Assembly: GCA_902795275.1 (NCBI GenBank) | Contig: CADBKQ010000004.1 | Span: 62,001-126,000, forward strand | Length of the DNA: 64,000 nt | Reading direction: 5' to 3' | From: an uncultured Eubacteriales bacterium | GTDB taxonomy: Bacteria; Bacillota; Clostridia; Christensenellales; Aristaeellaceae | Part shown: positions 1-64,000 of the stretch, one piece after another | Layout: every line of letters begins with the position of its first letter | Numbering within the stretch: the stretch's first letter is position 1 | The notes under the pieces: generated by a model | Database searches by the model: none | Told to the model about the DNA's origin: nothing | Seen by the model: only the letters and a program-made list of their open reading frames with translations | Made by a program: the position numbers and the translations under genes

Positions 1-1
1 C

Positions 2-1264
2 CCCTGGCGCGACCGCCCCGCGGAAGAAAGCCTCGATCTGTTCCGCCGCATGAAGGCGGGCGAATTCCCGGAAGGCCGCTATATCCTGCGGGCCAGGATC
101 GATATGGCGTCCCCCAACATGAACATGCGCGACCCCGCCATGTACCGCATCCTGTACAAGGAACACTGGCGCACCGGCAACACCTGGTGCATTTATCCCA
201 TGTATGACTTCGCCCATCCCCTGAGCGACGCCTTTGAGGGCATCACCTATTCCCTCTGCTCCCTGGAGTTTGAGGATCACCGGCCCCTGTACGACTGGTT
301 CGTGGAAAAGGCCGGGTTCCGGGCCGGAGACGGCAAGGGCTATTTCGGCCCCCGGCAGATCGAATTCGCCCGGCTGAACATTACGCGCACCGTCATGAGC
401 AAGCGCCACCTGCGCCGCCTGGTGGAAGAAGGCTTCGTGGTGGGCTGGGACGATCCCCGGATGCCCACCCTGACCGCTATGCGCCGCAGGGGCTATCCCG
501 GCAGCGCCATCCGCAATTTTGTGGAGCAGGTGGGCCTGGCGAAGGCAGACTCCACCGTGGACGTGCAGATGCTGGACGCCTGCGTCCGCGACGCCCTGGG
601 CGATTCCGCACCCCGGGTCATGGCCGTGCTGAATCCCGTCAAGGTGGTGCTCACCAACGTACCCGACGGCTGGACGGACACCCTCACCATGGAAAACCAT
701 CCCGACCACCCCGAGCTGGGCGAGCGGCAGGTGACCATCAGCAAGGAAATCTGGATCGAGAAAGAGGACTTCGAGGAGGTTCCCCCCAAGAAGTTCTTCC
801 GCTTGAAGCCCGACGGCGAAGTGCGCTTGAAGGGCGCGTACATCATCAAGTGTGAAAACGTGGTGCACGCCGCCGACGGCAGCATTGATCATATCGAATG
901 CAGCGTTGATCTGTCCTCCCGCTCCGGCAGCGAAGGGGCCAACCGCAAAGTCAAGGGCACCATCCATTGGGTGGATGCTAACGACTGCTCCGCGTTTGAA
1001 GCCCGCCTGTACGACCAGCTCATGACCGAGGAATGGGACACCGCCTCCGCCGAGGAAAAGAAGGACGTGACCGCTTTCGTCAATCCCAACTCCCTGGAAG
1101 TGGTGACCGGCTACTGCGAACATACCCTGGTCAGCGCGAATGTGGGCGACACCTTCCAGTTCCTGCGCATGGGCTACTTCTGCAAGGATAAGGACAGTAC
1201 GGACGAAAAGAGCGTCTATAACCGCGTGGTCAGCCTGAAAGACAGCTATAAGCCGCAGAAGTAA
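2..1264 (+). CDS. glnS: Glutaminyl-tRNA synthetase, 5' part cut off by the window edge
   Basis: Charges tRNA-Gln with glutamine in the cytoplasm. About 420 codons are visible and the frame is open to the left edge, so the N-terminal Rossmann half with the HIGH motif lies outside. The visible start reads PWRDRPAEESLDLFRRM, typical of the region after the first GlnRS insertion. The KMSKS-like loop is present as VMSKRHL, preceded by RLNITR and followed by WDDPRMPTL, all diagnostic of GlnRS rather than GluRS. The C-terminal half (about residues 190-420) is the anticodon-binding beta-barrel pair. It lies upstream of and in the same direction as gltX, so the strain carries both GlnRS and GluRS. Identification is by family motifs and is secure; only the start is missing. 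Confidence 0.96.
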   Translation, partial: PWRDRPAEESLDLFRRMKAGEFPEGRYILRARIDMASPNMNMRDPAMYRILYKEHWRTGNTWCIYPMYDFAHPLSDAFEGITYSLCSLEFEDHRPLYDWFVEKAGFRAGDGKGYFGPRQIEFARLNITRTVMSKRHLRRLVEEGFVVGWDDPRMPTLTAMRRRGYPGSAIRNFVEQVGLAKADSTVDVQMLDACVRDALGDSAPRVMAVLNPVKVVLTNVPDGWTDTLTMENHPDHPELGERQVTISKEIWIEKEDFEEVPPKKFFRLKPDGEVRLKGAYIIKCENVVHAADGSIDHIECSVDLSSRSGSEGANRKVKGTIHWVDANDCSAFEARLYDQLMTEEWDTASAEEKKDVTAFVNPNSLEVVTGYCEHTLVSANVGDTFQFLRMGYFCKDKDSTDEKSVYNRVVSLKDSYKPQK

Positions 1265-1303
1265 TCCGGGTTTCCCACGACTGATTGACAAAGGATGACT
1301 GCG

Positions 1304-2122
1304 ATGAAACAAAACACGCTCCGTTTGCTTTTCCTGTTAACGCTGCTGGCTTTGCTGCTGACGCAGGTTCACTTCGCCGCTTTGGCTGAGGAAACGTCCT
1401 CCGATGTGGCTCTGACACACCCGCATACCGTGGAGGATTTCTTTGGCGCAGGGCCGGAAGAAATTTCTCCTTTGCTGCACGGGCTGATGGACGATTTCGG
1501 CGGCCCGGACAACATGAATGAAATCTTGCTGAACAAATGGCCCGGCGCATCGGGTTCGCACGTACCGGTATGGGATGATTTTACGCCGGTGCAGCCATAC
1601 TATATCCCGAAGATGGGCGCGGGCGTGACGCCTTATACGGAAGAGGAAACGGGCGAACAATACCTGATGTGGTTCGTGGATCAGATGGATCTGCGTCTGG
1701 AGGATTGGCAAATCACCATTCTTGACGGCGACAGGCAATGGGAATTGGTGTATTTACCACCATTTCATTTTTCTGAATTGTTTCCCGCAGCGGAATACGG
1801 AGTCGATGGCATGGAATTTACCCGCTATCCTGAACAGAACGTCCGGATTACGGTCTGCGTGGATGTCAATGCTGAACTGACCCGGAGCGAGGTTTGCTGG
1901 CAGGATGATCAGTACCTGATCGAATGGCACTGGCTGGAGGATTTGGGACATAACACCCTGAGGCTTCTCTGGAAGGACCGCGATCAAGGCTTCCTGATGC
2001 TCTTTTACGCGGATACCGGCGAATTGATTTTTACCGCGGATGGAAACGAAGAAAAGCTGAATCAGGCGGAAGAATCGATCATTTCTTCTTTAACAAATTA
2101 TTACAATGGAAATGAGGAATGA
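1304..2122 (+). CDS. Secreted protein of unknown function between glnS and gltX
   Basis: I do not recognise a family. The chosen start is the second ATG because AAAGG at 1290-1294 sits 9 nt before it and would abut an ATG at 1295. The 272-residue product begins with a basic stretch and a long Leu-rich hydrophobic core ending ALAEE, a clear Sec signal peptide, probably cleaved by signal peptidase I. No lipobox is seen. The mature part is acidic with many Trp/Tyr/Asp, no membrane segment and no repeats. Its stop is 3 nt from the gltX start, so it is probably cotranscribed with the tRNA synthetase genes. Nothing in the sequence suggests an enzymatic role. Confidence 0.8.
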   Translation: MKQNTLRLLFLLTLLALLLTQVHFAALAEETSSDVALTHPHTVEDFFGAGPEEISPLLHGLMDDFGGPDNMNEILLNKWPGASGSHVPVWDDFTPVQPYYIPKMGAGVTPYTEEETGEQYLMWFVDQMDLRLEDWQITILDGDRQWELVYLPPFHFSELFPAAEYGVDGMEFTRYPEQNVRITVCVDVNAELTRSEVCWQDDQYLIEWHWLEDLGHNTLRLLWKDRDQGFLMLFYADTGELIFTADGNEEKLNQAEESIISSLTNYYNGNEE

Positions 2123-2125
2123 ACC

Positions 2126-3574
2126 ATGAAAGAAGTTCGCACCCGCTTTGCCCCGTCGCCCACGGGCTTCATGCACCTGGGCGGCGTGCGCACGGCGCTG
2201 TATAATTATCTGTTTGCCAAGAAGATGGGCGGGAAGTTCATTCTGCGCATCGAGGATACGGACCAAGAGCGCATTGTGCCCGGCGCGGTGGACGTGATCT
2301 ACAACACCCTGCGGGAGTGCGGCCTCAACTGGGACGAGGGCCCGGACATCGGCGGCGACTATGGCCCCTATGTGCAGAGCGACCGCAAAAGCCTGTATCT
2401 GCCCTACGCTAAGGAGCTGGTGGAGAAGGGCGCGGCGTATTACTGCTTCTGCACCAAGGAAGAGCTGGCCGAGCGCAAGGCCGCGGCGGAGGCCAAGGGC
2501 GAAGTGTTCAAGTACGACAAGCACTGCCTGCATCTGTCCAAAGAGGAGATTCAGCAAAAGCTGGACGCGGGCGTGCCCTACGTGATCCGCCTGAACTGCC
2601 CCACCGAGGGGGAGAGCAGCTACGACGACGAGGTGTTCGGTCACATCTCCTTCCCCAACAGCGACCTGGACGATATGGTGCTGATTAAGGCGGACGGGAT
2701 GCCCACCTATAACTTCGCCAACGTGATCGACGACCACCTGATGGGTATCACCCACGTGATGCGCGGTATGGAGTATTTAAGCTCCACCCCCAAGTACAAT
2801 ATCCTCTACCGGGCGTTTGGCTGGGAGATTCCCACCTATGTACACCTGACCACCGTCATGCGGGACAAGGAGCATAAGCTCTCCAAGCGGGACGGCGACG
2901 CCTATTACAGCGATTTCATCGACAAGGGGTATCTCAAAGACGCCCTCATCAACTACCTGGCGCTGGTGGGCTGGAACCCCGGCACCGATCAGGAGTTCTT
3001 CACCATGGACGAGCTGGTGCAGGCCTTTGACGTGAAGCGGCTGAACACCTCCCCCGGCATCTTCGACGTGACCAAGCTGGACTGGATGAACAGCCAGTAC
3101 ATCGCGAAGATGGACTTTGAGGACTATCTGAAAATGGCGACGCCCTGGTTCGACAAAGTGCTGGCGGGAAAGAATATGGACTACCGCCGCCTGGCCGAGC
3201 TGATGCAGAGCCGCACGGACATTTTCAGCCGCATCCCGGAGAAGATCGCTTTCCTGACCGACATGCCCGACTACGACACCGCCATCTTCTTCAACAAAAA
3301 GCAGAAGAGCAGCGAGGACGTGGCGAAGGAAGTGCTGCCCCTGCTCTTGCCCGTGCTGAAGGGCATCGGGGACTGGACGGAGCAGAACATCCACGACGCG
3401 GTCATGGCGAAGATTCCCGAGTGGGGCAAGAAAAACGGCGCGGTACTCTGGCCCATGCGCATCGCCATTTCCGGCCAGGAGAGCACCCCCGGCGGCGCGT
3501 TTGAAATCGCTTACCTGCTGGGCAAGGACGAGACCCTGCGCCGCATGAAAGCGTCCCTGGAAAAACTGGGATAA
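2126..3574 (+). CDS. gltX: Glutamyl-tRNA synthetase
   Basis: Charges tRNA-Glu with glutamate. The 482-residue length is normal for bacterial GluRS. The class I signature starts at residue 6 as RFAPSPTGFMHLGG (HIGH equivalent HLGG) and the KMSKS loop reads KLSKRDGD near residue 250. The middle contains the usual ILRIEDTD motif. The C-terminal third is the all-helical anticodon-binding domain. Translation starts 3 nt after the upstream secreted-protein stop, with the SD sequence inside the end of that gene. With glnS next to it, this enzyme is likely the discriminating kind, though that is inference from gene content. A strong promoter for the next small gene begins just after its stop. Confidence 0.97.
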   Translation: MKEVRTRFAPSPTGFMHLGGVRTALYNYLFAKKMGGKFILRIEDTDQERIVPGAVDVIYNTLRECGLNWDEGPDIGGDYGPYVQSDRKSLYLPYAKELVEKGAAYYCFCTKEELAERKAAAEAKGEVFKYDKHCLHLSKEEIQQKLDAGVPYVIRLNCPTEGESSYDDEVFGHISFPNSDLDDMVLIKADGMPTYNFANVIDDHLMGITHVMRGMEYLSSTPKYNILYRAFGWEIPTYVHLTTVMRDKEHKLSKRDGDAYYSDFIDKGYLKDALINYLALVGWNPGTDQEFFTMDELVQAFDVKRLNTSPGIFDVTKLDWMNSQYIAKMDFEDYLKMATPWFDKVLAGKNMDYRRLAELMQSRTDIFSRIPEKIAFLTDMPDYDTAIFFNKKQKSSEDVAKEVLPLLLPVLKGIGDWTEQNIHDAVMAKIPEWGKKNGAVLWPMRIAISGQESTPGGAFEIAYLLGKDETLRRMKASLEKLG

Positions 3575-3591
3575 AACATCAGAAACAGGCA

Positions 3592-3620
3592 TTGAAATTT
3601 TGGTAAGAATAAGGTATAAT
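3592..3620 (+). promoter_or_regulatory. Sigma-A promoter of the HPr-like gene
   Basis: TTGAAA (3592-3597), a 17-nt spacer and a perfect TATAAT (3615-3620) lie 32 nt before the start codon at 3652. This makes the small gene an independent unit rather than part of the gltX transcript. Confidence 0.85.
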
Positions 3621-3651
3621 ACATACCATCATCGAAAGGAGGCGCGTGATC

Positions 3652-3879
3652 ATGAAATCCGTTCCTATTAAGCTGAGCTTCGCCGAGGAAGTAAAAACCT
3701 TCGTAAACGCAGTCAACCGCTACCCCTATGAAATGGATTTGCGCGCCGGGCGGCATGTGGTGGATGCCAAATCCATCCTGGGCATCTTCTCCCTCGACCT
3801 GAGCAAGCCCATCATCCTGGATATTTACGACGACAACTGCGACGATCTGATCGCCGACATCCAGCAGTTCACAATCTGA
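3652..3879 (+). CDS. HPr-fold protein lacking the phosphorylatable histidine
   Basis: A 75-residue protein with the second half of the HPr fold clearly visible: VVDAKSILGIFSLDL matches the region around Ser46 of PTS HPr (KSIMGVMSL in classical HPr), followed by the terminal helix DDLIADIQQF. The N-terminal half has no ARPA(T/S) loop and no His at the position of His15, so it cannot act as a normal phosphocarrier. Such divergent HPr-like proteins occur in many Clostridia and their role is unknown; a regulatory role tied to the Ser46-like site is only a guess. The start is ATG 3652 because AAAGGAGG (3635-3642) is 9 nt upstream. An in-frame GTG at 3646 would be too close to it. Confidence 0.8.
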   Translation: MKSVPIKLSFAEEVKTFVNAVNRYPYEMDLRAGRHVVDAKSILGIFSLDLSKPIILDIYDDNCDDLIADIQQFTI

Positions 3880-3889
3880 TTCTAACGCT

Positions 3890-3925
3890 CGCCGCTTTTC
3901 CATACGGAAGCGGCGAGACGGCCGA
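3890..3925 (+). terminator. Hairpin after the HPr-like gene
   Basis: CTCGCCGCTT pairs with AAGCGGCGAG (10 bp) around a short loop just after the stop codon. No clear U-run follows, so it may act as a pause or RNA-stabilising hairpin rather than a classical terminator. Confidence 0.5.
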
Positions 3926-3965
3926 CCGCGCTTCGCGCCGGTCGCCTCGTTATGCAGCGCAAATC

Positions 3966-3987
3966 CGCCGCCTTCGGGCGGCGTTTT
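3966..3987 (+). terminator. TTCG-tetraloop hairpin with T-run in front of the M18 peptidase gene
   Basis: CGCCGCC-TTCG-GGCGGCG (7 bp, stable UUCG loop) is followed by TTTT and lies only 5-8 nt upstream of the SD sequence AAAGGAG of the next gene. It could terminate upstream transcription or control access to the ribosome binding site. Confidence 0.6.
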
Positions 3988-4003
3988 AAAAGGAGACAAA
4001 AGC

Positions 4004-5398
4004 ATGGAACGTCCCAACGCCTGGAAAAAGTACGACGAACAGACCCTGCTGGCCGTGGAGGAAGCGGCGAAGAATTACAAGGCCTATCTGGACGCAGGCA
4101 AGACCGAACGGGAGTGCGCCGCGGAAGCCATTCGCCTGGCGAAGGAAGCGGGCTATACCGATTTGAAGGAAGCCATCGCAAGCGGCAAAGAAGTTAAACC
4201 CGGCGACAAGCTGTACTGCCTGCACATGGGCAAGGCGGTGATGCTGTTCCACATGGGCAAACAGCCCCTGGAAAACGGCATGAACATCATCGGCGCGCAT
4301 ATCGACTCTCCCCGGGTGGACCTCAAGCAGAACCCCTTCTATGAGGACAGCGACATCGCCTACGCCGACACCCACTATTACGGCGGCGTGAAGAAGTACC
4401 AGTGGGTGGCCCGCGCCCTGGCGCTCCACGGCGTGGTGGCGAAAAAGGACGGCACCCTGGTGAACGTCGTCATCGGCGAGGATGAGGACGACCCGGTGGT
4501 GGGCATTTCCGATTTGCTGATTCACCTGAGCCAGGAGCAGATGCAGAAAAAAGCCAGTGAAGTGATCACCGGCGAAGGGCTGGATATTATGCTGGCAGGC
4601 CGTCCCCTGACGGGCGACGACGAGGAAAAGGAACCCGTCAAGGCCATGCTGCTCAAGATCCTGAAAGACAAGTACGGCCTGGAGGAGGAAGACATGCTCT
4701 CCGCCGAGATCGAGGCCGTGCCCGCGGGCAAGGCCCGGGACTTTGGCCTGGACCGCAGCATGATCCTGGGCTACGGCCACGACGACCGGGTGTGCGCCTA
4801 CGCGGAGCTCGCCGCCATGATGAAGCTGCCCGCCGTCCCCGAATACACCTGCTGCTGCCTGCTGGCCGACAAGGAAGAAATCGGCTCTGTCGGCGCGACC
4901 GGCATGCGGGCCCAGTACTTTGAAAACGCCGTGGCGGAGCTGCTGGCCCTCACCGGCGGGGAAAGCGATTTGTCCCTGCGCCGGGCCTTGGCCAACAGCC
5001 GCATGCTGTCCTGCGACGTGAGCGCGGCCTTCGACCCGCTCTTCGCCTCCGCCTTTGAAAAGAAAAACGCCGCCTTCCTGGGCCGCGGCGTGTGCTACAA
5101 CAAGTTCACCGGCAGCCGGGGAAAGAGCGGCTCCAACGACGCCAATGCCGAATATCTGGGCCGCCTGCGGAAAATTATGGACGACCACAACGTGTCCTGG
5201 CAGACCGCCGAGCTGGGCAAGGTCGATCTGGGCGGCGGCGGCACCATCGCTTATATCTGCGCCCTCTACGGCATGGAAGTGGTGGACAGCGGCGTGGCGG
5301 TGCTCAGCATGCACGCCCCCGAGGAAATCATCAGCAAAGCTGACCTGTACGAAGCCATCCAGGCCTACGCCGCCTTTATGGTGGACATGGGGAAATAA
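4004..5398 (+). CDS. M18-family zinc aminopeptidase
   Basis: Cytosolic metallo-aminopeptidase of the aspartyl-aminopeptidase (M18) family, which removes N-terminal, often acidic, residues from peptides. The length of 464 residues is normal for the clostridial type. Metal and catalytic motifs are in order: AHIDSPRVDLKQNP (first ligand His, about residue 98), GYGHDDRVCAYA (bridging Asp), DKEEIGSVGATG (catalytic Glu and ligand Glu), SCDVSAAFDP and SMHAPEEI (last His). AAAAGGAG precedes the ATG at normal spacing. It follows a UUCG hairpin that may control its expression and ends at its own terminator. The exact substrate preference cannot be read from the sequence. Confidence 0.93.
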   Translation: MERPNAWKKYDEQTLLAVEEAAKNYKAYLDAGKTERECAAEAIRLAKEAGYTDLKEAIASGKEVKPGDKLYCLHMGKAVMLFHMGKQPLENGMNIIGAHIDSPRVDLKQNPFYEDSDIAYADTHYYGGVKKYQWVARALALHGVVAKKDGTLVNVVIGEDEDDPVVGISDLLIHLSQEQMQKKASEVITGEGLDIMLAGRPLTGDDEEKEPVKAMLLKILKDKYGLEEEDMLSAEIEAVPAGKARDFGLDRSMILGYGHDDRVCAYAELAAMMKLPAVPEYTCCCLLADKEEIGSVGATGMRAQYFENAVAELLALTGGESDLSLRRALANSRMLSCDVSAAFDPLFASAFEKKNAAFLGRGVCYNKFTGSRGKSGSNDANAEYLGRLRKIMDDHNVSWQTAELGKVDLGGGGTIAYICALYGMEVVDSGVAVLSMHAPEEIISKADLYEAIQAYAAFMVDMGK

Positions 5399-5414
5399 AA
5401 ACGCATCTTTTGTT

Positions 5415-5446
5415 AGGTTCGCCGTTTTCGCGGTGAACCTTTTTTC
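5415..5446 (+). terminator. Rho-independent terminator of the M18 peptidase gene
   Basis: AGGTTCGCCG, a TTTTCG loop and CGGTGAACCT (one G-U pair) are followed by a run of six T, 17 nt after the stop codon. Confidence 0.88.
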
Positions 5447-5477
5447 TGCTGTCAGCGCCGCTCATACTATTCGCAAA

Positions 5478-5614
5478 TTATTGCTCCCCCAACTTAATCA
5501 TGAATTATCTGCGGGCGATAAATCGCTCCAACCTACGTCACTCAACCTTGAAATACGTCCAGTATTCCTGCGGTTTCCGCATCTGAATTCACGATTAAAT
5601 TGGTGGAGCAATAA
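5478..5614. repeat. 137-bp MITE-like element with 29-bp terminal inverted repeats
   Basis: The left end (5478-5506, beginning TTATTGCTCCCCCAACTT) and the right end (5586-5614, whose complement begins TTATTGCTCCACCAATTT) match at 26 of 29 positions in inverted orientation. The interior holds three smaller hairpins: GCGATAAATCGC at about 5514, AATAC-GTCCA-GTATT at about 5551 and GCGG-TTT-CCGC at about 5570. No open reading frame or transposase is inside. It looks like a small non-autonomous element or a structured RNA-encoding repeat. With 5641-5765 it explains the 367 bases without a gene here. Confidence 0.7.
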
Positions 5615-5640
5615 CATAGCAAATATGAGGGAACAGTTCT

Positions 5641-5765
5641 GTCATCCTGAGCGAAGCGAAGGATCTCCCACCCCACGTAAAAGGGAGGTTCTTCGCACGT
5701 CCCCATCCGTCCTTCGACTCCGCTTCGCTCCGCTCAGGATGACAATGGGGACGGCTCAGAATGAC
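5641..5765. repeat. Imperfect palindromic repeat of the GTCATCCTGAGCG type
   Basis: The element starts GTCATCCTGAGCGAAGCGAA and ends with its inverted counterpart CGCTTCGCTCCGCTCAGGAT at about 5721-5740, then GAC. A truncated third copy (GGCTCAGAATGAC) follows at 5753-5765. Repeats with this core occur in many bacterial genomes as REP-like intergenic elements. No gene is encoded. Confidence 0.7.
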
Positions 5766-5813
5766 AGCGTTACTTGAATGATTTTGATTAGCTTGTTATA
5801 TTTGAGAATAGTA

Positions 5814-6278
5814 TCACGCCCTCTCCCATGCGCCGAGGGATTTATCGTGGGCGGTGACGGTAAGCATATCGCCGGGCTTCCAGTCGGGACGGGGAAGGTT
5901 GGCGTCGTAATAGAACAGCCGGTCGTCCTCCGGATCGTCCATATTGCCCACGTTCAGCATCATGGGATAATACTTGACCCCGTCCCGATCCACCGTCCCT
6001 TCCTCCATTTCCTTGAACGCGCCGGTGGTGGTGCGCGTCCTGCCGTGCAGCACGTCGTTCAGGTGGCGGCGGTAAGCGGTCAGCGGGGAAACCAGCATTC
6101 CGTAGCCGAAAATCAGCCCCGCGCCCAGCGCCAGCGACAGCGCGATGGTCAGCCAGCGAACGCGGAACACAAAGGACACGATCACCCCCGCCAGCAGCAG
6201 CGCCGCCGGGATGCTCAGCAGCAGCCTGCGCTGCTTGATCTGGGCGCAAATATCGCTGTAATCCTGTTCTGTATACAA
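5814..6278 (-). CDS. Small membrane protein of unknown function, two transmembrane segments
   Basis: 154 residues. The start is TTG at 6278, preceded by AGAGAGGG 8 nt upstream; there is no in-frame ATG nearby. Residues about 19-41 (LLLSIPAALLLAGVIVSF) and 44-64 form two closely spaced hydrophobic helices, followed by a soluble C-terminal domain of about 85 residues with a beta-rich, charged sequence (DRDGVKYYPMML, DRLFYYDANLP). The layout resembles small membrane proteins with a cytosolic beta domain that are common in Clostridia, but I do not recognise a named family. It reads divergently from the next gene. Confidence 0.7.
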   Translation of the reverse strand: MYTEQDYSDICAQIKQRRLLLSIPAALLLAGVIVSFVFRVRWLTIALSLALGAGLIFGYGMLVSPLTAYRRHLNDVLHGRTRTTTGAFKEMEEGTVDRDGVKYYPMMLNVGNMDDPEDDRLFYYDANLPRPDWKPGDMLTVTAHDKSLGAWERA

Positions 6279-6488
6279 AGCATGATCCCTCTCTTTGCCA
6301 AAATGAGAAAACTTCTCCGCCTTTTATCATACCGCAATCCCCGCCAAAAGTACACCCCCAAACGGTGGCGATATTGTGGCACAGGGCGCAACAGCATGAA
6401 AAGTTTTCTTCCGGGAAGAAACGGGATGCCCCGAACGTTTTTATCGCGGAGCGGGAAGAAGAAACTCCCGCCGGAAAGAAGGAAAAGC

Positions 6489-7385
6489 ATGAAAAAACTG
6501 ATTTGCCTGACGCTGGCGCTCGTCATGCTCCTGACCGCCTGCCTGGCCGCAGCGGAAGCCCGGCCCGCCCTGTCCTTTGCCGATCTGGATGAACTGGACT
6601 GGACGTTCAGCAGCGGCGTCGGCGCGTGGTACACCTGCATCTGGATGGAGGAAGACGGCACGTTCACCGGTGAATTCCACGACAGCGAAATGGGCGAAGC
6701 GGACGAAGCCTATCCCGACGGCACCGTGTACGGCTGCCTGTTCCATGGCAGAATGACCCTGGACGAACAGGCGGATGAATACACCTGGAAAATCCATGTG
6801 GACGAAGTGGAATTGGACGAGGGCCAGGTGCCCGAGGTCATCGAGGACGGCATGCGGTTTGTGACCTGCGAGCCTTACGGCCTGAAAGCGGGCAACGACA
6901 TGCTGCTGTACCTGCCCGGCACGCCGGTGGAAAAGCTGCCCGAAGACTTCCTGATGTGGGCGCACCTGTACGCATACGGCGAGGATGTGAAGGAACTGCC
7001 CTATTACGGCCTGTATGATCCCCAGGAGGAGACCGGCTTCATCGGCGAGGAGCCGTATGGAAGCTTTGACGGGATCGTGGGCGTGTGGCGCAAAGCGGGC
7101 GAGGAAGCCAGCGAAACCTACACGCAGCTGACGATCAAAAACGACGGCACCGGGGAGATGATCACCCTGCCCGAAGGAACGGGCGTGCCGCTGACCTGGT
7201 ACGCGGACGGCGAAGGCTGGACGGTGTGCTTCGGCTCTCCCGACGCAGCCGGCAAGGTATCGTATGACGCCGAAACCGATCAGCTGACCGTTACAGAACC
7301 CATGGAAAACGGCGAAGACCAATACACCGTCTACTTCAGGGACTGGTGGACTGAATCGGAGCTATTCTTTTCGGAAGGTCTCTGA
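6489..7385 (+). CDS. Putative lipoprotein of unknown function
   Basis: 298 residues beginning MKKLICLTLALVMLLTAC, a signal peptide with a lipobox-like LTAC placing the lipidated Cys at residue 18. An alternative signal peptidase I site (AAAEA) lies just after it, so lipidation is likely but not certain. The mature domain is acidic and Trp/Tyr-rich with repeated D-x-G turns, suggesting an all-beta extracellular domain; no known motif was recognised. The start is supported by GGAAAAG and the fit of the signal peptide. It ends 36 nt before a perfect bidirectional terminator shared with the convergent DUF624 gene. Confidence 0.75.
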   Translation: MKKLICLTLALVMLLTACLAAAEARPALSFADLDELDWTFSSGVGAWYTCIWMEEDGTFTGEFHDSEMGEADEAYPDGTVYGCLFHGRMTLDEQADEYTWKIHVDEVELDEGQVPEVIEDGMRFVTCEPYGLKAGNDMLLYLPGTPVEKLPEDFLMWAHLYAYGEDVKELPYYGLYDPQEETGFIGEEPYGSFDGIVGVWRKAGEEASETYTQLTIKNDGTGEMITLPEGTGVPLTWYADGEGWTVCFGSPDAAGKVSYDAETDQLTVTEPMENGEDQYTVYFRDWWTESELFFSEGL

Positions 7386-7421
7386 TCAGTTGATGCTTCG
7401 GAAAAACCGCAAAACACAGCG

Positions 7422-7457
7422 AGGCCGCCTCACAAACCGTGAGGCGGCCTGTTTCTT
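7422..7457. terminator. Bidirectional terminator between convergent genes
   Basis: A perfect 12-bp stem (AGGCCGCCTCAC / GTGAGGCGGCCT) with a 5-nt loop, followed on the plus strand by GTTTCTTT. It lies between the ends of the lipoprotein gene (+) and the DUF624 gene (-). Confidence 0.85.
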
Positions 7458-7468
7458 TCCGCAAATCC

Positions 7469-8488
7469 TTATTCCTGGGGTTTGTCGTTTTCCTCGTCCT
7501 CGTCATCCTCGTCGTCGTCATCGGTTTCGGTGGCCAGGCCGCGGTTGATCTGCACGCCCTCCATATGGGAGTTGATGTACTTATCGAACACGCCGTTGGT
7601 GTAGCTGGCGTAAACGAACCGGGCCAGGGCGTAGCCGATCAGGATGTAATACGCGCCCAGGGCCAGCAGGGCCAGCAGCGAACCGGTGAACATGAACACG
7701 GCCAGGCAAATGGCGGTCGGCACCAGCATAATGAGCCGGATGCCCACGGTCTGGGGCAGGCGGCCCACGGCCATGATCAGGCTGTTGCGGATGAGCTGGG
7801 GGAAGGTGACTTTATAGGACACCATCATGGGATACATGAACGTGACGCCCAGCATCCACACAATGCCGACCACCACCAGCAGCATCTGCGGCACCATGAA
7901 AATCACATTGTTCGCCGCCTGCTGGCCGTAGAACTGATAGCCCACATACATGATGAGGGGCACCAGCGATGTGATGACGGACACCAGCAGGCCCTGCTTC
8001 CAGTTTTCCTTCAGCGCGTCCTTGAAATCCGCCCAGATAAAGGCGTGTTCGTCGCGGCTCCAGTTGCGGGTCACATAGGCCAGGCCCGCCTGCACTGGGC
8101 CGGTGATGGCGATGCAGGGAATGCACCACAGGCAGAAGGTGGACAGCAGGCTGCGGGCCATTTCCACCATCCAGGCGTCCAGATCCATGTCTGCCAGCAG
8201 CTTCAGCTGATCCTCCGTCAGCTGGCCCAGATCGCCGGTTTCCACATATGCGGCGTACTCGCTGCGAATCATCAGCACGTTCATCATCGTGGTGATGCAA
8301 TAACCGATCAGAATAATCAGAGGCAGCCATGCCGCCACCGTCATCAGGTTGATGCGGCACAGCGCCGAGAGACGCACCCGCAGCATTTCCCAAAACAACT
8401 GCCAGCGGTTCCGGGGCAGGTCCTCTTTCCGGAAATCGCCCTTTCCGCTTTTCCCATAATAATAATTGTTCATCAATTTCCCAAACAT
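7469..8488 (-). CDS. DUF624 (YesL-like) membrane protein
   Basis: 339-residue integral membrane protein of the DUF624/YesL family. Members are often found with carbohydrate ABC transporters, but their biochemical role is unknown. The N-terminus MFGKLMNNYYYGKSGKGDF is typical of the clostridial family. About six hydrophobic helices follow (for example MTVAAWLPLIILIGYCI and LLALLALGAYYILIGY). The C-terminus ends in an acidic tail rich in Asp and Glu. The start is ATG 8488 because GGAGG is 9 nt upstream; an in-frame upstream codon at 8509 lacks an SD. No transporter genes adjoin it here. Confidence 0.85.
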   Translation of the reverse strand: MFGKLMNNYYYGKSGKGDFRKEDLPRNRWQLFWEMLRVRLSALCRINLMTVAAWLPLIILIGYCITTMMNVLMIRSEYAAYVETGDLGQLTEDQLKLLADMDLDAWMVEMARSLLSTFCLWCIPCIAITGPVQAGLAYVTRNWSRDEHAFIWADFKDALKENWKQGLLVSVITSLVPLIMYVGYQFYGQQAANNVIFMVPQMLLVVVGIVWMLGVTFMYPMMVSYKVTFPQLIRNSLIMAVGRLPQTVGIRLIMLVPTAICLAVFMFTGSLLALLALGAYYILIGYALARFVYASYTNGVFDKYINSHMEGVQINRGLATETDDDDEDDEDEENDKPQE

Positions 8489-8624
8489 CAGGCCATTCCT
8501 CCAAATCACTGCGCGGAATCAAAGATCGGTCGGCGCTCTCGGCCGTTCGCCGGAAAACGTCCATTTCCGCTATTATACTATATTTTTTCCTTCTTGCAAA
8601 CTGTAATTTTTTAAATATGCATGA

Positions 8625-8662
8625 CAAAAAACGGGCAGCCTGGAAAAAACCAAAGCTGCCCG
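8625..8662 (-). terminator. Terminator of the pseudouridine synthase gene
   Basis: Read on the minus strand: CGGGCAGC, 15-nt loop, GCTGCCCG, then six T. It begins 14 nt after the stop codon at 8676. Confidence 0.9.
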
Positions 8663-8675
8663 ATACAATGCGAAG

Positions 8676-9383
8676 TTATAGATAAGCCATCAGCTTCCGC
8701 TGTTCCTCCGGCGTCAGTTCCCGCCACTGGCCCCGGGGCAGGTCGCCCAGCTCCAGCGGGCCGAAGCGCACCCGGCGCAATTGCAGCACCTTGTGGCCCG
8801 CCTCCTCGAACATGCGGCGCACTTGGCGGTTGCGGCCCTCGTGGATCGTGACCAGCACCACGGTGGCGAAGGTTTCCGTTTTGATGATGCGCACCTTGGC
8901 GGGGGCGGTTTTGTGGTCGTCCAGCATCACGCCGCTGCGGAGCATTCTGACGGTGTCCAGGGACACGCTGCCCGTCACCCGGGCGAGATAGGTTTTATCC
9001 ACCTGGTGGGAGGGATGCAGCATGCGCTCCGTCAGCGCGCCGTCGTTGGTGAGCAGCAGCAGCCCTTCGCTGTCGTAGTCCAGCCGCCCCACGGGGTACA
9101 GCCGCACGGGATACTCCCGGAAGTGGTCGAGCACGCAGGCGCGGCCCTCCGGGTCGCTGACGGTGGTTACTTCCCCGGCGGGCTTATGGTAGATCACATA
9201 TTTCTTTTCCGTTTCGGGATGGATGATTTCGCCATCCACCCGCACCTCGTCGCCATCCTCCACCCGGGCGCCCATCTCGGTGACGGTGATTCCGTTCACC
9301 TGCACCTGCCCGGCGGCGATCATTTCTTCCGCCCGGCGGCGGCTCGCCACCCCGCACAGGGCCATGTATTTTTGCAGTCTCAT
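8676..9383 (-). CDS. RsuA/RluB-family pseudouridine synthase
   Basis: Converts specific uridines in rRNA to pseudouridine. 235 residues: an N-terminal S4 RNA-binding domain (residues 1-60, RLQKYMALCGVASRRRAEEM) followed by the catalytic domain with the family signature PVGRLDYDSEGLLLLTNDG (catalytic Asp102), and the late motif IHEGRNRQVRRMFEEAGH. The length and S4 domain fit RluB/RsuA proteins. The 23S RluB assignment is more usual in Firmicutes, but I cannot decide between RluB and RsuA from sequence alone. The start is ATG 9383 with CACGGAGG 6 nt upstream. A terminator follows. Confidence 0.92.
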   Translation of the reverse strand: MRLQKYMALCGVASRRRAEEMIAAGQVQVNGITVTEMGARVEDGDEVRVDGEIIHPETEKKYVIYHKPAGEVTTVSDPEGRACVLDHFREYPVRLYPVGRLDYDSEGLLLLTNDGALTERMLHPSHQVDKTYLARVTGSVSLDTVRMLRSGVMLDDHKTAPAKVRIIKTETFATVVLVTIHEGRNRQVRRMFEEAGHKVLQLRRVRFGPLELGDLPRGQWRELTPEEQRKLMAYL

Positions 9384-9487
9384 GTACAACCTCCGTGAAA
9401 GTGAGGAGTTTTTAACTTCTTTTCAGTGCAACGCCCCACGCCGCCGCGCCCGCGCCTGCCCAGAACCAGAGCAGGGGAGAGGCCGGT

Positions 9488-10624
9488 TCATTCTCCCGCG
9501 GCCAGGGGCCATGCTCCGATGAGCCGCTGCCAGCCGTATCGAAAAGAGCGTTCCGGCACGGATTCGGCGGCGACCAAGGGAACGGTGATCAAGGTCTGTC
9601 CGGCGTCAACCAGCTTCGCGGTGCCGATGGCCTGGCCTTTCCGTATCCCGGCGTCCAGGGTTTCCGGCAGGTCGATCAGCAAATCGGGCCAGGCGTCCAC
9701 GCGGACGGGAGCGCTCACATCATCCGACGCGACGACCCGCACGGAGGCCCGCACCCCGTTGGTGACGGGAATCGTCCGCACGGTTTCCCCCTTGCTGAGC
9801 AGGGAAACCATCTGCCAGTTCTCAAAGCCCCGGTCCAAAATCGCTTCCGCTTCCTGAAACCAGTTGGGGCAGTTCAGCACCACGCCGATCAATTCCAGCC
9901 CGTCCCGTTCGGCGGCGAACACCAGACAGCGGCCCGCGGCTTTCGTGTAGCCGGTCTTGACGCCGATGGCCCCCGGATACTCCGACAGCAGCTTGTTCTT
10001 GTTGTTCAGGATGCGATCGTAGTCCCGTTCTGCCCAGGGGATGCTGGCCCGCTGGGTGGACACGATTTCCCGGAAGGAGGGATTCTGCATGGCTTCCCGG
10101 GCGATGAGCGCCAAATCGCTTGCGGTGGTGTGGTGATTGTCGGCGGGCAGGCCGTGGGGCGTCGCAAACACGGTGTCCTCGCAGCCGATGTCCGCCGCCC
10201 GTTCGTTCATCATTTTGCAGAAGCCGTCCACGTCGCCGCCGATATGCTCGGCAATCGCCACCGCCGCGTCGTTGCCGCTGGCCAGCATGAGGCCGTAGAG
10301 CATGTCGATCAATGGAAGCTGCTCTCCCAGCGACAGGTAAATGCTGGTGCCCGGCACGCCGAAAGCGTTCCTGCCGGTGGTGACCAGTTCGTTCAGGTTG
10401 CCGTTTTCCAGCGCCACCAGCGCGGTCATGATCTTGGTGGTGGAGGCCATGGGCAGCGGTTCGTGGGCGTTGCGCTCATACAGCACCCGCCCCGTTTTCG
10501 CCTCGATCAGGATGGCGGAGCGCGGCGAGCCGTCGCCGGCGTTCTCTGCCAGCCCGTTTCCATTATACAGGAGAAGCGGCGCAAAGAAAAGGGCAAATAC
10601 AGCGATTTTGCAGAAAGTTTTCAT
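9488..10624 (-). CDS. dacF: D-alanyl-D-alanine carboxypeptidase (DacF-like PBP5 family)
   Basis: Trims the terminal D-Ala from peptidoglycan stem peptides outside the membrane. 378 residues: signal peptide (residues 1-27), serine peptidase S11 domain with SxxK at Ser61-Lys64, SGN at 116-118 and KTG at 222-224, then a C-terminal PBP5-type beta domain from about 275. All three active-site motifs are intact. It overlaps the ytfJ stop by 4 nt, so the two are translationally coupled in an operon with DUF2953. This order is typical of endospore formers, where DacF-type enzymes act on forespore or cortex wall; that role is inferred from context. Confidence 0.92.
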   Translation of the reverse strand: MKTFCKIAVFALFFAPLLLYNGNGLAENAGDGSPRSAILIEAKTGRVLYERNAHEPLPMASTTKIMTALVALENGNLNELVTTGRNAFGVPGTSIYLSLGEQLPLIDMLYGLMLASGNDAAVAIAEHIGGDVDGFCKMMNERAADIGCEDTVFATPHGLPADNHHTTASDLALIAREAMQNPSFREIVSTQRASIPWAERDYDRILNNKNKLLSEYPGAIGVKTGYTKAAGRCLVFAAERDGLELIGVVLNCPNWFQEAEAILDRGFENWQMVSLLSKGETVRTIPVTNGVRASVRVVASDDVSAPVRVDAWPDLLIDLPETLDAGIRKGQAIGTAKLVDAGQTLITVPLVAAESVPERSFRYGWQRLIGAWPLAAGE

Positions 10625-11019
10625 GCCTGCTGCCCTTCCTGCCCGGCCATGTCCTTTTTCTGCAACAGGCGCTTCACGTCCTCCATCAATTGCGGCGCGG
10701 CGTTCAGCGCCCGTTCCCAGGCCGTGGGCTGCTGGGCGGGCAGCACCTTCACACTGCCCGGACTGACCACCAGGAACCCCACCGGCTGCACCGACACGCC
10801 CGCGCCGCTGCCGCCCGCGAAGGGCTTGTCCTCCTCCGGCAGCTGGTTCTTGTCAAAATCGCCGCCTCCGGCCACAAAGCCGAACGTTACCTTGGACACG
10901 GGGATGATCGTGCTCCCGTCGCTCCCGGGGATGGCTTCGCCGATCACCGTGTTCACATCCACCATATCCTTGATATTTTCAAGCGTCGTCTGCATTAAGT
11001 TTCCGATAGGATGCTCCAT
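10621..11019 (-). CDS. ytfJ: Sporulation protein YtfJ (GerW family)
   Basis: 132-residue member of the GerW/YtfJ family, needed for normal spore germination in Bacillus. The N-terminus MEHPIGNLMQTTLENIKDMV, the Gly-rich middle (FGFVAGGGDF, GGSGAGVSV) and the tail with PVGFLVV are diagnostic. The ATG is preceded by AAAAGGAGG at 6 nt. It overlaps the DUF2953 gene by 41 nt at its start and dacF by 4 nt at its end, forming a tight three-gene unit. This is the clearest sign in the window that the organism belongs to an endospore-forming lineage. Confidence 0.93.
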   Translation of the reverse strand: MEHPIGNLMQTTLENIKDMVDVNTVIGEAIPGSDGSTIIPVSKVTFGFVAGGGDFDKNQLPEEDKPFAGGSGAGVSVQPVGFLVVSPGSVKVLPAQQPTAWERALNAAPQLMEDVKRLLQKKDMAGQEGQQA

Positions 11020-11566
11020 GTTTTTCCTCCTTTTGTCCGGCCCGCCGTTCCTTGCGCCAGCGCAGCCACGCTGCCAATAGGATACCCAGCCGCGCTTCCA
11101 CTATACAGCGGAGATACACTTTTGTTTCGCCGCCGAAGGAAGGGCGGCAGACCACGTTTGCCTGCGGCAGCAGGGGATTCAGCGCTTGCAGGAAGCCCGC
11201 CGCCAGCGCGATGAACGCGGCGTTCTGCCCGCCGATTTGCAGAAAAACGTCCAGGGCGCTTACCCGCACGGCATTCCGAAGCATCGCCCGGTCGGCGTTG
11301 GATCGAAGCAGCAGGGCCAGGGCCTTCAATCCGTTTCCCGCGTTCTCTCCCGGGAGCCGCAGGGGAATCGCTTTTTTTCCGATCCCTGCCGTCAGCAGCA
11401 GCGCCCCCGCTTCGTCGCGCCGGAAGCAAATCTCCGTCTGCGCCCGAACGCCCCACACCGTCACGCCCACCGTCAGTGTCGGCGCGTGTCCCGTCCACCG
11501 CGCCGCCGCCCCGAGTCGAATTGGCGTGATCAAAAGCAGAAAAAGCCCCAGCAGCATCCAGCGCAT
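10979..11566 (-). CDS. DUF2953 membrane-anchored protein upstream of ytfJ (YtfI-like)
   Basis: 195 residues. An N-terminal hydrophobic segment (MRWMLLGLFLLLITPIRLGA) is followed by a beta-strand-rich domain with the DUF2953 pattern of a V-x-V-x-V-G strand pair, then a helical region. DUF2953 proteins (ytfI in Bacillus) are encoded immediately upstream of ytfJ in spore formers, as here. The start at 11566 has GGGAGGG 6 nt upstream. The long overlap with ytfJ (41 nt) implies translational coupling. Function is unknown; a role in spore formation is inferred from the conserved pairing. Confidence 0.85.
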   Translation of the reverse strand: MRWMLLGLFLLLITPIRLGAAARWTGHAPTLTVGVTVWGVRAQTEICFRRDEAGALLLTAGIGKKAIPLRLPGENAGNGLKALALLLRSNADRAMLRNAVRVSALDVFLQIGGQNAAFIALAAGFLQALNPLLPQANVVCRPSFGGETKVYLRCIVEARLGILLAAWLRWRKERRAGQKEEKHGASYRKLNADDA

Positions 11567-11855
11567 CGCATTCCCTCCCGAACAGGATTATTATGGCATA
11601 GCGGACGGCGGACTATACCGGCGGGCTTTCCGGGCTGCAAGAACGTCGGGGAATCCGCGCGTTTTGTTTTTTTGTCGAAAACAGGTATAAATCTTTCCCT
11701 ATTCTTACATCCAAACGGCGCTGCTTTTCCTGTATAAAGAGGCAAAAACCCAAGGCGAACCGGGAGGCTCCCCTTCCGGCCTTTCCCGGGTTTCGTTTCC
11801 TGCCGGGAACGATTTCTGATCCCATATGATTTTTCAAGCTATAGGAGTGTTTTCT

Positions 11856-12365
11856 GTGAATGAAATGATCCTGACGACGGCGGCGCTTCTTTTGTCTTCC
11901 GTTCTGTGTTCTGTTTCTTTCATGCTTTCTTCTTCTTTGCCGTCGCGCTGTATCTCCTGAATCTGACCGGCGCGGCATTTCACCGGCGCGACCTGCTCTG
12001 TGTTCTGTTCTTCCTGCCGCTCCTGCTGAATGAATTGCTCGTATTGACGAACCCGCTTTCGAGGCTCCTCTTTTTCGCGGATGAGACGGGAGCGATCCGG
12101 TATGGCGCAGGCAGATGGATTTTTCCCGCGATCAACGCGGTTATCTCGCGGTCGGGTGCATCGCTCTGCTGCGGAAAAAGAACGCGTTATCCAAAAACAA
12201 ACGAATTTTAGCGCTGGTTTTCCTCGCGCTCTGCGCGGCGGGAACCGCGGTGCGGTATCTTTTTTCCGTCCCGGTGGAGCTGCTGTCCGAAGCCGTCGCG
12301 GTGTTTGGGATGATGGTGCTGCTGGAAGAAGACGGCGCGAACCTGAAAAGGAACGATGAATCGCT
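11856..12365 (+). pseudogene. Frameshifted sensor half of a hybrid histidine kinase
   Basis: A multi-helix membrane sensor region that is interrupted three times. GTG 11856 (SD TAGGAG) begins VNEMILTTAALLLSS in one frame. Before its stop near 11958 the homologous reading moves to a second frame (FFFAVALYLLNLTG to FPAINAV, about 11930-12144), then to a third (YLAVGCIALLRKKN to GANLKRN, about 12144-12355). The intact kinase reading begins in yet another frame at 12366, just after an in-frame TGA at 12357. The joined product would read as one 5-7 TM domain of the type found before kinase or GGDEF domains (LPLLLNELLVLTNPLSRL). Either the gene is decaying or the assembly has indels here. Confidence 0.65.
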
Positions 12366-13652
12366 TTGGCTTTCGTGTTCATTCTGGGCGTCTGCCTCGC
12401 CTATATCGTTTCCCTGATTAACCGGCTGATCCGCTGGCAGGAGGAGGGCAACCACCAGCTGAAGGAATCGGCGGAGGCCGCGGAAAGCGCGAACCGGGCC
12501 AAGTCCCAGTTCCTGTCCCAGATGAGCCATGAAATCAGAACGCCCATGAACGCCATCATCGGCCTGCAGCATATCGCCCTCCGGGATGAAACCATCTCCC
12601 AGCGCACCAGGACGGATCTGGAAAAGATCGGGGCCAGCGCCCGCCATCTGCTCTCCCTCATCAATGATATTCTTGACATGAGCCGCATTGAATCGGGCCG
12701 GATGACGCTGAAAGAGGAGCCGTTCTCCTTCCGCGAGTTCGTGGATCAGATCAACGTCATCATCAACGGCCAGTGCGAGGAGAAAGGGCTTCGGTATGAA
12801 TATCATCAGATCGGCCCGGTGGATGAATCCTTTACGGGCGACAGCCTGAAGCTCAAGCAGGTGCTCATCAACATTCTGGGGAATTCCGTGAAATTCACGG
12901 AAACACCGGGCATCGTATCCTTCTCCGTGGAGCAGACCGAGTCGAACGATGACACCTGCGCTCTGCGCTTCACCATGAAGGACACCGGCATTGGCATGGA
13001 CAAAGAGTTCATTCCGAAGCTGTTCCAGGCTTTCTCCCAGGAGGACGCCACCACGACCAACCGCTACGGCGGAAGCGGCCTGGGCATGGCCATCTCAAAG
13101 AGCATCATTGAAATGATGGGTGGCGAAATCGGTGTAGAGAGCGAAAAGGGCGTCGGCTCGACCTTCACAGTCCGCGTTTCCCTCCAGCGCGCCGCTATGG
13201 AGGTAAAGACAGTATCAGCGCAGGAAGACGAAACGGAAGAAGAGTTTTCCATCGCCGGGCGGCATCTTCTGATTGCGGAGGATCAGCCCCTGAATGCCGA
13301 GATTCTGATCGACCTGCTGGAAATGGAGGAGGTCACAACGGAATGGGCGGAGAACGGCCAGCTGGCTGTGGAGCGTTTCGCCGAGCATGAACCGGGACAC
13401 TTCGACGGAATTCTGATGGACATGCGGATGCCCGTGATGGACGGCCTAACCGCCACGCGGGAAATCAGGAAGCTGGACAGGCCCGACGCGAAGACGATCC
13501 CGATCATCGCGCTGACAGCCAACGCTTTCGATGAAGACGTGAAGCAATGCCTCCAGGCGGGCATGAATGCGCATCTGTCAAAGCCGATTCATATCGAACT
13601 GCTGAAAGAAACGCTGGGGCGGCTGATTTCGCCGCAGCCCCCCAAATCATAA
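12366..13652 (+). CDS. Hybrid histidine kinase with receiver domain; sensor region disrupted upstream
   Basis: 428 residues in the open frame. Order: last membrane helix (1-20), linker coiled coil, HisKA with SQMSHEIRTPMNAIIGL (His55), HATPase with N-box Asn173, G1 DTGIGM at 206 and G2 GGSGLGMAIS from 235, then a receiver domain from about 298 with acidic pair ED (305-306), phospho-acceptor Asp352 (ILMDMRMPVMDG), Thr384 and Lys406. All catalytic residues are intact, so the kinase part could still work if translated. The apparent TTG start at 12366 has no good SD, and it is more likely the continuation of the frameshifted sensor at 11856-12365. No DNA-binding output domain or adjacent regulator is seen. 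Confidence 0.85.
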   Translation: MAFVFILGVCLAYIVSLINRLIRWQEEGNHQLKESAEAAESANRAKSQFLSQMSHEIRTPMNAIIGLQHIALRDETISQRTRTDLEKIGASARHLLSLINDILDMSRIESGRMTLKEEPFSFREFVDQINVIINGQCEEKGLRYEYHQIGPVDESFTGDSLKLKQVLINILGNSVKFTETPGIVSFSVEQTESNDDTCALRFTMKDTGIGMDKEFIPKLFQAFSQEDATTTNRYGGSGLGMAISKSIIEMMGGEIGVESEKGVGSTFTVRVSLQRAAMEVKTVSAQEDETEEEFSIAGRHLLIAEDQPLNAEILIDLLEMEEVTTEWAENGQLAVERFAEHEPGHFDGILMDMRMPVMDGLTATREIRKLDRPDAKTIPIIALTANAFDEDVKQCLQAGMNAHLSKPIHIELLKETLGRLISPQPPKS

Positions 13653-13687
13653 AAACCCGCAAGCCGGTGGAAGAGACCAACCCCCGT

Positions 13688-13725
13688 CCCCGCGCCGCCG
13701 CAGAACCGGCGCGGGGATTTCTTCT
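13688..13725 (+). terminator. Terminator of the hybrid kinase gene
   Basis: A perfect 10-bp stem CCCCGCGCCG / CGGCGCGGGG with a 9-nt loop, followed by ATTTCTTCTT, 36 nt after the kinase stop. Together with the promoter at 13865 it explains most of the 325-base gap 13653-13977; the rest is AT-rich with nothing recognised. Confidence 0.88.
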
Positions 13726-13864
13726 TGCCCGGCGCTCCAAACATCCCGCCAAGCGGAAGAGTTTCGCTGCAATGATGAACATTTTTTACATTCTGAAAAC
13801 ATAATTGAAAAGAAATGCGAAAAAGTTTTATATTTCAGAAGAGTTCAAAAGTCATCAATACCTC

Positions 13865-13893
13865 TTGCTTTACGACGTTACATATGTTATAAT
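13865..13893 (+). promoter_or_regulatory. Promoter of the surface (pilin-like) locus
   Basis: TTGCTT (13865-13870), a 17-nt spacer and TATAAT (13888-13893) with an extended TG at 13885-13886, about 85 nt before the first gene. No other strong promoter or terminator is evident until 23121, so the six genes 13978-23096 are probably one transcript. Confidence 0.8.
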
Positions 13894-13977
13894 TCACTAT
13901 GTATTCGTATATTATGGTAAATGAACCGGTCAGAAATGCCGTTTCCGGGAACATTGGCGAAAAAGCGGAGGAAAAGA

Positions 13978-14550
13978 ATGGAAGGATACACGCCCGAGGA
14001 CAGGGAATTGCTGCGGGAAATGCGGCGGGTGCGCCGCCATCTCAAAGGCAAGCGGCTCTGGTGGGGATTGATTATCTGGGCTTTCCTTTCCGCCATTGTG
14101 GGGTTTATCCTGCTGAACCGCTTTTTCACCCTGGCCGTGGCGCATGGCCCCGGCATGGGGGAGACGGCCCCCGCCGAAAGCGTGGTGCTGTTCCAGCGGC
14201 TCTGGGAGGGGCAGAAGCCCGCTTATGGGGATGTGATCCTGATCGAGCATGAAGAATCATTGGACATTAAGCGCGTGGCCGCCGCGGGCGGCGATGAGGT
14301 GGACCAGGACGAACACGGCCAGCTGACGGTGAACGGCGTGGCGATCCCGGGCTATGACGCGCCCTGGACGGCGGACCTGCCCGAGCAGCCCTTCGTTGTG
14401 CCGGAGGGGGAATACTTCGTGCTGGGCGACCGGTATGACCTGTCCGTTGACAGCCGCAGCCAGATGTTTGGCACCGTACCGGAGGACAGCGTGGTCGGCA
14501 CCGCCACATACATCATTTGGCCCGCGTACCGAATCGGCGCAGTCAGATAG
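13978..14550 (+). CDS. Signal peptidase I homologue lacking the catalytic serine
   Basis: 190 residues with the S26 layout: a cytosolic basic N-terminus, one membrane helix (about 27-47), then the catalytic fold. Box D is present as DIKRVAAAGGDEV with the general-base Lys98, and box E as LGDRYDLSVDSRS (149-161). However the catalytic box reads AHGPGM at 55-60: Gly59 stands where the nucleophilic Ser precedes Met in all active enzymes (compare GTSM in the paralogue at 22506). The Pro-Thr-Leu that normally follows is also lost. It is probably an inactive pseudo-enzyme, perhaps a substrate binder or chaperone for the pilin-like protein. ATG 13978 has GGAGG at normal spacing. Confidence 0.85.
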   Translation: MEGYTPEDRELLREMRRVRRHLKGKRLWWGLIIWAFLSAIVGFILLNRFFTLAVAHGPGMGETAPAESVVLFQRLWEGQKPAYGDVILIEHEESLDIKRVAAAGGDEVDQDEHGQLTVNGVAIPGYDAPWTADLPEQPFVVPEGEYFVLGDRYDLSVDSRSQMFGTVPEDSVVGTATYIIWPAYRIGAVR

Positions 14551-14582
14551 CGTCCAGGCGGGATTCGGAAAGGGAGAATCGG

Positions 14583-15671
14583 ATGAAAAACTTTTTGGTG
14601 CGCCTGCTGTTGTTTTTAATCGTGGCGGCCGGGCTGGCATACCTGCTGTACCCGATCGCCGCCGACCAGTACATGCTGTACGGAAACGCGCCCCTGCTGA
14701 AGACTTACCGGCTGTATGCCGCGGGCCTGGATGCCGCCCGCACAGCTAAAGCAAAAAAAGCAATCGTCGGCTGGAACGGCCGTCAAATGCAGGATGGCAT
14801 CATACCGCTGGAGGAACCTGACCAGAGCAGTCTGGGAAACAGCCAGAGCGGCACGGATCGCATGGCTGAAATACGGGGGGGAGGATCGCCTGGAAAAAAA
14901 TCAAACGTATGGACGGCTCTGCTGTCCGCCGCGAACGGAGGGGTGACGCGGCAGACAATCACCCAAACGCTGGAACGCTTCCTTCGTGCGGGTGGGATGA
15001 TTCAGCCCCTGCGCGTGCAGGATCCGTTTTCCGCTGAATCCGGCAGCGCGGCCTCCCTGCTGCCCGCCGATAAAGACGGCGTGGTGGGCATTCTGGAGGT
15101 GCCGCGTATCGGCGTGATCCTGCCGGTGTATGGCGAACGGACGCCGGCGCATCTGGAATCCGGTCTGTTCTACGGGCCCGGTTCCTCCCTGCCGATTGGC
15201 GGCAGGGGCACGCATTCCCTGCTGGCAGGCAGCGGAGGACTGGAGGCGCCGGAAAACCTGGCCAAGCTGAAGCTGACCGGCCCCAAATTGCTGGAGGACA
15301 TGGATCGGCTGGAACAGGGCGACCTGTTTCTCTTCTCCATCATGGATCAGACCCTGGTCTATCAGGTTGACCGGGTCACAACGGCTCCCGCGGAACAGAC
15401 ATACACATTGGATAGAACGATCTCCAACGGGCAAATGACCGTCGTATCCGCCACGCGGGACGGCGGCAGGCTGATCATCCACGGAAAGAGGATTGCGCCA
15501 AATGAAAACGAGGAGAAGTTTCTTCAGGAAAATGCGGCGACCATACCCCCATACTGGGTGAGTATCCTGGTGCTCGCCGCGCCGCTGATGGCGTTCGGGC
15601 TGTTCACGATGTTTGTGACAGAGTGCGTCAAGCGCCGCCGCTACCGGCTGCCGACGGAGAAAAAAGAGTAA
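14583..15671 (+). CDS. Class C sortase homologue lacking catalytic His and Cys
   Basis: 362 residues with the class C (pilus polymerising) sortase architecture: N-terminal TM (5-24, ending LLYP), extracellular linker, sortase fold from about 165 (GVVGILEVPRIGVILPVYG, SSLPIGGRGTHSLL), and a C-terminal TM with basic tail (about 318-340). The catalytic TGHRGL motif is AGSGGL, so His becomes Ser217. The TLVTCTP motif is VVSATRD, so Cys becomes Ala290. The Arg (RLIIHG, Arg296) is kept. The fold is otherwise well preserved over its full length, which argues against simple decay. It lies between the serine-less signal peptidase and the pilin-like gene. Confidence 0.88.
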   Translation: MKNFLVRLLLFLIVAAGLAYLLYPIAADQYMLYGNAPLLKTYRLYAAGLDAARTAKAKKAIVGWNGRQMQDGIIPLEEPDQSSLGNSQSGTDRMAEIRGGGSPGKKSNVWTALLSAANGGVTRQTITQTLERFLRAGGMIQPLRVQDPFSAESGSAASLLPADKDGVVGILEVPRIGVILPVYGERTPAHLESGLFYGPGSSLPIGGRGTHSLLAGSGGLEAPENLAKLKLTGPKLLEDMDRLEQGDLFLFSIMDQTLVYQVDRVTTAPAEQTYTLDRTISNGQMTVVSATRDGGRLIIHGKRIAPNENEEKFLQENAATIPPYWVSILVLAAPLMAFGLFTMFVTECVKRRRYRLPTEKKE

Positions 15672-15723
15672 GCAATCAGCACTTTAATCATTTGCACTCT
15701 CTTGAAATTTTGCATATAGGAAG

Positions 15724-19386
<3,663 letters not shown>

Positions 19387-19411
19387 TATGTGGAAAGGAT
19401 GGAGTATTCCC

Positions 19412-22078
19412 ATGAAAAACATGAAAGGCGCAAGCATCATGTCTGCCATGAAAAAGTACCTGTCCCTTCTGCTGATCCTGGTTCTCGTGCTTACCCACGC
19501 CCCGCTTTCGGCCCTGGCCGAAAGCGGGCTGGGGGAGGACGGCCAGCTGGAAACGGAAGAGGACATCAGCCTGGATGACGATGAAATCACTCTGGACGAT
19601 GACGAAACCGAAGAAGACGATCTTGAAGTCAGCGATGAAGATCTGGACGTGGAAGTCACGGATCCCGAAGCGGATGAGATTGAAATCATCTACCCCGACG
19701 AGCTGCTGGTGGGCCATCCCACGGTGCTCAAGGGCGACTTCTTCACCGAAATGATCGGCAACGACACCGCGGATATTGACGTCCGCGCACTGATCCACGG
19801 CTACAACTTGGTAAACTGGGATCAGTCCCAGGGCGTGTACGTAATCGACCCCTCTGTTGTGCAGAACGTGAAGGTCATGGAGGACGCGGAGGGAAACCGC
19901 ACCTATTTCCTGGGCCTGTGGGAAGATTTGCAGTACTCCGACGGCACGCCCATCACCGCATGGGACTATGCCTTCTCCCTGCTGCTGATGATGTCCCCGG
20001 AGATTGAGGAAATCGGCGGCAAAATCTACCGCGCCGAGCATATCCTGGGCTACGACGAATACATCACCAAACAGGCCGACACCCTGGGCGGCGTGAGCGT
20101 GCTGAGCGATTACCAGCTTGCCATCACCCTGGACCATGAGTTCCTGCCTTACTTCTTTGAAATCGGCCTGCTCCTGTGCGTGCCTTATCCGATCTCCGAG
20201 ATCGCTCCGGGCTGCAAGGTGTACGACGACGGTTACGGCATCTATATCGGCAACGAGGACAAGAGCATCGAGGAGCCGATCTATACCGCCGAACTGCTGA
20301 AAGAAACCATTCTTAACCCCGATACGGGCTACAACAGCCATCCCAAAGTGGTCAGCGGCCCTTATGTGCTCAACGACTACGACGGCATCACCGCGCACTT
20401 TGAAATCAATCCTTACTTCAAAGGCGCCTGGGTCAACAACTCCCTGCCCGAGGACTTCAACTTCGACATGGACGACTTTGAGGGCGTCGGCACCGGTGAA
20501 GTGAAAAACTACAGCGGCGCCAACTATATCAAGGTGGACCGTCTGGACGAGGACGGGAATGAAGACCCCTTCTACCTGGTGAAGCCCAGCATCAAGTATA
20601 TCTCCTTCTCCGTGGCGGACAACGATACCATGGCGGAAGACCTGACCACCGGCAAATTCAACCTGGTCAACAAAGTGGTATACGGCCCCACCATCCTGGA
20701 ATGCCTGGGCGCGTCCGGCGTGGATGCGGAAACCGCCCTGTCCGTCCTCCCGCTGCCCGGTTCTGAAAAAGAAGAAGCGGAAGATTCCGAAGCCCTGCCC
20801 GAGAAAGAGGAAGAAGAGAAAGCCCTGGACGAAGAGCAGGCCGAGGAAGAAACCGAAGAACCGGAAGAAGAGGAACTGGAAGAGCAGCCGGAAGAAAAAC
20901 CGGAAGAGGAACTGGAAGAAGAACCTGAAAAGGAACCGGAAGAGAAGCTCGAAGAAGATGAATTTACGGAAGCAGCGGATGAGGAATCCGAGGAAAAGGA
21001 GATCCGCTACGCCAAGGCGACCGACTATGGCATCAACAACACGCCTTATCCCCGGATCGGCCTGGCATTCTTCACCTTCTCCTACGACTGGCCCACCGTG
21101 CATGAAATGGAAGTCCGCCAGGCCATCGCCTGGTGTATGGACCGCGACCAGCTGACCTACGACTACTGCCAGGACTTCGGCATCCGGGTGGACGGCTACT
21201 ACGGCATTGAGCAGTGGGAGTACCTGCTGATCACCGGCCAGCTGGATTACCCCATCGTCAACGATCCGGAGAACCCGCTCACCGATGAACAGCTGGAGGA
21301 AGAAACCGCGAAGTGGGAAGCGCTGAGCCTGGATAACCTGGTGCAGTATCATGTTGACCTGGACAAGGCCAATGAACTGCTGGACAACGCCGGCTGGACG
21401 CTGAACCGTGACGGCGAGCCCTACCGCAAGGGCGTGGACGACGTGCGCTGCAAGGAAGTGGACGGCGAGCTGACTGCCCTTGACCTGAAGATGATGTATC
21501 CCGCCGGCAACCACATCGTGGATACCATCCAGGAAAACTTCATCGACAACCTGAACAAGGTCGGCATCCTGCTCACCCTGGTGCCCACCGATATGCAGGA
21601 ACTGTTCTATGCTTACTACCATGAGACCGAACGCACGACCGACATGATCTACCTGGCCACCAACTTCCACGTGATCGTCGATCCGTCCATCACCTACAGC
21701 TGCGACCCCACCGCCGATCACCTGATCTGGAACAACACCTATTCCGACGACGAAGAGCTGTGGCTGGACGCTGTAGATATGCGCAAGACGGAGCCCGGCG
21801 CGGTCTATGAATATGTGACCAAATGGATCACCTTCCAGGAGCGGTACAACGAGGTGCTGCCCTGCATCCCGCTCTACTCCAACATCTACTTTGACTTCTT
21901 CACCGGGATGCTGCAGAACTATCACATTACCGCCCACGTCACCTGGACCCAGGCAATCCTGGAATCCTACTTCGGCGAACCGCCGGAAGAGGAAGAGGGA
22001 GACGCGGACTTTGGTGAAATCTTTATGGACGGCGAAGGCTTCGAGGTGGATGACGAAGACATAGAGATTGACGATTGA
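19412..22078 (+). CDS. Family 5 solute-binding-like protein with acidic insert
   Basis: 888 residues. The start is ATG 19412 with GGAG 7 nt upstream and a signal peptide MSAMKKYLSLLLILVLVLTH to ALAES. The mature N-terminus is very acidic (SLDDDEITLDDD). The body matches oligopeptide/nickel-type binding proteins (SBP_bac_5): YSDGTPITAWDYAFSL, SDYQLAITLDHEF, VVSGPYVLNDYDG, then after a break PRIGLAFFTFSYD and EVRQAIAWCMDRDQL. The two halves are separated by an approximately 80-residue Glu/Pro repeat (449-530, ELEEQPEEKPEEELEEEP style). The C-terminus is again acidic. There is no lipobox and no ABC permease or ATPase nearby, so a structural or adhesive role in the surface locus is as plausible as transport. 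Confidence 0.82.
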   Translation: MKNMKGASIMSAMKKYLSLLLILVLVLTHAPLSALAESGLGEDGQLETEEDISLDDDEITLDDDETEEDDLEVSDEDLDVEVTDPEADEIEIIYPDELLVGHPTVLKGDFFTEMIGNDTADIDVRALIHGYNLVNWDQSQGVYVIDPSVVQNVKVMEDAEGNRTYFLGLWEDLQYSDGTPITAWDYAFSLLLMMSPEIEEIGGKIYRAEHILGYDEYITKQADTLGGVSVLSDYQLAITLDHEFLPYFFEIGLLLCVPYPISEIAPGCKVYDDGYGIYIGNEDKSIEEPIYTAELLKETILNPDTGYNSHPKVVSGPYVLNDYDGITAHFEINPYFKGAWVNNSLPEDFNFDMDDFEGVGTGEVKNYSGANYIKVDRLDEDGNEDPFYLVKPSIKYISFSVADNDTMAEDLTTGKFNLVNKVVYGPTILECLGASGVDAETALSVLPLPGSEKEEAEDSEALPEKEEEEKALDEEQAEEETEEPEEEELEEQPEEKPEEELEEEPEKEPEEKLEEDEFTEAADEESEEKEIRYAKATDYGINNTPYPRIGLAFFTFSYDWPTVHEMEVRQAIAWCMDRDQLTYDYCQDFGIRVDGYYGIEQWEYLLITGQLDYPIVNDPENPLTDEQLEEETAKWEALSLDNLVQYHVDLDKANELLDNAGWTLNRDGEPYRKGVDDVRCKEVDGELTALDLKMMYPAGNHIVDTIQENFIDNLNKVGILLTLVPTDMQELFYAYYHETERTTDMIYLATNFHVIVDPSITYSCDPTADHLIWNNTYSDDEELWLDAVDMRKTEPGAVYEYVTKWITFQERYNEVLPCIPLYSNIYFDFFTGMLQNYHITAHVTWTQAILESYFGEPPEEEEGDADFGEIFMDGEGFEVDDEDIEIDD

Positions 22079-22124
22079 TCGGTAAAGAACCACGTCGTCA
22101 GCGCGGGGAGAATGGAGAGAAACA

Positions 22125-22502
22125 GTGGCGAAGGAAAAGCTAAAACGAATGGGCCGGTTTGAACTGCTGGAATTGATTTATCAATTGAAAAAAAGCAATG
22201 AAGAACTGACCTTGCGGTGCAGGGATGCGGAAAAGCAGCTCGATGCCCTGAAAAGGGAAGGCGCCCAGCGGGAAGATAAACTGCGCCGAGAGTATGAAAT
22301 GCGCATTGACGAGCTCCGTATGCAGGGCTCGGCCAAGGATTTGCAGCAGCGCATGAAAAAACTGGAGCAGCAGCTTCTGACTTTCCAGCTCCTCGCAGAC
22401 CAGGATTCTACGGACACCGAGGAAGAACAAACCATCCCGACAGCGGGGAAAGCCACTACGCAGAAGCCTGAAAAAACCATCCCCCAGGAAGAGGGAGAAT
22501 AA
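22125..22502 (+). CDS. Short coiled-coil protein of the surface locus
   Basis: 125 residues starting at GTG 22125 (SD GGAGAG). Residues 8-25 (RMGRFELLELIYQLKKSN) form a conserved-looking amphipathic start, and residues 20-90 a long heptad-type coiled coil rich in Leu, Glu, Lys and Arg. The C-terminal 35 residues are polar and disordered. It has no signal peptide or membrane segment, so it is probably cytosolic or membrane-peripheral. It lies between the binding-protein gene and an active signal peptidase with 3-nt spacing to the latter. Small proteins opening with an (R)-x-ELLE-type motif accompany signal peptidases in other clostridial pilus-like loci; the role is unknown. Confidence 0.8.
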   Translation: MAKEKLKRMGRFELLELIYQLKKSNEELTLRCRDAEKQLDALKREGAQREDKLRREYEMRIDELRMQGSAKDLQQRMKKLEQQLLTFQLLADQDSTDTEEEQTIPTAGKATTQKPEKTIPQEEGE

Positions 22503-22505
22503 ACC

Positions 22506-23096
22506 ATGGCGATGCGGAAAAAGAAAACGTCATTCCCGTCGCTGGAGGAAATCCAGCAGGAAATGACTCGCGTGAAAAGCCAGGGCAGGTATCACCAGGC
22601 GCTGCGCAGCACGGTGAGCACCATCGTGGTGGTGGCGGCCCTGGCGGTTCTGGTGGCGGCGTTGCTTTTGCCCGTAATGCGCGTGATTGGCACTTCCATG
22701 CAGCCGGCATTCCAACCGGGCGATATCATCGTGGCCTATAAAACAGATACTTACCTGCCCGGCGATTTGTGCTGTTTCTATTACAATAACAAGCTGATTG
22801 TGAAGCGCGTGATCGCCATGGGCGGCGACAGGCTGGAGATTGACGATGACGGCCGTGTGACCGTCAATGATCTTCAGCTGGACGAGCCCTACGTGGCGGA
22901 GTACGACTTTGGCCAGTGCGATTTGGACTTTCCCTTTGTGGTCCCGGAAAACACGCTGTTCGTGATGGGCGATAACCGCCCAGTAGCGGTAGACAGCCGA
23001 AGCATCAACTTTGGCTGCATCAACACAGAAGATATGGTCGGCAAGATCATCTTCCGGGTTTGGCCGTTTAACGCGATCGAGTTCTTTGGCCTGTAA
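22506..23096 (+). CDS. lepB: Signal peptidase I, catalytically intact
   Basis: 196 residues, S26 family. A 35-residue cytosolic part and a single membrane helix (about 36-58) are followed by box B with the nucleophile Ser64 (VIGTSMQPAF), box D with Lys100 (LIVKRVIAMGGDRLEI) and box E (VMGDNRPVAVDSRS). All catalytic residues are present, unlike the paralogue at 13978. It likely processes the secreted products of the same locus, possibly including the pilin-like protein. It begins 3 nt after the coiled-coil gene and ends the transcript before a 16-bp terminator stem. Whether it also serves as the housekeeping signal peptidase cannot be told. Confidence 0.93.
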   Translation: MAMRKKKTSFPSLEEIQQEMTRVKSQGRYHQALRSTVSTIVVVAALAVLVAALLLPVMRVIGTSMQPAFQPGDIIVAYKTDTYLPGDLCCFYYNNKLIVKRVIAMGGDRLEIDDDGRVTVNDLQLDEPYVAEYDFGQCDLDFPFVVPENTLFVMGDNRPVAVDSRSINFGCINTEDMVGKIIFRVWPFNAIEFFGL

Positions 23097-23120
23097 CCCG
23101 CCGCTTTACAATGAATCAAT

Positions 23121-23157
23121 CATAAAACCATCCCGGCAGTACCGGGATGGTTTTATG
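23121..23157. terminator. Bidirectional terminator between lepB and argG
   Basis: A perfect 16-bp inverted repeat (CATAAAACCATCCCGG / CCGGGATGGTTTTATG) with a 5-nt loop. It gives a U-rich end in both directions between the convergent genes. Confidence 0.92.
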
Positions 23158-23208
23158 ATATTCAGGATCATATTGTTAAGGGACGAACAGATGCCGAAAG
23201 AGGAAGAA

Positions 23209-24426
<1,218 letters not shown>

Positions 24427-24458
24427 GGTTGCTTCCTCCTCTGAATAAATACACGTAA

Positions 24459-24486
24459 ATTATACAGCTAAAAATCCATTTGTCAA
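24459..24486 (-). promoter_or_regulatory. argG promoter
   Basis: Read on the minus strand: TTGACA (24486-24481), 16-nt spacer, TATAAT (24464-24459), 33 nt before the start codon. No ARG-box-like operator was recognised with confidence. Confidence 0.88.
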
Positions 24487-24576
24487 GGGATTAAATGAAA
24501 AATTATACACAAAAATTCGAGAATAGTGAATAAATATGATTTTAATGCAATTTTCGGCCAGAATCGCCATGCCCGG

Positions 24577-25464
24577 TCAGCGGGCGGCATCGTCCTCTCT
24601 GGGTTTAAGCGGCTTGGGCAGGAAGCCGCGAAACGCGGTAAAGTCGCCGCTGCTTTCCACGGTCAGGTCGCCGTCGGCGGAACGCATGGTTTCCCGAGCG
24701 ATATACAGGCCCATGCCCCGGCCTTCGCCTTTGCCGGAAAAGCCCGCGTCGAAGATGGAAGCCAGGTTCTTTTCGGGAATGGCTGGGCCGTTGTTTTTGA
24801 CTTCAAAGGAATAGCTTTTCACATCTTCGCCCAGGGTGATCCACAGCCGGGGATCGGGGCGGCTCTCCAGGGCGTCCATGGCGTTGTCGATCAGGTTGCT
24901 CAGCACGCGGCACATTTCCCAGGCGGGCAGGGGCAGGCTTTCCCAGGTGGCGTGCACTTCCCATTCCGCCTGAATGCCCCGCTGCCGGGCTTCGGCGATC
25001 TTGGCCCGCAGCAGGGCGTTCACCGGGGCGCAGGCGGTTTTCAGCGCCTGGCTGAGGGATTGAATGTCGCCGTATACCTGCTCGATGTAGCGGTTGGCCT
25101 CCTCGTATTCCTTCATTTCCATCAGGCTGTACACCACCTGCAGGTGGTTGAGGAAGTCGTGCCGCTGGGCGCGAAGGGCGATGTTCATTTCGCTCATCTG
25201 GTTCACGGTCTCATCCAGGCCCCGGAGCTTGAAGGACAGCTTGCCCGCCTTGTACGCTTCGCGGATATCCATCACCGCGCCCCAGGTCACCACCGCCGCC
25301 AGCAGCAGCACCACGATATCCCCCAGCGGGCCGTGGAGGGACTGGTTCACCCCGTCGGAAAGAATATACACCGCCAGGGCGACGGCGGCGACGATCTGCA
25401 AAGCGTTGATCACGATGGAGTACAGCGCCGCCTTGCGGATGTTCAGTTGGGGCTGCATTTTCAT
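24577..25464 (-). CDS. Membrane sensor kinase of the Spo0B/CitA (GHKL) type
   Basis: 295 residues. Two hydrophobic segments at about 13-34 and 48-66 are followed by a helical dimerisation region with RAQRHDFLNHLQVVYSLM (probable phospho-acceptor His102), then a GHKL ATPase domain with the N-box SNLIDNAMDAL and the G2 box KGEGRGMGLYIARET. The Spo0B-like RHDFxNHL motif is that of citrate/DcuS-type and AgrC-like kinases. Its start overlaps the sigma factor stop by 4 nt, so it is the last gene of the dnaE operon. No response regulator is encoded nearby, which leaves its partner unknown. Confidence 0.88.
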   Translation of the reverse strand: MKMQPQLNIRKAALYSIVINALQIVAAVALAVYILSDGVNQSLHGPLGDIVVLLLAAVVTWGAVMDIREAYKAGKLSFKLRGLDETVNQMSEMNIALRAQRHDFLNHLQVVYSLMEMKEYEEANRYIEQVYGDIQSLSQALKTACAPVNALLRAKIAEARQRGIQAEWEVHATWESLPLPAWEMCRVLSNLIDNAMDALESRPDPRLWITLGEDVKSYSFEVKNNGPAIPEKNLASIFDAGFSGKGEGRGMGLYIARETMRSADGDLTVESSGDFTAFRGFLPKPLKPREDDAAR

Positions 25465-26192
25465 GGCTGTTCCTTCAACTCCTTTCGCAGGGCGGACAAA
25501 ATGCGCCGCTCCATGCGGGAAACTTGCATCTGGGTTTTATTCATGCGCGCGGCGGCGTCGCGCTGGGAAAGGTGGCGGGTGAAGCGGAGGGACAACAACT
25601 GCCTTTCTTCTTCCGTCAGGGCGGACAAGGCTCGGGACAGATCTTCCCGCTGCTCGGACTGTTCAAAGCCCGGCTCCAAAAAGGGAAGCCGTTCGCTCAG
25701 GGACAAGCCGTTTTCATCCGTTTCTTCCAGGGAAGAAACGTGGGCGGCGGACTGGGCCGTCCAGACCGCCAGAACAGTTTCGATTTCCCAGCCCAGTTTT
25801 TCCGCCAACTGCCGGGCGGTGGGCTCGGCGTGATGAGCGGCAAGGTAAGCGTCCCGCGCCTTTTCCAACTGAACGGCTTTTTCCCGCATGGTTCGCGGCG
25901 CGCGGAGCAGGGGCGCCTGGTCCCGCAGATAATTCCGCACCGCGCCGGTGACGGTGGGGGTCACATAGGTGGTGAATTTCAGCCCGCGTTCCGGGTCGAA
26001 GCCCTTCAAAGCGCCGACGCAGGCCAGGGAAGCCACCTGGAACAGATCGTCGTATTCCGCGCCGCGATGCTGAAACCGCCGCGCAATCAACGCGCACAGG
26101 GGCAGGCAGGCTTCCAAAGCGCCTTCCAGCACTGCTTCCGATGGATTCAGGGCGTATGCGCACGCTCGGGCGTGCATCAAAGCGGCGTCCAT
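25461..26192 (-). CDS. SigB/SigF-type RNA polymerase sigma factor
   Basis: 243 residues with sigma region 2 (EYDDLFQVASLACVGALKGFDPERGLKFTTYVTPTVTGAVRNYLRD), region 3 (PTARQLAEKLGWEIETVLAVW) and region 4 (LTEEERQLLSLRFTRHLSQRDAAARMNKTQMQVSRMERRIL with its HTH). The layout and the upstream anti-sigma-like gene are those of the SigB/SigF/SigG group, general stress or sporulation sigma factors. It starts 1 nt after the stop of the anti-sigma gene and overlaps the sensor kinase by 4 nt. No anti-anti-sigma (STAS) gene is present here. Whether it is a true SigF cannot be decided without a tree. Confidence 0.88.
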   Translation of the reverse strand: MDAALMHARACAYALNPSEAVLEGALEACLPLCALIARRFQHRGAEYDDLFQVASLACVGALKGFDPERGLKFTTYVTPTVTGAVRNYLRDQAPLLRAPRTMREKAVQLEKARDAYLAAHHAEPTARQLAEKLGWEIETVLAVWTAQSAAHVSSLEETDENGLSLSERLPFLEPGFEQSEQREDLSRALSALTEEERQLLSLRFTRHLSQRDAAARMNKTQMQVSRMERRILSALRKELKEQP

Positions 26193-26193
26193 C

Positions 26194-26571
26194 TCACACC
26201 CCGGCGGGCAGCGTCATATGGACGCAGTGCACGCCTCCTTCGTCCTGGTCGAGGGTCACTTGGCGCACCAGGGTCTGGATGATCATCCGGGCAATGTCCG
26301 CGTCGGCCTTTTCTTCCTCCTCGCAGCGGGTGCGCTCCCGGGCGGTGAGGGTCACGTGCAGGCCGTCGGGCTTCTGCTCGCAGGTCAGCGTCAGGGATTC
26401 GGCGGAGTAATCCTGGTGCAGCAGCAAATCGCAGCTTTCCTCGATGGCGGTGTTCAGGTCGTCCATCAGGTCCAGCGGCAGGTCGTACAGCGCGCTCACG
26501 CCGCTGGCGGCCATGCGCAGCACCAGCGCCCATTCCTTGTTCGCGGGCACGGTCAGGGTCATGGGGGTCAC
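26194..26571 (-). CDS. RsbW/SpoIIAB-like anti-sigma protein, divergent ATP site
   Basis: 125 residues with the fold pattern of the small HATPase anti-sigma kinases: an N-terminal strand, then helix NTAIEESCDLLLHQDY where the N-box would lie, then LTLTCEQKPDGLHVTLTARERT and a C-terminal IARMIIQTLVRQVTL...GGVHCVHMTLP segment typical of the last helix and strand. The DxG motif and the Gly-rich lid are not recognisable, and the N-box Asn appears replaced, so kinase activity is doubtful. It may hold the sigma factor without phosphorylating an antagonist. It overlaps dnaE by 4 nt and precedes the sigma gene by 1 nt. Confidence 0.78.
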   Translation of the reverse strand: MTPMTLTVPANKEWALVLRMAASGVSALYDLPLDLMDDLNTAIEESCDLLLHQDYSAESLTLTCEQKPDGLHVTLTARERTRCEEEEKADADIARMIIQTLVRQVTLDQDEGGVHCVHMTLPAGV

Positions 26572-29500
26572 GGCTTTTCCACCACCTTCATGTCCTGCTC
26601 GTCCAGGTCAAAGAGCAGGGATGTTTTGGTCAGGTTCGCGTCCTTCACCCACAGGTTCCGGGGACAGAGCAGGGTGATGCCCTCCTCCGGCAGGTTGATG
26701 TAGACCGGGACGCTGCCCGGGGTTTTTGCCAGCATGGCCTGGATGCGGGGCATCTGATCCCGGCGCATCCGCAGGTACAGCTTGGTTTTCGCGTCTTTGG
26801 CGATTTGGGCGTCGGTGCGCATGTCCACCGGCTTGGGAATGGATTCGCCCAAAGGCTCCACCACGTCGGCCAATAGTTTGGTGTCCTCGTCGTCCCGGAC
26901 GGACAGCCTGCCCGTCACCAGCACCGCCTGGTCGGGAGCCAGGACGCGGCCATAACGCTCGTAAATCTTCGGGAACATGAGGCATTCCACCTGCCCGGTC
27001 TGATCCTCCAGGGTGAAAAAGCCCATGAGCCCGCCTTTCCGGGTGGCCTTGTTATGGGCCTCCACGATGATGCCGCCCATCGCCACCCGGCGTCCGTCCT
27101 CACTGAGACCCTTGTCCTCCCGGTCGGCCATCTCCGCCAGGTACGCCGTGTTCACCGGCAGGTTTTTCAGCTGATCGGCGTACTCGTCCAGGGGATGGGC
27201 GCTGCAATACACGCCCGTCATTTCCTTCTCCTGGGAGAGCAGCTCTTTTAAAGGATACTCCGGCATGGGCGGGAAGGTTTCCTCCGTGCGCAGGTCTTCG
27301 GCGGGCTGGCCAAAATCGAACAGGGAAATCTGGCCCGTCACGTTCTGCTTGCGCTGGCTGGTCTGGGCGTCCATGGCGGGCTCGTACACCGCCACGCACT
27401 GGGCGCGGGAAGCGCCCAGGCCGTCGAAGCAGCCCGCTTTGATGAGGCTTTCCACCGCGCGCTTGTTCACGTCCTCGCCCGCCACCCGGCGGCAGAAATC
27501 GAAGATGTCCCGGTATTCGCCGTGGTTGAAGCGCTCCCGGACGATGGCCTCCACCGCCTTTTCGCCCACGTTCTTGACCCCGCCCATGCCGAAGCGGATG
27601 CCGGTTTTGCCGTCCTGATCCGTGTCCACGGTGAAGGGGCCGAAGGAGGAATTGATGCGGGGCGGCAGGATAGGGATGCCCTTCTGACGGCAGTAATAGA
27701 TGTAGGCGGCGATCTTGGCGCTGTTGCCCGTCACGGAATTCATCAGCGCCGCCATGAATTCGGCGGGGTAATGATATTTGAGATAGCCCGTCTGCAAGGC
27801 CACCACCGCGTAGCAGGCGGCGTGGGGCTTGTTGAAGGCGTAGGAGGCGAAGGAGGTCATTTCGTCGAAGATGGACTCCGCCACCTCGGCGGACACGCCC
27901 TTCGATACCGCGCCGGGGATGTTGTCTTCCTCGGAGCCGTAGACGAAGTTCTTGCGCTCCTTCGCCATCACGTCCTTTTTCTTCTTCGCCATGGCGCGGC
28001 GCACCAGGTCGCTGCGGCCGTAGGAATAGCCCGCCAGGTCGCGCACGATCTGCATCACCTGCTCCTGGTACACCATGCAGCCGTAGGTCACGTCCAGGAT
28101 GGGAGCCAGCAGCGGCGTTTTGTACTGCACCGTTTCCGGGTGCTGCTTGCCCCGGATGTAGCGGGGGATGGACTCCATGGGGCCGGGGCGGTAGAGGGAA
28201 ATGGCGGCGATGATGTCCTCAAAGCTCCGGGGGCGCATGTTGGTGAGGAAGGTGCGCATGCCGCCGCCTTCCAGCTGGAACACCCCGTCGGTGTCGCCGT
28301 CGCAGATCATGTCGTACACCCCGGGGTCGTCCATGGGAATGTCCTCGGGCTTTAAGTGGATGCCCCGCTTTTCCAGCATGTCCAGGGTGTCCCGGATGAC
28401 GGTCAGGGTGCGCAGGCCCAGGAAGTCCATCTTGAGCAGGCCCAGCTTTTCGATGATGCCCATGGGGTACTGGGTCGTGATCACGTCGTCGTTTTTTTGC
28501 AGGGGCACGTAATGGGTGGCGGGCTCCCGGGTGATCAGCACGCCCGCCGCGTGGGTGGAGGCGTGGCGGGGCATGCCCTCCAGGGTCAGGCCCGTATCGA
28601 TCAGCCGCTTCACCTTCGGGTCGGAATCGTACATGTCCCGCAGTTCCTTGTTCTGCTCCATGGCCTTTTCCAGGGTCATATCCAGCGCCATGGGCACGGC
28701 CTTCGCCACCGCGTCCACCTCGGCGTAAGGATAACCCAGCACCCGACCCACGTCCCGCAGCACGCCCCGGGCTGCCATGGTGCCGAAGGTGATGATCTGG
28801 CACACGTGGTCATGGCCGTACTTCCGGGCCACGTAATCAATGACCTCCTGCCGCCGTTCGTAGCAGAAGTCCACGTCGATGTCCGGCATGGAGACGCGCT
28901 CCGGGTTCAGGAAGCGCTCGAACAGAAGCTGGTATTTCAGCGGGTCCAGCATGGTGATGTTCAGGCAGTAGGCCACGATGCTGCCCGCGCCGCTGCCGCG
29001 CCCGGGGCCGACCATGATGCCGTTGTCCTTGGCGTATTTGATGAAGTCCCAGACGATCAGAAAATAATCCACATAGCCCATCCGCGTGATGACGGACAGC
29101 TCGTATTCCAGCCGGTCGCGAGCTTCCTGATCGTCCGCCGCGTAACGCTGGGCGAACCCTTCCTTGCAGAGCCGCCGCAGCATGGAATCCGACGTTTCGC
29201 CTTCGGGCACGTCGTACCGGGGCAGGTGGACGGTATGGAAATCAAAGTCCACCTGGCAGCGCTTTGCGATTTCCTCTGTGCGCTCAATCGCCTCGTCCAG
29301 GCCGGGGAACAAATCGCGCATTTCCTGCTCGGACTTGACATACAGCTCTTGCGTGTGCTGCCGCATGCGGTTGTCGTCTTCCAGCGTCTTGCCCATCTGG
29401 ATGCACATCAGCACTTCCTGGGCGTCGGCGTCCCGGCGGGTGAGGTAGTGGCAGTCGTTGGTCGTCACCAGCGGAACGCCGGTGCGTTTGCTCATTTCGA

Positions 29501-30062
29501 TTAAGCGGGGCCGCACGGCCTTTTCCTCGTCCAGACCGTGATCCATGAGCTCGATATAAAAGTGATCGGGGCCGAACAGGTCGCACATGTCCCGGATGTA
29601 TTTTTCCGCGTCGTTGTACTGCTCATTCAGCAGGTATTTGGGCAGGTCGCCGGAAATGCAGGCGGACAGGGCGATCAGGCCCTCGTGGTGCTGGCGGATG
29701 AAATTGTAGTCCATGCGGGGGCGGTAATAGAACCCCCTCGTGAACGCCTCGCTCACCAGGGTCATCAGGTTCCGGTAGCCCGTTTCGTTCTCGCACAGCA
29801 GAATCAAATGGCTGTATTCCCGGGACAGGGAGCGCTTGTCCTCCATGTCGGGACACACGTATACCTCGCACCCGATCACGGGATGAATACCGGCGTCCTT
29901 GCACGCCTGGTAAAACTCCACCGCGCCGTACAGCACGCCGTGGTCGGTGATGGCGCAGGCGTCCATGCCCAGCTCCTTCACGCGCTGGACCAGCTTCTTG
30001 ATCCGGCACGCGCCGTCCAGCAGGCTGTATTCCGTATGCAGATGCAGGTGCGCGAAGGCCAT
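26568..30062 (-). CDS. dnaE: DNA polymerase III alpha subunit (DnaE type)
   Basis: Replicative C-family DNA polymerase of 1164 residues. The N-terminal PHP domain opens FAHLHLHTEYSLLDGACRI. The catalytic palm contains GPGRGSGAGSIVAYCL and PDIDVDFCYERRQEVIDY with the Asp pair. The helix-hairpin-helix and OB-fold (GGIIVEAHNKATRKGGLMGFFTLEDQ) domains follow near the C-terminus. The length and absence of an inserted exonuclease distinguish it from PolC. It is the first gene of an operon that continues with anti-sigma-like, sigma and sensor kinase genes through 1-4 nt junctions. A TATAAT promoter lies 40 nt upstream. Confidence 0.97.
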   Translation of the reverse strand: MAFAHLHLHTEYSLLDGACRIKKLVQRVKELGMDACAITDHGVLYGAVEFYQACKDAGIHPVIGCEVYVCPDMEDKRSLSREYSHLILLCENETGYRNLMTLVSEAFTRGFYYRPRMDYNFIRQHHEGLIALSACISGDLPKYLLNEQYNDAEKYIRDMCDLFGPDHFYIELMDHGLDEEKAVRPRLIEMSKRTGVPLVTTNDCHYLTRRDADAQEVLMCIQMGKTLEDDNRMRQHTQELYVKSEQEMRDLFPGLDEAIERTEEIAKRCQVDFDFHTVHLPRYDVPEGETSDSMLRRLCKEGFAQRYAADDQEARDRLEYELSVITRMGYVDYFLIVWDFIKYAKDNGIMVGPGRGSGAGSIVAYCLNITMLDPLKYQLLFERFLNPERVSMPDIDVDFCYERRQEVIDYVARKYGHDHVCQIITFGTMAARGVLRDVGRVLGYPYAEVDAVAKAVPMALDMTLEKAMEQNKELRDMYDSDPKVKRLIDTGLTLEGMPRHASTHAAGVLITREPATHYVPLQKNDDVITTQYPMGIIEKLGLLKMDFLGLRTLTVIRDTLDMLEKRGIHLKPEDIPMDDPGVYDMICDGDTDGVFQLEGGGMRTFLTNMRPRSFEDIIAAISLYRPGPMESIPRYIRGKQHPETVQYKTPLLAPILDVTYGCMVYQEQVMQIVRDLAGYSYGRSDLVRRAMAKKKKDVMAKERKNFVYGSEEDNIPGAVSKGVSAEVAESIFDEMTSFASYAFNKPHAACYAVVALQTGYLKYHYPAEFMAALMNSVTGNSAKIAAYIYYCRQKGIPILPPRINSSFGPFTVDTDQDGKTGIRFGMGGVKNVGEKAVEAIVRERFNHGEYRDIFDFCRRVAGEDVNKRAVESLIKAGCFDGLGASRAQCVAVYEPAMDAQTSQRKQNVTGQISLFDFGQPAEDLRTEETFPPMPEYPLKELLSQEKEMTGVYCSAHPLDEYADQLKNLPVNTAYLAEMADREDKGLSEDGRRVAMGGIIVEAHNKATRKGGLMGFFTLEDQTGQVECLMFPKIYERYGRVLAPDQAVLVTGRLSVRDDEDTKLLADVVEPLGESIPKPVDMRTDAQIAKDAKTKLYLRMRRDQMPRIQAMLAKTPGSVPVYINLPEEGITLLCPRNLWVKDANLTKTSLLFDLDEQDMKVVEKP

Positions 30063-30102
30063 GGCCGCCCCTCCCTTTTGAACCTAATTTTTCACAAATA
30101 GC

Positions 30103-30131
30103 ATTATACCGCAAACGGAACGGAATGTAAA
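30103..30131 (-). promoter_or_regulatory. Promoter of the dnaE-sigma operon
   Basis: Minus strand: TTTACA (30131-30126), 17-nt spacer, TATAAT (30108-30103), about 40 nt before dnaE. It is the only strong promoter seen for all four genes of the operon. Confidence 0.82.
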
Positions 30132-30313
30132 ATAAAAAGTGCGCGCCGGGGAAGGGCTTTCTGACAATTCACTCCATTTTCTGTATCTTTCAGGCATTTC
30201 TTCTGGCGGAAAACGCGCGGATGTGCTATACTGGTTCCGTTCACAGGGGGAAAGCGGACGGGCGAGTGTCCGGCGCGGGTTTCCCCGCAGCAGTTACAAG
30301 GAGGTACCAAACC

Positions 30314-31255
30314 ATGTCTCAGTTCACTCAGCCGCTCAACACGCCCACGCCCAAGGCCCCCAAGCAAGTCAGCAAGAAGGGCATGACGGGCCTGATCCTG
30401 GCGGTTGTGATCATTCTGATCGCGCTGGTGATTTTCTTCCGCTGCACCGTGCAGATCGACACCGGCTACACCGCCATCGTAACCACCTTCGGCAAGGTGG
30501 AGGACTACACCATGGAGGCCGGTTTCCATTTCAAGAGCCCCTTCCAGGAAATCATCCTGATGGACAACCGGGAACAGAAAACCCCCTTCTCCACCCAGGC
30601 GTTTTCCAGCGACATCCAGCAGGTGGACATCGTGGGCTCCATCAACTACGCCATCAATAAGTCCACCGCCATGACCCTGTTCAAGGAGGTCGGCACCGAC
30701 TACTTCAACAAGCTGGTCAATCCCCGCATGCTGGAAAACACGAAGGCCGTGTTCTCCAAGTACACCGCTGAAAACCTGGTCAGCGCCCGGGAGCAGCTCT
30801 CCATCCAGATCCGAGACAACCTGAGCCGCGAAATGGAGCGCTACGGCATCACCATCATCAGCGTGTCCATTGAAAACATCGACTTCACCGACGCCTTCAC
30901 CGACGCCGTTGAAGCCAAGCAGGTCGCCGCCCAGCGCAAGCTCCAGGCCGAGATCGAGCAGGAGCAGAAGACCATGGAAACCCAGCAGCAGGCGTCCCGC
31001 CAGAAGATCGAAGCCGACGCAAAGGCCGCCGTGGTGAAGGTCAACGCCGACGCGGAAGCCTATTCTACCCGCGTGAAGGCCGAAGCCGAAGCCGAGGCGA
31101 ATCAGAAGATCGCCGAATCCCTGACCCAGAACCTGATTGAATTCACCCAGGTGAAGCAGTGGAACGGCCTGCTGCCCACCTACGTGTCCGGCGGCGCGGC
31201 GGAAGCCCTGCCCGTGCTGAGCTTGAACGGCGCGCAGCAGCCCGAGGCTGAATAA
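30314..31255 (+). CDS. SPFH/prohibitin-family membrane protein
   Basis: 313 residues. A cytosolic N-terminus of about 25 residues, one TM helix (TGLILAVVIILIALVIFF), then the SPFH domain (IDTGYTAIVTTFGKVEDYTMEAGFHF through FTDAFTDAVEAKQ) and a long C-terminal Ala/Glu/Lys/Gln coiled coil (about 215-280). It is the classical prohibitin/HflK-like layout, with a short tail. Such proteins form ring- or cage-like scaffolds in the membrane and often modulate FtsH. ATG 30314 has AAGGAGG upstream. An extended -10 (TGCTATACT at 30224-30232) probably starts its transcript, with a roughly 80-nt GC-rich leader that can fold. Confidence 0.9.
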   Translation: MSQFTQPLNTPTPKAPKQVSKKGMTGLILAVVIILIALVIFFRCTVQIDTGYTAIVTTFGKVEDYTMEAGFHFKSPFQEIILMDNREQKTPFSTQAFSSDIQQVDIVGSINYAINKSTAMTLFKEVGTDYFNKLVNPRMLENTKAVFSKYTAENLVSAREQLSIQIRDNLSREMERYGITIISVSIENIDFTDAFTDAVEAKQVAAQRKLQAEIEQEQKTMETQQQASRQKIEADAKAAVVKVNADAEAYSTRVKAEAEAEANQKIAESLTQNLIEFTQVKQWNGLLPTYVSGGAAEALPVLSLNGAQQPEAE

Positions 31256-31294
31256 TTTCACGCTCCGCAATAAAGAAGTAACAGTTTTGTAAAC

Positions 31295-31353
31295 GGCATT
31301 CCCCGGACGGCTTCCGCAGAGGACGGAACTTACCCGGGGAATGCCATTTTTTT
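31295..31353 (+). terminator. Terminator of the SPFH gene
   Basis: GGCATTCCCCGG (31295-31306) pairs with CCGGGGAATGCC (31334-31345), 12 bp, with a 27-nt loop and then seven T. It isolates the following rpoB promoter. Confidence 0.9.
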
Positions 31354-31374
31354 GAAATAATTGAGAAAAAGGTA

Positions 31375-31403
31375 TTGACATTTTCATATATGTATGCTAC
31401 CAT
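31375..31403 (+). promoter_or_regulatory. rpoB promoter
   Basis: TTGACA (31375-31380), 17-nt spacer, TACCAT (31398-31403) with an extended TG (TATGCTACCAT). The -10 region matches that of the three RNA-locus promoters near 40.8-41.7 kb (TATGCTATCAT), which supports the latter being housekeeping promoters. Confidence 0.85.
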
Positions 31404-31411
31404 CTAAAATC

Positions 31412-31440
31412 GCACCAGTATCGAATGGGTGCGTCTTTTT
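31412..31440 (+). promoter_or_regulatory. Attenuator-like hairpin in the rpoB leader
   Basis: CGCACC (about 31412-31417) can pair with GGTGCG (about 31428-31434), followed directly by TCTTTTT. It lies in the first 30 nt of the predicted transcript and resembles a short terminator, so it may control read-through into rpoB. No peptide or riboswitch consensus was recognised. Confidence 0.45.
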
Positions 31441-31546
31441 CCCTGTGCTTTTGACTCACTTTTGTAACAAATTGCAAAAGGGGCTGGGGTAGGGGAATTA
31501 TGCGCTTTTTCGGCGTCTGGGCAGCAATAAAGGGGTGATAGCTTAT

Positions 31547-35260
<3,714 letters not shown>

Positions 35261-35270
35261 GGGAGTTTTA

Positions 35271-35354
35271 AGGGAATAGGGATGAGGGAATAGGGATTAG
35301 TTATATAGTTTCTTTCATTGCCCCTAATCCCTAATGCCTAATCCCTAATCCCTG
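35271..35354. repeat. Heptamer-repeat hairpin between rpoB and rpoC
   Basis: Left arm AGGGAAT-AGGGATG-AGGGAAT-type 7-bp units (35271-35300), and right arm CTAATCC-CTAATGC-CTAATCC units (35321-35354) in inverted orientation, with a 20-nt AT-rich loop. It lies inside the rpoBC spacer, so its RNA hairpin would separate the two cistrons. Confidence 0.8.
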
Positions 35355-35394
35355 GCTTTTCCTACCCGCGCCACAACGGAGGGAGTTTGTATCC

Positions 35395-38300
35395 ATGTTT
35401 GAACTGACAAATTTAGATTCCATCCAAATCGGCATGGCCTCTTCCGAGCAGATCCTCGCCTGGAGCTACGGCGAGGTCAGCAAGCCCGAGACCATTAACT
35501 ACCGCACGCTCAAGCCCGAGCGCGACGGCCTGTACTGCGAGCGCATCTTTGGGCCCCAGAAGGACTGGGAATGCTCCTGCGGCAAGTATAAGCGCGTCAA
35601 GTTCAAGAATAAGGAAATGGTCTGCGACAAGTGCGGCGTCCAGATCACCCGGGCCAAAGTGCGCCGCGAGCGCATGGGCCATATCGCCCTGGCCGCGCCG
35701 GTCAGCCACATCTGGTATTTCAAGGGCATCCCCTCCCGGATGGGCATGCTGCTGGATGTGAGCCCCCGGGCGCTGGAAAAGGTGCTGTATTTCGCTTCCT
35801 ATATTGTGCTGAATCCCGGCAACGAAGCGGTCACCAAGGTGAGCCGCAACGAGCTGATCACCGACTCCAAGTATCGCTCCATCATGGCGATGAGCGAGGA
35901 GGAGCGCGGCGAGTTCAAGGCCGGCATCGGCGCGGAAGCGGTCAAGGAAATGCTGCTGGCCCTCGACCTGGAGGCCCTCAGCGAAAGCCTGAAAAAAGAA
36001 ATCAACGACCTGATTGAAAAGGAACGCGACCGGGAGGGCGAAGGCCAGAAGCGTACCCACGCGGTGAAACGCCTGGAAGTGGTGGAGGCTTTCCGCCTTT
36101 CCCACAACAAGCCCGAATGGATGATCATGGACGTGATCCCCGTCATTCCCCCGGATCTGCGCCCCATGGTGCAGCTGGACGGCGGCCGCTTCGCCACCTC
36201 CGACCTGAACGACCTGTACCGCCGCGTGATCAACCGCAACAACCGCTTAAAGAGGATGCTGGAGCTGGGCACCCCGGACATCATCGTGCGCAATGAAAAG
36301 CGCATGCTGCAAGAGGCCGTGGACGCCCTGATCGACAACGGCCGCCGCGGACGCCCTGTGACCGGCCCCGGCAACCGGCCCTTAAAGTCTCTGTCCGACC
36401 TGCTGCGCGGCAAGCAGGGCCGTTTCCGCCAGAACCTGCTGGGCAAGCGCGTGGACTATTCCGGCCGTTCGGTCATCGTGGTCGGGCCCGAACTGAAGCT
36501 CTATCAGTGCGGCCTGCCCAAGGACATGGCGCTGGAGCTGTTCAAGCCCTTCGTGATGGAAAAGCTGGTTTCCTTGAAGATTGCCCACAACGTCAAGTCC
36601 GCCAAGCGCATGGTGGAAAAGGTAAAGCCCGAGGTGTGGGACATCCTGGAGGATGTCATCAAGGAGCATCCCGTGCTGCTGAACCGCGCGCCCACCCTGC
36701 ACCGTCTGGGCATTCAGGCCTTCGAGCCCATCCTGGTGGAGGGCAAAGCCATCCGCCTGCATCCCCTGGCCTGCACCGCCTATAACGCCGACTTTGACGG
36801 CGACCAGATGGCCGTGCACGTCCCGCTCAGCATGGAAGCCCAGGCCGAGGCCCGGTTCCTGATGCTGTGCGCCAACAACATCATGAAGCCCCAGGACGGC
36901 ATGCCCGTCATCAGCCCCACCCAGGACATGGTGATCGGCTGCCACTATCTGACCATCACCCGGGACGACGCCAAGGGCGCGGGCCGCGTCTTCGCGTCCC
37001 CCGACGAAGCCATGATGGCCTACCAGTGCCAGCAGATCTCCCTGCAGGCCCCCATCAAGGTTCGCATCGAGCGCACCTGGGAGGGCGTCACCGAGCGCCG
37101 GGTCATCGACACCACCCTGGGCCTGCTGATCTTCAACGACGTGGTTCCCCAGGATCTGGGCTTCAAGCCCCGCGAAACCCAGGACGACCAGTTCGTGCTG
37201 GAAATCGACCACAAGGTCATCAAGAAGGACCTGGGCCAGATCGTGGAAAAGTGCTTCCACGTCCACGGCGAAAGCCAGACCGCCAAGGTGCTGGACGCCA
37301 TCAAGAACCTGGGCTACAAGTATTCCACCCGCGGCGCCATCACCGTGTCCGTGGGCGACATCATCATCCCACCCGAAAAGCAGACCTGGCTGAAAGAAAC
37401 CGACGACCTGGTGGCCACCATCAACCGCAAGTACCGCCGCGGCGAAATGAGCGAGGACGAGCGCTACCGCATGGTCATCGACGCCTGGCAGAACACCACC
37501 AACCGGCTGAAAAACCGAGTGATGGAAGTGCTGCCGCCCTACAACCCCATCAGCATGATGACCGGTTCCGGAGCCCGCGGTTCCGCCGGTCAGGTGGCCC
37601 AGCTGGCCGGTATGCGCGGCCTGATGGCTTCTCCTTCCGGACGCGCCATCGAAGTGCCGATCCGCGCCAACTTCCGTGAAGGCCTGAACGTGCTGGAATT
37701 CTTCATGTCCTCCCACGGCAGCCGCAAGTCCCTGGCCGACACCGCCCTGCGTACCGCCGACTCTGGTTACCTGACCCGCCGCCTGGTGGACGTGGCCCAG
37801 GAAGTCATCGTCCGGGAAATCGACTGCTTCGAGTCCCGGGGCGAAAAAGTGCGCGGCATCACCGTGCAGCCCATCGGCGAGATCGAGGGCATCGACGACC
37901 GCGTGCGCGGCCGCTACGCCGCCGAGGATGTGTACCATCCCATCACCGGCGAGCTGCTGGTGCACGTGAATGAACTGATCGACTACGAAAAGGCCGGCAT
38001 CATCAAGAAGGCGGGCATCACCAAGATGAACGTCCGCTCGGTGCTGACCTGCCACAGCGAGCACGGCGTGTGCGCCCGCTGCTACGGCATGAACCTGGCC
38101 CACGGCGGCATCGTGGACATCGGCGAGGCTGTCGGCATCATCGCCGCCCAGTCCATCGGCGAGCCCGGCACCCAGCTGACCATGCGTACCTTCCACTCCG
38201 GCGGCGTGGCTTCCGCGGACGACATCACCCAGGGTCTTCCCCGCGTGGAAGAACTGTTCGAGGCCCGCAAGCCCAAGCGCGACGCTACCCTGGCCGAAAT

Positions 38301-38952
38301 CAGCGGCAAGGTGCAGATCGTGGAAAGCAAGAAAAAGCGCGAGGTCATCATCACCAACGAGGACGACCCCAACGAAAAGAAGAGCTACCAGATCCACTAC
38401 GGCGCGCGGCTCAAGGTGTCCGACGGCGATGTGATCCCCGCGGGCGCGGAACTGATCGAAGGCTCCGTCAACCCCCACGACCTGCTGCGCATCCTGGGCA
38501 TCCGCGCCGTGCAGGAATACCTGCTGAAAGAAGTGCTTTCCGCTTACTATTCCTCCGGTGTGAAGATCGCCGACAAGCACATCGAGGTCATCGTGCGCCA
38601 GATGCTGCGCAAGGTGCGCGTGGAGGACGCGGGCGATACCGACCTGCTGCCCGGCGGCCTGGTGGACATCTACGAGTTCGAGGAAGCCAACGAAAAGACC
38701 ATCATGGCGGGCGGACGGCCTGCCATTGCCAAGCGCATCCTGCTGGGCATCACGAAGGCTTCCCTGGCCACCGACTCCTTCCTCTCCGCCGCCTCCTTCC
38801 AGGAGACCACCCGCGTGCTCACCGAAGCCGCTATCAAGGGCAAGGTGGACCCGCTGCTGGGCCTGAAAGAGAACGTCATCATCGGCAAGCTGATTCCCGC
38901 CGGTACCGGCCTGAAACGCTACAAGAATATCGAATTGCAGGAAACCTATTGA
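35395..38952 (+). CDS. rpoC: RNA polymerase beta-prime subunit
   Basis: 1185 residues. N-terminal zinc site [22 protein letters not shown] region, the catalytic magnesium motif [13 protein letters not shown] (about residue 464), the bridge/trigger-helix region with [11 protein letters not shown]-type sequence, and the second zinc cluster with [13 protein letters not shown], followed by [16 protein letters not shown]. The length is typical of Clostridia and Bacilli. It starts 134 nt after rpoB with GGAGGGAG upstream. The spacer contains a heptamer-repeat hairpin. It is not followed by rpsL, rpsG and fusA as in most Firmicutes but by a terminator and a GH43 gene. Confidence 0.98.
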
Positions 38953-38965
38953 TCCATTTGCATGC

Positions 38966-38997
38966 AGAAACCCGCCTCCCCGGCGGGTTTCTGTTTA
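38966..38997 (+). terminator. Terminator of rpoC
   Basis: AGAAACCCGCC / GGCGGGTTTCT (11 bp, 5-nt loop) followed by GTTTATCC, 14 nt after the stop codon. Confidence 0.88.
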
Positions 38998-39030
38998 TCC
39001 AATTGGTTTTGTGAAAGGATGAAATACTGT

Positions 39031-40356
39031 ATGCCCAATCCGATTCTGCCCTTTTGGGAATACATTCCCGACGGGGAACCCCGGGTGTTCGGCGACCGCG
39101 TGTACCTGTACGGCTCCCATGACCGCGTTGCCGGGGACGCTTTCTGCGATTTCAAGCTCAAGGTCTGGTCCGCGCCGCTGAACAACCTGAACGCCTGGCA
39201 GTGCCACGGCGACAGCTTCCGCACCCGTCCCGGCAAGAAACGCGGCGCGGACACGCCCTGGACAGACCGTGAATTATACGCCCCGGATGTGATCGAAAAG
39301 GACGGCAAGTTTTATTTATACGCTTATATCGTGGGCGCGAAGGGCGCGGTGGGCGTTTCCGACAGGCCGGAAGGCCCCTTCCGCCTGCTGTCGTCGTACC
39401 GCTATACCGATCAGGTAGGGGACGAGGGCATCTTCAACGACGCCGGGGTGCTGGTGGACACGGACGGGCGTGTGTATGTGTATTACGGCTTCACCCAGTC
39501 CCATATGAACGAGCTGAACCCGGATACCATGTGTGACGTGCTGCCCGGCAGCTACCGCCATCCCGTGATCGACGACGCGGAAACCGTGCCGGAGGAACGG
39601 CGCTTCTACGAAGCCAGCTCGCCCCGGAAGATCGGCGACACTTACTACCTGATTTATTCCCCCCGCAAGGGCAGCCGCCTGGCCTACGCCACCAGCAAAT
39701 CGCCCGCCGGGCCTTTTACCTATCGCGGCTATATTATCGACAACGGGGTGGATTACCCGGCGGGCAACAACCACGGCTCCATCGCCTGCCTGAACGGGCA
39801 ATGGTACGTGTTCTACCACCGCATGACCAACCATTCCATCACCAGCCGCCGGGCTTGCGCGGAGAAAATCACCATCCTGCCGGACGGCTCCATCCCGCCG
39901 GTGGAAATGACCTCCCTGGGCTTTGAGGACGCGCTGAACCCGTATCAGATCACGCCCGCCGAAATCGCCTGCGTGCTGACCGGCGGCTGCTTCATCACGG
40001 AAAAGGACGTGTTCTCCCGCGTTATAACCGACGTGACGGATGGCTGCGTGATGGGATACAAATACTATGATTTTGGCGATGACCTGACCGGCGACGGGAT
40101 GACGTTGGCCCTGAAAGTCAAGGGCATGGGCGTCAACTGCCGGGTGCACGTTTTATTGGACGATCCGAAGGAGGGCCGGGAAATCGGCGCTTGCGCCATC
40201 GGCACGGGGGACGGCGTTTACAGAACGGCCGTTCAGCCGGTCACCGGCAGGCACGCCCTCTACCTGGCAGCGGAAAACAAAATCGAAGGCTGGATGGGCC
40301 AGTTCTTTGAAAACCGGCGGCTGTTTGAGCTGGAATCCTTCGTCTTCCTGAAATAA
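39031..40356 (+). CDS. Glycoside hydrolase family 43 enzyme
   Basis: 441 residues, start ATG 39031 chosen because AAAGGA abuts the upstream in-frame ATG 39019. The N-terminal ~300 residues show the five-bladed GH43 propeller pattern: FGDRVYLYGSHD, LYAPDVIEKDGKFYLYAY, GIFNDAGVLVDTDGRVYVYYG, FYEASSPRKIGDTYYLIYS with the probable acid Glu, and NNHGSIACLNGQWYVFYHR. The last ~140 residues look like a CBM6-type beta-sandwich (MTLALKVKGMGVNCRVHVLLDD). There is no signal peptide, so it likely acts in the cytosol on imported arabinosides or xylosides. Its 3' end overlaps the end of the convergent XRE gene by 116 nt. Confidence 0.9.
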   Translation: MPNPILPFWEYIPDGEPRVFGDRVYLYGSHDRVAGDAFCDFKLKVWSAPLNNLNAWQCHGDSFRTRPGKKRGADTPWTDRELYAPDVIEKDGKFYLYAYIVGAKGAVGVSDRPEGPFRLLSSYRYTDQVGDEGIFNDAGVLVDTDGRVYVYYGFTQSHMNELNPDTMCDVLPGSYRHPVIDDAETVPEERRFYEASSPRKIGDTYYLIYSPRKGSRLAYATSKSPAGPFTYRGYIIDNGVDYPAGNNHGSIACLNGQWYVFYHRMTNHSITSRRACAEKITILPDGSIPPVEMTSLGFEDALNPYQITPAEIACVLTGGCFITEKDVFSRVITDVTDGCVMGYKYYDFGDDLTGDGMTLALKVKGMGVNCRVHVLLDDPKEGREIGACAIGTGDGVYRTAVQPVTGRHALYLAAENKIEGWMGQFFENRRLFELESFVFLK

Positions 40357-40624
40357 AGAAAAAACCCAAAACATGAGAGACCCCCTGGTCCTCATAGACC
40401 AGGAGGTCTTCCATGGACACCTGCAGGAGCCGGGCCAGAGCCAGCAGGTTGTCCACCGTGGGCAGGCACTCGCCGTGCTGCCACTTGTAAATGGCCTGCG
40501 GGTACTCAAACCCGAAATAGGTTTGCAGGTCCCGCACGGTCAGGCCGGCGTCGCGGCGGTGCCGCTCAATGCTGCGGCCCGTCTGCGCCAGGTCGATGAC
40601 CGGAAACGCAGTTTGATTGTACAT
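40241..40624 (-). CDS. XRE-family HTH regulator with atypical C-terminal read-through
   Basis: 127 residues. Residues 17-75 form a cro/CI-type HTH (GRSIERHRRDAGLTVRDLQ, then FGFEYPQAIYKWQHGECLPTVDNLLALARLLQVSMEDLL). A normal protein of this type would end near residue 85; here the frame stays open another 40 residues through sequence antisense to the GH43 gene, with a basic, low-quality tail. The stop may have been lost, or the tail is not functional. It reads away from the three-promoter RNA locus 200 nt further on and is the nearest candidate regulator for its shared palindrome, but that link is speculative. SD AAGGA precedes the ATG. Confidence 0.8.
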   Translation of the reverse strand: MYNQTAFPVIDLAQTGRSIERHRRDAGLTVRDLQTYFGFEYPQAIYKWQHGECLPTVDNLLALARLLQVSMEDLLVYEDQGVSHVLGFFFISGRRRIPAQTAAGFQRTGPSSLRFCFPLPGRGRACR

Positions 40625-40805
40625 CGAACCATCCTTTCCTTCGGGTCGAAAACGAATCGGCTGACAGGGAAAGTATACTGCAAGGGCAGAATGAAAATTG
40701 CTTGTTCATTCCGGACATCAAGACGGTTCATGTAAGCGGTGAAACAGCTGCTATTATAGGATGCTTTCACCGTTTTGTCAATTCATTTTCAACAAAAAAC
40801 TGTTA

Positions 40806-40847
40806 AACCAGTGGTTGAATGACGGAGGATTGTTTTTATGCTATCAT
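40806..40847 (+). promoter_or_regulatory. Promoter module 1 (palindrome plus extended -10 promoter)
   Basis: AACCAGTGGTT palindrome (40806-40816), 2 nt, ATGACG (40819-40824), 17-nt spacer, TATCAT (40842-40847) with extended TG. The same module occurs at 41123 and 41696. It drives the small basic protein at 40882. Confidence 0.8.
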
Positions 40848-40881
40848 AAAACAAATCTACTGGAAAGGATGGAATGGCAGC

Positions 40882-41136
40882 ATGAACCGTATGATTTCTT
40901 ACGACAAGCTATCGAAAAAGGAAAAGAAGGCGTATGATGCCAGGAAGCGCGTGGTCTGGGATTTCAGCCCGGTGACGCGGAAGAAAGAAAACGCGAAAGC
41001 GTACAACCGGAAAAAGGCGCGGAGATGGGAGGAGGATGTCCCGTTGACCGCGCTTTTTCTTATGATCTATCCGGCGCAGAACGTCATGCGGCGAGGGCCG
41101 CTGGATCATCCAGCGCAGCTTCAACCACCGGTTTAA
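40882..41136 (+). CDS. Small basic protein of unknown function
   Basis: 84 residues from ATG 40882, with an AAAGGATGG SD and promoter module 1 about 35 nt upstream. The first 50 residues are strongly basic and coherent (YDKLSKKEKKAYDARKRVVW, then VTRKKENAKAYNRKKARRWE), like a small RNA- or DNA-binding protein. The last 25 residues look less coding-like and run up to promoter module 2, whose palindrome begins inside the frame. I do not recognise a family. Sharing its control module with two structured RNAs suggests a joint function, for example as an RNA-binding partner, which is inference. Confidence 0.65.
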   Translation: MNRMISYDKLSKKEKKAYDARKRVVWDFSPVTRKKENAKAYNRKKARRWEEDVPLTALFLMIYPAQNVMRRGPLDHPAQLQPPV

Positions 41137-41164
41137 TGACAAAGCTGTTTCCCTGTGCTATCAT
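41123..41164 (+). promoter_or_regulatory. Promoter module 2, upstream of structured RNA A
   Basis: AACCACCGGTT (41123-41133), 2 nt, ATGACA (41136-41141), 17 nt, TATCAT (41159-41164) with TG extension. Predicted transcription start about 41171. Confidence 0.82.
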
Positions 41165-41170
41165 AGGGCC

Positions 41171-41690
41171 ATCGACAGGGGAAACAAGCGAAAGCGAAAG
41201 CCCCCGCCGAAGAAGTCCGGCAGAAAACCAGACTTCGGACATGCACCTCCGTCGGCAGGAGAATCAGGCGCACACAGCAGCGCTGTCAGACGGCAGCCAG
41301 GACGCGGCAAGCCTATGTCTTCCACTTCCAGGCCGTGAGGCACCCAGTCACCCATAGTCAACCGTTCCGCCAGGGAGGTGGAAACACTATGGAAGGTGTC
41401 GACAGCAAACGACGAACGTAGCTTTTTGCGAATTTGATGATTGATCATCGCGTCTGTCTGCTTCAATTGCATGTCAAGGGACGCCCGCCACGGCCGGCGG
41501 TGCGAACCGGGGAAACCGGGAAATCAAAGCGAACATCAACTGGCTGGAATCGGGCGCGGTACGGAATGGGAACGCCCGACAGCAGCGGCATTGGACGCAA
41601 ACAGGCGATGGACGCGATGGCTTTGCAAGGCCCTCGGAACGCATTTTCTGCCAAATCCTTTCTTGTGGAACGCTTCCACAGGAAAGAAGG
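41171..41690 (+). ncRNA. Large structured RNA A (candidate, about 520 nt)
   Basis: No credible gene lies in this stretch, but it has a dedicated promoter and many local stems. GGGG (41178) can pair with CCCC (41201) around a GCGAAAGC mini-hairpin. Box GGCGCACACAGCAGCGCT lies at 41267, CAGGCCGTGA at 41329, and core CAACCGTTCCG at 41359 enclosed by CCATAG/CTATGG. Hairpin GATGA-TTGA-TCATC (41436) precedes GCGTCTG, stem TCGGGCG/CGCCCGA spans 41550-41579, and a 3' hairpin TGTGGAA-CGC-TTCCACA with CTTTC/GAAAG extension lies at 41658-41686. The same boxes in the same order occur in RNA B, with different bases in the stems. The 3' end is uncertain, as no U-run is seen. Confidence 0.72.
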
Positions 41691-41695
41691 AATCA

Positions 41696-41737
41696 AACCA
41701 CGGGTTGAATGACAAAACGGGAAACGTATGGTATCCT
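41696..41737 (+). promoter_or_regulatory. Promoter module 3, upstream of structured RNA B
   Basis: AACCACGGGTT (41696-41706), 2 nt, ATGACA (41709-41714), 17 nt, TATCCT (41732-41737) with extended TG. Predicted start about 41744. Confidence 0.82.
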
Positions 41738-41743
41738 GAACCC

Positions 41744-42300
41744 GTCGTCAGGGGAAAGCGGAAACGCCGCCCCCGGCGCAGCACCTTGAAAACCGAACAG
41801 CATTCAGGAAAAGCGAACAACAGGGAAGAAAAAACCCTTCCCTGATACAGAAGCCAGCCAGAGAACCGGCTTCGGATGAACAAAGGCTTCCTTCTGGATA
41901 TAGGCGCATACAGCAGCGCTTGTCAGAATCGCAAACGAAGGAATATCATTGCAGGGCACAATGAATTGATGCCCCAGGCCGTGAAGCGCTCGTTTCCCCA
42001 CCGACCCCAACCGTTCCGAAAGGAGGCGCGGTCGCCAGTGGTGTAGCTGACAAGTCACTCATTTACTGTTATGATGAATCATCATAGCGTCTGCATTAAA
42101 TATCCAGTCTTTTCCAGCGTTCATCATAAGGCGTCCGTCACGACCGGCGTGGGAAACGCGGCGGCGGAACGGCGGAAGAACAATCCCTATGGCCTGTCCG
42201 GCGGAAACGGAACGGGGACAAAGGCAGGCGGCGTGAACAACGCGGCATAGAGATTGGGAAGCCAAAGAACCAAAGCGGCGCGGAACATTCTCTGGCGGTT
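41744..42300 (+). ncRNA. Large structured RNA B (candidate, about 560 nt), paralogue of RNA A
   Basis: Begins GTCAGGGGAAAGCGG, like RNA A, with GGGG (41751) / CCCC (41770) around GCG-GAAA-CGC. It shares GGCGCATACAGCAGCGCT (41903, 17 of 18 identical), CAGGCCGTGA (41975) and CAACCGTTCCG (42008). That core is enclosed by CCAC-CGACC / GGTCG-cca-GTGG, the same bulged stem as in RNA A but with different bases. TATGATG-AAT-CATCATA (42070) then precedes the identical GCGTCTG, and stem GCCTGTCC / GGAC-aa-AGGC (42192-42225) encloses a CGGAA-containing loop as in RNA A. A heptamer-repeat hairpin abuts its 3' end at 42303, so the true end could be there or displaced by it. No protein is encoded. Confidence 0.72.
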
Positions 42301-42302
42301 CA

Positions 42303-42382
42303 GGGATTAGGCAATAGACATTAGGCAATAGGCAATTGCATTTCGCAACTCCTACTCCCTACTCCCTAATCCCTATTCCCTT
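42303..42382. repeat. Heptamer-repeat hairpin after RNA B
   Basis: Left arm GGGATTA-GGCAATA-GACATTA-type units (42303-42337), right arm AACTCCT-ACTCCCT-AATCCCT-ATTCCCT units (42347-42382), inverted. It sits between RNA B and the structured leader of the DUF2828 gene. Confidence 0.8.
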
Positions 42383-42718
42383 AACATCTTCCCGAAACGG
42401 GGAAGACACAGGAACAGAAATCAGGATGGAACAGGGGAGCGATGACGGCTCTCCGCGGGAAAGCGGCAAACGGTACGGGCGGCTGAAATGCCCCCGGTAT
42501 CCGGCGCGGCCTCTTAGCACTGGCGGCGCGGCCCTTCCCGCCCCGGCTTTCGGACACGGCGAAAACGCCGAAAGCATGGTGGTTCCGCTCTTGCGGGAAC
42601 GCCCCCGCAAGGCAGTCCGGGGAGGCTGGAGAGGATTCGATTGTATCCCCGATGGCGTTCCGCGTGTCCTTGCGGCGGCTGCAATGCCGTCAGCAGTGAG
42701 GAAAGGAGGAAAAACGAG
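42383..42718 (+). other. Non-coding, hairpin-rich leader of the DUF2828 gene
   Basis: 336 bases without a convincing gene and without a recognisable sigma-A promoter. Hairpins visible: GTTCCGC-TCTT-GCGGGAAC (42582-42600) and CTTT-CGGCG-AAAA-CGCCG-AAAG (about 42547-42573), plus GC-rich pairings around 42440-42480. AACAGGGGAGCG at about 42430 faintly resembles the 5' ends of RNAs A and B, but the other shared boxes are missing. It could be a degenerate third RNA or a regulatory 5' leader. Confidence 0.45.
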
Positions 42719-44218
42719 ATGAGCTATCTTGAAAGCCTGAAAATCGAGGCGAATTATACCCGCACCCTGAACGGGGCCAAAACCCACGGCAGCACCGGCG
42801 ACGCCTGCCTGGACTTCTTCGCCGTGGCAGGCGGCATGCGCTACCGCCGAAAGAACGACCAGATCACCCTGTTCGACCGGGCGTACATCGAAACCCCGGA
42901 GCTGGCCGCGAAGCTGCTGTTCCATCTGCGCGACATCCGCGGCGGCATGGGCGAACGCAGCCTGTTCCGCACCCTGCTGCGCCATGTGGCCTTCGCTTGG
43001 CCGGAAACCGCGAAAAAGAACGCGCAGTACATCGCGGAGTTTGGCCGCTGGGACGACCTGCTGTGCCTGCTGGGCACTCCCGCCGAGGATGAGGCGGTGC
43101 GGGTCATCAAGCTGCAGCTGGCAGAAGACCAGGCCGAGCTGAAAAAGCGTGAGCTGGGCGACGAGGACGCGCACATTTCCCTGCTGGCGAAATGGCTGCC
43201 CTCCGACAACACGTCCAGCCCCAAGACCTGCGCCACGGCCCGCAAGCTGATGAAGGCCCTGGGCATGGACAGCCGTGCATACCGCGCCATGCTGACCGGC
43301 CTGCGCGCCCGCATTGGCCTGGTGGAACGGACGCTGACCAAGCGTCAGTCCGAAAAGGTGAACTATGAAGCCGTGCCCGCCCAGGCCATGCTGAAATACC
43401 GCTGCGCCTTTGCGAGCAAGGACGGAAAGCGGTTCAGCGGTTTCCTGAGCAAGGTGAAGAACGGCAGCAAGCGCATCCACGCCGATACGCTGTTCCCCTA
43501 TGAAGTGCTTCGGCCCTTCTTCAACGGCGGCTATTGGAGCGTCACCGACCCCAAGGGCATGGCCGCGCTGGAAGCGCTGTGGAACTGCCTGCCCGGCGAA
43601 ATCGGCAGCGCCAATGCCATCAGTGTGGTGGACACCTCCGGGTCCATGTACTGCTCCTGCGGCCCGCTGAAGCCCGCGCTTATTTCCCAGGCCATGGGCC
43701 TGTACTGCGCCGAACGGTGTCCGGGGATTTTCCACAATCACCTGATCACCTTCGAGAGCGAACCCCACCTGATGGCAATCAAGGGAAAGACCCTGCGGGA
43801 CAAGCTGCGCTACATCGGCACCCTGCCCTGGGGCGGCAGCACCAACCTGGAAGGCGTGTTCAACCTGATCCTGCGCACGGCGGTGGAGAACGACGCGAAG
43901 CAGGAGGAAATGCCCGCTGTACTTTATATCTTCTCCGATATGGAGTTCAACTGCGCCATGCGCAACGCGGACAAGACGGTGTATGAAAACGCCAAAGAGC
44001 TGTTTGAGGCTTACGGCTACCAGATGCCCGCTGTGGTGTTCCACAACGTGAACAGCTGGCAGATGCAGGTTCCCGTCACCGCCCACACCAGGGGCGCGGC
44101 CCTGCAGAGCGGCGCGAGCACCCACGCGCTCAAAGAAAAGTTTGACGGCAACATCACCCCCATGGATCATATGCTCCGCGTGCTGAACGCGGAACGTTAC
44201 AGCATGATCCACGCGTGA
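42719..44218 (+). CDS. DUF2828 protein: TROVE-like helical region plus vWA domain
   Basis: 499 residues from ATG 42719 (SD GAAAGGAGG at 10 nt). The first ~270 residues form a helical-repeat region with the DUF2828/TROVE-type signature LLFHLRDIRGGMGERSLF followed by FGRWDDLLCLLG. The C-terminal ~200 residues form a von Willebrand A domain with an intact MIDAS start VVDTSGSMY (about residues 303-311), later TLPWGGSTNLEG and LYIFSDMEF. The arrangement parallels Ro60/Rsr, a TROVE-vWA ring that binds Y RNAs and misfolded RNAs. RNA binding by this protein is inferred from that parallel and from the structured RNAs just upstream. It is a single gene with its own terminator. Confidence 0.88.
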   Translation: MSYLESLKIEANYTRTLNGAKTHGSTGDACLDFFAVAGGMRYRRKNDQITLFDRAYIETPELAAKLLFHLRDIRGGMGERSLFRTLLRHVAFAWPETAKKNAQYIAEFGRWDDLLCLLGTPAEDEAVRVIKLQLAEDQAELKKRELGDEDAHISLLAKWLPSDNTSSPKTCATARKLMKALGMDSRAYRAMLTGLRARIGLVERTLTKRQSEKVNYEAVPAQAMLKYRCAFASKDGKRFSGFLSKVKNGSKRIHADTLFPYEVLRPFFNGGYWSVTDPKGMAALEALWNCLPGEIGSANAISVVDTSGSMYCSCGPLKPALISQAMGLYCAERCPGIFHNHLITFESEPHLMAIKGKTLRDKLRYIGTLPWGGSTNLEGVFNLILRTAVENDAKQEEMPAVLYIFSDMEFNCAMRNADKTVYENAKELFEAYGYQMPAVVFHNVNSWQMQVPVTAHTRGAALQSGASTHALKEKFDGNITPMDHMLRVLNAERYSMIHA

Positions 44219-44232
44219 TTACCCAACCGATC

Positions 44233-44260
44233 AGACTTCCCGTTCGGGGAGGTCTTTTTT
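44233..44260 (+). terminator. Terminator of the DUF2828 gene
   Basis: AGACTTCCC-GTTC-GGGGAGGTCT (one G-U pair) followed by TTTTTG, 14 nt after the stop. Confidence 0.9.
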
Positions 44261-44300
44261 GATTTTGGGAGAAGAAGGATAAGAGGCGGAAGACTTGAAT

Positions 44301-44392
44301 AGAGTACAGAGTTCAGAGTACAGAGTGCAGATAATTGTGCCCAAATTTAACCGAATCTTTCGCACACAAATCACTCTGCACTCTGCGCTCTT
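44301..44392. repeat. Heptamer-repeat hairpin (AGAGTAC type)
   Basis: AGAGTAC-AGAGTTC-AGAGTAC-AGAGTGC (44301-44330) faces ACTCTGC-ACTCTGC-GCTCTTT (44372-44392) in inverted orientation between convergent genes. Confidence 0.75.
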
Positions 44393-44399
44393 TCCTTTT

Positions 44400-44681
44400 T
44401 TATCTCAAACTGATAGGCACCACCTGGGGGCGCTGTCCCGGCGCGCGGACGACCTCGTAAAAGCCAATCAGGTTGCCGGGCTGGGAGTGACGGTAGGCGT
44501 CCAGCACGGCGGCGGTATCCCGCAGGTCATAGGCCACGCTCAAGCCGCAGCCGATGGCCACGTCCCGGGGTGTGGACACGATCTCCGCATGGATGCCCGC
44601 CCTCCGCAAAACACTGTCAAAACGCATCACCTGCTGCCGGGAGCGGAACGCGGCGATGCCGTAATTTTCGTCGTATTGCAT
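44400..44681 (-). CDS. DUF3343 putative sulfur/selenium carrier-like protein
   Basis: 93 residues. The N-terminal half reads YGIAAFRSRQQVMRFDSVLRRAGIHAEIVSTPRDVAIGCGLSVAY, the standard DUF3343 pattern with the conserved P-R-x(3-5)-C-G-L-S/A region; the Cys in GCGLS is the candidate carrier thiol. The last ~20 residues are a nonconserved tail. The family is proposed, from its partners, to carry S or Se for selenophosphate or cofactor metabolism. It reads divergently from a cysteine desulfurase gene with a 70-nt shared promoter region, the usual partnership. SD GGAGGGGAAACC fits the start. Confidence 0.88.
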   Translation of the reverse strand: MQYDENYGIAAFRSRQQVMRFDSVLRRAGIHAEIVSTPRDVAIGCGLSVAYDLRDTAAVLDAYRHSQPGNLIGFYEVVRAPGQRPQVVPISLR

Positions 44682-44751
44682 GGTTTCCCCTCCTTCCTCA
44701 TATATTCTATGAGAATTGGCCTGCCGCCGTGCGGCGAGGGGAGGGGTATTT

Positions 44752-45876
44752 TTGATTTATCTGGACAATGCGGCTACCAGCTTTCCCAAGCCGCCGTCGG
44801 TGGTCAAAGCCGTGGCCGGGGTGATGGAAAAGATCGGCGGCAATCCGGGTCGGGCGGGGCATCGGGGCGCGCTGGCGGGCGGGCGCATCATGAACCGCTG
44901 CCGGGAGCTGGCGGCGGAGTACGCGGGCCTGTCGTCGCCTGAAAAGGTGATCTTCTGCCTGAACTGCACCGACGCCCTGAACATGGCCATCCGCGGCACG
45001 CTGCGGACGGGGGACGAGGTGCTGGTGAGCCACGCGGAGCATAACGCGGTGATGCGTCCCCTGATGGGCTACCACGATGCAGGGAAAATCACCGTGCGCA
45101 TCCTGCCGCCGGACAGCCGGGGAATTCTGCTACCTGAGACGGTGGCTGCCGCCATCACGCCGCGCACGGCGCTGATGATCCTGTGCCATGCCAGCAACGT
45201 CACGGGCCAGATTCAGCCCGCCCGGGAAATCGCCCGGGTCTGCCATGCCGCGGGCGTACCGCTGCTGCTGGACGCGGCCCAGACTGCCGGAACGGAGGAC
45301 ATTGCTTCCGTGCATGCGGATATGGTCGCTATGCCGGGGCACAAGGGGCTGTTGGGGCCTATGGGCACCGGTCTGCTGCTGCTGGGCGACCAGGCGCTGC
45401 CCCGGCCCCTGCGGGAGGGCGGAACCGGCTCGGCCTCGGAAAGCCTGCGCCAGCCAACCATGCTGCCGGACAGATTGGAAAGCGGCACCGCGAACCTGCC
45501 GGGCATCGCGGGGCTGACCCAGGGACTGAAGTTCATGCTAACCCATCGCGCCGCCATCGCGGAATATGAGCACGTGTTATCAGAGCGCCTGCGCCGGGGC
45601 CTGGAGCAAATTCCCGGCGTAACCCTGTACACCGGCCCGGCGGGCTTACCTCATGTAGGCGTAGTCAGCTTTAACATCCAAGGCATGGACAGCGGCGAAG
45701 CGGCGGACCGCCTGAACCGGGCGGGCATCGCCGTGCGCGGCGGGCTGCACTGCGCCCCCTCCATACACGCCTGGCTGGGCACCACCGGCGCCGTCCGCGC
45801 CAGCCTCGGCCCCTTCAACACCGAGCACGACGTGGACGCACTGGTGGAGGCGGTGGAGAACATGTCGCAAACGTAA
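44752..45876 (+). CDS. Cysteine desulfurase-like class V aminotransferase
   Basis: 374 residues starting at TTG 44752 (GGGGAGGGG 5-6 nt upstream), which gives the canonical N-terminus LIYLDNAATSFPKPP. PLP-dependent fold: LSHAEHNAVMRPL (VSHAEHNA), LILCHASNVTGQIQP, LLLDAAQTAG (PLP Asp) and MVAMPGHKGLLGPMGTG with the Schiff-base Lys. The catalytic Cys loop near the end is represented by RGGLHCAPSIHAWLG. It likely removes sulfur from Cys (or Se from selenocysteine) for the DUF3343 partner encoded divergently. It belongs to the Csd group common in Clostridia that lacks an adjacent IscU. Confidence 0.9.
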   Translation: MIYLDNAATSFPKPPSVVKAVAGVMEKIGGNPGRAGHRGALAGGRIMNRCRELAAEYAGLSSPEKVIFCLNCTDALNMAIRGTLRTGDEVLVSHAEHNAVMRPLMGYHDAGKITVRILPPDSRGILLPETVAAAITPRTALMILCHASNVTGQIQPAREIARVCHAAGVPLLLDAAQTAGTEDIASVHADMVAMPGHKGLLGPMGTGLLLLGDQALPRPLREGGTGSASESLRQPTMLPDRLESGTANLPGIAGLTQGLKFMLTHRAAIAEYEHVLSERLRRGLEQIPGVTLYTGPAGLPHVGVVSFNIQGMDSGEAADRLNRAGIAVRGGLHCAPSIHAWLGTTGAVRASLGPFNTEHDVDALVEAVENMSQT

Positions 45877-45922
45877 GATGATACACTTACGAAGCAGGGG
45901 GCATCTTCGGCCCCAGCGTAAC

Positions 45923-45956
45923 CCCTATATGACAAATCCCCCGGCCAGTTCGCCGG
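45923..45956. terminator. GC-rich hairpin between convergent csd and uxaC genes
   Basis: CCCCCGGC-CAGTTC-GCCGGGGG (8 bp), flanked by A/T tracts (GACAAAT on one side, AAAAAC on the other). It probably ends transcription from one or both sides, though no long U-run is present. Confidence 0.55.
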
Positions 45957-45978
45957 GGGAAAAACATTTGCAGGGAGA

Positions 45979-47394
45979 TCAAATTTCCTTCTTCTGGAAG
46001 TTGAAATACTTCCTGGCGTTGTTGTAGCTGATATCGGCGACGATGCCCTTCAGCGTGTCCATATCCTCGGGGAAGAAGCCCTGCTCCACCCATTCGCCGA
46101 AGATGCGGCAGAGGATGCGGCGGAAGTATTCATGCCGGGGATAGGAGAGGAAGGAACGGCTGTCGGTGAGCATGCCCACGAACCCGGCCAGGTAGCCCAG
46201 GCTGGCCAGGGAGCGGATCTGCTCGGTCATGCCGTCGAAGTGGTCGTTAAACCACCAGGCGGAGCCGTGCTGAATCTTGCCGATGGCTTCGTCGTTCTGG
46301 AAGCAGCCCAGGATGGTGTCAATGGCGGCGTTGTCGTTGGTGTTGAGGCTGTACAGAATGGTCTTGGGCAGCTTGCCTTTTTCCTCCAGCGCGCCTAAGA
46401 ACGCGGCGGTTTCGGTGGAGGAAGCGGTGTTGTCCACGCAGTCATAGCCGGTGTCGGGGCCGAGCTTCCGGAACATGGGGCCGTTGTTGTCGCGGCGGCA
46501 GCCGTAGTGCAGCTGCATCACCCAGCCCCGGTCGTGGTATTCGCCGCCGACGAAGAGCATGAAGGCATACTTGAATGCCGCTTCTTCCTGGGCGGTGGGC
46601 ATCTGGCCGTTCAAACGGGCAGCGAAGATGCGCTCCACTTCCGCGTCGGAGGCGGGGGCGTACATGACGTAATTCAGGCCGTGGTCGCTCAGCGTGCAGC
46701 CGTGGGCAGCGAAGAAGTCCAGGCGCTTCACAATCGCTTTTTTCAGGTCGGCAAAGGTCTTGATTTCAATGCCGGACACCTCGGCCAGCTTGCCGATGTA
46801 GTCCAGGAAGGTTTCTTTTTCCAGGTTCATGGCTTTGTCGGGACGCCAGGCGGGGAGCACGGTGACGGGGAATGTCTTGTCCGCGGCCAGCTTTTCATGC
46901 CATTCCAGGCTGTCGATGGGGTCGTCGGTGGTGCAGATGGTGTCCACGTTGCTCATCATGATCAAGCCCCGGCTGGTGTAGCCCGCGCTTTGCAGCTTTT
47001 CGTTGGCCAGCTTCCATACTTCGGGGGCGGTGTCCTTGTTCAGGATGCCGTCGTAGCCGAAGAAGCGGCGCAGTTCCAGGTGGCTCCAATGGTGCAGGGG
47101 GTTGCCGATGGCCTTGCCCACGACCTCCGCGTATTTCAGGAACTTTTCGTAATCCGGCGCGTCGCCGGTGATATATTTTTCCGGCACGCCCGCGGAGCGC
47201 ATCAAGCGCCACTTGTAGTGGTCGCCGCCCAGCCAGACCTGGGTGATGTTGTCGTAGCGGATGTCCTCATAGATTTCCCTGGGGCTCAGATGGCAATGGT
47301 AATCGATGATGGGGCAGTTTTCCGCCGCTTCGTGGAACAGCACCTTGGCGGCGTCGGTGTTCAAAAGAAAGTCCTTGTCCAGAAAAGCCTTCAT
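45979..47394 (-). CDS. uxaC: Glucuronate/galacturonate isomerase
   Basis: Isomerises D-glucuronate to D-fructuronate (or galacturonate to tagaturonate). 471 residues from ATG 47394 (GGGAGG 7 nt upstream). The uronate isomerase family start MKAFLDKDFLLNTDAAKVLFHEAAENCPIIDYHCHLSP includes the metal-binding HCH. Later landmarks are GGDHYKWRLMRSAGV, TTDDPIDSLEWH and LTDSRSFLSYPRHEYFRR near the C-terminus. It is the last gene of the eda-kdgK-uxaC run and follows a palindromic repeat element. Together they feed pectin or glucuronoxylan-derived uronates into the KDG pathway; the intervening reductase and dehydratase are not in the window. Confidence 0.96.
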   Translation of the reverse strand: MKAFLDKDFLLNTDAAKVLFHEAAENCPIIDYHCHLSPREIYEDIRYDNITQVWLGGDHYKWRLMRSAGVPEKYITGDAPDYEKFLKYAEVVGKAIGNPLHHWSHLELRRFFGYDGILNKDTAPEVWKLANEKLQSAGYTSRGLIMMSNVDTICTTDDPIDSLEWHEKLAADKTFPVTVLPAWRPDKAMNLEKETFLDYIGKLAEVSGIEIKTFADLKKAIVKRLDFFAAHGCTLSDHGLNYVMYAPASDAEVERIFAARLNGQMPTAQEEAAFKYAFMLFVGGEYHDRGWVMQLHYGCRRDNNGPMFRKLGPDTGYDCVDNTASSTETAAFLGALEEKGKLPKTILYSLNTNDNAAIDTILGCFQNDEAIGKIQHGSAWWFNDHFDGMTEQIRSLASLGYLAGFVGMLTDSRSFLSYPRHEYFRRILCRIFGEWVEQGFFPEDMDTLKGIVADISYNNARKYFNFQKKEI

Positions 47395-47421
47395 TGATTT
47401 TCCTCCCTGATCATTCAAATG

Positions 47422-47498
47422 CCCCCTTACAGCTTTCTCGGAAAGGGGGTGTGGGGGGAAACCGCTCTTTGGCTTCCAAAGAGTGGTTTCCCCCCACA
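47422..47498. repeat. Palindromic intergenic element, copy 1
   Basis: CCCCCTTACAGCTTTCTCGG at the left, then a long hairpin GTGGGGGGAAACCGCTCTTTGG / CCAAAGAGTGGTTTCCCCCCAC split by a few bases. Copy 2 at 56363-56437 is about 90% identical in inverted orientation, including the non-palindromic CTTTCTCGGAAAGGGG flank. It lies between kdgK and uxaC. Confidence 0.85.
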
Positions 47499-47517
47499 AA
47501 AACTTCGTATTCGTCTC

Positions 47518-48615
47518 TCAGCGTTTCACCCGGGCGCTGCCGTTCTTCATGATGGATTCCACTTCTTCCTTGCTCGCCATGGAGGTGTCGCCGGGGGTGG
47601 TCATGGCCAGCGCGCCGTGGGCTGCGCCGTAGTTGACGGCCAGCTCGGGGTCGCCGGTGGTCATGAGGCCGTATACCAGGCCGGAAGCGAAGGAGTCGCC
47701 ACCGCCGACCCGGTCCAGGATCTCCAGGCCGTTGTATTCCTTGGACATATACACCTGGCCGTCCGCCCAGCAGATGGCTTTCCAGTCGTTGACGGTGGCG
47801 GTCTTCACGGTGCGCAGCGTGGTGGCGATGGCCTTGAAGTTGGGATACTGCTTGGCGGCTTCCGCGATCATCTTGTAGTATCCGTCCAGGTTCAGCTCCT
47901 TCAGGTTCTCATCGTTTCCTTCCACCTGCAGGCCCAGGCAGGCTGTGAAATCTTCCTCGTTGCCGATCATCACGTCCACGTACTTGGCCACTTCTTTGTT
48001 GACCTCGCGGGCCTTTTCCAGACCGCCGATGGCGCTCCACATGGAGGGACGGTAGTTCAGGTCGTAGGAAATGAGGGTACCGTATTTCTTGGCGATCTTG
48101 CAGGCTTCGATGACGGTTTCGCAGCTCTGCTCGGACAGGGCAGCGTAGATGCCGCCGGTGTGCAGCCAGCGCACGCCCAGCTTGCCGAAGATGTATTCAA
48201 AGTCAAAATCCTCAGGCTTGGCCTGGGAGATGGCGGTGTTGGCGCGGTCGGAGCAGCCCACGGCGCCGCGGATGCCAAAGCCGCGCTCCGTAAAGTTCAG
48301 GCCGTTGCGGCAGACGCGGCCGATGCCGTCCGTCTTTTTCCAGCAGATCAGGCTGGTATCCACGCCTCCCTGCTCAATCAGGTCCTTCAGCAGTTTGCCG
48401 ACTTCATTGTCCGCAAACGCGGTGAGCACGCCCGTCCTCAGTCCGAAGCACTTGTGCAGTCCCCGGACCACATTGTATTCACCGCCGCCTTCCCAGGCTT
48501 TAAATTCGCGCGCGGTGCGGATCCGGCCCTCGCCGGGATCCAGCCGCAGCATGATTTCTCCCAGGGATACCGCGTCATAACGGCACTCTTCCGCTGCTTT
48601 CAGATTCAGATTCAT
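47518..48615 (-). CDS. kdgK: 2-keto-3-deoxygluconate kinase (PfkB/ribokinase family)
   Basis: Phosphorylates KDG to KDPG, the substrate of the aldolase encoded just upstream. 365 residues. PfkB signatures: ERxGGGEYNV-like WEGGGEYNVVRGLHKC near residue 42, and the catalytic GGGDSFASGLVYGL near residue 300 with the base Asp. Family-typical DLNYRPSMW and GNEEDFTACLG are present. The start is ATG 48615 with AGGGGG 9 nt upstream. The context (eda upstream, uxaC downstream, same strand) supports KDG rather than another sugar as substrate. Confidence 0.93.
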   Translation of the reverse strand: MNLNLKAAEECRYDAVSLGEIMLRLDPGEGRIRTAREFKAWEGGGEYNVVRGLHKCFGLRTGVLTAFADNEVGKLLKDLIEQGGVDTSLICWKKTDGIGRVCRNGLNFTERGFGIRGAVGCSDRANTAISQAKPEDFDFEYIFGKLGVRWLHTGGIYAALSEQSCETVIEACKIAKKYGTLISYDLNYRPSMWSAIGGLEKAREVNKEVAKYVDVMIGNEEDFTACLGLQVEGNDENLKELNLDGYYKMIAEAAKQYPNFKAIATTLRTVKTATVNDWKAICWADGQVYMSKEYNGLEILDRVGGGDSFASGLVYGLMTTGDPELAVNYGAAHGALAMTTPGDTSMASKEEVESIMKNGSARVKR

Positions 48616-48621
48616 CTTCTC

Positions 48622-49260
48622 TTACCCCCTGATTTCTTTCACAATATTGGCCGCTTCGCGGACCAGGGTTTCGATTTCGTCAAATTTGCCTTCCGAGATG
48701 AGCTTGCCGTTGACCATCCAGCTGCCGCCGCAGGCCACGATGCGGTCATACTTCAGGTAGTCCCGCACGTTGTTGGCGTTTATGCCGCCGGTGGGCATGA
48801 TTTGCAGCTTCACATAAGCGGCGCACACGGCCTTGATCATGCCCAGGCCACCCGAGGGCTCCGCGGGGAAGAACTTGAGCACGTCCAGGCCCAGGCTCAT
48901 GGCCGCTTCGATTTCGGTGGGCGTGCAGACGCCGGGGGTCATGGGCACGCCCTTTTTCAGCACGTATTCCGTCACCTTGGGATTGAAGCCGGGGGAGACG
49001 ATGAACTTGGAGCCCGCGCCGATGGCCCGGTCCGCCTGTTCGGTGGTGAGCACGGTGCCCGCACCGACGATCATATCCGGGAATTCCTTCGCAATCCGCC
49101 GGATGGATTCTTCCGCGGCATCGGTGCGGAAAGTGACCTCCGCGCAGGGCAGGCCGCCCTTCATCAGGCGCTCGGCCAGGGGCAGGGCGTCCTTTACGTC
49201 GTTGAGCACCACCACGGGGATGATGCCGATTTTTTTCAGCTGCTGCATCATTTCGGTCAT
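48622..49260 (-). CDS. eda: KDPG (2-keto-3-deoxy-6-phosphogluconate) aldolase
   Basis: Cleaves KDPG to pyruvate and glyceraldehyde 3-phosphate. 212 residues, class I aldolase of the KDPG/KHG family. Landmarks: GIIPVVVLNDVKDALPLAERLMKGGLPCAEVTFRT (catalytic Glu), GAGTVLTTEQADRAI, FIVSPGFNPKVTEY, GVCTPTEIEAAMSLG and VLKFFPAEPSGG containing the Schiff-base Lys. SD GGAGG is 8 nt before ATG 49260. It is the first gene of the uronate operon, with a sigma-A promoter about 70 nt upstream. Confidence 0.96.
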   Translation of the reverse strand: MTEMMQQLKKIGIIPVVVLNDVKDALPLAERLMKGGLPCAEVTFRTDAAEESIRRIAKEFPDMIVGAGTVLTTEQADRAIGAGSKFIVSPGFNPKVTEYVLKKGVPMTPGVCTPTEIEAAMSLGLDVLKFFPAEPSGGLGMIKAVCAAYVKLQIMPTGGINANNVRDYLKYDRIVACGGSWMVNGKLISEGKFDEIETLVREAANIVKEIRG

Positions 49261-49332
49261 GATTCAATCCTCCCTTGGTTTCCGTACATTTTCGCAAGCC
49301 AGCCATTTCCTTTGGCGTGTTTTTACTTTCCT

Positions 49333-49361
49333 ATTATGACATATTTTTTCTCTTTTTTCAA
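49333..49361 (-). promoter_or_regulatory. Promoter of the eda-kdgK-uxaC operon
   Basis: Minus strand: TTGAAA (49361-49356), 17-nt spacer, CATAAT (49338-49333). No clear operator was identified. Confidence 0.75.
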
Positions 49362-49419
49362 TCGGATTTGTCCCTCTTTTTCATCCGTTCACGATAAAAA
49401 AACAGCGATTCGCGCAAAG

Positions 49420-49451
49420 AAAAAAGGGGCCGCTGCTTGGCGCACCCCTTT
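49420..49451 (-). terminator. Terminator of the antiporter gene
   Basis: Minus strand: AAAGGGG, 15-nt loop, CCCCTTT followed by TTTCTTT, immediately after the stop at 49457. Confidence 0.8.
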
Positions 49452-49456
49452 ATCGG

Positions 49457-50431
49457 TCAGAACAGGAATTGGAACGCGGTGAAGCCCACGTACATGCACA
49501 GGAGCAGCACGCCCTGCCAGCGGTTCAGCTTGCCCCGCAACACGGCGGGCAGGCACAGAATGAGCATCACGGCAAACATCACGGGCAGGTCGACGACCAG
49601 CGAGGCGTTCATGCCCGCGATGGTCTTTTCCACGGGAATGGAGAAGGGGGAAATGGTAATGGCCGTGCCGCTGACCAGCACGATGTTGAACAGGTTTGCG
49701 CCGATCACGTTGCCCAGGCTTAGGGCGCTGTGGCCCTTGATGAGGGAGGTCACGGCGGTGACCAGCTCGGGCAGCGACGTGCCGAGCGCCACCATGGTCA
49801 GGCCGATGACAGAGGAGGGCACGCCCAGGGCTTCGGCGATCAGGGTGCCGTTGTCCACCAGCAGCCGCGCGCCGACGGCAATCGCCGCGGCCCCGGCCAC
49901 CAGGGCCAGCAGCTCCTGCCACAGCTGGGTTTCCTTGGGCTTTTCTTCGTCTTCGGTCTCAGGCTCGGCGTCCTCGGGGTGCTTCTTCATGTGCAGCACG
50001 GTCACCACCATGTACAGCGCAAAGCCGCACAGCAGCGCGATGCCCTGCCAGCGCTCAAAGGTGCCGGTGGTGTAGGCGATCAGGGAATATGCGACCGCCG
50101 CGATAAAGAAAGCAATGACCGGCAGCCGCAGGCTCTTTTTATTCACCAAGCCGGGCCGGATGGCCACTGTCAGGGCAGCGATGAGGCTGGTGTTGCAGAT
50201 GACGGAGCCGATGGCGTTGCCGTAGGAAATGCCGCTGTTGTGCTGGAGCGCGGCCTGGGCGGACACCATCACCTCCGGCAGCGTGGTGCCGATGGACACC
50301 ACCGTTGCGCCGATGAGCAGCTCCGGCAGATGGAAGCGGTGGGCGATGCCCGTGGCCCCGTCCACGAACCAGTCGCCGCCCTTGATCAGCAGCGCAAACC
50401 CCAGCAGAAACAGCAGTACAGGTACAAGCAT
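49457..50431 (-). CDS. CaCA-family calcium/sodium antiporter (YrbG-like)
   Basis: 324 residues, start ATG 50431 with AAAGGAG 10 nt upstream. About ten membrane helices arranged as two homologous halves, each with the alpha-repeat ion-binding signature: IGATVVSIGTTLPEVMVSAQ in the first half and GLTMVALGTSLPELVTAVTS in the second (both with the essential Glu), followed by GNAIGSVICNTSL and GNVIGANLFNIV. The two halves are joined by a short acidic cytosolic loop (HPEDAEPETEDEEKPKE), which is typical. It exchanges Ca2+ for Na+ or H+ across the membrane. No functional link to the flanking sugar genes is apparent. Confidence 0.93.
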   Translation of the reverse strand: MLVPVLLFLLGFALLIKGGDWFVDGATGIAHRFHLPELLIGATVVSIGTTLPEVMVSAQAALQHNSGISYGNAIGSVICNTSLIAALTVAIRPGLVNKKSLRLPVIAFFIAAVAYSLIAYTTGTFERWQGIALLCGFALYMVVTVLHMKKHPEDAEPETEDEEKPKETQLWQELLALVAGAAAIAVGARLLVDNGTLIAEALGVPSSVIGLTMVALGTSLPELVTAVTSLIKGHSALSLGNVIGANLFNIVLVSGTAITISPFSIPVEKTIAGMNASLVVDLPVMFAVMLILCLPAVLRGKLNRWQGVLLLCMYVGFTAFQFLF

Positions 50432-50576
50432 GATAAAGATGCTCCTTTCCCATTCACAGGAATGCTTCATTCTTTTTCACGAGGGAAATGATACCATGCC
50501 CCGCCCGCGCCGTCAAGTCCGCCTTACCCATTTGTCATATTTCGCGTCTGAAACGACGGCCTTTTTGAAGAATACA

Positions 50577-50605
50577 CAAAAACGGGGGCGGATCATCCAC
50601 CCCCG
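50577..50605 (-). terminator. Terminator of the fucose-isomerase-like gene
   Basis: Minus strand: GGGGG-t-GGAT-g-ATCC-g-CCCCC stem then GTTTTTG, 16 nt after the stop at 50621. Confidence 0.85.
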
Positions 50606-50620
50606 CGTGGATACTGATGA

Positions 50621-52099
50621 TTACGCCCAGGGATTCTCGGTGGGATAGGGCAGGCACTTGGGCTGGTTCCAGGCGATGTCCTTGACGCCCAGGAACTTGA
50701 ACACCTCGAACAGAGCCTTGCCGAAGTGACCGAAGGCCACCGCGCCATGGTGCGGATAGCGCTTCTGGATCAGCACGTGGCGGTAGAAGCGGCCCATTTC
50801 CTTGATGGCGAACACGCCGATGCCGCCGAAGGAGGTGGTGGCCACGGGCAGCACTTCGCCCTCAGCGATGTAGGAGCGCAGGTCGCCGTTGCTGTCGCAC
50901 TGGAGGCGGTAGAAGGTGATTTCGCCGGGCGCGATGTCGCCCTCGAGCGTGCCGCGGGTGAAGTCCGGGTCGCTGTCGGCGGGCTCCAGCAGGCGGTGCT
51001 GGATCAGCTGGTATTTCACAGCGCGGTCAGCGCACATCTTGCAGGAGGGGGTGTTGCCGCAGTGGAAGCCCATGAAGGTGTCGGTGAGGGCATAGTCGAA
51101 CTTGCCCTTGATCTGGCTCTCCCACATGGAGGCGGGCACGGAGTTGTTGATGTCCAGCAGGGTGACGGCGTCGGCGGACACGCACGCGCCGATGTATTCG
51201 CTCAGCGCGCCGTAGATGTCCACTTCGCAGGCCACCGGGATGCCCCGGGAAGCCAGGCGGCTGTTCACGTAGCAGGGCTCAAAGCCGAACTGCTCGGGGA
51301 AGGCGGGCCAGCACTTGTCGGCGAACGCAACGTACTTGCGCGCGCCCTTGTGCTGCTCGGCCCAATCCAGCAGGGTCAGTTCAAACTGGGCCATACGCTC
51401 CAGCATGTCGGGGAAGTACTTGCCTTCGCCCATTTCCTTGGCCATGTCTTCGCACACTTCGGGGATGCGCTTGTCGCCCGCGTGGGCCTTGTAGGAAACC
51501 AGCAGGTCCAGCTCGCTGTTTTCTTCGATTTCGATGCCCAGCTCATACAGGCCCTTGATGGGGGCGTTGCAGGCGAAGAAGTCCTGGGGACGGGGGCCGA
51601 AGGTGATGATCTTGAGGTTCTGCACGCCGATGATGGCGCGGGCCACGGGCACGAAGTCCGCGATCATCTTGGCGATGTCGTCCGCGGTGCCCACGGGATA
51701 CTCGGGAATGTAGCCCTTCAGGTGGCGCATGCCCAGGTTGTAGGAGCAGTTCAGCATACCGCAGTAGGCGTCGCCGCGGCCGTTGATCAGGTCGCCGTCG
51801 CCTTCGGCAGCCGCCACGAACATGCAGGGGCCGTCAAAGTTCTTGGCAATCAGGGTTTCGGGGGTCTCGGGGCCGAAGTTGCCCAGGAACACCACCAGCG
51901 CGTTGCATTCCGCGGCCTTCACGTCGGCGACGGCTTTGAGCATGTCGGCTTCGTTTTCCACGGTCACGGGGCACTCGTACAGCTCGCCCTTGTAGGCTTT
52001 CTTGATGGCTTCGCGGCGGGCGATGGACAAGCCGATGGGGAAGCAGTCACGGGATACGGCGACGATACCGAGCTTGACTTCGGGGATGTTGCAGGCCAT
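50621..52099 (-). CDS. L-fucose/L-arabinose isomerase-family protein
   Basis: 492 residues, start ATG 52099 with GGAGG 8 nt upstream. It shows the two-domain ketol-isomerase pattern of the FucI/AraA superfamily: KLGIVAVSRDCFPIGLSIARR at the start, ALVVFLGNFGPETPETLIAK, ITFGPRPQDFFACNAPIKGL, then CWPAFPEQFGFEPCYVNSRLASRGIPVACEVDIYGALSEY (active-site Glu) and the C-terminal HHGAVAFGHFGKALFEV. Probably converts an aldose to a ketose; the substrate cannot be fixed, since close relatives are annotated for L-fucose, D-arabinose or L-arabinose. It is the last gene of a minus-strand set with DUF4867 and xylulokinase. Confidence 0.88.
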   Translation of the reverse strand: MACNIPEVKLGIVAVSRDCFPIGLSIARREAIKKAYKGELYECPVTVENEADMLKAVADVKAAECNALVVFLGNFGPETPETLIAKNFDGPCMFVAAAEGDGDLINGRGDAYCGMLNCSYNLGMRHLKGYIPEYPVGTADDIAKMIADFVPVARAIIGVQNLKIITFGPRPQDFFACNAPIKGLYELGIEIEENSELDLLVSYKAHAGDKRIPEVCEDMAKEMGEGKYFPDMLERMAQFELTLLDWAEQHKGARKYVAFADKCWPAFPEQFGFEPCYVNSRLASRGIPVACEVDIYGALSEYIGACVSADAVTLLDINNSVPASMWESQIKGKFDYALTDTFMGFHCGNTPSCKMCADRAVKYQLIQHRLLEPADSDPDFTRGTLEGDIAPGEITFYRLQCDSNGDLRSYIAEGEVLPVATTSFGGIGVFAIKEMGRFYRHVLIQKRYPHHGAVAFGHFGKALFEVFKFLGVKDIAWNQPKCLPYPTENPWA

Positions 52100-52152
52100 A
52101 GTAATCTCCTCCATTTTCGTAAAATGTTTTGTATTTGCTCAATCGAGAGAGA

Positions 52153-52266
52153 GTTCTAAGTTCCAAGTTCTAAGTTCTAAAATATTTTGATATGCAAAAC
52201 CTTCCAATCAAGAAGCTATCATGAAATCTTCATGTGCTTAGAACTAAGAACTTAGAACTTAGAACT
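52153..52266. repeat. Heptamer-repeat hairpin (GTTCTAA type)
   Basis: GTTCTAA-GTTCCAA-GTTCTAA-GTTCTAA (52153-52180) faces TTAGAAC-TAAGAAC-TTAGAAC-TTAGAAC (52238-52266) in inverted orientation, within the spacer between the DUF4867 and isomerase genes. Confidence 0.85.
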
Positions 52267-52297
52267 GAATCACACCCGATTGAATCATTCCTATGAT

Positions 52298-52945
52298 TTA
52301 GCAGGAAGCCGGCAGGTCGGCGGCGATGTCGAGGTTCACGCCTTTGAGGCCCACGTAAGCGCCGTCGGCGGCTTCGCTGGATTCGGGATGGGCCAGCAGC
52401 CACTTGTTCCGCGCCCAGAGGGATTTGTCCAGGGTGTTCTTGCCGGTGCCGGGGCGGTAGTCGGTGTTGGTGTTCAGGGGCAGGCCCACCAGCACCCGGA
52501 AGCCCTTGGCGGGGTCAGCGTGGCAGGGAGCATAGTGCAGCGTGTTGGCGTACACTTCCACCATCACGCCCTTGGGAACGAAGAACGCCTTGGCCTTGGC
52601 GGTGTCCAGCACGTCGTCCACGATGTCGTCCATCTTCGCCAGGAGCAGGATGAAGTCCTCAGTGCCCAGGTTGAATTCGCTGTCCCGGTGATATTCCAGG
52701 CAGTTGAGCTTTGTGTTGTGGCCGTTGCAGCAGCCCAGTTGGAAGGGCATGCCGCCAAACAGCGCTTCGCCCACCGCTTCGGCGTTGTCCGCCGCGTGCA
52801 GCGTGTCCACCTTCGGGAAGTATACCACGCCGTCGGGGCAGGGGGTGGTTTCTTCCAGGGCTTTCAGGATGCCCTTCACGTCATAGCCTTCCACGATGCG
52901 GCCATAGGGAGCGAAGCTGGGGTCGGATACAGGAACGATTTTCAT
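52298..52945 (-). CDS. DUF4867 (cupin-like) protein of a pentose gene set
   Basis: 215 residues, start ATG 52945 with GGAGG upstream. The sequence is cupin-like: strands with GKALFEN-type turns are replaced here by CCNGHNTKLNCLEYHRDSEFNLGTEDFILLLAKMDD, with HNTKLNCLEYH resembling a metal-binding cupin box, and later FFVPKGVMVEVYANTLHYAPCH. DUF4867 genes accompany FucI-like isomerases and FGGY kinases in gut Firmicutes, as here. An epimerase or isomerase role toward a pentose or deoxyhexose, or a mutarotase-like role, is a hypothesis only. It is flanked on both sides by heptamer-repeat hairpins. Confidence 0.85.
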   Translation of the reverse strand: MKIVPVSDPSFAPYGRIVEGYDVKGILKALEETTPCPDGVVYFPKVDTLHAADNAEAVGEALFGGMPFQLGCCNGHNTKLNCLEYHRDSEFNLGTEDFILLLAKMDDIVDDVLDTAKAKAFFVPKGVMVEVYANTLHYAPCHADPAKGFRVLVGLPLNTNTDYRPGTGKNTLDKSLWARNKWLLAHPESSEAADGAYVGLKGVNLDIAADLPASC

Positions 52946-52967
52946 GGATATTACCTCCATCGTTTCA

Positions 52968-53092
52968 AGGTAGGAGGTTGGAAGTAGGAGGTAGGAGGTT
53001 TTATCATGCTTTGCTTTTTATCCTTAGCCATGACTTACGAAACAGCTTTTAGCTATATGAACCTCCTACCTCCTACTTCCAACCTCCTACCT
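52968..53092. repeat. Heptamer-repeat hairpin with perfect 33-bp arms (AGGTAGG type)
   Basis: The left arm at 52968-53000 (AGGTAGG-AGGTTGG-AAGTAGG-AGG...) is the exact inverse complement of the right arm at 53060-53092. The 59-nt loop contains no gene. It lies between xylB and DUF4867. Confidence 0.92.
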
Positions 53093-53099
53093 GTTTTTA

Positions 53100-54632
53100 T
53101 TACAGGTTCGCCAGCGTATGGAACTCATCCTTCAGGTCCAGATAAATCTTCTGGTACAGGTCGAAGTAGGGCTCGTAGGCCGCATGGCGCTGGGCGTCGG
53201 GCAGGAGGGGTTCGCTCTCCTTGAGCAGTTCCGCGCAGGCGGAGGGCACGTCCTTATAGATGCCCGCGCCGACGCCCGCCAGGATGGCAGCGCCCAGGGC
53301 GGGGCCTTCGGTGTTCTGCAAAGTGCTGACGGGCATATTGTACATATCCGCCATCATCTGCCGCCAGAAGGGGGATTTCGCGCCGCCGCCGCACGCCAGC
53401 ATGGCGTTAGGGGCCACGTGCATCCCGCGCAGCACGTTCAGGTTATGCCACTGGGAGTACATCACGCCCTCCATCACGGCCCGCACAATGTCCTTTTTGG
53501 TGTGCATGGCGGAGAGGCCGAACAGCACGCCGCGGCTTTCGGGGTCGAGGATGGGGGAACGCTCGCCCATCAGGTAGGGCAGGTAAATCAGCCGGTTCGC
53601 GCCGATGGGACTGCGGGCGGCTTCCTGGTTCATGAGCACGTAGGAGTCGGTGCCCATTTCCTTAGCGACCTCGATTTCCGCCTGGAAGAACTGGTCGCGG
53701 CACCACTTGAGGCTGAGGCCTGCGGCCAGGCCCACGCCCATGACCACATACGCTCCCGGCACGGCGGCGCAGAAGGTATGCACCCGGCCCGCGGGGTCGA
53801 TCTGGACGGAATCGGAATGGGCGAAGATCACGCCGCTGGTGCCGATGGTGGTGAAGGCCTTGCCCTCGCGCACCACGCCGGTGCCGATGGCGGCGGCCAT
53901 GTTATCGCCCGCGCCCGCGGCGACGGGCATGCCAACGGGCAGGCCGGTCAGCTTCGACGCTTCCTCGGTGATGCGGCCCGCCACTTCGCAGCTCTCCACC
54001 AGAGGCGGCAGCATGTCCATGGGGATGCCGGTCTTTTCACAGATTTCCTTGCTCCAGCAGCGGTGCGGCACGTCCAGCAGGTTGGTGCCGGAAGCGTCGC
54101 TGATATCCATATGGTATTCGCCGGTGAGCTTTAAACGCACATAATCCTTGGGCAGCTGGATGTGCCGGGCCTTGGCCCAGACGTCCGGCAGGTGCTCCCG
54201 CACCCACAGCACCTTGCCCGCGGTGAAGCCGGTCAGCGCGGGGTTGGCGGCGATCTGGATCAGCCGTTCGCGTCCGCCCACCAGGCGGGTAAACTCGTCG
54301 CAGCTTTCGATGGTGCGGTTGTCGCACCAGATGATGGAGCGGCCCAGGGCGCTGCCGTTGTCGTCGGTCAGCACCAGGCCGTGCATCTGGCCGGACAGGG
54401 AAAGGCCCGCGATGTCTTTGGGGTTCACGCCGCTTTTGGCAATGACCGCCTGAATGGTGTGCAGCGCCGCCTGCCACCAGTCCTCCGGCTCCTGCTCCGC
54501 CCAGCCGTTCTGGGGCTGGTAAAGCGGATACTCCTCCAGCGCGGACGCGATCTCTTTGCCGTGAATGTCAAACAGCACGGTTTTGGTTCCCGAAGTGCCC
54601 AAGTCTACGCCAATCAGATATTGCAAATTCAT
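53100..54632 (-). CDS. xylB: Xylulokinase (FGGY family)
   Basis: 510 residues. FGGY kinase landmarks: IGVDLGTSGTKTVLFDIHG at the N-terminus (phosphate 1), GLSLSGQMHGLVLTDDNG with the XylB-specific Q-M-H-G, IIWCDNRT, KLTGLPVGMPVAAGAGDNMAAAIG and, near the C-terminus, LACGGGAKSPFWRQMMADM. These favour xylulokinase over glycerol, ribulo- or fuculokinase. It likely phosphorylates the ketose produced by the FucI-like isomerase (D-xylulose or a related ketopentose). It has its own promoter, reading away from the AraM-like gene. Confidence 0.93.
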   Translation of the reverse strand: MNLQYLIGVDLGTSGTKTVLFDIHGKEIASALEEYPLYQPQNGWAEQEPEDWWQAALHTIQAVIAKSGVNPKDIAGLSLSGQMHGLVLTDDNGSALGRSIIWCDNRTIESCDEFTRLVGGRERLIQIAANPALTGFTAGKVLWVREHLPDVWAKARHIQLPKDYVRLKLTGEYHMDISDASGTNLLDVPHRCWSKEICEKTGIPMDMLPPLVESCEVAGRITEEASKLTGLPVGMPVAAGAGDNMAAAIGTGVVREGKAFTTIGTSGVIFAHSDSVQIDPAGRVHTFCAAVPGAYVVMGVGLAAGLSLKWCRDQFFQAEIEVAKEMGTDSYVLMNQEAARSPIGANRLIYLPYLMGERSPILDPESRGVLFGLSAMHTKKDIVRAVMEGVMYSQWHNLNVLRGMHVAPNAMLACGGGAKSPFWRQMMADMYNMPVSTLQNTEGPALGAAILAGVGAGIYKDVPSACAELLKESEPLLPDAQRHAAYEPYFDLYQKIYLDLKDEFHTLANL

Positions 54633-54673
54633 CCTTCTCCCTTCGTAAAAAATATGGGGAACGATTTGCTTCT

Positions 54674-54702
54674 ATTGTAGACGAAAAACACAAAAAATGC
54701 AA
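54674..54702 (-). promoter_or_regulatory. xylB promoter
   Basis: Minus strand: TTGCAT (54702-54697), 17-nt spacer, TACAAT (54679-54674), about 40 nt before the start. Confidence 0.8.
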
Positions 54703-54763
54703 GGAATTTACATAACATTTTCTGCGTTCTTTCTTACAAAATTTGCGCTCCCGGGATTTTCGC

Positions 54764-54791
54764 TTGACGGCGGATGGGAACATGATATAAT
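54764..54791 (+). promoter_or_regulatory. Promoter of the AraM-like gene
   Basis: TTGACG (54764-54769), 16-nt spacer, TATAAT (54786-54791). It is back-to-back with the xylB promoter. The region up to 54989 is otherwise occupied by a heptamer-repeat element. Confidence 0.85.
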
Positions 54792-54815
54792 TTTCTTGTC
54801 GGAATCTTATTGAAA

Positions 54816-54959
54816 GGACACTTTAAGTTATAAAAAGGGATTAGGGATTAGGGAATAGGGATTAGGAAGAAAGTGTGCAACACGATTGGAAACCAACGAA
54901 ATAGCAAAACAAAAATGACTAATCCCTATTCCCTAATCCCTCCGTTACTTAAAGTGCCC
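54816..54959. repeat. Heptamer-repeat hairpin with 15-bp terminal inverted repeats
   Basis: Arms of GGGATTA/GGGAATA units at 54836-54866 and the inverse at 54919-54941. Outside them, GGACACTTTAAGTTA (54816-54830) and TTACTTAAAGTGCCC (54945-54959) form a second, outer inverted repeat (13 of 15). The whole element lies in the 5' leader of the AraM-like gene, downstream of its promoter. Confidence 0.82.
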
Positions 54960-54989
54960 ATAAAAACCCAAGGAAAGGAAGAAACCGCC

Positions 54990-56357
54990 ATGCCTGCTTT
55001 TCATCAAATGACATTGACTGAACTGGTTCGCCCGGAGGGGTTTGACTGCGCCTGCGGCAAGCATCACGCCTGCCCCATGGATTATTTGAAAATCGGCCCG
55101 GGGGCTATCCTCGAAACCGCTGCCATGGTAAAAGCCATGGGCTGTGAAAAACCCTTTGTGGTCTGCGACCAAAACACCTATGAAGCCGCCGGGAAGCGGG
55201 TGGACGCGCTGCTGACGGAGGCGGGCATCCCCCACGAACTGTACATCATCCCCTGCGCCGGACAGAAGATCGCCCCGGCGGAGTGGGAGGTGGGCAGCGT
55301 GATCATGCACTACGACCCTTCCTGCGACCTGATTCTGGGCGTGGGCAGCGGCGTGGTGAACGACATTTGCAAGGTGGTCGGCAACGCGCTGGGTAAAAAG
55401 AGCGCCATTATCGGCACCGCGCCTTCCATGGACGGGTTCGCCTCCAACTCCTCCGCCATGGAAATCAACCATGTGAAAATGACCCTGTTCAACCGCGCGC
55501 CCCGGGGCATCCTGCTGGACACCGATATTCTGGCGAAAGCCCCCATGCGGATGCTGTGGGCGGGCCTGGGCGACATGGCGGCCAAGTACATCGCCCTGTG
55601 CGAGTGGCGCATGAGCAACATCGTCACCGGCGAATACTACTGCGAGGACGTGGCGGCGCTCATGCGGGCGGCGCTGAAAAAGGTGGTGGACGCGGCGGCG
55701 GGCATTCCCGACCGCGACCCGCAGGCCATTCAGGCCATCGCCGAAGGGCTGATCATTTCCGGCATTGCCATGGCCTACGCGGAGATTTCCCGGCCCGCCT
55801 CCGGCACCGAGCATTATTTCTCCCATATGTGGGAGATGATGGCGCTGGAACGGAACCAGCCCTACGATCTGCATGGCATCCAGGTGGGCATCGGCACGGT
55901 GCTGATGATGAAGCTGTATCGGAAGTTCCGGGAAATCAAGCCGAGCCGTCAGCAGGCCGAAGCCTACTGGGCCGCCATGACCCCCGAGAAGTGGGAAGCG
56001 CAGATTCGCCGCATCTTCGGCAAGACCGCGCCGGAGATCATCGAGATGGAGCGGAAGGGCAAAAAGAACGATCCTGCCGCGCATGAAGAACGCCTGAACC
56101 GCATCATCGACCACTGGGATGGCATCCTGGCCGCGGTGAACGAGGAGCTGCCCGACGAAGGAAAGCTCCGGGCCCTGCTGGAAAACACCGGCATGCCCGT
56201 GAAGCCTTCCCAGATCGGCATTGACCTGGACGATACCGTGAACGCCTTCGTCGGCGCCCGGGACGCCCGGATGAAATACATGTCCTGCTCCGTCCTCTGG
56301 GATTTGGGCCTGACCGATGAGTTTGCGGATTATCTGCGGCAAGTGGCGGAAGAATAA
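54990..56357 (+). CDS. sn-Glycerol-1-phosphate dehydrogenase (AraM/EgsA family)
   Basis: 455 residues from ATG 54990 (AAGGAAAGG upstream). Iron-containing alcohol dehydrogenase fold of the G1PDH type: LILGVGSGVVNDICKVVGN (nucleotide site), IIGTAPSMDGFASNSSAM and the metal-binding His in HYFSHMWEMM plus LHGIQVGIGTVLMMKL. It reduces DHAP to sn-glycerol 1-phosphate. In Bacillus the homologue AraM lies in the arabinose operon, matching the pentose genes next door here. The leader contains a heptamer-repeat element and the 3' flank a palindromic repeat. Its physiological product use (lipid or teichoic acid) is unknown. Confidence 0.93.
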   Translation: MPAFHQMTLTELVRPEGFDCACGKHHACPMDYLKIGPGAILETAAMVKAMGCEKPFVVCDQNTYEAAGKRVDALLTEAGIPHELYIIPCAGQKIAPAEWEVGSVIMHYDPSCDLILGVGSGVVNDICKVVGNALGKKSAIIGTAPSMDGFASNSSAMEINHVKMTLFNRAPRGILLDTDILAKAPMRMLWAGLGDMAAKYIALCEWRMSNIVTGEYYCEDVAALMRAALKKVVDAAAGIPDRDPQAIQAIAEGLIISGIAMAYAEISRPASGTEHYFSHMWEMMALERNQPYDLHGIQVGIGTVLMMKLYRKFREIKPSRQQAEAYWAAMTPEKWEAQIRRIFGKTAPEIIEMERKGKKNDPAAHEERLNRIIDHWDGILAAVNEELPDEGKLRALLENTGMPVKPSQIGIDLDDTVNAFVGARDARMKYMSCSVLWDLGLTDEFADYLRQVAEE

Positions 56358-56362
56358 CGAAA

Positions 56363-56437
56363 ATGTGGGGGAAACCGCTCTTTGGAGGCCAAAGAGCGGT
56401 TTCCCCCACACCCCTTTCCGAGAAAGCCATAAGGGGA
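56363..56437. repeat. Palindromic intergenic element, copy 2
   Basis: GTGGGGGAAACCGCTCTTTGG / CCAAAGAGCGGTTTCCCCCAC hairpin with the CCCCTTTCCGAGAAAG flank, the inverse orientation of copy 1 at 47422. It follows the AraM-like stop by 5 nt and probably also ends its transcript. Confidence 0.85.
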
Positions 56438-56448
56438 ACGATCTATAA

Positions 56449-57135
56449 ATGACAAGCGAAATGAAGATCATAGCGCATATTTACAATGATTATGAAACCA
56501 AATTCGGCGTTCCCCGGCAGAGCGGGCTGGTGACGGCGGCGCTGTCCCGCATCGTGTTTGCGCCGGAATACCGCAACCCGGACGCCCTGCGGGGGCTGGA
56601 GGACTTTTCCCATCTGTGGCTGATCTGGGAATTTTCCGAAGCCAAGCGGGAGAATTGGTCGCCTACGGTGCGTCCGCCGCGCCTGGGCGGCAACACCCGC
56701 ATGGGCGTGTTTGCCACGCGCTCGCCCTTCCGGCCCAATCCCGTGGGGCTGAGCTGCGTGAAGATCGAACGCATCGAACCGCAAACCGCCGACGGCCCGG
56801 TGATCGTCGTGTCCGGGGCCGACCTGATGAACGGCACGCCCATCTATGACATCAAGCCCTACCTGCCTTACGCTGACTGCCATCCCGAAGCGAAGGGCGG
56901 CTTTGCCGAGGCGGTGCGGGGTAAATATGTAAAGGTGGACTGCCCGCCCGAACTGCTGGCCCAAATCCCCGAACCCCACCGCGCCGCCGTGCTGGATATT
57001 CTGGCCCAGGATCCCCGGCCTTCCTACCAGCACGACCCGGAACGGGTGTACGGCATGGCCTACGCGGGCATGGACATTCGTTTTCGCGTGGACGGGGAGC
57101 GGCTGACCGTGACGGAAATCAAGCGCGGGGATTGA
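56449..57135 (+). CDS. trmO: tRNA (N6-threonylcarbamoyladenosine37-N6)-methyltransferase TrmO
   Basis: 228 residues. N6-methylates t6A37 of tRNA using SAM. The beta-barrel TsaA/TrmO domain shows FGVPRQSGLVTAALSRIVF, LEDFSHLWLIWEFSE, RPPRLGGNTRMGVFATRSPFRPNPVGLS (the family hallmark) and GADLMNGTPIYDIKPYLPYAD. The C-terminal ~60 residues form the usual extension with YQHDPERVYGMAY. An in-frame ATG at 56461 is possible, but the SD (AAGGGG) fits 56449. It converges with the flippase gene, overlapping its 3' end by 17 nt. Confidence 0.94.
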   Translation: MTSEMKIIAHIYNDYETKFGVPRQSGLVTAALSRIVFAPEYRNPDALRGLEDFSHLWLIWEFSEAKRENWSPTVRPPRLGGNTRMGVFATRSPFRPNPVGLSCVKIERIEPQTADGPVIVVSGADLMNGTPIYDIKPYLPYADCHPEAKGGFAEAVRGKYVKVDCPPELLAQIPEPHRAAVLDILAQDPRPSYQHDPERVYGMAYAGMDIRFRVDGERLTVTEIKRGD

Positions 57136-58660
57136 TCTTTTGAACGAATATGCCTTTCAGCTGGCCCAGGCTTTCGCGGAACAGGGGATGGCGGCCATAG
57201 ACCAGGAGGAAAACAGTGTTCGGCACGGCAAAGCTGACGCAGGCGTTCAGCGCCAGGGTCAGCCACGGGCCTGCCCGGAAACAGCCGCACAGGAGCCCGG
57301 ACAGGCCGCAGGCCAGGACCGCCGTGACGCCTACGCCGCAGAACAGCCCCGCGTATTCCCGAAGCGCCTTTCGGGGAAACACTTCCTGAAACAGGTTCCG
57401 CAGCAGCCAGGGCACCTGCACCAGCGCAATGGAAACGATGGATGAGACCAGCACGCCGTACATCCCCAGCCGGCGCACCGAAACCAGATTCAGCGCCAGG
57501 TTCACCGCCGCCCCGGCCAGGGGCCGCCAGCGATCCTTCCGCCAGATGCCCGCGGCGTCCTTGAACATGCCGAGCAGCTGATGGACGCTCACGCAGTAAA
57601 AATATACCGAAAAGCAAACCGCGCCCTGAAAATCCAGCATGTTGTCCGCGCCCATCCACAGGCGCATGAAGGGCTGGAACAGGCACAGCAGCATGGACGC
57701 GGCGACCGCCAGCATCCAATGATATAGCAGGCTGAGCTTTTTCAGATCGTGATAATTCTTCTCCGCGCTCTCCGTGACCAGGCTGTTTCCGATTCCGGCG
57801 ATGCAGGCCCCGATCACCACCTCCAGCATCATGCCCAGGGCGGTGACGACGTAATTGTAATTCTGGTACACCGCCAGAGCGGTCAGGCCCAGGAAGGAAG
57901 AAATCACCAGCGTATCAGCCGCTTTGAAAACCACGTAAGCGACTTTCGCGGTAAAGCGGTCGCGCACCAGGCGGATGATGGCGCGCACCTGCTCTTTAGG
58001 CAGGCTTCCCCGGGGCGTATACTGCGGGAACAGGCGCGACGCTTTCCAGGCCGTGAGCAGATTGATGGCGATCTGCTTCGCCAGCTGGATGGACAGATAC
58101 AGGTAATAATTCCGGAACAGCGCCAGCGCCAGGGCTTTCAGCGTGTATTCCGCCAGGTACACCGCCAGCCCGATTTTGCCGCTCACGTCGTTGCGCTGGT
58201 GGGCGAGGAGCAGGCAGTTTCTGTGGGCGAACAGCCAATAGGTGAGCACCGTACTGCCCAGGTTCATGAAGTACAGGATATTCAGGTTCATATCGGGCGG
58301 AACGCTGCCCTTGACCAGACGCCCCAGGAACGGCGCCAGCGCCAGCCCCATCCCGGCGATGAGCAGGCCGATGACCCGGTAAACCGTCCGGTACAGCTTC
58401 ATGAGGGCGCAGATGGTGTCTGTGTCGTCCTCCGCAATGGGCTTGTACATGCTGAATACCATCACGCTGCCCACGCCCAGCTCCGTCAGGTTCAGCACCG
58501 ACAGGACGGAACGGAACAGCCCGTTCAGCCCCAGGTACTGCACGCCGAGAAAATGCAGCATCACGGAACGCATCACAAAAGGAACGGCCACGTTGAATGC
58601 TTTCAGCAGGCCGTCGAATACCATGCTCCTTACGGCGTTTTTCGTTCGCTGGATCTTCAT
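57119..58660 (-). CDS. Polysaccharide/oligosaccharide flippase (Wzx-like, MOP superfamily)
   Basis: 513 residues with about 12-14 membrane helices in the MATE/MOP layout. The N-terminus MKIQRTKNAVRSMVFDGLLKAFNVAVPFVMRSVMLHFLGVQYLGLNGLFRSVLSVLNLTELGVG is typical of the PST (Wzx) branch, with the conserved G-x-x-YLGLNGLF motif. It would flip lipid-linked oligosaccharide repeat units across the membrane for capsule, teichuronic acid or EPS. No glycosyltransferase or polymerase gene accompanies it, so its substrate is open. It overlaps prmC by 4 nt at its start and trmO at its end. Confidence 0.9.
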   Translation of the reverse strand: MKIQRTKNAVRSMVFDGLLKAFNVAVPFVMRSVMLHFLGVQYLGLNGLFRSVLSVLNLTELGVGSVMVFSMYKPIAEDDTDTICALMKLYRTVYRVIGLLIAGMGLALAPFLGRLVKGSVPPDMNLNILYFMNLGSTVLTYWLFAHRNCLLLAHQRNDVSGKIGLAVYLAEYTLKALALALFRNYYLYLSIQLAKQIAINLLTAWKASRLFPQYTPRGSLPKEQVRAIIRLVRDRFTAKVAYVVFKAADTLVISSFLGLTALAVYQNYNYVVTALGMMLEVVIGACIAGIGNSLVTESAEKNYHDLKKLSLLYHWMLAVAASMLLCLFQPFMRLWMGADNMLDFQGAVCFSVYFYCVSVHQLLGMFKDAAGIWRKDRWRPLAGAAVNLALNLVSVRRLGMYGVLVSSIVSIALVQVPWLLRNLFQEVFPRKALREYAGLFCGVGVTAVLACGLSGLLCGCFRAGPWLTLALNACVSFAVPNTVFLLVYGRHPLFRESLGQLKGIFVQKINPRA

Positions 58661-59505
58661 GGGAAAGGCGTTCCTTGGATGGATGCTTCGAGCCGCCCGC
58701 TGACCACGCGGTCAAGGCCGTTCAGGTCGGGCAGGATACGAATGTCCGTGAAGCAGTTTTTCAGCAGCGCCGCTACGGCTGCCGCTTCCCCGTCGCCCGC
58801 TTCCAGGCAGAGCCAGCCGCCGGGCGATAAATGAAGCGGCGCTTCGATGGCGATGCGGCGATAGAAGTCCAGCCCGTCTTCGCCCGCAAACAGGGCCAGG
58901 GCGGGTTCTTTTTCTACTTCTTCCTGCAAATGTCCCCGGAGCGCATCGGGGATGTAGGGCGGGTTGCTGACGATCACGCGGAATTGTTCGGCGGCAACCG
59001 GCGCGAACAAATCCCCTTGCAGGAAGCGGACGTCCGCGTGTAAAGCCTGCGCGTTCTCCTGCGCCAAAGACAGCGCGGCTTCGCTGATGTCGGTGGCGGT
59101 GACGGCGGCCCCCGGACACAGCTTTTTGATGGCGATGCCCAGCGCGCCCGTGCCGGCGCAAAGATCCAGCACCGCGTCGCCGGGGCGGATGTGCCGCAGC
59201 GCTTCCTCGCACAGCGCTTCCGTGTCGTTCCGGGGAATCAGCGCCCGGGGGTCTGTCTTGAAGGAAAAGCCCATGAAGCTCTGGCTGCCCAAGATGTATT
59301 GCAGCGGCTCCCGCGCTTCCCGCCGGGAAACCATCCGTTCAAACGCCGCCGCTTCCGCCTCCGTCAGCGTCCGGCTCTTGTCCACCAGCATCATCAGCCG
59401 GGACATGCCCAGCGCTTCCGCAAGCAAATATTCCGCGTCCAAGCGCGGCTCCGGGATGGCCTGCAATCGCTTCTCCGCGGCCTTTAACGCTTCCAGTACG
59501 GTCAT
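58657..59505 (-). CDS. prmC: Release factor glutamine methyltransferase PrmC
   Basis: 282 residues from ATG 59505 (AAAGGA 6 nt upstream). Methylates the GGQ glutamine of release factors RF1/RF2. Helical N-terminal RF-binding domain, then a class I SAM domain: VLDLCAGTGALGIAIKKLCPG (SAM loop), ATDISEAALSLAQENA and the catalytic VSNPPYIPDA motif. In most Firmicutes prmC is followed by prfA; here it overlaps the flippase gene instead, while the DUF1385 (yqhQ)-rpmE upstream order is conserved. The upstream in-frame TTG at 59520 is less likely as a start. Confidence 0.94.
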   Translation of the reverse strand: MTVLEALKAAEKRLQAIPEPRLDAEYLLAEALGMSRLMMLVDKSRTLTEAEAAAFERMVSRREAREPLQYILGSQSFMGFSFKTDPRALIPRNDTEALCEEALRHIRPGDAVLDLCAGTGALGIAIKKLCPGAAVTATDISEAALSLAQENAQALHADVRFLQGDLFAPVAAEQFRVIVSNPPYIPDALRGHLQEEVEKEPALALFAGEDGLDFYRRIAIEAPLHLSPGGWLCLEAGDGEAAAVAALLKNCFTDIRILPDLNGLDRVVSGRLEASIQGTPFP

Positions 59506-59560
59506 GCCAAATCCTTTCAAAAACAGGGGCGGCCATAGCCGTCCCTGATAACGGATCGTT

Positions 59561-60595
59561 TTATGCGGTTGCTTCCTTGTGCAGAATCACCCATCCCTCC
59601 GGCGTGGTTTCGCCTTCGGGCAGGCCGTGGAGCGCGGCGTTCATGGAAGCGATGGCCACCTCCAGTTGTTCGTCGGAGGGCGGGCGGGTGGTGAGGCGCT
59701 GCATTTGCAGGCCGGGCCAGCGAACCGCTTTCGTGAAGGGGTTCTCCGCGTGGGCCACAGATTTTAAGACTTCATAGCTGATGCCCGCCACGCAGGGCAG
59801 CAGGAGGATGCGGCTCAGCACGCGCAGCAGGTAGTGCGCGCCCAGGTCGAAGCCCGTCAATTGCAGCACCAGCACATCGATAACGGAATAGAAGATGATG
59901 CTCAGGAAGAAGGTGAGCAGCAGGAAGCTGGTGCCGCAGCGGGGATGCAGGGTCGTAAATTGCTGGGCGTTCTTGGGGGTCAGGGGCAGGTCGTGCTCGT
60001 GGCAGTAGACGGTCTTGTGCTCCGAGCCATGATACTGGAAGGTCTTGCGCATTTCAGGGATTCGGCCCACGAACCCGATGTAGGCGATCAACAGCGCGAT
60101 GCGCACGATGCCGGACACCAGGTTTTTGAGCAGCAGCGTCCCGCCGGTGGGGTTGGGGGGAAACAGCAGGATGATCAGGTTGGGCAGCAGCACAAACAGG
60201 CCGATGCTCATCGCCATGGCCATCACGATCGCCACCGCCATGACCACCTTATCCACGTTCTTGCCCAGCTTGGCCGCCAGCCATTTTTCAAACTTGCTGG
60301 GCTCCTCCTGGGCTTCCTCGTTGCCGGACATTTTCATGCTGTCCTCCAGCACCCGCATCCCGATACCCAGCATTTGAATCATGTTCACCGACCCGCGAAT
60401 GAAGGGCTTGCCCATCCAGGGATGCTTTTTGCTGGGCGCTTCGTAATCCTCGCGCTTCACCACAATGTCGCCGTTGGGCCGCCGCACTGCCACCGCGATG
60501 GCGTCCGGGCTTTTCATCATCACGCCGTCCAGCACCGCCTGGCCGCCGATGTCCGCTCGGGGGCAGGCCGCGCCGGAGTTTTCATTTTTCTTCAT
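59561..60595 (-). CDS. DUF1385 (YqhQ) membrane protein
   Basis: 344 residues. N-terminal DIGGQAVLDGVMMKSPDAIAVAVR is the family hallmark (GGQAVxEGVMMR in most members; here D replaces the usual E). About five helices follow (VVMAVAIVMAMAMSIGLFVLLPNLIILL, LVSGIVRIALLIAYIGFV, FLLLTFFLSIIFYSVIDVLVL), with the conserved MRKTFQYHGSEHKTVYCHE and LHPRCGTSFLL segments containing likely metal-binding His and Cys. The function is unknown. Position between rpmE and prmC is conserved across Firmicutes and supports the assignment. Confidence 0.93.
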   Translation of the reverse strand: MKKNENSGAACPRADIGGQAVLDGVMMKSPDAIAVAVRRPNGDIVVKREDYEAPSKKHPWMGKPFIRGSVNMIQMLGIGMRVLEDSMKMSGNEEAQEEPSKFEKWLAAKLGKNVDKVVMAVAIVMAMAMSIGLFVLLPNLIILLFPPNPTGGTLLLKNLVSGIVRIALLIAYIGFVGRIPEMRKTFQYHGSEHKTVYCHEHDLPLTPKNAQQFTTLHPRCGTSFLLLTFFLSIIFYSVIDVLVLQLTGFDLGAHYLLRVLSRILLLPCVAGISYEVLKSVAHAENPFTKAVRWPGLQMQRLTTRPPSDEQLEVAIASMNAALHGLPEGETTPEGWVILHKEATA

Positions 60596-60642
60596 TGTTA
60601 TAGACCTCTAACTATATTTTGACACATTTGACCGCAATATGA

Positions 60643-60682
60643 CAAAAGCAGCACCCACCACTTGAGGCGGCACTGCTTTTAT
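60643..60682 (-). terminator. Terminator of rpmE
   Basis: Minus strand: TAAAAGCAGTGCCGCC-type arm and GGTGCTGCTTTT arm with a short loop, ending in TTTTG, just after the rpmE stop at 60688. Confidence 0.8.
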
Positions 60683-60687
60683 CGGGG

Positions 60688-60888
60688 TCACTGCATACCA
60701 AAGCGCTTCTTGAAACGATCGACGCGACCGCCGGTATCCACCAGCTTCTGCTTGCCGGTGAAGAAGGGGTGGCACTTCGAGCAGATTTCAACCCTCAGTT
60801 CCTTCTTGGTGGAGCCGGTCTCGAAGGTCTCGCCGCACACGCAGCGCACGATGCACTTCTCGTACTTGGGATGGATCTTTTCCTTCAT
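60688..60888 (-). CDS. rpmE: Ribosomal protein L31 (zinc-binding type)
   Basis: 66 residues: [27 protein letters not shown]...[32 protein letters not shown]. Both Cys pairs (CxC region 16-18 and CSKC 36-39) are present, so it is the zinc-dependent (C+) form. It has a strong promoter with extended -10 (TGCTATAAT) about 70 nt upstream. A 6-bp hairpin CATGGG/CCCATG lies in the leader and could take part in autoregulation, though that is untested. Confidence 0.97.
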
Positions 60889-60954
60889 TGATTTTCACCT
60901 CTTTTGCCCTTGCGATTGGGATTCATGGGGGGCTGCCCATGAGCCGCAGGAAGT

Positions 60955-60983
60955 ATTATAGCATGAACGGCAGCAGAATGCAA
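60955..60983 (-). promoter_or_regulatory. rpmE promoter
   Basis: Minus strand: TTGCAT (60983-60978), 17-nt spacer, TATAAT (60960-60955) with the extended TG, starting a roughly 60-nt leader. Confidence 0.88.
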
Positions 60984-61082
60984 GCGCTTTTTTCCGCTTT
61001 TTCGGCTTTTCGCGAATGTGGAAAAACGATGGAATCTATGATAAAATAAAATAATAAAAACCGTTGATGGAGGAGGAAGAAG

Positions 61083-61865
61083 ATGAGCTATCGTTTTTAC
61101 GGCTGGGAAACCGCCGACGTGCGGGACGCGAACGGCCTGACGCCCCGGGATCATTACGACCTGCTGACAGAGCTCTGGAGCGCGGAGACCTGCGCGCCCA
61201 GGATGCGCGGGGACTGGAGCCCGGAAAACCGGACGCTGGGCCAGTGCTCCATCACGGCGTTCCTGATGCAGGACGTGTTTGGCGGAAAGGTATTCGGCGT
61301 GCCGCTGGGGGACGGGAATTTCCACTGCTACAATGTGGTGGGGGACTGTGTGTTCGACCTCACCAGCGAGCAGTTCGGCGGCAGGGTGCTTTCCTATGAA
61401 AACAACCCGGAGCAGTTCCGGGAGACACACTTTGCCAAAGAAGAAAAGCGCCTCCGCTATGAACTGCTGCGGAAGCGCTTCAAACAGGAATACGCGGTGC
61501 TGCTCAAGCACAGCGGATATAACTGCTGCCAGGCGGCGCTGTGCGCGTTCGCGCCGGAAGCGGGGCTGCCGGTGGAAACGCTGCGGAAAATGGGCGCGGC
61601 CTTCGGCGTGGGCATGGGCGGCATGGAGGCCACCTGCGGCGCGCTGTGCGCGGCGGAAATGCTGCTGGGGTGTTTTGCTTACCAGGGTGCGCCCATCCTG
61701 CGTCCGGCCAGGACGCTGCACCAGCGGTTCACGGAAATCTGCGGCGCGTCGATCTGCAAGGATTTGAAGGGACTGACCGGCGGGCGCATCCTCTGCGAAT
61801 GCGACGACTGTGTCAGGAACGCCGTGGCGCTTTCGCTGGATTCAATGAAAAGCGGGAATTGTTAG
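61083..61865 (+). CDS. Fusion of a YunG-like domain and a C_GCAxxG_C_C redox domain
   Basis: 260 residues (SD GGAGGAGGAAG). The N-terminal ~110 residues resemble YunG-type proteins: RTLGQCSITAFLMQDVFGGKVFG, FHCYNVVGDCVFDLTSEQFGG. From about residue 140, HSGYNCCQAALCAFAPEAGL, then GVGMGGMEATCGALCAAEML and ...ICGASICKDLKG...CECDDCVRNAV match the C_GCAxxG_C_C family (putative redox-active proteins, with the Cys pattern CCQ..ATCGAL..C..C). I have not seen these two domains joined before, so this may be a novel fusion. The exact reaction is unknown; thiol-redox or metal binding is inferred from the conserved cysteines. It converges with the SH3 protein gene, overlapping 4 nt. Confidence 0.82.
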   Translation: MSYRFYGWETADVRDANGLTPRDHYDLLTELWSAETCAPRMRGDWSPENRTLGQCSITAFLMQDVFGGKVFGVPLGDGNFHCYNVVGDCVFDLTSEQFGGRVLSYENNPEQFRETHFAKEEKRLRYELLRKRFKQEYAVLLKHSGYNCCQAALCAFAPEAGLPVETLRKMGAAFGVGMGGMEATCGALCAAEMLLGCFAYQGAPILRPARTLHQRFTEICGASICKDLKGLTGGRILCECDDCVRNAVALSLDSMKSGNC

Positions 61866-63088
61866 TTTTCCGCTTCCAGCGCGCTGACCGGCAGGAAGCC
61901 GCGCATGATCTGGTTGTTGGACAGCACTTCCGTGTACGCCCAAACGCCGTTGGCGGAATACATGTATCCCAGGAACAGCACATAGGTTCCGGCGGGGAGG
62001 GTGGCGACTGCCGCCCCATTGCGGACGGGGTCGTCTGTGAGGAAGGCGTCAACGGCGAGGCGGCGGGTATGATAAGCCAGCTTCAGCGCCGGAACATCCG
62101 TCCTTCCCCGCAGGGCTTCGGCGCGGATGTAGCCGATCCGGTATCCGCCGTTGTTCATGGAATAGCCGATCATCACCCAGTCGCCGTAGCCGGTGTTTTC
62201 AATGCCATACACCTGGCAGGTGCCTTCGCCCTTGGTCGCTTTGCTCTTGTTGGCGCGGTAATAGTATTCGCCGGGGCCGGAATACACGGGCCAGTTGCCG
62301 GAGATGTATATGCTCTTGGCCTCGGGCAGCCATTCGTCGGTCTTTGCGGTGGGAACGGCGGTCACCCAAGGCCGGGCGGTGGGCGGATTCCACGGCGCGG
62401 CAGTGATCAGGGGAATGGAAGTGACCCACGGGGCAGTGGTGGGCTGACGCCAGGGAACGGCGGTCACGATCGGGGCATAGGTGGGCCAGGGCGCCTGGGT
62501 CGGCTGCGGCGGCATGGTGGGCAGGGGCACCTGTGTGGGCCGGGCGGGCGCGTTGCTGTTTTTCAGGTGGATGCTCCACACAAAGCCGCGCATCAGGCCC
62601 TGGGAGGTGTTGGCTTCGATGTACGTCCAGGAGGTGCCCATGGTGGCCAGCACGGTCACGGGCGTGTTTTCGGGCAGACTGCAAATCATTTTGTTGTTGA
62701 TCACCGGGTCGTCGGTGATGCGGCAGTAATCGTCGGCATAGGCGATGTAATGGTCAAAGTTCAGGGGTCGGATGACGCCGTCCACGTATTTGGCAGTGTT
62801 CAGGGCGTCCTTATGCACATAGCCGATGCGGTAATCGCCGCCGGAGGTCTGGTAGCCCATCATAATCCAGTCGCCCTCGATGCCGTACACCCGGGCGGCC
62901 CCGCCGCCGTACATGGCCTTGCCCATGTTGGCGCGGTAATAATGCCGGCCGGGGCCGGAGAATACGTCGTAGCTCCTGCCGAAATTGGCGCTGATGTAAA
63001 AATCCAGGTTCGCCATGGCCCGGGCCTCCGGCAGGAAGGATGCGCAGAGAACCAGCAGCAGGGCAAAACAAACTAAACGGCGCTTCAT
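61862..63088 (-). CDS. Secreted protein with two pairs of bacterial SH3-like domains
   Basis: 408 residues from ATG 63088 (GAGGGGG 8 nt upstream). Signal peptide MKRRLVCFALLLVLCASFLP to ARAMA. Two homologous blocks: about 28-180 and about 262-408, each with a variable SH3b-type pattern (YDVFSGPGRHYYRANMGKAM and WPVYSGPGEYYYRANKSKAT, then RIGYVHKDAL / RIGYIRAEAL, and a second module with PVTVLATMGTSWTYIEA / TYVLFLGYMYSANGVWAYTE). Between them lies an approximately 75-residue Pro/Thr/Trp linker. Such repeats bind peptidoglycan or act as surface modules; no catalytic domain is present. The ligand is unknown. Confidence 0.85.
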   Translation of the reverse strand: MKRRLVCFALLLVLCASFLPEARAMANLDFYISANFGRSYDVFSGPGRHYYRANMGKAMYGGGAARVYGIEGDWIMMGYQTSGGDYRIGYVHKDALNTAKYVDGVIRPLNFDHYIAYADDYCRITDDPVINNKMICSLPENTPVTVLATMGTSWTYIEANTSQGLMRGFVWSIHLKNSNAPARPTQVPLPTMPPQPTQAPWPTYAPIVTAVPWRQPTTAPWVTSIPLITAAPWNPPTARPWVTAVPTAKTDEWLPEAKSIYISGNWPVYSGPGEYYYRANKSKATKGEGTCQVYGIENTGYGDWVMIGYSMNNGGYRIGYIRAEALRGRTDVPALKLAYHTRRLAVDAFLTDDPVRNGAAVATLPAGTYVLFLGYMYSANGVWAYTEVLSNNQIMRGFLPVSALEAEN

Positions 63089-63310
63089 CGAAAAAGCCCC
63101 CTCTCTGAAAGATGCGGGTTTCATTCGTGCTATATTGTACCATCTTTGGCAATGAAGCGCAAGAATCAGGAGAAAGTTTTACATTGCTGTATTGGAAGCC
63201 GCGCCTGCCCCGTTTCGCGGTTTTTCCCGTGCTTGCGGGTTGCGGAGCTTTGTGGTATAATGCATTCGGTGAATTGGCGTCTGCCGTTCACCGGAGAGGA
63301 GACGAAGAAA

Positions 63311-63592
63311 ATGGCAGCAGAATCCAAGGCCGTGGTGACGGTGCTGGGCTTTGACCGGAAGGGCATTATCGCCGGAGTCAGCAGCGTATTGTTTGAACGG
63401 GGCGTGAACATCCTGGATATTTCCCAGACCATCCTGGACGGGTATTTTAACATGGTGATGGTGGTGGATCTGAGCGAACCCACCTGCCCCTTTGACGAAC
63501 TGCAAGGCGCTTTAAACGACCTGGGGAAAGAAATGGGCTTGCAGATCCGCATACAGAAAAACGAAATCTTTGAAGCCATGCATCAGGTGTGA
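63311..63592 (+). CDS. ACT-domain protein (UPF0237 family)
   Basis: 93 residues from ATG 63311 (GGAGAGGAG upstream). One ACT domain: AVVTVLGFDRKGIIAGVSSVLFERGVNILDISQTILDGYFNMVMVVDL, the typical start of UPF0237/GcvR-like proteins, which likely bind amino acids as regulators. It is followed after a heptamer-repeat spacer by a PFL/DUF711 gene, its constant partner in Firmicutes. Confidence 0.93.
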   Translation: MAAESKAVVTVLGFDRKGIIAGVSSVLFERGVNILDISQTILDGYFNMVMVVDLSEPTCPFDELQGALNDLGKEMGLQIRIQKNEIFEAMHQV

Positions 63593-63593
63593 T

Positions 63594-63722
63594 GTTCAGT
63601 TTTCAGTTTTCAGTTTTAAGTTCTAAGTTCTTCGTTCTAAGCTGTTTACTCGTATTAGATGATTTATCATTTTGCTGGACACTATCAGCCTGGAACTTAG
63701 AACTTTGAACTTAGAACTAAAA
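63594..63722. repeat. Heptamer-repeat hairpin (TTTTCAG and GTTCTAA types)
   Basis: The left arm 63594-63641 combines TTTTCAG units and GTTCTAA-like units; the right arm 63692-63722 is built of inverted AGAACTT / GAACTTA units. It fills the 160-nt spacer before the DUF711 gene and contains no other signal. Confidence 0.78.
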
Positions 63723-63755
63723 CAGATTACCCCAATTCAAATGGAGAGAAGCCAT

Positions 63756-64000
63756 ATGATTCAAACCAGCCAGATTTTAGAAACCCTGCGCATGATCGAC
63801 CAGGAAAAGCTGGACGTGCGCACGATCACCATGGGCATTTCCCTGTTCAACTGCGTCTGCGACGACAAGCGCCGCCTGGCCAGCCGCGTGTACAGCCGCA
63901 TCGCGCGGCAGGCAGAGAACCTGGTGAAGGTGGGCCGGGAGATCGAGCGGGAAATCGGCGTGCCGATTGTGAACAAGCGCATTTCCGTGACGCCCGTTTC
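63756..64000 (+). CDS. PFL-family (DUF711/UPF0210) protein, 3' part cut off by the window edge
   Basis: 81 complete codons from ATG 63756 (GGAGAG upstream); the frame is open to the end. The start MIQTSQILETLRMIDQEKLD followed by VRTITMGISLFNCVCDD and VGREIERE-IGVPIVNKRISVTP is the constant N-terminus of DUF711 proteins. They are encoded directly after the UPF0237 ACT protein in most Firmicutes, as here. Function unknown. Confidence 0.92.
   Translation, partial: MIQTSQILETLRMIDQEKLDVRTITMGISLFNCVCDDKRRLASRVYSRIARQAENLVKVGREIEREIGVPIVNKRISVTPV

What the first reader, a model, noticed from the sequence alone, without database searches (positions are those of the whole stretch)
13978..15671. 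Paired pseudo-enzymes: serine-less signal peptidase and His/Cys-less class C sortase in a pilin locus
The signal peptidase homologue has Gly59 in place of the nucleophile but keeps Lys98 and the GDRxxSxDSR box. The sortase homologue has Ser217 and Ala290 where catalytic His and Cys belong but keeps the Arg and the full class C architecture with both membrane helices. Both are full length without frameshifts, next to a large isopeptide-type pilin-like gene, and an intact signal peptidase closes the locus. Loss of exactly the catalytic residues in both neighbours points to co-option, for example as an assembly platform or chaperone. This would be an unusual sortase-independent surface-fibre system.
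Basis: partly seen in the sequence, partly recalled or inferred. Interest (0 to 1): 0.82.

Follow-up and report, generated by a model that had tools for sequence, protein, structure and literature searches.

The report
Dead sortase and signal-peptidase pilus pair
In a family of rumen gut bacteria, two enzymes that normally cut and join surface fibres have lost their active sites but have been kept by evolution for a long time, side by side with a fibre-like protein that has lost the tag those enzymes act on, so they most likely now hold or guide that protein instead of cutting it.

Summary
Window 13978-14550 is a type I signal peptidase homologue (Ser→Gly59, Lys98 kept). 14583-15671 is a class C sortase homologue (His→Ser217, Cys→Ala290, Arg296 kept). 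They start a tight six-gene operon: dead peptidase, dead sortase, pilin-like protein, OppA-like binding protein, coiled-coil protein, live signal peptidase. This is not decay. The operon recurs in the genus and in a second genus; close pairs give dN/dS of 0.08-0.24. All 22 sortases first compared lack both His and Cys while 19 keep Arg, and none of 23 peptidases has an intact Ser-Lys pair. The family preserves a graded series: dead peptidase with a live second sortase; a sortase that has lost only Cys; both dead beside a pilin with an LPXTG-like tail; both dead beside a pilin ending ...PLGxGxxxNxGDCFD with no anchor. The dead peptidase resembles streptococcal SipA/LepA, a known inactive pilus-assembly factor. 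I found no described precedent for the dead sortase or the Cys tail. In 26 of 27 cases the tail protein is followed by the same kind of OppA-like gene. Most likely the pair is a non-catalytic membrane platform for the pilin-like protein. That function is inferred; fibre formation is unproven.

The parts
13978..14550 (+). Signal peptidase I homologue with a broken Ser-Lys dyad (SPps). Ser to Gly59 codon at 14152-14154, Lys98 codon at 14269-14271; an upstream in-frame ATG lies at 13921
   Evidence: PF10502 E 6e-22; TIGR02227 E 3e-24; closest solved structures LepA 4k8w and SipA 4n31; alignment; residues
14583..15671 (+). Class C sortase homologue without catalytic His and Cys (SRTps). Ser217 codon 15231-15233, Ala290 codon 15450-15452, Arg296 kept; two membrane helices
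   Evidence: NF033745 E 2e-23; PDB sortase C hits; alignments; model and fold search
15724..19386 (+). Pilin-like surface protein, 1220 aa: signal peptide, pilin D1 domain, FctA/DUF7601 and Cna_B domains, no LPXTG and no C-terminal membrane helix
   Evidence: Pfam FctA, Cna_B, DUF7601; hydrophobicity scan; PDB hits to collagen adhesin B region and ancillary protein 1
15826..16311 (+). N-terminal pilin domain (D1-like), shared by the pilin-like proteins of these loci
   Evidence: Profile match to SpaD 4hss E 6e-11, SpaA, Spa2; model pLDDT 88 and Foldseek hits to pilins
19321..19383 (+). C-terminal tail DDYGTPLGLGIIINHVGDCFD, strictly C-terminal and recurrent in the family
   Evidence: absent from 390 other genomes of the class sampled
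19412..22078 (+). Secreted OppA-like substrate-binding protein, no lipobox found, partner gene of tail proteins
   Evidence: PF00496 E 1.5e-24; follows 26 of 27 tail genes; genus census; lipobox scan
22125..22502 (+). Small charged protein without a database family, conserved in the operon; coiled-coil character inferred from its sequence
   Evidence: No significant family; syntenic orthologues
22506..23096 (+). Signal peptidase I with intact Ser64 and Lys100
   Evidence: PF10502 E 3e-29; TIGR02227 E 1e-32; residues

Best explanation
The two genes encode a long-conserved pair of pseudoenzymes. They derive from the SipA/LepA-like peptidase and the second class C sortase of a sortase pilus island, the one placed beside a third pilin. 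Shown: neither can work by the known catalysis, both keep the sequence signature of their fold and their membrane anchors, both are under purifying selection, and both stay next to a cognate pilin-like protein. Inferred: the dead peptidase keeps a peptide-binding cleft and the dead sortase keeps its substrate side with the conserved Arg, so together they form a membrane-bound platform that captures the freshly exported pilin-like protein by its signal-peptide region and C-terminal region and hands it on, without cutting. In this lineage the pilin-like protein has also lost the sorting signal. It carries instead a short Cys-containing C-terminal tail that appears to work together with a dedicated secreted OppA-like protein, so display is probably non-covalent or through that partner.
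For: Syntenic six-gene operon in the genus and in a second genus. Among 61 columns near-invariant in 23 live class C sortases, His and Cys are kept in 0 of 22 dead ones, Arg in 19 of 22, mean 51%. The Ser-Lys dyad is broken in 23 of 23 peptidase homologues, in different ways (G/K, A/K, S/R, G/R, A/R). dN/dS 0.08-0.24 in close pairs for both genes. The 29 fully dead sortases lie on one side of one branch (96/93), with five live second sortases and one Cys-only loss next to it. Outside the family the class C homologues examined keep TCTPYG-type motifs. Closest solved peptidase relatives are the inactive pilus factors LepA and SipA. SipA lacks Ser and Lys, does not cleave, keeps the peptide cleft and is essential for pilus polymerisation (PMC4049620; PMC7900414). 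The pilin domain is related to SpaD/SpaA D1. Enzyme and substrate lost the chemistry in the same lineage.
Against: No experiment. No known sortase acts without catalysis as far as I could find, so the sortase half has no precedent. SipA binding to pilin or sortase was looked for and not detected (PMC7900414). The pair could serve the live sortase system elsewhere in the genome rather than its neighbour. dN/dS between the window and its nearest orthologue is higher (0.41 and 0.52), so constraint on parts of the proteins is looser. The role of the OppA-like partner rests on gene adjacency only.
Confidence: 0.6

Rival explanations
1. The pair is a regulator or scaffold of the live sortase pilus machinery: the dead sortase binds pilin signals or pairs with the live class C sortase and sets order, length or tip composition.
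For: In the second genus the operon sits beside a live SrtC and an LPXTG pilin. In other genera the dead pair lies directly between the live SrtC and a third pilin that still carries an LGTGD-type signal. In GBS PI-1 two SrtCs serve three pilins and incorporation of minor pilins is treated separately (PMC3166054 abstract).
Against: In the window genome the live SrtC locus is on another contig, and the operon's own pilin lacks any sorting signal.
Confidence: 0.2
2. The C-terminal tail is a new short sorting signal used by a live sortase, and the dead pair only presents it.
For: AbpA of oral streptococci is anchored through a short tail, LPKTS-AVK, without membrane helix or charged end, by a live SrtB (PMC4974636). 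The tail aligns by eye with the LGTGDETP signal of related loci (TGDE versus VGDC). The genome has other sortases.
Against: No Thr-Gly scissile pair remains. Tail proteins also occur in genomes of the genus where the sortase search found no match, and the constant partner is an OppA-like gene, not a sortase.
Confidence: 0.12
3. Relaxed decay: non-functional remnants of a pilus island.
For: Catalytic loops have drifted freely.
Against: Full-length frames, low dN/dS, conserved synteny at 28-51% identity across the genus and beyond, and conserved helices and Arg.
Confidence: 0.03
4. Both proteins keep catalysis by unusual residues.
For: Lys98 is retained in the peptidase and Arg296 in the sortase.
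Against: The Lys is Arg in several members and the Ser position varies between Gly, Ala and Ser. The sortase His position holds S, E, A, N, P or Q and the Cys position A, N, G, E, P, Q, T or R. The window sortase has no Cys outside its C-terminal membrane-proximal segment.
Confidence: 0.04

Closest known systems
SipA/LepA of streptococcal pilus islands (PDB 4n31, 4k8w)
   Same: Signal peptidase fold encoded in a pilus locus, Ser-Lys dyad lost, closest solved relatives by sequence; SipA is essential for pilus polymerisation without cleavage (PMC4049620)
   Different: Replacing residues differ (Asp48/Gly85 in SipA; Gly or Ala with Lys kept, or Arg for Lys, here). SipA works with a live class B sortase and LPXTG-type pilins; here the neighbouring sortase is dead too
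Class C pilin-polymerising sortases (SrtC, NF033745; PDB 3g66, 8gr6, 4d7w)
   Same: Fold, two membrane helices, a DPF near the usual lid position in the window protein (from sequence), Arg, flanking motifs
   Different: Catalytic His and Cys and their loops are gone in all members of the clade
Two-sortase pilus islands such as GBS PI-1 (SrtC1, SrtC2)
   Same: Second class C sortase next to a further pilin gene; the likely ancestral state, still seen in G360, G963, G965, G980, G982
   Different: In the window lineage the second sortase is dead and the pilin has no LPXTG
Spa-type pilins (SpaD 4hss, SpaA 3hr6, Spa2 7woi)
   Same: N-terminal D1-like domain and Cna_B/isopeptide-type modules
   Different: No LPXTG; the pilin-motif Lys is not conserved (absent in the window protein); Cys tail instead

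Membership tests
Class C sortase (catalytic family) | Sortase C fold with N- and C-terminal membrane helices | tested here: met
Class C sortase (catalytic family) | Catalytic His, Cys and Arg | tested here: not met
   His and Cys absent, Arg present
Type I signal peptidase (catalytic family) | S26 family sequence with one N-terminal membrane helix | tested here: met
   (sequence only)
Type I signal peptidase (catalytic family) | Ser nucleophile and Lys general base | tested here: not met
   Gly59/Lys98; dyad broken in 23 of 23 homologues
SipA/LepA pilus assembly factors | Inactive S26 homologue encoded in a pilin/sortase locus | tested here: met
SipA/LepA pilus assembly factors | Required for pilus polymerisation without cleaving | not testable with these tools
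   Known for SipA (PMC4049620)
Sortase-assembled pilus island | LPXTG-type pilins and a live SrtC in the locus | tested here: not met
   None in the window operon; present elsewhere in the genome and in loci of sister genera
Sortase-polymerised pilin | Pilin D1 domain with YPKN-type Lys | tested here: inconclusive
   D1-like domain present; Lys absent in the window protein, present in about half of the relatives

The most novel reading that the evidence does not exclude
A sortase pilus island has been converted stepwise into a non-catalytic surface-display system: a dead sortase and a dead signal peptidase serve as membrane assembly platform, and the pilin-like protein is held through a Cys-bearing C-terminal tail by a dedicated secreted OppA-like protein, with no covalent sortase step.
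Probability: 0.3. Interest if true: 0.85.

Novelty: new variant of a known kind. Interest (0 to 1): 0.72.

Why it matters
Why some pilus islands keep an inactive signal peptidase (SipA) is an open question. Here one bacterial family preserves the steps side by side: peptidase dead with the second sortase alive, then Cys lost, then His lost, then the sorting signal of the pilin gone. That makes it directly testable which part of sortase-pilus assembly is substrate handling and which is catalysis. A conserved clade of sortase pseudoenzymes would be new to the sortase field as far as I could find, and the Cys-tail plus OppA-like gene pair looks like an undescribed surface-display module.

Tried and rejected
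Pseudogene decay: rejected on dN/dS, open frames and synteny. Sequencing error: rejected, independent genomes share the losses. Rescue by a displaced Cys: the window sortase domain has none. A tail search over 391 genomes of the class (390 besides the window's own) found it only in the window genome. The promoter and terminator scan was no better than shuffles. A first tree was disturbed by one badly framed row (L016), which was removed. One alignment call failed on a wrong frame and was redone. My regular-expression check of the other sortases in the window genome was incomplete, so their catalytic residues are only shown for the C40 SrtC.

Full report
1. What is there. The finding's two genes are real, full-length and on the + strand. 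13978-14550 is a signal peptidase I homologue (Peptidase_S26 E 6e-22; TIGR02227 E 3e-24) with Gly59 at the nucleophile position and Lys98 kept. 14583-15671 is a class C sortase homologue (NF033745 E 2e-23 but below its cut-off) with Ser217 and Ala290 at the His and Cys positions and Arg296 kept. An AlphaFold2 model of the latter (pLDDT 77, pTM 0.69) matches class C sortases best (3g66 E 7.5e-15; 4g1j TMt 0.78). They start a compact operon: pilin-like protein 15724-19386, OppA-like binding protein 19412-22078, small protein 22125-22502, and a signal peptidase with Ser64/Lys100 at 22506-23096.

2. The pilin-like neighbour. It has FctA, Cna_B and DUF7601 domains. Its N-terminal domain is related to the D1 domain of SpaD and SpaA (profile E 6e-11; the best Foldseek hits are shaft and basal pilins). 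It has only one hydrophobic segment, the signal peptide. There is no LPXTG and no membrane tail; it ends in DDYGTPLGLGIIINHVGDCFD. The Lys of the YPKN motif is not present at the aligned place in the window protein and is present in about half of the relatives.

3. Not decay. The same gene order recurs in the genus (pseudo-peptidase and pseudo-sortase in eight genomes including the window's; some contigs end inside the operon) and in a second genus of the family (G132, G212, G285, G315, G342, G413). In the genus the sortases are only 28-51% identical to the window one, yet all lack His and Cys: S/A in two, E/N, A/G and N/N. In the second genus the residue is P at His and E, P or Q at Cys. Over 61 columns near-invariant in 23 live class C sortases, dead ones keep 51% on average, but His 0 of 22, Cys 0 of 22 and Arg 19 of 22. 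The peptidase dyad is broken in 23 of 23 loci, usually Ser to Gly or Ala, once with Ser kept but Lys changed to Arg (L130), and in some both. Nei-Gojobori dN/dS in close pairs is 0.08-0.24 for the sortase and 0.08-0.22 for the peptidase; the window and G004 pair gives 0.52 and 0.41.

4. A graded series. Within the family (308 genomes searched) several stages survive. (a) G360, G963, G965, G980, G982: live SrtC, dead peptidase (Ser to Gly, Lys kept), live second SrtC, and in most a third pilin; where its end was read, that pilin has a DYGxPLWG...KTGDE-type signal and membrane tail. (b) G993: second SrtC with His kept and Cys changed to Gly (LVTGTPDGVNSHR), peptidase apparently with Lys to Arg by eye. 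(c) G387, G295, G966, G976, G981 and RUG genomes: both dead; where read, the third pilin still has DYGTPLWGGLLGTGDETP plus membrane tail. (d) The window genus, the second genus and G929: both dead, pilin with the Cys tail, plus OppA-like gene (and, where the contig extends, small protein and signal peptidase). The maximum-likelihood tree puts 29 fully dead sortases on one side of one branch (support 96/93) and the five live second sortases in one clade (100/99), so one loss is enough. Class C homologues outside the family that I inspected keep TCTPYG-type motifs. In four of six genomes of the second genus checked, even the last peptidase is dead (Ser to Asn, Lys to Arg).

5. The tail and its partner. 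The C-terminal motif, roughly [DE]xYxxPLGxGxxxNxGxCxE, is strictly terminal and found on several kinds of large surface proteins of the family. In 26 of 27 cases the next gene, within about 135 bases, is an OppA-like protein of one subfamily. A census of that subfamily in the genus finds it in 17 genomes, almost always beside a tail gene. The motif was not found in 390 other genomes drawn from the class. The pairing also exists without the dead pair, so the dead pair is an addition to it in some genera, not a requirement for it.

6. How it most likely works. Shown: no standard catalysis is possible; the pair is conserved and linked to a pilin-like protein; the chemistry was lost on both enzyme and substrate side. 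Inferred: non-catalytic binding. The peptidase half has a direct precedent: SipA has Asp48 and Gly85 in place of Ser and Lys, does not cleave, keeps the peptide cleft and is essential for pilus polymerisation (PMC4049620; review PMC7900414), and SipA and LepA are the best PDB matches of the window protein. The sortase half would be a substrate-holding partner derived from a second SrtC that served the third pilin. Main rivals are a scaffold for the live SrtC and a new short sorting signal for a live sortase, as in AbpA (PMC4974636).

7. Novelty. Inactive peptidases in pilus loci are known. A conserved clade of inactive sortases, the paired loss and the Cys-tail pilin with an OppA-like partner were not found in the paper library, which lacks most subscription journals. 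I rate it a new variant of a known kind.

8. Origin. Related loci come from rumen, goat reticulum and deer Clostridia/Christensenellaceae metagenome assemblies.

Noticed in passing
window 19321-19383; L144-L159: Strictly C-terminal Cys tail (roughly [DE]xYxxPLGxGxxxNxGxCxE) on many large surface proteins of the family, 26 of 27 followed at once by an OppA-like gene; looks like an undescribed two-gene surface module.
   Followed up: partly
window 19412-22078 and its relatives: The OppA-like partners have no lipobox in 25 of 27, two Cys positions kept in 24 and 22 of 27, and 18 of 27 end in an acidic-hydrophobic C-terminus.
   Followed up: partly
L118, L119, L121, L123: The terminal signal peptidase of the operon is also dead (Ser to Asn, Lys to Arg) in four genomes of the second genus.
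   Followed up: partly
L187 / L190 (G993): Second class C sortase with His and Arg kept and only Cys changed to Gly: a natural intermediate in the loss of activity.
   Followed up: partly
L120:2-4354: A tail protein (FEEYQTALGVETIINHVGDCFD) without an adjacent OppA-like gene, upstream of a live SrtC: the one exception to the pairing.
   Followed up: no
L129: Two tail-protein plus OppA-like pairs in one locus, only the second preceded by the dead peptidase and sortase.
   Followed up: no
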